Shown piece after piece: positions 1-11,838 of a DNA stretch of 11,838 bases. The DNA is from Nitrospinota bacterium (GTDB lineage Bacteria > Tectomicrobia > Entotheonellia > J063). The stretch's first letter is position 1, and each line of letters begins with the position of its first letter. The stretch is taken from positions 1-11,838 of the forward strand of contig RFHZ01000572.1 in the NCBI GenBank assembly GCA_003696125.1. The letters are read 5' to 3'. The notes beneath the pieces are model-generated. The model was not told where the DNA came from. It saw nothing but the letters and a program-made list of their open reading frames with translations, and searched no databases. The translations under genes and the position numbers were made by a program.

Positions 1-1299
1 CTCAAACTCCTGCCGTTCGATGTGTTCCTTCTTCTTGCGTACGATCTCGCTGATCTGCCGCTGCAGGTCGCGGACCTCTTGGGGCAGGGTCACCTTCTGC
101 AGTCGCACCCGGGAGCCGGCTTCATCCACCACATCGATGGCCTTATCCGGCAGGTAGCGATCCGAGACGTAGCGATCCGAGAGGCGGACCGCCTGCACGA
201 TGGCTTCGTCAGGGATGCGGAGTCCATGATGCGCTTCGTAGCGGTCTTTCAGGCCGCGCAGGATTTCGATGGTCTCCTCCACCGTGGGGGGCTCCACGAT
301 GATCGGCTGGAAGCGTCGCTCCAGGGCGCCATTCTTCTCGATGTACTTGCGGTACTCATCCAGGGTGGTGGCCCCGATACACTGCACCTCTCCCCGGGAA
401 AGGGCCGGCTTCAGCATGTTGGAGGCATCGACCGATCCCTCGGCAGCACCGGCACCGACCAGGGTATGCAGCTCGTCGATGAAGAGGATGACGTTTTCCG
501 ACTGCACGATCTCCTTCATGATCGTCTTCAGACGAGCTTCAAACTGTCCCCGGTATTTGGTCCCGGCCACCAGGGCTCCCAGGTCGAGGGAGATCACCCG
601 CTTATCGTAGAGGACCTCGGGAACGTCTTTATCCACGATGCGCTGGGCCAGGCCTTCCACGATGGCCGTTTTCCCTACCCCCGGCTCTCCGATCAGCACC
701 GGATTGTTCTTGGTGCGGCGGCTCAGGATCTGGATGACCCGTTCGATCTCCTTTTCCCGGCCGATGACCGGGTCGAGCTTGCCCCGGCTTGCCAGTTCGG
801 TCAGATCCCGCCCGAATTCGTCGAGGGCCGGGGTCTTACTCTTCTCCTTGGTCTGGGTGGTCGGCTCCTGCAGGAGGCTCAGGATCTTATCCCGCGTCTC
901 CACCAGCCGCACCCCCATGCTGTTCAGGACCTTAAAGGCCACGCCATCTTTCTCTTTGAGCAGTCCTAACAGGAGATGCTCGGTCCCGATATAGTTGTGG
1001 CCCATCAAGCGAGCTTCCTCCACCGCATACTCTAACACCTTCTTCGCCTTGGGGGTAAAGGGGATCTCCCCCACGATCAGGGTGTTGAGGCTACGGGGAA
1101 GGTTATGCTCCACCTCTTGCCGAAGCTGGTTGATATCCAACCCGAGCTTCTGCAGTACCGTGATGGCAATGCCACCCCCATCTTTAAGGATTCCTAACAG
1201 GATATGTTCGGTTCCAAGATATTCATGATGATACCGCTCCGCCTCTTCGCGAGCTAAAATGATTACCCGTCTGGCTCGTTCGGTAAATCGCTTAAACAT
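1..1299 (-). CDS. clpC: ATP-dependent Clp protease ATP-binding subunit ClpC (N-terminal 433 residues, gene continues past the left edge)
   Basis: Translating the minus strand from ATG 1299 gives an uninterrupted frame to base 1, beginning [11 protein letters not shown], the usual ClpC start. Two Clp N-terminal repeats are visible in about the first 145 residues ([13 protein letters not shown], then [13 protein letters not shown]). The first AAA+ module follows, with Walker A GEPGVGKT near residues 203-210, a Walker B region [17 protein letters not shown] and an arginine-finger-type segment GALERRFQP. The visible part ends in the start of the coiled middle domain ([19 protein letters not shown]). 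ClpC is a hexameric unfoldase that feeds proteins to ClpP in the cytoplasm. The second AAA+ module and C-terminus are outside the window. The start overlaps the lolD stop by 8 bases, and a GGAGGAGGAGG tract just upstream is the ribosome binding site, so translation is probably coupled to lolD. Family assignment is firm; ClpC rather than ClpA or ClpB is inferred from the N-domain and linker. Confidence 0.95.
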
Positions 1300-2038
1300 C
1301 CTCCTCCTCCCGCTGATAGAGCTTTCCATCAATCAGATGGAAGATACGATCCATTGTGCTGGCAAATTTTTCGTTATGGGTAACGATAATAAAGGTTTGT
1401 CCTTTCTGCACATTTAACTGACGGAGGAGTTCCTGGATAGCCTCGCCGGTTTTCCGATCCAGATTCCCTGTCGGCTCATCCGCCAGCACCAATTCTGGCT
1501 GGTTCATGAGGGCACGGGCCACAGCGACCCGCTGCTGCTCTCCGCCAGACAGCTCCCCTGGGCGGTGATGCAACCGCTTCCCTAAACCCAGCTCCGTCAG
1601 CAGGGCCTCGGCCTGCTCACGGGCCTGTTTCCGTTCTTTGCGACCGATCAAGGCCGGGAGCATCGTATTTTCGAGCGCCGTAAATTCGGGGAGCAGGTGG
1701 TGAAACTGAAAGATGAACCCCACATGGCGATTACGAAACTCGGCCAGTTCCTGATCTCCCAGCCGGAAAACCTCCTTTCCCTGAAAGTATACCATACCCC
1801 GGGTCGGTCTGTCCAAGGCCCCCAGGAGATGGAGCAGGGTACTCTTCCCCACGCCAGAGGCTCCCACGATCCCGACCATTTCTCCCTGGCGGACTTCCAG
1901 ATCGATCCCTTTCAGGACCTGCAGGCGTTCTCCTCCCATGAAGAAGTGCTTCTCTAACTGTTCCACCACCAGAAGACTTTCCTTTCTGTTCCCCTCCTCC
2001 TGTCCGGTCTGGGCTGGACTCCTCGCCAGGTTATTCAT
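1292..2038 (-). CDS. lolD: LolD-type ABC transporter ATPase (lipoprotein release)
   Basis: ATP-binding subunit of an ABC transporter of the LolD/MacB class, expected to power release of lipoproteins from the inner membrane together with the permease encoded just upstream. Numbered from ATG 2038 (248 residues): Walker [10 protein letters not shown] at 59-67, Q-loop in [10 protein letters not shown] near 111, signature LSGGEQQR at 163-170, Walker B plus D-loop [10 protein letters not shown] ending at 194, and switch histidine in IIVTHNEKF near 221. The frame opens at TTG 2053, but ATG 2038 is preferred: a GAGG tract sits nine bases before it, and it overlaps the permease stop by 8 bases, mirroring the lolD-clpC junction. 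About 20 residues precede the usual family start ([11 protein letters not shown]), so a later non-ATG start is possible. The H-x-L-x-P sequence after the Q-loop and the intact catalytic motifs support LolD. The neighbouring permease makes the assignment stronger than sequence alone. Confidence 0.9.
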
Positions 2039-3251
2039 AGCGTAAGACCTCAACCGGATTGAGTCGAGAGGCGTTCCAGGCCGGGTACAGGGTGGCCAGA
2101 AAACTGATCAGGATGGCGGCCAGCGAGACCAGCAGGAAATCGAGTCCCTGCATGTTTACGGGGAGCCTGTCCAGGTAGTAGACATCGCTGGGGAGCTTGA
2201 TGAACTGGTATTTCTCCAGCAGGCGGCAGACCAGATATCCTCCCCCTATCCCGAGCAGGGTCCCGGTGACACCGATGATCAGCCCTTCTGCCATAAAGAT
2301 CTTCATGATGCTTTGCCGCGTCGCACCCATCGATTTGAGAATGGCGATGTCCCGGTTCTTCTCCATGACCATCATGATCAGGGTACTGACGATATTAAAC
2401 GCGGCGACCAGCACAATCAAGACCAGAATGATGAACATGGTGATCTTTTCCAGCTTGAGGGCGGAGAAGAGGTTGCGGTTCATCTCCATCCAGTCCCGCG
2501 TCCAGTACGGGTAGCCGAGCCGGGCTTCGATGGCCCGGGCCACCTCGCGGGCCCGGTAGATGTCGTCGATCTTCACCTCGAGTCCGGTGACCCGGTCGCC
2601 GAGCCGGAAGAACTTTTGCGCCTCGCTCAGCGCGATATAGGCCAGGTTGTAGTCGTATTCAAACATGCCGGTATCAAAGATCCCTGCCACCCGGAACTTC
2701 TTCATGTGGGGGACCATGCCCACCGGGGTGGAGCGACCCAGAGGAGAGACCACGGTGATCTCCTGGCCGATAAAGGCCTGCAGCACCTTGGCCAGCTCTT
2801 TCCCCAGCAGAATCCCCGGCTTTTCTCCCTCCAGCCGGTCCAGGGAGCCGGCACGCAGGTTGCGGACCAGATCGGTCACCTTCCCCTCTTGCTGCGGGTC
2901 TATGCCGCGGATGACCACGCCGGAGACGTTACTCTCCGAGGTGAGCATCACCTGGCTATAGATGAAGGGGGTGACCGCAACCACGTGCGGGACCTGCTCG
3001 ACCTGTTTCTGCACCTCCTGGTACCGGGCCATCCCCTTGTTGCCGTGTTCTAAGACCACCACATGGGAATTGGTGCCCAGGATCTTTCCCCGGAGATCCT
3101 TCTCAAAGCCGCTCATGACCGCCAGCACGATGATCAGGGTCATCACCCCCACCGTTACCCCCCCGATGGAAATCCAGGTGATGAGCGAAATAAACATCTG
3201 CTTCCGCTTGGATTGGAGGTAACGGAGGCTGATCTCCAGTTCGTAGGGCAT
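2031..3251 (-). CDS. lolC: LolC/LolE family lipoprotein-releasing ABC permease
   Basis: A 406-residue membrane protein of the LolC/LolE/MacB permease family, which with LolD extracts outer-membrane lipoproteins from the inner membrane and passes them to a periplasmic carrier. The N-terminus MPYELEISLRYLQSKRKQ is typical of the family. One membrane helix lies near residues 19-48, then comes a large periplasmic domain (about 50-265), then three helices near 268-298, 316-345 and 372-394. The conserved MEKNRDIAILKSMGATRQSIMKIF segment between helices 2 and 3 contacts the ATPase. The end [18 protein letters not shown] is also typical. Only one such permease is present beside lolD, so the complex may be a homodimer as in bacteria with a single LolC/E-type subunit; a second copy elsewhere cannot be excluded. 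The ribosome binding site is weak (GGGATAGGG close to the ATG). The gene has its own promoter at 3321-3349, overlaps lolD by 8 bases, and heads the lolC-lolD-clpC operon. Confidence 0.92.
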   Translation of the reverse strand: MPYELEISLRYLQSKRKQMFISLITWISIGGVTVGVMTLIIVLAVMSGFEKDLRGKILGTNSHVVVLEHGNKGMARYQEVQKQVEQVPHVVAVTPFIYSQVMLTSESNVSGVVIRGIDPQQEGKVTDLVRNLRAGSLDRLEGEKPGILLGKELAKVLQAFIGQEITVVSPLGRSTPVGMVPHMKKFRVAGIFDTGMFEYDYNLAYIALSEAQKFFRLGDRVTGLEVKIDDIYRAREVARAIEARLGYPYWTRDWMEMNRNLFSALKLEKITMFIILVLIVLVAAFNIVSTLIMMVMEKNRDIAILKSMGATRQSIMKIFMAEGLIIGVTGTLLGIGGGYLVCRLLEKYQFIKLPSDVYYLDRLPVNMQGLDFLLVSLAAILISFLATLYPAWNASRLNPVEVLRYE

Positions 3252-3279
3252 ACCCTATCCCATGTCTCACAACGATTTC

Positions 3280-3293
3280 ATTTTTCGAAAAAT
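3280..3293. repeat. perfect 14-base AT-rich palindrome in the lolC leader
   Basis: ATTTTTCGAAAAAT reads the same on both strands. It lies downstream of the lolC promoter and upstream of the start codon, so it would be in the transcribed leader. It could be an operator half-site pair or a small RNA hairpin; nothing in the sequence decides, and short AT-rich palindromes also arise by chance. Confidence 0.35.
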
Positions 3294-3320
3294 AGGGGAT
3301 TATCCTTAAAGCTCGGTATC

Positions 3321-3349
3321 AGTATAATTCATCTTGCAGTCCTCGTCAA
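3321..3349 (-). promoter_or_regulatory. sigma-70-type promoter of lolC-lolD-clpC
   Basis: On the minus strand TTGACG (3349-3344) and TATACT (3326-3321) are separated by exactly 17 bases; each hexamer matches the consensus at 5 of 6 positions. Transcription would start near 3314, giving a leader of about 63 bases before the lolC ATG. It lies in the 146-base gap downstream of prfB, so the lol-clp genes can be transcribed independently of prfB. Confidence 0.75.
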
Positions 3350-3354
3350 GCAGG

Positions 3355-3385
3355 TTTTACCGCCGAGAGATTTCTCTGTGTCGGC
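3355..3385. repeat. degenerate cagag-type imperfect hairpin downstream of prfB
   Basis: The stretch starting ttttaccgccgagaga and ending ctctgtgtcggc begins like the repeat at 4541 (ttttaccgcagagag). It can fold as GCCGA plus GAGA pairing with TCTC plus TCGGC, with a TGTG bulge. It lies 12 bases beyond the prfB stop and could act as a weak hairpin at the prfB mRNA end. No T-run follows on the minus strand, so I do not call it a terminator. Confidence 0.35.
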
Positions 3386-3397
3386 TATTCCGCTCTC

Positions 3398-4508
3398 CTA
3401 AGACCGCTTTTGTGCCCGCTGGAGGAGGAGGTAGGCCTCGATGAAGGGATCGATGTCCCCATCGAGCACCGCCTGGACGTTGCCGATCTCTTTGTCCGTG
3501 CGGTGATCCTTGACCAGCTGGTAGGGATGGAGGATGTAGGAGCGGATCTGGCTGCCCCACCCGATCTCTTTTTTCCCGCTGTGTAGCTCTTCCAGCTTCT
3601 CCTCCTGCTTGCGCTTCTCTAAGGCATAGAGGCGGGAGCGGAGGATCTTCATGGCCGCGGCTTTGTTCTTGTGCTGGGAGCGCTCGTTCTGGCACTGGAC
3701 CACGATGCCGGTGGGGAGGTGGGTGATACGCACGGCCGAGTCGGTCACATTGACATGCTGTCCCCCGGCCCCACTCGCCCGGAAGGTGTCGATGCGCAGG
3801 TCGGCTTCATTGATCTCCACCTGGATGGTATCGTCCAGTTCGGGAGAGACAAACACAGAGGCAAAGGAGGTGTGTCGCCGGTTGCTGGCATCAAAGGGGG
3901 AGATACGGACCAGGCGATGCACGCCGGTCTCGGCTTTGAGATAGCCGTAGGCGTACTTCCCCTTGATGAGCACGGTTACACTCTTGATGCCCGCCTCTTC
4001 TCCGGCCTGGAAATCGAGCACCTCGCTTGTGTACCCCCGGCGCTCTGCCCAGCGGAGATACATGCGCAGCAGCATCTCGGCCCAATCCTGGGATTCGGTT
4101 CCCCCGGCTCCCGGGTGGATGGAGAGGATGGCGTTACTCTGATCGTTCTCCCCGCTGAGCATGGTCTGCAGCTCCTGCCGGGCAAGCTGCTCTTCCAGCT
4201 CCTGCACCGCTGCTTCCAGCTCCGGTAAGACCGAGGTGTCCTCCTCCTCTTCGGCCAGGGACAGCAGGAGGCGTGCCTCTTCCAGGCTCTCCTGCAGCTT
4301 CTGCCAGCGGGTGATCTCCTCCTGTAAGGTGGCCCGTCGCTTCAAGACCTCCTGGGCGTCCTTGCCCCGCTGCCAGAAATCCTCCTGCAGCATCTCCTGT
4401 TCCAGACGGGCCTTCTCTTCTTCTTTTGCCGCCAAGTCAAAGATATCCCCGCAGGTAGAGGAAGCGTTCAGACAGGTCGTTTATCCGCTGTTTCAGGTCG
4501 TCGAACAT
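3398..4508 (-). CDS. prfB: Peptide chain release factor 2, expressed through a +1 programmed ribosomal frameshift
   Basis: RF2 releases finished peptides at UGA and UAA stops on the ribosome. The gene starts at ATG 4508 ([16 protein letters not shown]), with AAGGGGGATC as ribosome binding site. Zero frame ends after 23 codons at TGA 4439-4437; skipping one base there continues in the +1 frame as L-D-L-A-A-K and on to the TAG at 3400-3398. The product is 369 residues, close to the 365 of E. coli RF2. Numbered in the full protein, the stop-codon recognition tripeptide SPF is at about 203-205 and the catalytic GGQ at about 248-250, within two residues of their E. coli positions. The coiled-coil N-terminal domain, [12 protein letters not shown] segment and C-terminal helix are intact. 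A naive call would start at TTG 4435 and lose 24 residues. prfB follows the HNH gene by 166 bases and precedes the lol operon. Confidence 0.96.
4436..4451 (-). promoter_or_regulatory. prfB autoregulatory frameshift site
   Basis: The minus-strand sequence CGGGGATATCTTTGAC closely matches the known prfB slippery site: an internal Shine-Dalgarno-like GGGG, three bases before a CTT codon, followed by TGA and then C, the context most prone to slow termination. In the known mechanism scarce RF2 lets the ribosome pause at TGA and slip by one base on CTT, so RF2 controls its own synthesis. All elements and their spacing are visible here. Confidence 0.95.
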
Positions 4509-4539
4509 AACCGATCCCCCTTCATACGTATTCGCATGC

Positions 4540-4567
4540 ATTTTACCGCAGAGAGCGCCGAGGTCAC
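4540..4567 (-). promoter_or_regulatory. possible prfB promoter inside the inverted repeat
   Basis: On the minus strand GTGACC (4 of 6 to the -35 consensus) is followed after 16 bases by TAAAAT (5 of 6 to -10), about 25 bases ahead of the prfB start. The -35 and most of the spacer lie inside the left arm of the inverted repeat at 4541-4632. The match is moderate; prfB may instead be read through from the HNH promoter. Confidence 0.35.
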
Positions 4568-4632
4568 AGAGGATATTGCTCGAAAAAACGCTGTTCCTCT
4601 CTGCCTTCTCTGCGAACTCTGCGCTGAATTTA
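4541..4632. repeat. imperfect inverted repeat of the accgcagag family
   Basis: The left arm (4541-4573, starting ttttaccgcagagag and ending cacagagga) and the reverse complement of the right arm (4595-4632, starting taaattcagcgcagag and ending gcagagagga) share the same cagag-rich pattern, so the 92-base stretch can fold back around a loop of about 21 bases. It fills most of the 166-base gap between the HNH gene and prfB. It looks like one copy of a dispersed intergenic palindromic repeat. Related fragments occur at 3355 and 11573. No transposase is nearby. Confidence 0.6.
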
Positions 4633-4674
4633 ACCTGGTCGAGAAACGTTCAGGAGCAGTGCCTTGAGAGCGGA

Positions 4675-5202
4675 TCACTGATCTCCCAGATACTTGGTCC
4701 ACTCGGCGAGAAAGCGCGTGGAGAGTGGTGCCGGCTTGAGCAGCGGAAAGCGTGGCTTTCGCGGCTGGCGCAGCAGGCGCAGGTCGGTCTCCTCCAGGGG
4801 ACGATCCCCCTTACGCCGGTTACAGACCTTACAGGCCACCACCACATTCTCCCAGCAGGTCTTTCCCCCTTTAGAGCGGGGAATGATGTGATCGATGGTC
4901 AGTTCAAAGCCGTTGCTCCCCTTGACTCCACAGTACTGGCAGGTGAAGTTGTCCCGGAGAAAGACGTTCTTCTTGCTAAAGGTTATTCCCCTTCCTACAG
5001 GACGCCGGATATACATCCGCAGGCGGATAACGGTTGGGAGCGGGAGGACCAGGGAAGGGGAATGGAGGAGTTGCCCACTTTTTTCTACAATCTCGGCTTT
5101 CTCCTGGAGGATGAGGATGATCGCTCTTTTGGCGTTGCAGAAATGGAGCGGTTCATAGGTGTAGTTTAAAACGAGTACATTGGACCACTGCTGCTGTCTC
5201 AT
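4675..5202 (-). CDS. HNH endonuclease family protein
   Basis: A 175-residue protein of the small stand-alone HNH family common in bacteria (start MRQQQWSNVLVLNYTYEPL, resembling the family's VLVLN-x-x-YEPL opening). The HNH module spans about residues 86-134: zinc-binding CQYC at 88-91, the catalytic DH pair at 104-105 in TIDHIIPRSKGG, an Asn at 119, and the second zinc pair CKVC at 124-127 followed by NRRKGDR. Such proteins are predicted metal-dependent DNA nicking or cleaving enzymes; the biological substrate of this family is not well established. There is no restriction-modification partner, intron or phage gene nearby, so a housekeeping role is more likely than a selfish one. The ATG at 5202 has AGGAGG two bases upstream, an unusually short spacing. 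The gene has a perfect consensus promoter at 5290-5318 and is divergent from the J-protein gene. Confidence 0.85.
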   Translation of the reverse strand: MRQQQWSNVLVLNYTYEPLHFCNAKRAIILILQEKAEIVEKSGQLLHSPSLVLPLPTVIRLRMYIRRPVGRGITFSKKNVFLRDNFTCQYCGVKGSNGFELTIDHIIPRSKGGKTCWENVVVACKVCNRRKGDRPLEETDLRLLRQPRKPRFPLLKPAPLSTRFLAEWTKYLGDQ

Positions 5203-5289
5203 ACCCTCCTGCCCAACTCCTTGTCTGTGGCTCCTTTCTCTTTCCGGCAGCCGGCCTTCTTCGGGCAGCTTGCGCTCTTTACTGTCTCA

Positions 5290-5318
5290 ATTATATAGAG
5301 CGGGGTGCGTCTTGTCAA
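5290..5318 (-). promoter_or_regulatory. perfect-consensus sigma-70 promoter of the HNH gene
   Basis: On the minus strand TTGACA (5318-5313) and TATAAT (5295-5290) are separated by exactly 17 bases: a 12 of 12 match to the housekeeping consensus. The start of transcription would be near 5283, giving a leader of about 80 bases. Such a strong promoter is notable for a nuclease gene and could also supply prfB by read-through. Confidence 0.85.
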
Positions 5319-5348
5319 TTCCCTGCCCGAGGGAAATCTATTGACAAG
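5311..5348. promoter_or_regulatory. inverted repeat joining the two divergent -35 boxes
   Basis: CTTGTCAAT (5311-5319) and ATTGACAAG (5340-5348) are perfect 9-base inverted repeats, each containing one -35 box. Between them lies a second, slightly off-centre dyad, TTCCC-n7-GGGAA (5319-5335). Part of the symmetry comes simply from two similar promoters facing apart, but the matching flanking bases and the inner dyad make this a candidate binding site for a regulator controlling both genes. Confidence 0.45.
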
Positions 5349-5369
5349 CCGGTGAAGATTCTTTACCAT
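5341..5369 (+). promoter_or_regulatory. sigma-70-type promoter of the J-protein gene
   Basis: TTGACA (5341-5346, 6 of 6) and TACCAT (5364-5369, 4 of 6) with a 17-base spacer; the leader to the ATG at 5418 is about 40 bases. No CIRCE element was seen, so this does not look like an HrcA-controlled heat-shock promoter. Confidence 0.65.
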
Positions 5370-5417
5370 AGACAATAAACGGGGAGCAATCACGGCGCAG
5401 GCGGAGGGTGCAGACCT

Positions 5418-6260
5418 ATGGCCAGAGGATTTTACACGGAGCAGAAGGATTATTATGCCGTTCTGGGAGTCCGTCCAGGGGCAACGGCCGAGGAGATCAA
5501 GAAGGCCTACCGGCGTCTGGCCCTGCAGTATCATCCTGACCGGAACCCGGGAGACCGCCGGGCAGAGGAGAAGTTTAAGGCGATCAGCGAGGCGTACGCC
5601 GTGCTGATGGACCCGCGCAAGCGGGCAGAGTACGACCGCATGCGCGCGACAGGGTTTCAGACCCAGACCGGACCTGGTTTTCACTATTCCCCGGAGGAGA
5701 TCTTCCAGGAGTTCTTCCGCAATCCGGATCTCAGCCGCCTCTTTCAGGAGCTGAGTCGCGAGTTCCGCTCGGCCGGGTTGCGCTTTGATGAGGACCTCTT
5801 CTCGCGCCTCTTCGGGGGTGGACAGGGGGCGATCTTCTGGGGAGGCATCATCTTCGGTCCTGGTGGTACCCGCACCTTCTCCTCCCGTTCCCGCTGGTCA
5901 GAGGTCGAAACTCCCCCCTCCCGGAGCATGGAGAAACCACGGGGGATACTGGCCACCATTGGACGCGGTATCCAGCGTTTCCTGCGAGAAACCCTCCTGG
6001 AAAAGGGGCAGGACCTCTCCCCGGTCAGCTCGAAGACGGGGGGACAGGACCTCCACTTCCGCCTGACCCTTACCCCGGAGGAGGCGGCCAGAGGGGGGAA
6101 GAAGAAGATCAGCTTCTGGCGGGAAAAGCGACGCGAACAGCTCATCGTCACCATCCCCCCCGGGGTGAAAGCGGGCACCCGGCTCCGCTTGAGAGGAAAG
6201 GGGCGAACCGTTCCGGGTTCCCCGCCGGGCGATCTCTTCCTGCATATCGCCATCTCCTGA
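5418..6260 (+). CDS. Compact J-domain co-chaperone (DnaJ/CbpA-like, single C-terminal domain)
   Basis: A 280-residue J-protein expected to stimulate the ATPase of an Hsp70 (DnaK) in the cytoplasm. The J domain covers about residues 11-73 (DYYAVLGV, helix [16 protein letters not shown] with HPD at 39-41, then [15 protein letters not shown]). A linker of about 130 residues has phenylalanine- and glycine-containing stretches ([18 protein letters not shown] near 133-150). The cysteine-rich zinc-finger domain of true DnaJ is absent. Residues 208-280 form one substrate-binding domain typical of this family ([16 protein letters not shown], then [19 protein letters not shown], then [10 protein letters not shown]). 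The protein stops there, without the second C-terminal domain and dimerisation tail of CbpA, so it is a short variant rather than an obvious truncation: no frame remnant was noted in the 67 bases beyond. GGAGGG nine bases before the ATG fixes the start. It converges with the aminotransferase gene. Confidence 0.88.
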
Positions 6261-6327
6261 CTCTCCTTCCCCCTGTTTCCGGCCTTTACATCACGGGATA
6301 TCGATATCGGAAGCCTCCGCAAGAGGG

Positions 6328-7503
6328 TCAAGGGGTCTGGGGGAGCTTATGGGGAAGGGCTTCCAACCGTTTCCGCGCTGCCTGCAGGGTCTCCAGTTTC
6401 TTGGGAAAGGCGAAGCGGATCTTGGTCCGTCCCAGTTCCTGGTGGTGATAGAAGCTGCTTCCGGGTACCGTGGCCACCCCGATCTCCCTGACCAGGTACA
6501 TGGCGAATTCGACATCATCGGAGAACCCGAAGGGGGCGATATCGGTCATGATGTAGTAGGCGCCCTGCGGGGTATAGGTGATGAAGCCGGCCTGCTGGAG
6601 TCCCTGCAACAGGAGATCGCGTCGCTCCTGGTACTCCTGTGCCAGTCGGGTATAAAACTCCTCACCCAGTTGCAGGGCCAGGGCACCGGCTTCCTGTAGC
6701 GGAGCGGCCGCCCCGACCGTAACAAAGTCGTGTACCTTCCGTATCCCGCTGGTGAGGGGAGCGGGGGCAACGATATAGCCGATCCGCCAGCCGGTGACGC
6801 TATAGGTCTTGCTCAACCCGTTGATGGTGACCGTCCGTTCTTCCATGCCCGGGATGGTGGCCATGGGGATATGGGTATGTCCGTCATAGATGATATGCTC
6901 GTAGATTTCGTCCGTGATGACGAGCACATCCCACTGCTGGCAGAGGCGAGCGATATACTCCAGCTCTTCCCGGCGAAAGACTTTCCCGGTGGGGTTATGC
7001 GGGGTATTCAGGATCAGGGCCCGCGTCCGGTCATTGAAGGCCTGGGCCAGCTCTTTTTCGTCGAAATCCCAGTGGAGAGGTCGCAGGGGGATAAAACGGG
7101 GGGTGGCGCCGGTGAGGATGGCGTCCGGACCGTAATTTTCATAGAAGGGCTCAAAGACGATCACCTCTTCTCCCGGATTGACCAGGGCCATGATGGCGGT
7201 GAACATGGCCTCTGTCGCCCCACAGGTCACGGTGATTTCCGTCTCAGGATCGATGGACAGGCCGTAGAAGCGCTGCATCTTGGCCGCAATCGCCTGGCGG
7301 ATGGAGGGGGAACCCCAGGTGATGGCGTACTGGTTGATGTCCGCATCGATGGCCTGCTTGGCCGCCTCTTTGATCACCGCCGGGGCAGGGAAATCGGGGA
7401 AACCCTGGGCCAGGTTGATCCCATTATACTGCAAGCAGACACGGGTCATGTCGCGGATGATCGATTCGGTAAACTGCTGGGCTTTATCGGAAACTCGCAT
7501 CAT
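6328..7503 (-). CDS. PLP-dependent class I/II aminotransferase
   Basis: A 391-residue fold-type I aminotransferase, expected to be a cytoplasmic homodimer moving amino groups between amino acids and 2-oxo acids. Visible landmarks: GATEAM near 95-100 (cofactor phosphate region), NTPHNPTGK at 166-174, TDEIYEH at 197-203 with the pyridoxal-nitrogen Asp198 and Tyr201, SKTYSVTGWRIGY at 231-243 with Schiff-base Lys232, and the substrate carboxylate Arg363 in KIRFAF. The start region INLAQGFPDFPAP and GSSFYHHQELGRTKIRF resemble the YbdL/kynurenine aminotransferase-like branch (methionine or aromatic substrates) rather than classical AspC, but the substrate cannot be fixed from sequence. Two tandem ATGs (7503 and 7500) are possible; GAGG eight bases before 7503 favours the first. 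No biosynthetic neighbours indicate a pathway. A likely promoter is at 7601-7629. Confidence 0.9.
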   Translation of the reverse strand: MMRVSDKAQQFTESIIRDMTRVCLQYNGINLAQGFPDFPAPAVIKEAAKQAIDADINQYAITWGSPSIRQAIAAKMQRFYGLSIDPETEITVTCGATEAMFTAIMALVNPGEEVIVFEPFYENYGPDAILTGATPRFIPLRPLHWDFDEKELAQAFNDRTRALILNTPHNPTGKVFRREELEYIARLCQQWDVLVITDEIYEHIIYDGHTHIPMATIPGMEERTVTINGLSKTYSVTGWRIGYIVAPAPLTSGIRKVHDFVTVGAAAPLQEAGALALQLGEEFYTRLAQEYQERRDLLLQGLQQAGFITYTPQGAYYIMTDIAPFGFSDDVEFAMYLVREIGVATVPGSSFYHHQELGRTKIRFAFPKKLETLQAARKRLEALPHKLPQTP

Positions 7504-7600
7504 GCCTTATCCCTCTCTCAATCGACTCCCTGATTAGCGGCCGGGGAATTAGATCACCCGGTGCAACTGCCTGCTCCTCCCGGGAAAAACGATAGCCTTT

Positions 7601-7629
7601 TCTATACCATCTCTTCCCCGAATATGCAA
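7601..7629 (-). promoter_or_regulatory. possible promoter of the aminotransferase gene
   Basis: On the minus strand TTGCAT (7629-7624) and TATAGA (7606-7601) are spaced by 17 bases, about 98 bases ahead of the start codon. The hexamers match moderately (3 and 4 of 6), so this is tentative; it is the best candidate in the 276-base gap on this strand. Confidence 0.4.
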
Positions 7630-7641
7630 CCTCCATTCCGG

Positions 7642-7656
7642 ACCCTCTGGGAGGGT
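7642..7656. repeat. short perfect hairpin between the divergent aminotransferase and HAD genes
   Basis: ACCCTC-TGG-GAGGGT forms a 6-base stem with a 3-base loop, just upstream of the HAD promoter and of the proposed aminotransferase -35. With no T-run on either side it is not a terminator; it could be an operator. Confidence 0.3.
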
Positions 7657-7681
7657 GCGGGTGGTTTTAGAGGGAAGGCTC

Positions 7682-7690
7682 TGCTATAAT
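7682..7690 (+). promoter_or_regulatory. extended -10 promoter of the HAD gene
   Basis: TGCTATAAT contains a perfect TATAAT preceded by the TGn extension. No good -35 hexamer is seen 16-18 bases upstream, as usual for extended -10 promoters. Transcription would start near 7697, giving a leader of about 83 bases. Confidence 0.65.
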
Positions 7691-7779
7691 AGCGGGGAGT
7701 GAGGGGAGGCATTCGTGGATTCCTGCCGGTGGGGGAGAGCTGGAGAGCGGAGAGGCTTTGGAGAAGGATAAGGAGAGGC

Positions 7780-8466
7780 ATGAAAGCGGTGATCTTCGAC
7801 TTTGATGGATTGATGGTGGATACAGAGGTACCGGAGTATGAGAGCTGGCGAGAGGTCTATCGGCAGTTTGGTCTGGATCTCGCCTTAGAGCGCTGGGTGG
7901 AGTGTATCGGCACCTCGAGTGATGCCTTTGATCCCCTGGCTCATCTGGAAGAACTGCTGGGAAGGCCGGTAGAGCGGGAGAAGGTCCTGGCCACCAAGCG
8001 CCAGCGCTACCTGGACTGGGTACATAGCCAGCCCCTCCTACCCGGGGTAGCCGAGCGTATCGAGGAGGCCAGGGCGATGGGATTAAAGCTCGGCGTGGCC
8101 TCCAGTTCTTCACGCGACTGGGTGGAGAGTCACCTGGCACGCCATGACATCCTGCACCACTTCGACTGTATCCGTACCCGGGATGATGTGTGTGCGGTCA
8201 AGCCGAGTCCGGAGCTCTTCCTCTCTGTGGCCACCGCCCTTGCCGTGCCGCCGGCCGGGTGCCTGGTCTTTGAGGATTCGGCCCACGGTGTGCTTGCCGC
8301 CAAGCGGGCCGGGATGTATTGCGTGGCGGTACCCAACACCCTGACCCGGATCCTCGATCTCAGCCTGGCCGACCTCCAGGTCCCCTCTCTGGCCGCCATC
8401 TCCCTGCCCGAGTTGCTGGAGAGAGTGTGCTCAGACCCGAAGGTGAAACGCGACGAAGAGGGATAA
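7780..8466 (+). CDS. HAD superfamily (subfamily IA) hydrolase, phosphatase/phosphoglucomutase-like
   Basis: A 228-residue cytoplasmic enzyme of the haloacid dehalogenase superfamily, expected to act on a small phosphorylated metabolite with Mg2+. All four motifs are present: I, DFDGLMVDTE with nucleophile Asp7 and acid/base Asp9; II, VASSSSRDW with serine at 108-111; III, Lys141 in AVKPSPELF; IV, FEDSAHGVLAAKRAGM with Glu165 and Asp166. Residues from about 16 to 85 form the helical cap that covers the active site. The pattern resembles the beta-phosphoglucomutase/YhcW-type branch, but the substrate is unknown. The frame stays open upstream to 7699, but ATG 7780 is chosen because MKAVIFDFDG is the family N-terminus and AAGGAGAGG lies just before it. 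It is transcribed alone and converges with the selenoprotein gene, 16 bases from its end. Confidence 0.9.
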   Translation: MKAVIFDFDGLMVDTEVPEYESWREVYRQFGLDLALERWVECIGTSSDAFDPLAHLEELLGRPVEREKVLATKRQRYLDWVHSQPLLPGVAERIEEARAMGLKLGVASSSSRDWVESHLARHDILHHFDCIRTRDDVCAVKPSPELFLSVATALAVPPAGCLVFEDSAHGVLAAKRAGMYCVAVPNTLTRILDLSLADLQVPSLAAISLPELLERVCSDPKVKRDEEG

Positions 8467-8482
8467 GCAGCGGCCTTGCGCC

Positions 8483-9151
8483 TCACCCCTTCCCGTTTAT
8501 CAGGTGGTGTAAAAGCCGCAGGTATTCGGACTGGGGTACCGCCCCCACGATGCGCTGGGCCTCGACAAAGCGGGGAGTGTCAGCCTCGGTGTCCCCTGGC
8601 TGCAGGGTATGGAAGACCACGGTGGGGATGGCGGTGACCCGGTAGGTGGCGGTTGCCTCACGGAAGTCTTCCCAGACCAGGGCTCTGGCCTTACCCGTCT
8701 CCCAGTCCTGCCGGAAGGTCTCCATGTCCAGACCGGCTTCCTGCGCCACTTCGTATATCTCTTCTCGCCTGCTGATATTTTTCCCCTGGGTGAAGAAGGC
8801 CTCAAAGAGGAGGAGGTGCATGGTCTGGAACGCTTCCTCTCCCTGCCAGGAGGCGCATTTGGCCGCCTCCAGAGCCGGGAGGCTCCAGGTGGGGAAGTCT
8901 TCCCGTTCCCATCTGGTGAAGGTGATCCCGTCCTCGGCCGAGAGCAGGGCCGCTCTCCGCCAGGCCATCTCCCGGTACGTGCCACGGAAGGTCACGTTGG
9001 GATCCGGTTCGGGACGAAGCGGGAAGCTCTTACGCTCGATGATGAGGTGTTCCCCCCATGCTTCCTCGATGCGCCGGAGGCGAACCGCCGCCGGGTAGCA
9101 CCAGGGTCAGAGATAATCAGAGAATTCTACAATCTTGATCGCTATATCCAT
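8483..9151 (-). CDS. DsbA/FrnE-like thiol oxidoreductase with selenocysteine at the active site (Sec-Pro-Trp-Cys), UGA at codon 15
   Basis: Read from ATG 9151, the frame encodes M-D-I-A-I-K-I-V-E-F-S-D-Y-L, then TGA (9109-9107), then P-W-C-Y-P-A, and continues open to TGA at 8485-8483: 222 residues in all. In DsbA/FrnE-family thioredoxin-fold proteins this position reads DxxCPWCY, so the TGA replaces exactly the nucleophilic first cysteine of CPWC; the second, Cys18, is kept. The rest of the fold is present: a helical insertion (about 80-160), and the cis-proline loop TAIPTVVF with Pro176. There is no signal peptide, pointing to a cytoplasmic enzyme. A SECIS-like hairpin starts 4 bases after the TGA. 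GGGGGAACC precedes the ATG, which lies 15 bases after the FAH-family gene, so the two are co-transcribed. Gene callers that treat TGA as stop would report only the last 170 residues from GTG 8995. A cysteine-to-stop mutation in a dying gene is the alternative; intact downstream coding and the hairpin argue against it. No Sec machinery is in the window. Confidence 0.88.
9068..9109 (-). promoter_or_regulatory. putative bacterial SECIS element with its UGA codon
   Basis: Starting at UGA 9109-9107, the mRNA folds into a stem of three blocks: GGUGC (9102-9098) with GCAUC (9072-9068), CCGG (9094-9091) with CCGG (9077-9074), and GGCG (9089-9086) with CGCC (9082-9079), closed by the loop GUU (9085-9083). 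That is 13 pairs with one C/U mismatch and a small internal loop. The apical loop begins 21 bases after the UGA and its first base is G, both as expected for SelB-binding bacterial SECIS hairpins. Pairing was worked out by hand, not by energy calculation, and the region is GC-rich. Confidence 0.7.
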
Positions 9152-9166
9152 GGTTCCCCCGTAAAC

Positions 9167-10126
9167 TTACTCCTTACTCCTGACCACCCGGTTGCGCAAC
9201 TCTCCCACCTTTTCCACCGTGATCACCACCTCGTCTCCATCCTGGAGGAGGCGCTGCGGGTCACGGGTAAACCCGACTCCAGAAGGGGTACCGGTGGCGA
9301 CGACGTCTCCCGGTTCCAGGGTAAAGATCTGGGAGAGGTAGGCTATGATTTGCGGGATCTTAAAGATCAGGTGTTTCGTGTTAGAACTCTGCATCTGTTC
9401 CCCATTGAGCTCCAGCCGGATGTCCAGGCTATGGGGGTCAGGCACCTCGTCGGGCGAGACCAGGGCCGGGCCCAGCGGGGCAAAGGTATCAAACGTCTTT
9501 CCCACCATCCACTGCCCGGTCTTGAACTGGAAATCCCGGGCACTGACGTCGTTCATGATCGTGTACCCGGCCACATACTCCATGGCCACCTCTTCGGGGA
9601 TCTCATGGCCACGCTTGCCGATGATGAAGGTAAACTCCGCTTCGTAATCGACCTGGGTGCTGACCCGGGGCAGGACAATGTCGGCACCCGGACCGATAAG
9701 GGCGGTGTTGTATTTGGAGAAGAGGACCGGTTCGGTAGGAATCGGCTGGCCGGTTTCCTCGGCATGATCACGATAGTTGAGGCCTAAGCAGATGATCTTG
9801 GGGGGATTGAGGATAGGGGCAAGGAGGGTAACCTCGGCCTCTGGATAGAGGATGCCGGGATGCGGTTTGCCCGCCTCTGCTTCCAGGAGGGAAGAGTTCT
9901 CGATGACGAAGTGTAAGGTTTCCTGCGCTGCTTCGCGTGACTTCTCTCCCCCTTCCAGAAAGGCCCGCATGTCCGGAGGGAGCAGGGCAGCGGCAAGGGC
10001 GGTGGCACGTGGTTCCCCTTTTTCCTGCAACAGGCGGGCACAGGCCCGGTTGAGATCGATGACCATCCCGGTCCAAAGCGCTCCCAGACGGGGTTCAATA
10101 CCGTTATGAAAGGTGACAAGACGCAT
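9167..10126 (-). CDS. Fumarylacetoacetate hydrolase (FAH) family protein
   Basis: A 319-residue enzyme of the FAH superfamily, whose members cleave or isomerise C-C bonds next to keto groups in 2-oxo acids (acylpyruvate hydrolases, oxaloacetate decarboxylases or tautomerases, aromatic-catabolism hydratases/isomerases). The C-terminal catalytic domain starts near residue 108 (KIICLGLNYRDHAEETG). The Mg2+ ligands are visible as Glu162, Glu164 (QVDYEAEF) and Asp193 (NDVSARDFQ). Other family landmarks are Lys210 in VGKTFDTFAPLGP, and GDVVATGTPSGVGFTRDP at 273-290. An N-terminal domain of about 100 residues is typical of the longer members. The frame extends upstream to 10228, but ATG 10126 is chosen: AAGGAGG lies seven bases before it and MRLVTFHNG is the usual start. 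The substrate cannot be fixed. The gene has its own promoter (10200-10228) and heads a two-gene operon with the selenoprotein. Its last codons contain two GAGTAAG heptamers, the second giving the stop. Confidence 0.9.
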   Translation of the reverse strand: MRLVTFHNGIEPRLGALWTGMVIDLNRACARLLQEKGEPRATALAAALLPPDMRAFLEGGEKSREAAQETLHFVIENSSLLEAEAGKPHPGILYPEAEVTLLAPILNPPKIICLGLNYRDHAEETGQPIPTEPVLFSKYNTALIGPGADIVLPRVSTQVDYEAEFTFIIGKRGHEIPEEVAMEYVAGYTIMNDVSARDFQFKTGQWMVGKTFDTFAPLGPALVSPDEVPDPHSLDIRLELNGEQMQSSNTKHLIFKIPQIIAYLSQIFTLEPGDVVATGTPSGVGFTRDPQRLLQDGDEVVITVEKVGELRNRVVRSKE

Positions 10127-10199
10127 ACGTGTTCCTCCTTGCCTTATCTTGGTGGTAGATACGGTCCACACACATCGCCACTCGGCTTCTACTCCCTCT

Positions 10200-10228
10200 A
10201 TTCTTCCAGACAGGGACGGGGATGTCAA
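10200..10228 (-). promoter_or_regulatory. promoter of the FAH-selenoprotein operon
   Basis: On the minus strand TTGACA (10228-10223, perfect) and AAGAAT (10205-10200, 4 of 6) are separated by 17 bases. The -35 begins 4 bases after the stop codon of the upstream dehydrogenase gene. The expected start near 10193 gives a leader of about 67 bases. Confidence 0.65.
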
Positions 10229-10232
10229 GCGC

Positions 10233-11531
10233 TTACAGAAGGCGAATCTTTTCCCGGCCGGTTCTCACCTCTTTGGTCGCGTTCCGGGTATCCAGGATCA
10301 GGGGGGCATGCTCGACCACGAATTTGTAATCGACCTGCTGGTGATCGGTCACGATCACCACGCAGTCGGCCCCGGCCAGCGTCTGTTCGGTCAGCGGCAC
10401 CCAGTGGGCACTCGCTTCCTCCAGCCGTTGCACGTACGGATCGTAAAAGGAGAGGTTGGCCCCTTTTTGCTGGAGGATGCGGAGGATATCGAGGGCAGGA
10501 GACTCGCGGACATCACTCACATCCCGCTTATAGGTCACCCCCAGCATCAGGATCTTCGATCCCTTGATGCTCTTCTGGTGCTCGTTGAGGATATCGGCGA
10601 GCTTGGTCACCACATAGAGCGGCATATGCGTGTTGACCTCGGCGGCCAGTTCGATGAAGCGGGCCTTGTAGTTGAGGGTCTTGAGCTTCCAGGAGAGATA
10701 GAAGGGATCGACCGGAATACAATGACCACCCCAGCCGGGACCGGGGTAGAAGGGCATGAAGCCAAACGGCTTGGTGGCTGCCGCTTCGATCACCTCCCAG
10801 ACGTCGATTTCCAGTCGATCACACATGATGGCGATTTCATTGACCAGGGCGATGTTCACCGCCCGGAAGGTGTTCTCTAATAGCTTGACCATCTCTGCCG
10901 TCTTGGCCGAGCTGACCGGGATCACCTTTTGCATGGCCTGGCTGTACAGGGCCTGGGCCATGGCGGTGCAGGCCGGGGTGATGCCTCCGATGATCTTGGG
11001 GATGTTCTGGGCCGTGTAGTGCGGATTTCCCGGATCGAGCCGTTCCGGCGAGAAGGCCAGATAGAAATCGACTCCCACCTGCAGCCCTTTTGCCGTCAGT
11101 TCTGGCAGGATAAACTCCTCGGTGGTTCCCGGATAGGTGGTGCTTTCCAGGACGATCAACTGCTCGGCATGGAGATGTTCGGCGATCTTGCTGGTCACGG
11201 AAGCGATAAAGGAGATATCCGGGTCTTTGGTCTTACTCAGGGGGGTGGGCACACAGATGCTGACCGTGTCCAGCTCTTGCAGCACTGTAAAATCGCTGGT
11301 GGCCTGGAGTTTTCCCTGTTCCCGCAGGGTGTGCAGCTCGTGGGAGGAGACATCCTGGATATAGCTCTTCCCGGCGTTGATCTGTGTCACCTTGTTCCCA
11401 TCGATATCGATTCCGGTCACCGGAAAACCTGCTTTGGCAAAGGCGACCGCCAGGGGGAGGCCCACATACCCCAGGCCGATGATCCCGACCCGGGCGGTAC
11501 GGCTGGCAATTTTTTCTCTAAGCATAGACAT
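10233..11531 (-). CDS. Nucleotide-sugar dehydrogenase (UDP-N-acetylglucosamine/UDP-glucose 6-dehydrogenase family, WbpA-like)
   Basis: A 432-residue NAD-dependent dehydrogenase that oxidises C6 of a nucleotide sugar to the uronic acid in two steps, supplying precursors for surface polysaccharide. The Rossmann motif GIIGLGYVGLPLA lies at 17-29. Other family marks are CVPTPL at 93-98, LESTTYPGTTEE at 128-139, the central helix KLLENTFRAVNIALVNE at 216-232, and the catalytic GPGWGGHCIPVDPFY with Cys271. The C-terminal UDP-binding domain has LGVTYKRDVSDVRESPA near 330-346. The STTYPGTTEE and GGHCIPVDPFYLSWK patterns point to the WbpA/TviB-type UDP-HexNAc branch rather than plain Ugd, but substrate is not proven. 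The frame is open upstream to 11642 inside repeat sequence; ATG 11531 is preferred, with AAGGAG nine bases before it and a normal family N-terminus. No clear promoter was found. The stop lies four bases from the -35 of the next operon. Confidence 0.93.
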   Translation of the reverse strand: MSMLREKIASRTARVGIIGLGYVGLPLAVAFAKAGFPVTGIDIDGNKVTQINAGKSYIQDVSSHELHTLREQGKLQATSDFTVLQELDTVSICVPTPLSKTKDPDISFIASVTSKIAEHLHAEQLIVLESTTYPGTTEEFILPELTAKGLQVGVDFYLAFSPERLDPGNPHYTAQNIPKIIGGITPACTAMAQALYSQAMQKVIPVSSAKTAEMVKLLENTFRAVNIALVNEIAIMCDRLEIDVWEVIEAAATKPFGFMPFYPGPGWGGHCIPVDPFYLSWKLKTLNYKARFIELAAEVNTHMPLYVVTKLADILNEHQKSIKGSKILMLGVTYKRDVSDVRESPALDILRILQQKGANLSFYDPYVQRLEEASAHWVPLTEQTLAGADCVVIVTDHQQVDYKFVVEHAPLILDTRNATKEVRTGREKIRLL

Positions 11532-11572
11532 ACACCACTTCTCCTTCTCTAAAGGCACTATTATTAAAGGCT

Positions 11573-11654
11573 TTACCACAGAGCCGTGGAAGACACGGAG
11601 AAAGCCGGGCACAAAAGACCAGGCACAGAGGCACAGAGGCACAAAGGTACAAAG
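11573..11654. repeat. cacagag-type degenerate repeat with a four-copy octamer run
   Basis: The block begins accacagag and contains the small dyad CCGTG-GAAGA-CACGG (11584-11598). It ends in a tandem octamer: GCACAGAG twice (11623-11638), then GCACAAAG and GTACAAAG (11639-11654). It belongs to the same loose cagag family as 4541-4632 and 3355-3385. It lies in the leader region of the dehydrogenase gene and I see no protein-coding content. Confidence 0.6.
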
Positions 11655-11661
11655 GCGTCTG

Positions 11662-11689
11662 GTAGGGGCGCAGCGCGCTGCGCCCCTAC
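11662..11689. repeat. perfect 28-base palindrome (REP-like)
   Basis: The half-site GTAGGGGCGCAGCG is followed directly by its exact reverse complement, so either strand can form a 14-base stem (fewer in practice, since a loop is needed). Similar gtaggggc...gcccctac palindromes are frequent intergenic elements in some environmental bacteria. It has no T-run, so it is not an ordinary terminator. It touches the heptamer array on its right. Confidence 0.85.
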
Positions 11690-11838
11690 TCAGTCCTCAG
11701 TCCTCATCACTCATCACTCGTTACTCATCACTCGTTACTCAGTCCTCAGTCCTCATCACTCATTACTCGTTACTCATCACTCATTACTCAGCCCTCAGCC
11801 CTCAGTCCTCATTACTCGTTACTCATCACTCGTTACTC
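11688..11838. repeat. heptamer tandem array, 21 full units, continuing past the right edge
   Basis: From 11688 the sequence divides into 21 heptamers plus four bases with no insertion or deletion. Every unit contains CTC followed by one of just five four-base words: AGTC, AGCC, ATCA, ATTA or GTTA. The last base is linked to the second (G with C, T with A). On the other strand the units read GAG preceded by GACT, GGCT, TGAT, TAAT or TAAC. No gene is visible in it; together with 11532-11687 it makes a non-coding stretch of about 307 bases. Confidence 0.9.

Follow-up and report, generated by a model that had tools for sequence, protein, structure and literature searches.

A predicted selenocysteine-containing gene of the cytoplasmic DsbA/FrnE-like type in a Nitrospinota bacterium of the class Entotheonellia

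The window analyzed here, meaning the whole stretch of DNA under study, comprises the 11,838 nucleotides of contig RFHZ01000572.1 from a Nitrospinota bacterium (assembly GCA_003696125.1). When the minus strand of positions 8483-9151 is translated with TGA read as selenocysteine (Sec, U), it gives MDIAIKIVEFSDYL-U-PWCYPAAVRL... and ends at a terminal TGA (8485-8483). Translation confirmed the original prediction that a 222-codon frame starting at ATG 9151 holds a single in-frame TGA, at codon 15 (9109-9107), and the alignment of homologues confirmed that this codon falls exactly on the first Cys of a CPWC redox motif. The claim that ordinary ORF calling would truncate the product to 170 residues without the active site was also borne out, as the sole ORF that the ordinary listing has for this frame is 170 aa long, with a GTG start (8483-8995).

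The ATG lies 15 nt past the stop of an upstream FAA-hydrolase gene, and co-transcription of both genes is possible (Table 1). No conserved gene neighbourhood was found around the Sec-DsbA gene, and the window showed no synteny when compared with five other Sec-DsbA loci. The window protein carries a loop insertion of ~14 residues (residues about 184-198; 8555-8600, minus strand) that is missing from the aligned relatives.

Table 1. Features of the Sec-DsbA/FrnE-like gene and its flank in the window
Feature	Position	Strand	Remarks
Sec-DsbA/FrnE-like ORF, 222 aa, predicted Sec at residue 15	8483..9151	minus	terminal stop 8485-8483 included; translation, Pfam, homologue conservation
In-frame TGA, codon 15, predicted to be read as selenocysteine	9107..9109	minus	aligned with first Cys of CPWC
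Cys18 codon, resolving Cys of U-P-W-C	9098..9100	minus	translation and alignment
SECIS-like stem-loop	9074..9094	minus	nt 16-36 from U of UGA; loop GUU, G 9085, U 9084
Cys99 codon (AAKCA), possible third redox Cys, putative role	8855..8857	minus	alignment
cis-Pro loop proline Pro176 (AIPT), invariant	8624..8626	minus	alignment
GGGGGA, Shine-Dalgarno-like, 3 nt 5' of ATG 9151	9155..9160	minus	direct reading
FAA-hydrolase family gene, upstream	9167..10228	minus	ORF list and profile matches

The product matches the Pfam family PF01323 DSBA (1.5e-21, 77.5 bits against a cut-off of 25.6), and no NCBIfam model accepts it. Its best PDB sequence match is FrnE of Deinococcus radiodurans (DrFrnE; E 8e-5). 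An AlphaFold2 model built with the homologue alignment (pLDDT 91.8, pTM 0.89) matched DrFrnE with Z 23.9 (rmsd 2.4, 202 residues), YjbH with 23.5, GST kappa with about 21, HCCA isomerase with 20.4 and DsbM with 20.1; DrFrnE is the top row of this search, tied with YjbH (Spx partner). By closest PDB sequence and predicted structure, the window protein is a DsbA-family thioredoxin-fold protein of the FrnE-like type. It has no signal peptide or anchor and strand 1 of the model begins at residue 4, which indicates a soluble cytoplasmic protein. Pfam, the PDB sequence search and the predicted fold all bear out the cytoplasmic FrnE/DsbA-like label of the original prediction.

Both the CxxC-type centre (U15-P-W-C18) and the cis-Pro loop are present, and the loop is normal, as had been anticipated. 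The invariant positions of the alignment include D12, C/U15, P16, C18, R24, S90 and P176. Of the 22 rows sampled from the all-Sec clade of window-type sequences, 21 have Cys99, which is also found in the Cys rows from Chloroflexota and Rokubacteria and is replaced by Ala in the other Cys rows. The 222-aa product has no C-terminal CXXXXC and no Cys past residue 99.

FrnE proteins (subfamily cd03024) are predicted cytoplasmic DsbA-family oxidoreductases, and DrFrnE has been proposed as a cytoplasmic disulfide reductase whose C-terminal CXXXXC, missing in some homologues, serves for regeneration (PMC8945050). DrFrnE (DR_0659; PDB 5cnw, 5cp1) shares the cytoplasmic DsbA-family fold and a CPWC-type motif with the window protein at about 21% identity, but it has Cys where the window protein has Sec, as well as a CXXXXC at residues 239-244 (PMC8945050) for which the window protein has no counterpart. 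DsbM of Pseudomonas aeruginosa (5hfg, 5hfi), a cytosolic DsbA-fold disulfide reductase, lies at Z 20 to the model, with 17-19% identity over the aligned region, and is not a selenoprotein as deposited. The only NCBIfam model to match the window protein at all is NF041057 (Rcas_1661 thioredoxin-like (seleno)lipoprotein), at 40.1 bits against a cut-off of 190; the active-site region lies outside the match, and the family is named a lipoprotein.

A second Sec-DsbA of the same bin is nearer to NF041057 (112 bits). This gene (L081; 1372 to about 707, minus strand, contig C250 of G000) encodes a membrane-anchored Thioredoxin_4/DSBA protein with EFSDYR-U-PHC, and each of the five class genomes has the TGA at this position (the other four being L173-L176). 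The next gene after it encodes a membrane protein that, by eye, looks like DoxX/MauE.

The class of the window's genome comprises five genomes, and two relatives within it, from other genera, have homologues (G001, 56% identity; G004, 52%) with one TGA each at the same codon. A wider set of 95 genomes was taken from the phylum that holds the Rokubacteria relative G007 (from L022). Full-length homologues with 45-62% identity and one TGA were found in 43 of these genomes (44 genes), and inspection of each sequence placed the TGA at query position 15 and nowhere else. Close homologues had been named as a place where random disruptions could surface; none were seen, and 46 other genes have this single TGA as well. 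Across ~69 distinct TGA-bearing homologue sequences the only internal stop was always at the alignment position of codon 15, a match that, judging from these sequences, is far above chance.

Distant paralogues in the same phylum-set genomes (roughly 26-38% identity) share the TGA, in the contexts DYL-U-PWC, DYV-U-PWC, DLL-U-PYC and DVL-U-CWC. Cys homologues come from Chloroflexota, Myxococcota and others, in a set that is Cys-biased since one search pattern contained the Cys motif. In the listed homologues without TGA the aligned residue is Cys, never Trp. Plasmid records gave just distant matches (about 30% identity) among the matches listed. A comparison of close Rokubacteria orthologues, L132-L134, L137 and L138 with L022, L024-L027 and L149-L151, showed DVFSDYL-[U/C]-PWCYNAAVRL, with TGA versus TGC at the same codon. 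A third DsbA-like group of Rokubacteria (L142-L147) has FSDYV-U-PWCYLSTVR, and a divergent DsbA-like ORF with YHDVL-U-CWC (L166; 3754-4458, minus strand) shares its contig with a window-type Sec-DsbA.

The tree comprised 110 rows, of which 47 were of the window type. These 47 sequences form a single clade (100/100), all of them Sec. Over the whole tree the Sec/Cys label needs six changes, at least four of which are forced by well-supported branches, and a second Rokubacteria group mixes orthologues with Sec and with Cys, which interchange at the codon position. The row of the window groups with two rows of the Rokubacteria phylum set (97/87), apart from its class relatives, a placement that could reflect gene transfer, binning or weak signal.

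selA, selB, selC and selD were all looked for in the window's genome bin (G000; 990 contigs, 94.8% complete, 8% contaminated), and the whole set is present. The tRNA-Sec scored 74 bits and was also called by ARAGORN as tRNA-SeC with anticodon tca. SelB scored 386 bits and is 57-62% identical to the SelB of the four class relatives, while SelA scored 560 bits on contig C102, and C184 carries another, N-terminal piece of it. The SelD gene (L017, about 3-299, minus strand, contig C684) carries a TGA at VACAG-U-ASK, which we take to be the site known to carry Sec or Cys, and by sequence this SelD appears to be a selenoprotein itself. SelD is listed with the motif UxxK in a 2026 inventory (PMC13188914). 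What links the window to the sec genes is binning and their occurrence across the class, as they share no contig; tRNA-Sec and SelB were found in each of the five class genomes, of which two are single-contig, indicating that the Sec trait is class-level and independent of the binning of one contig.

Downstream of the TGA a hairpin spans nt 16-36 from the U of UGA, with its GUU loop about 21 nt past the UGA. Of the 7 core pairs, 5.98 were formed over 44 distinct sequences versus 4.13 +/- 0.16 in synonymous resampling (500 draws, maximum 4.73, with relatedness of the sequences ignored), and mean hairpin energy was -12.0 versus -8.6 kcal/mol in synonymous redraws. For the window sequence alone, all pairs were formed in 2% of synonymous draws. 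With the structure named from the window, 78% of the alignment cells are paired (about 22% unpaired) versus 40-55% when it is slid.

No compensatory changes in the stem were found on the alignment count, the codon-identity excess after the UGA was overall not significant (p=0.13), and the RNAalifold consensus was a different, weak 4-pair structure. The loop GU coincides with a conserved Val codon. In the second Rokubacteria group, hairpin energies of Sec (-8.7) and Cys (-9.1) orthologues, five each, did not differ, so energy alone cannot separate Sec from Cys. That the hairpin is SECIS-like, with a codon choice that favours its pairs, is supported but not proven by these sequences. In L142-L147 an identical 33-nt stretch with a strong hairpin follows the TGA in 6/6 genomes and is the best-looking SECIS of the set.

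The original prediction named Sec-containing Dsb-like proteins as reported from metagenomic surveys, and Sec DsbA proteins with UxxC are indeed catalogued since 2008 (PMC2398784; PMC13188914). The GOS metagenome survey of 2008 gives 63 sequences of 'DsbA 1', from metagenomic reads and commoner in marine samples (PMC2398784), and the 2026 inventory has a 'DsbA-like protein form 1' (PF01323, UxxC; representative NIP15863.1) and refers to a Methylomirabilota genome for which 63 selenoproteins are predicted (PMC13188914). Two DsbA-like selenoprotein sequences are reported from Asgard archaea (PMC11227280). The Sec-DsbA kind is already known, and the window gene is a further member of it. DsbA 1 shares the Pfam family and the U-x-x-C with Sec for the first Cys; the window clade (cytoplasmic FrnE-like, SDYL-U-PWCYPAAVRL) is not described in the available text and may or may not include DsbA 1. 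No dedicated family model for the clade was found in NCBIfam, a literature search on FrnE as a selenoprotein gave nothing relevant, and no description of a cytoplasmic FrnE-like Sec clade and its spread was found in the literature searched.

Judged from sequence data, the ORF is almost certainly a genuine selenoprotein gene; the original prediction of a true selenoprotein is supported by the Sec machinery in the same bin and by the recurrence of its TGA in the other genes. One third-base change is enough to yield TGA, and the metagenome assembly behind the bin is fragmented, which would suit a pseudogene or a sequencing or assembly error, with a codon that is really TGC or TGT or a gene in decay. 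However, the frame is full-length and conserved, and the 46 other genes, nearly all of them in other genomes, have the TGA at the same codon without other stops, so that an error in sequencing at 9109-9107 is very unlikely; we regard this explanation as refuted by that recurrence and give it almost no weight. An in-frame TGA inside a conserved protein would likewise be expected if UGA were reassigned genome-wide (e.g. to Trp) or read through non-specifically. This is just as improbable, and codon reassignment was rejected: the Sec ORF itself terminates in TGA, prfB (RF2, 535 bits) is on the window's contig, the residue aligned in the listed homologues is Cys and never Trp, and the bin has complete Sec machinery.

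The chemistry is less firmly placed. From the fold, the likeness to DrFrnE and the published account of FrnE (PMC8945050), the protein is probably a cytoplasmic Sec-Cys disulfide reductase/isomerase. It could instead be a real selenoprotein acting as an oxidase, a selenol-dependent peroxidase or a GST-kappa/HCCA-isomerase-like enzyme, given that the fold is also that of GST kappa and HCCA isomerase (Z 20-21) and of YjbH (23.5), and that many thioredoxin-fold selenoproteins act on peroxides. Against this stand the resolving Cys kept in U-P-W-C, which to our knowledge GST kappa and HCCA isomerases lack, the position of DrFrnE as nearest by both sequence and structure, and the cytoplasmic nature of the protein, with no adjacent DsbB-like partner within the window; we consider such other chemistry unlikely, at a fraction of the probability of the reductase/isomerase role.

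UGA codon 15 is most probably decoded by SelB and Sec-tRNA(Sec), possibly aided by the hairpin with its loop about 21 nt downstream. In the U-P-W-C centre, opposite cis-Pro176, Sec15 would attack as the selenolate and Cys18 would act as the resolving thiol. By analogy with the proposals for DrFrnE and DsbM, the enzyme most likely reduces or isomerises disulfides, or else mixed disulfides with glutathione, in the reducing cytoplasm, and could be re-reduced by thioredoxin or a low-molecular-weight thiol. More speculatively, the conserved Cys99 might take part in regeneration in place of a C-terminal CXXXXC.

A broader reading is put forward tentatively, as one that we hold somewhat doubtful: the 47-sequence clade may be a subfamily of cytoplasmic FrnE-like disulfide enzymes that is essentially Sec-only and has yet to be described. 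It would span two phyla whose members are largely uncultured. Several of their DsbA-like paralogues (UPWC, UPYC, UCWC and anchored UPHC) would have moved to Sec, and at least one group would have switched between Sec and Cys repeatedly. If true, this would be a sign of a thiol-disulfide system based on selenium in these lineages. The active site of the enzyme is lost in ordinary annotation, and the homologue search suggests that other genes are exposed to such loss as well, in more than 40 genomes of the Rokubacteria phylum set and in several paralogous families. The clade is a clean starting set for building a curated selenoprotein model, and it raises the question of why a cytoplasmic disulfide enzyme keeps Sec, for which close Sec and Cys orthologues of Rokubacteria (e.g. 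L134 versus L022) could serve as natural matched pairs.
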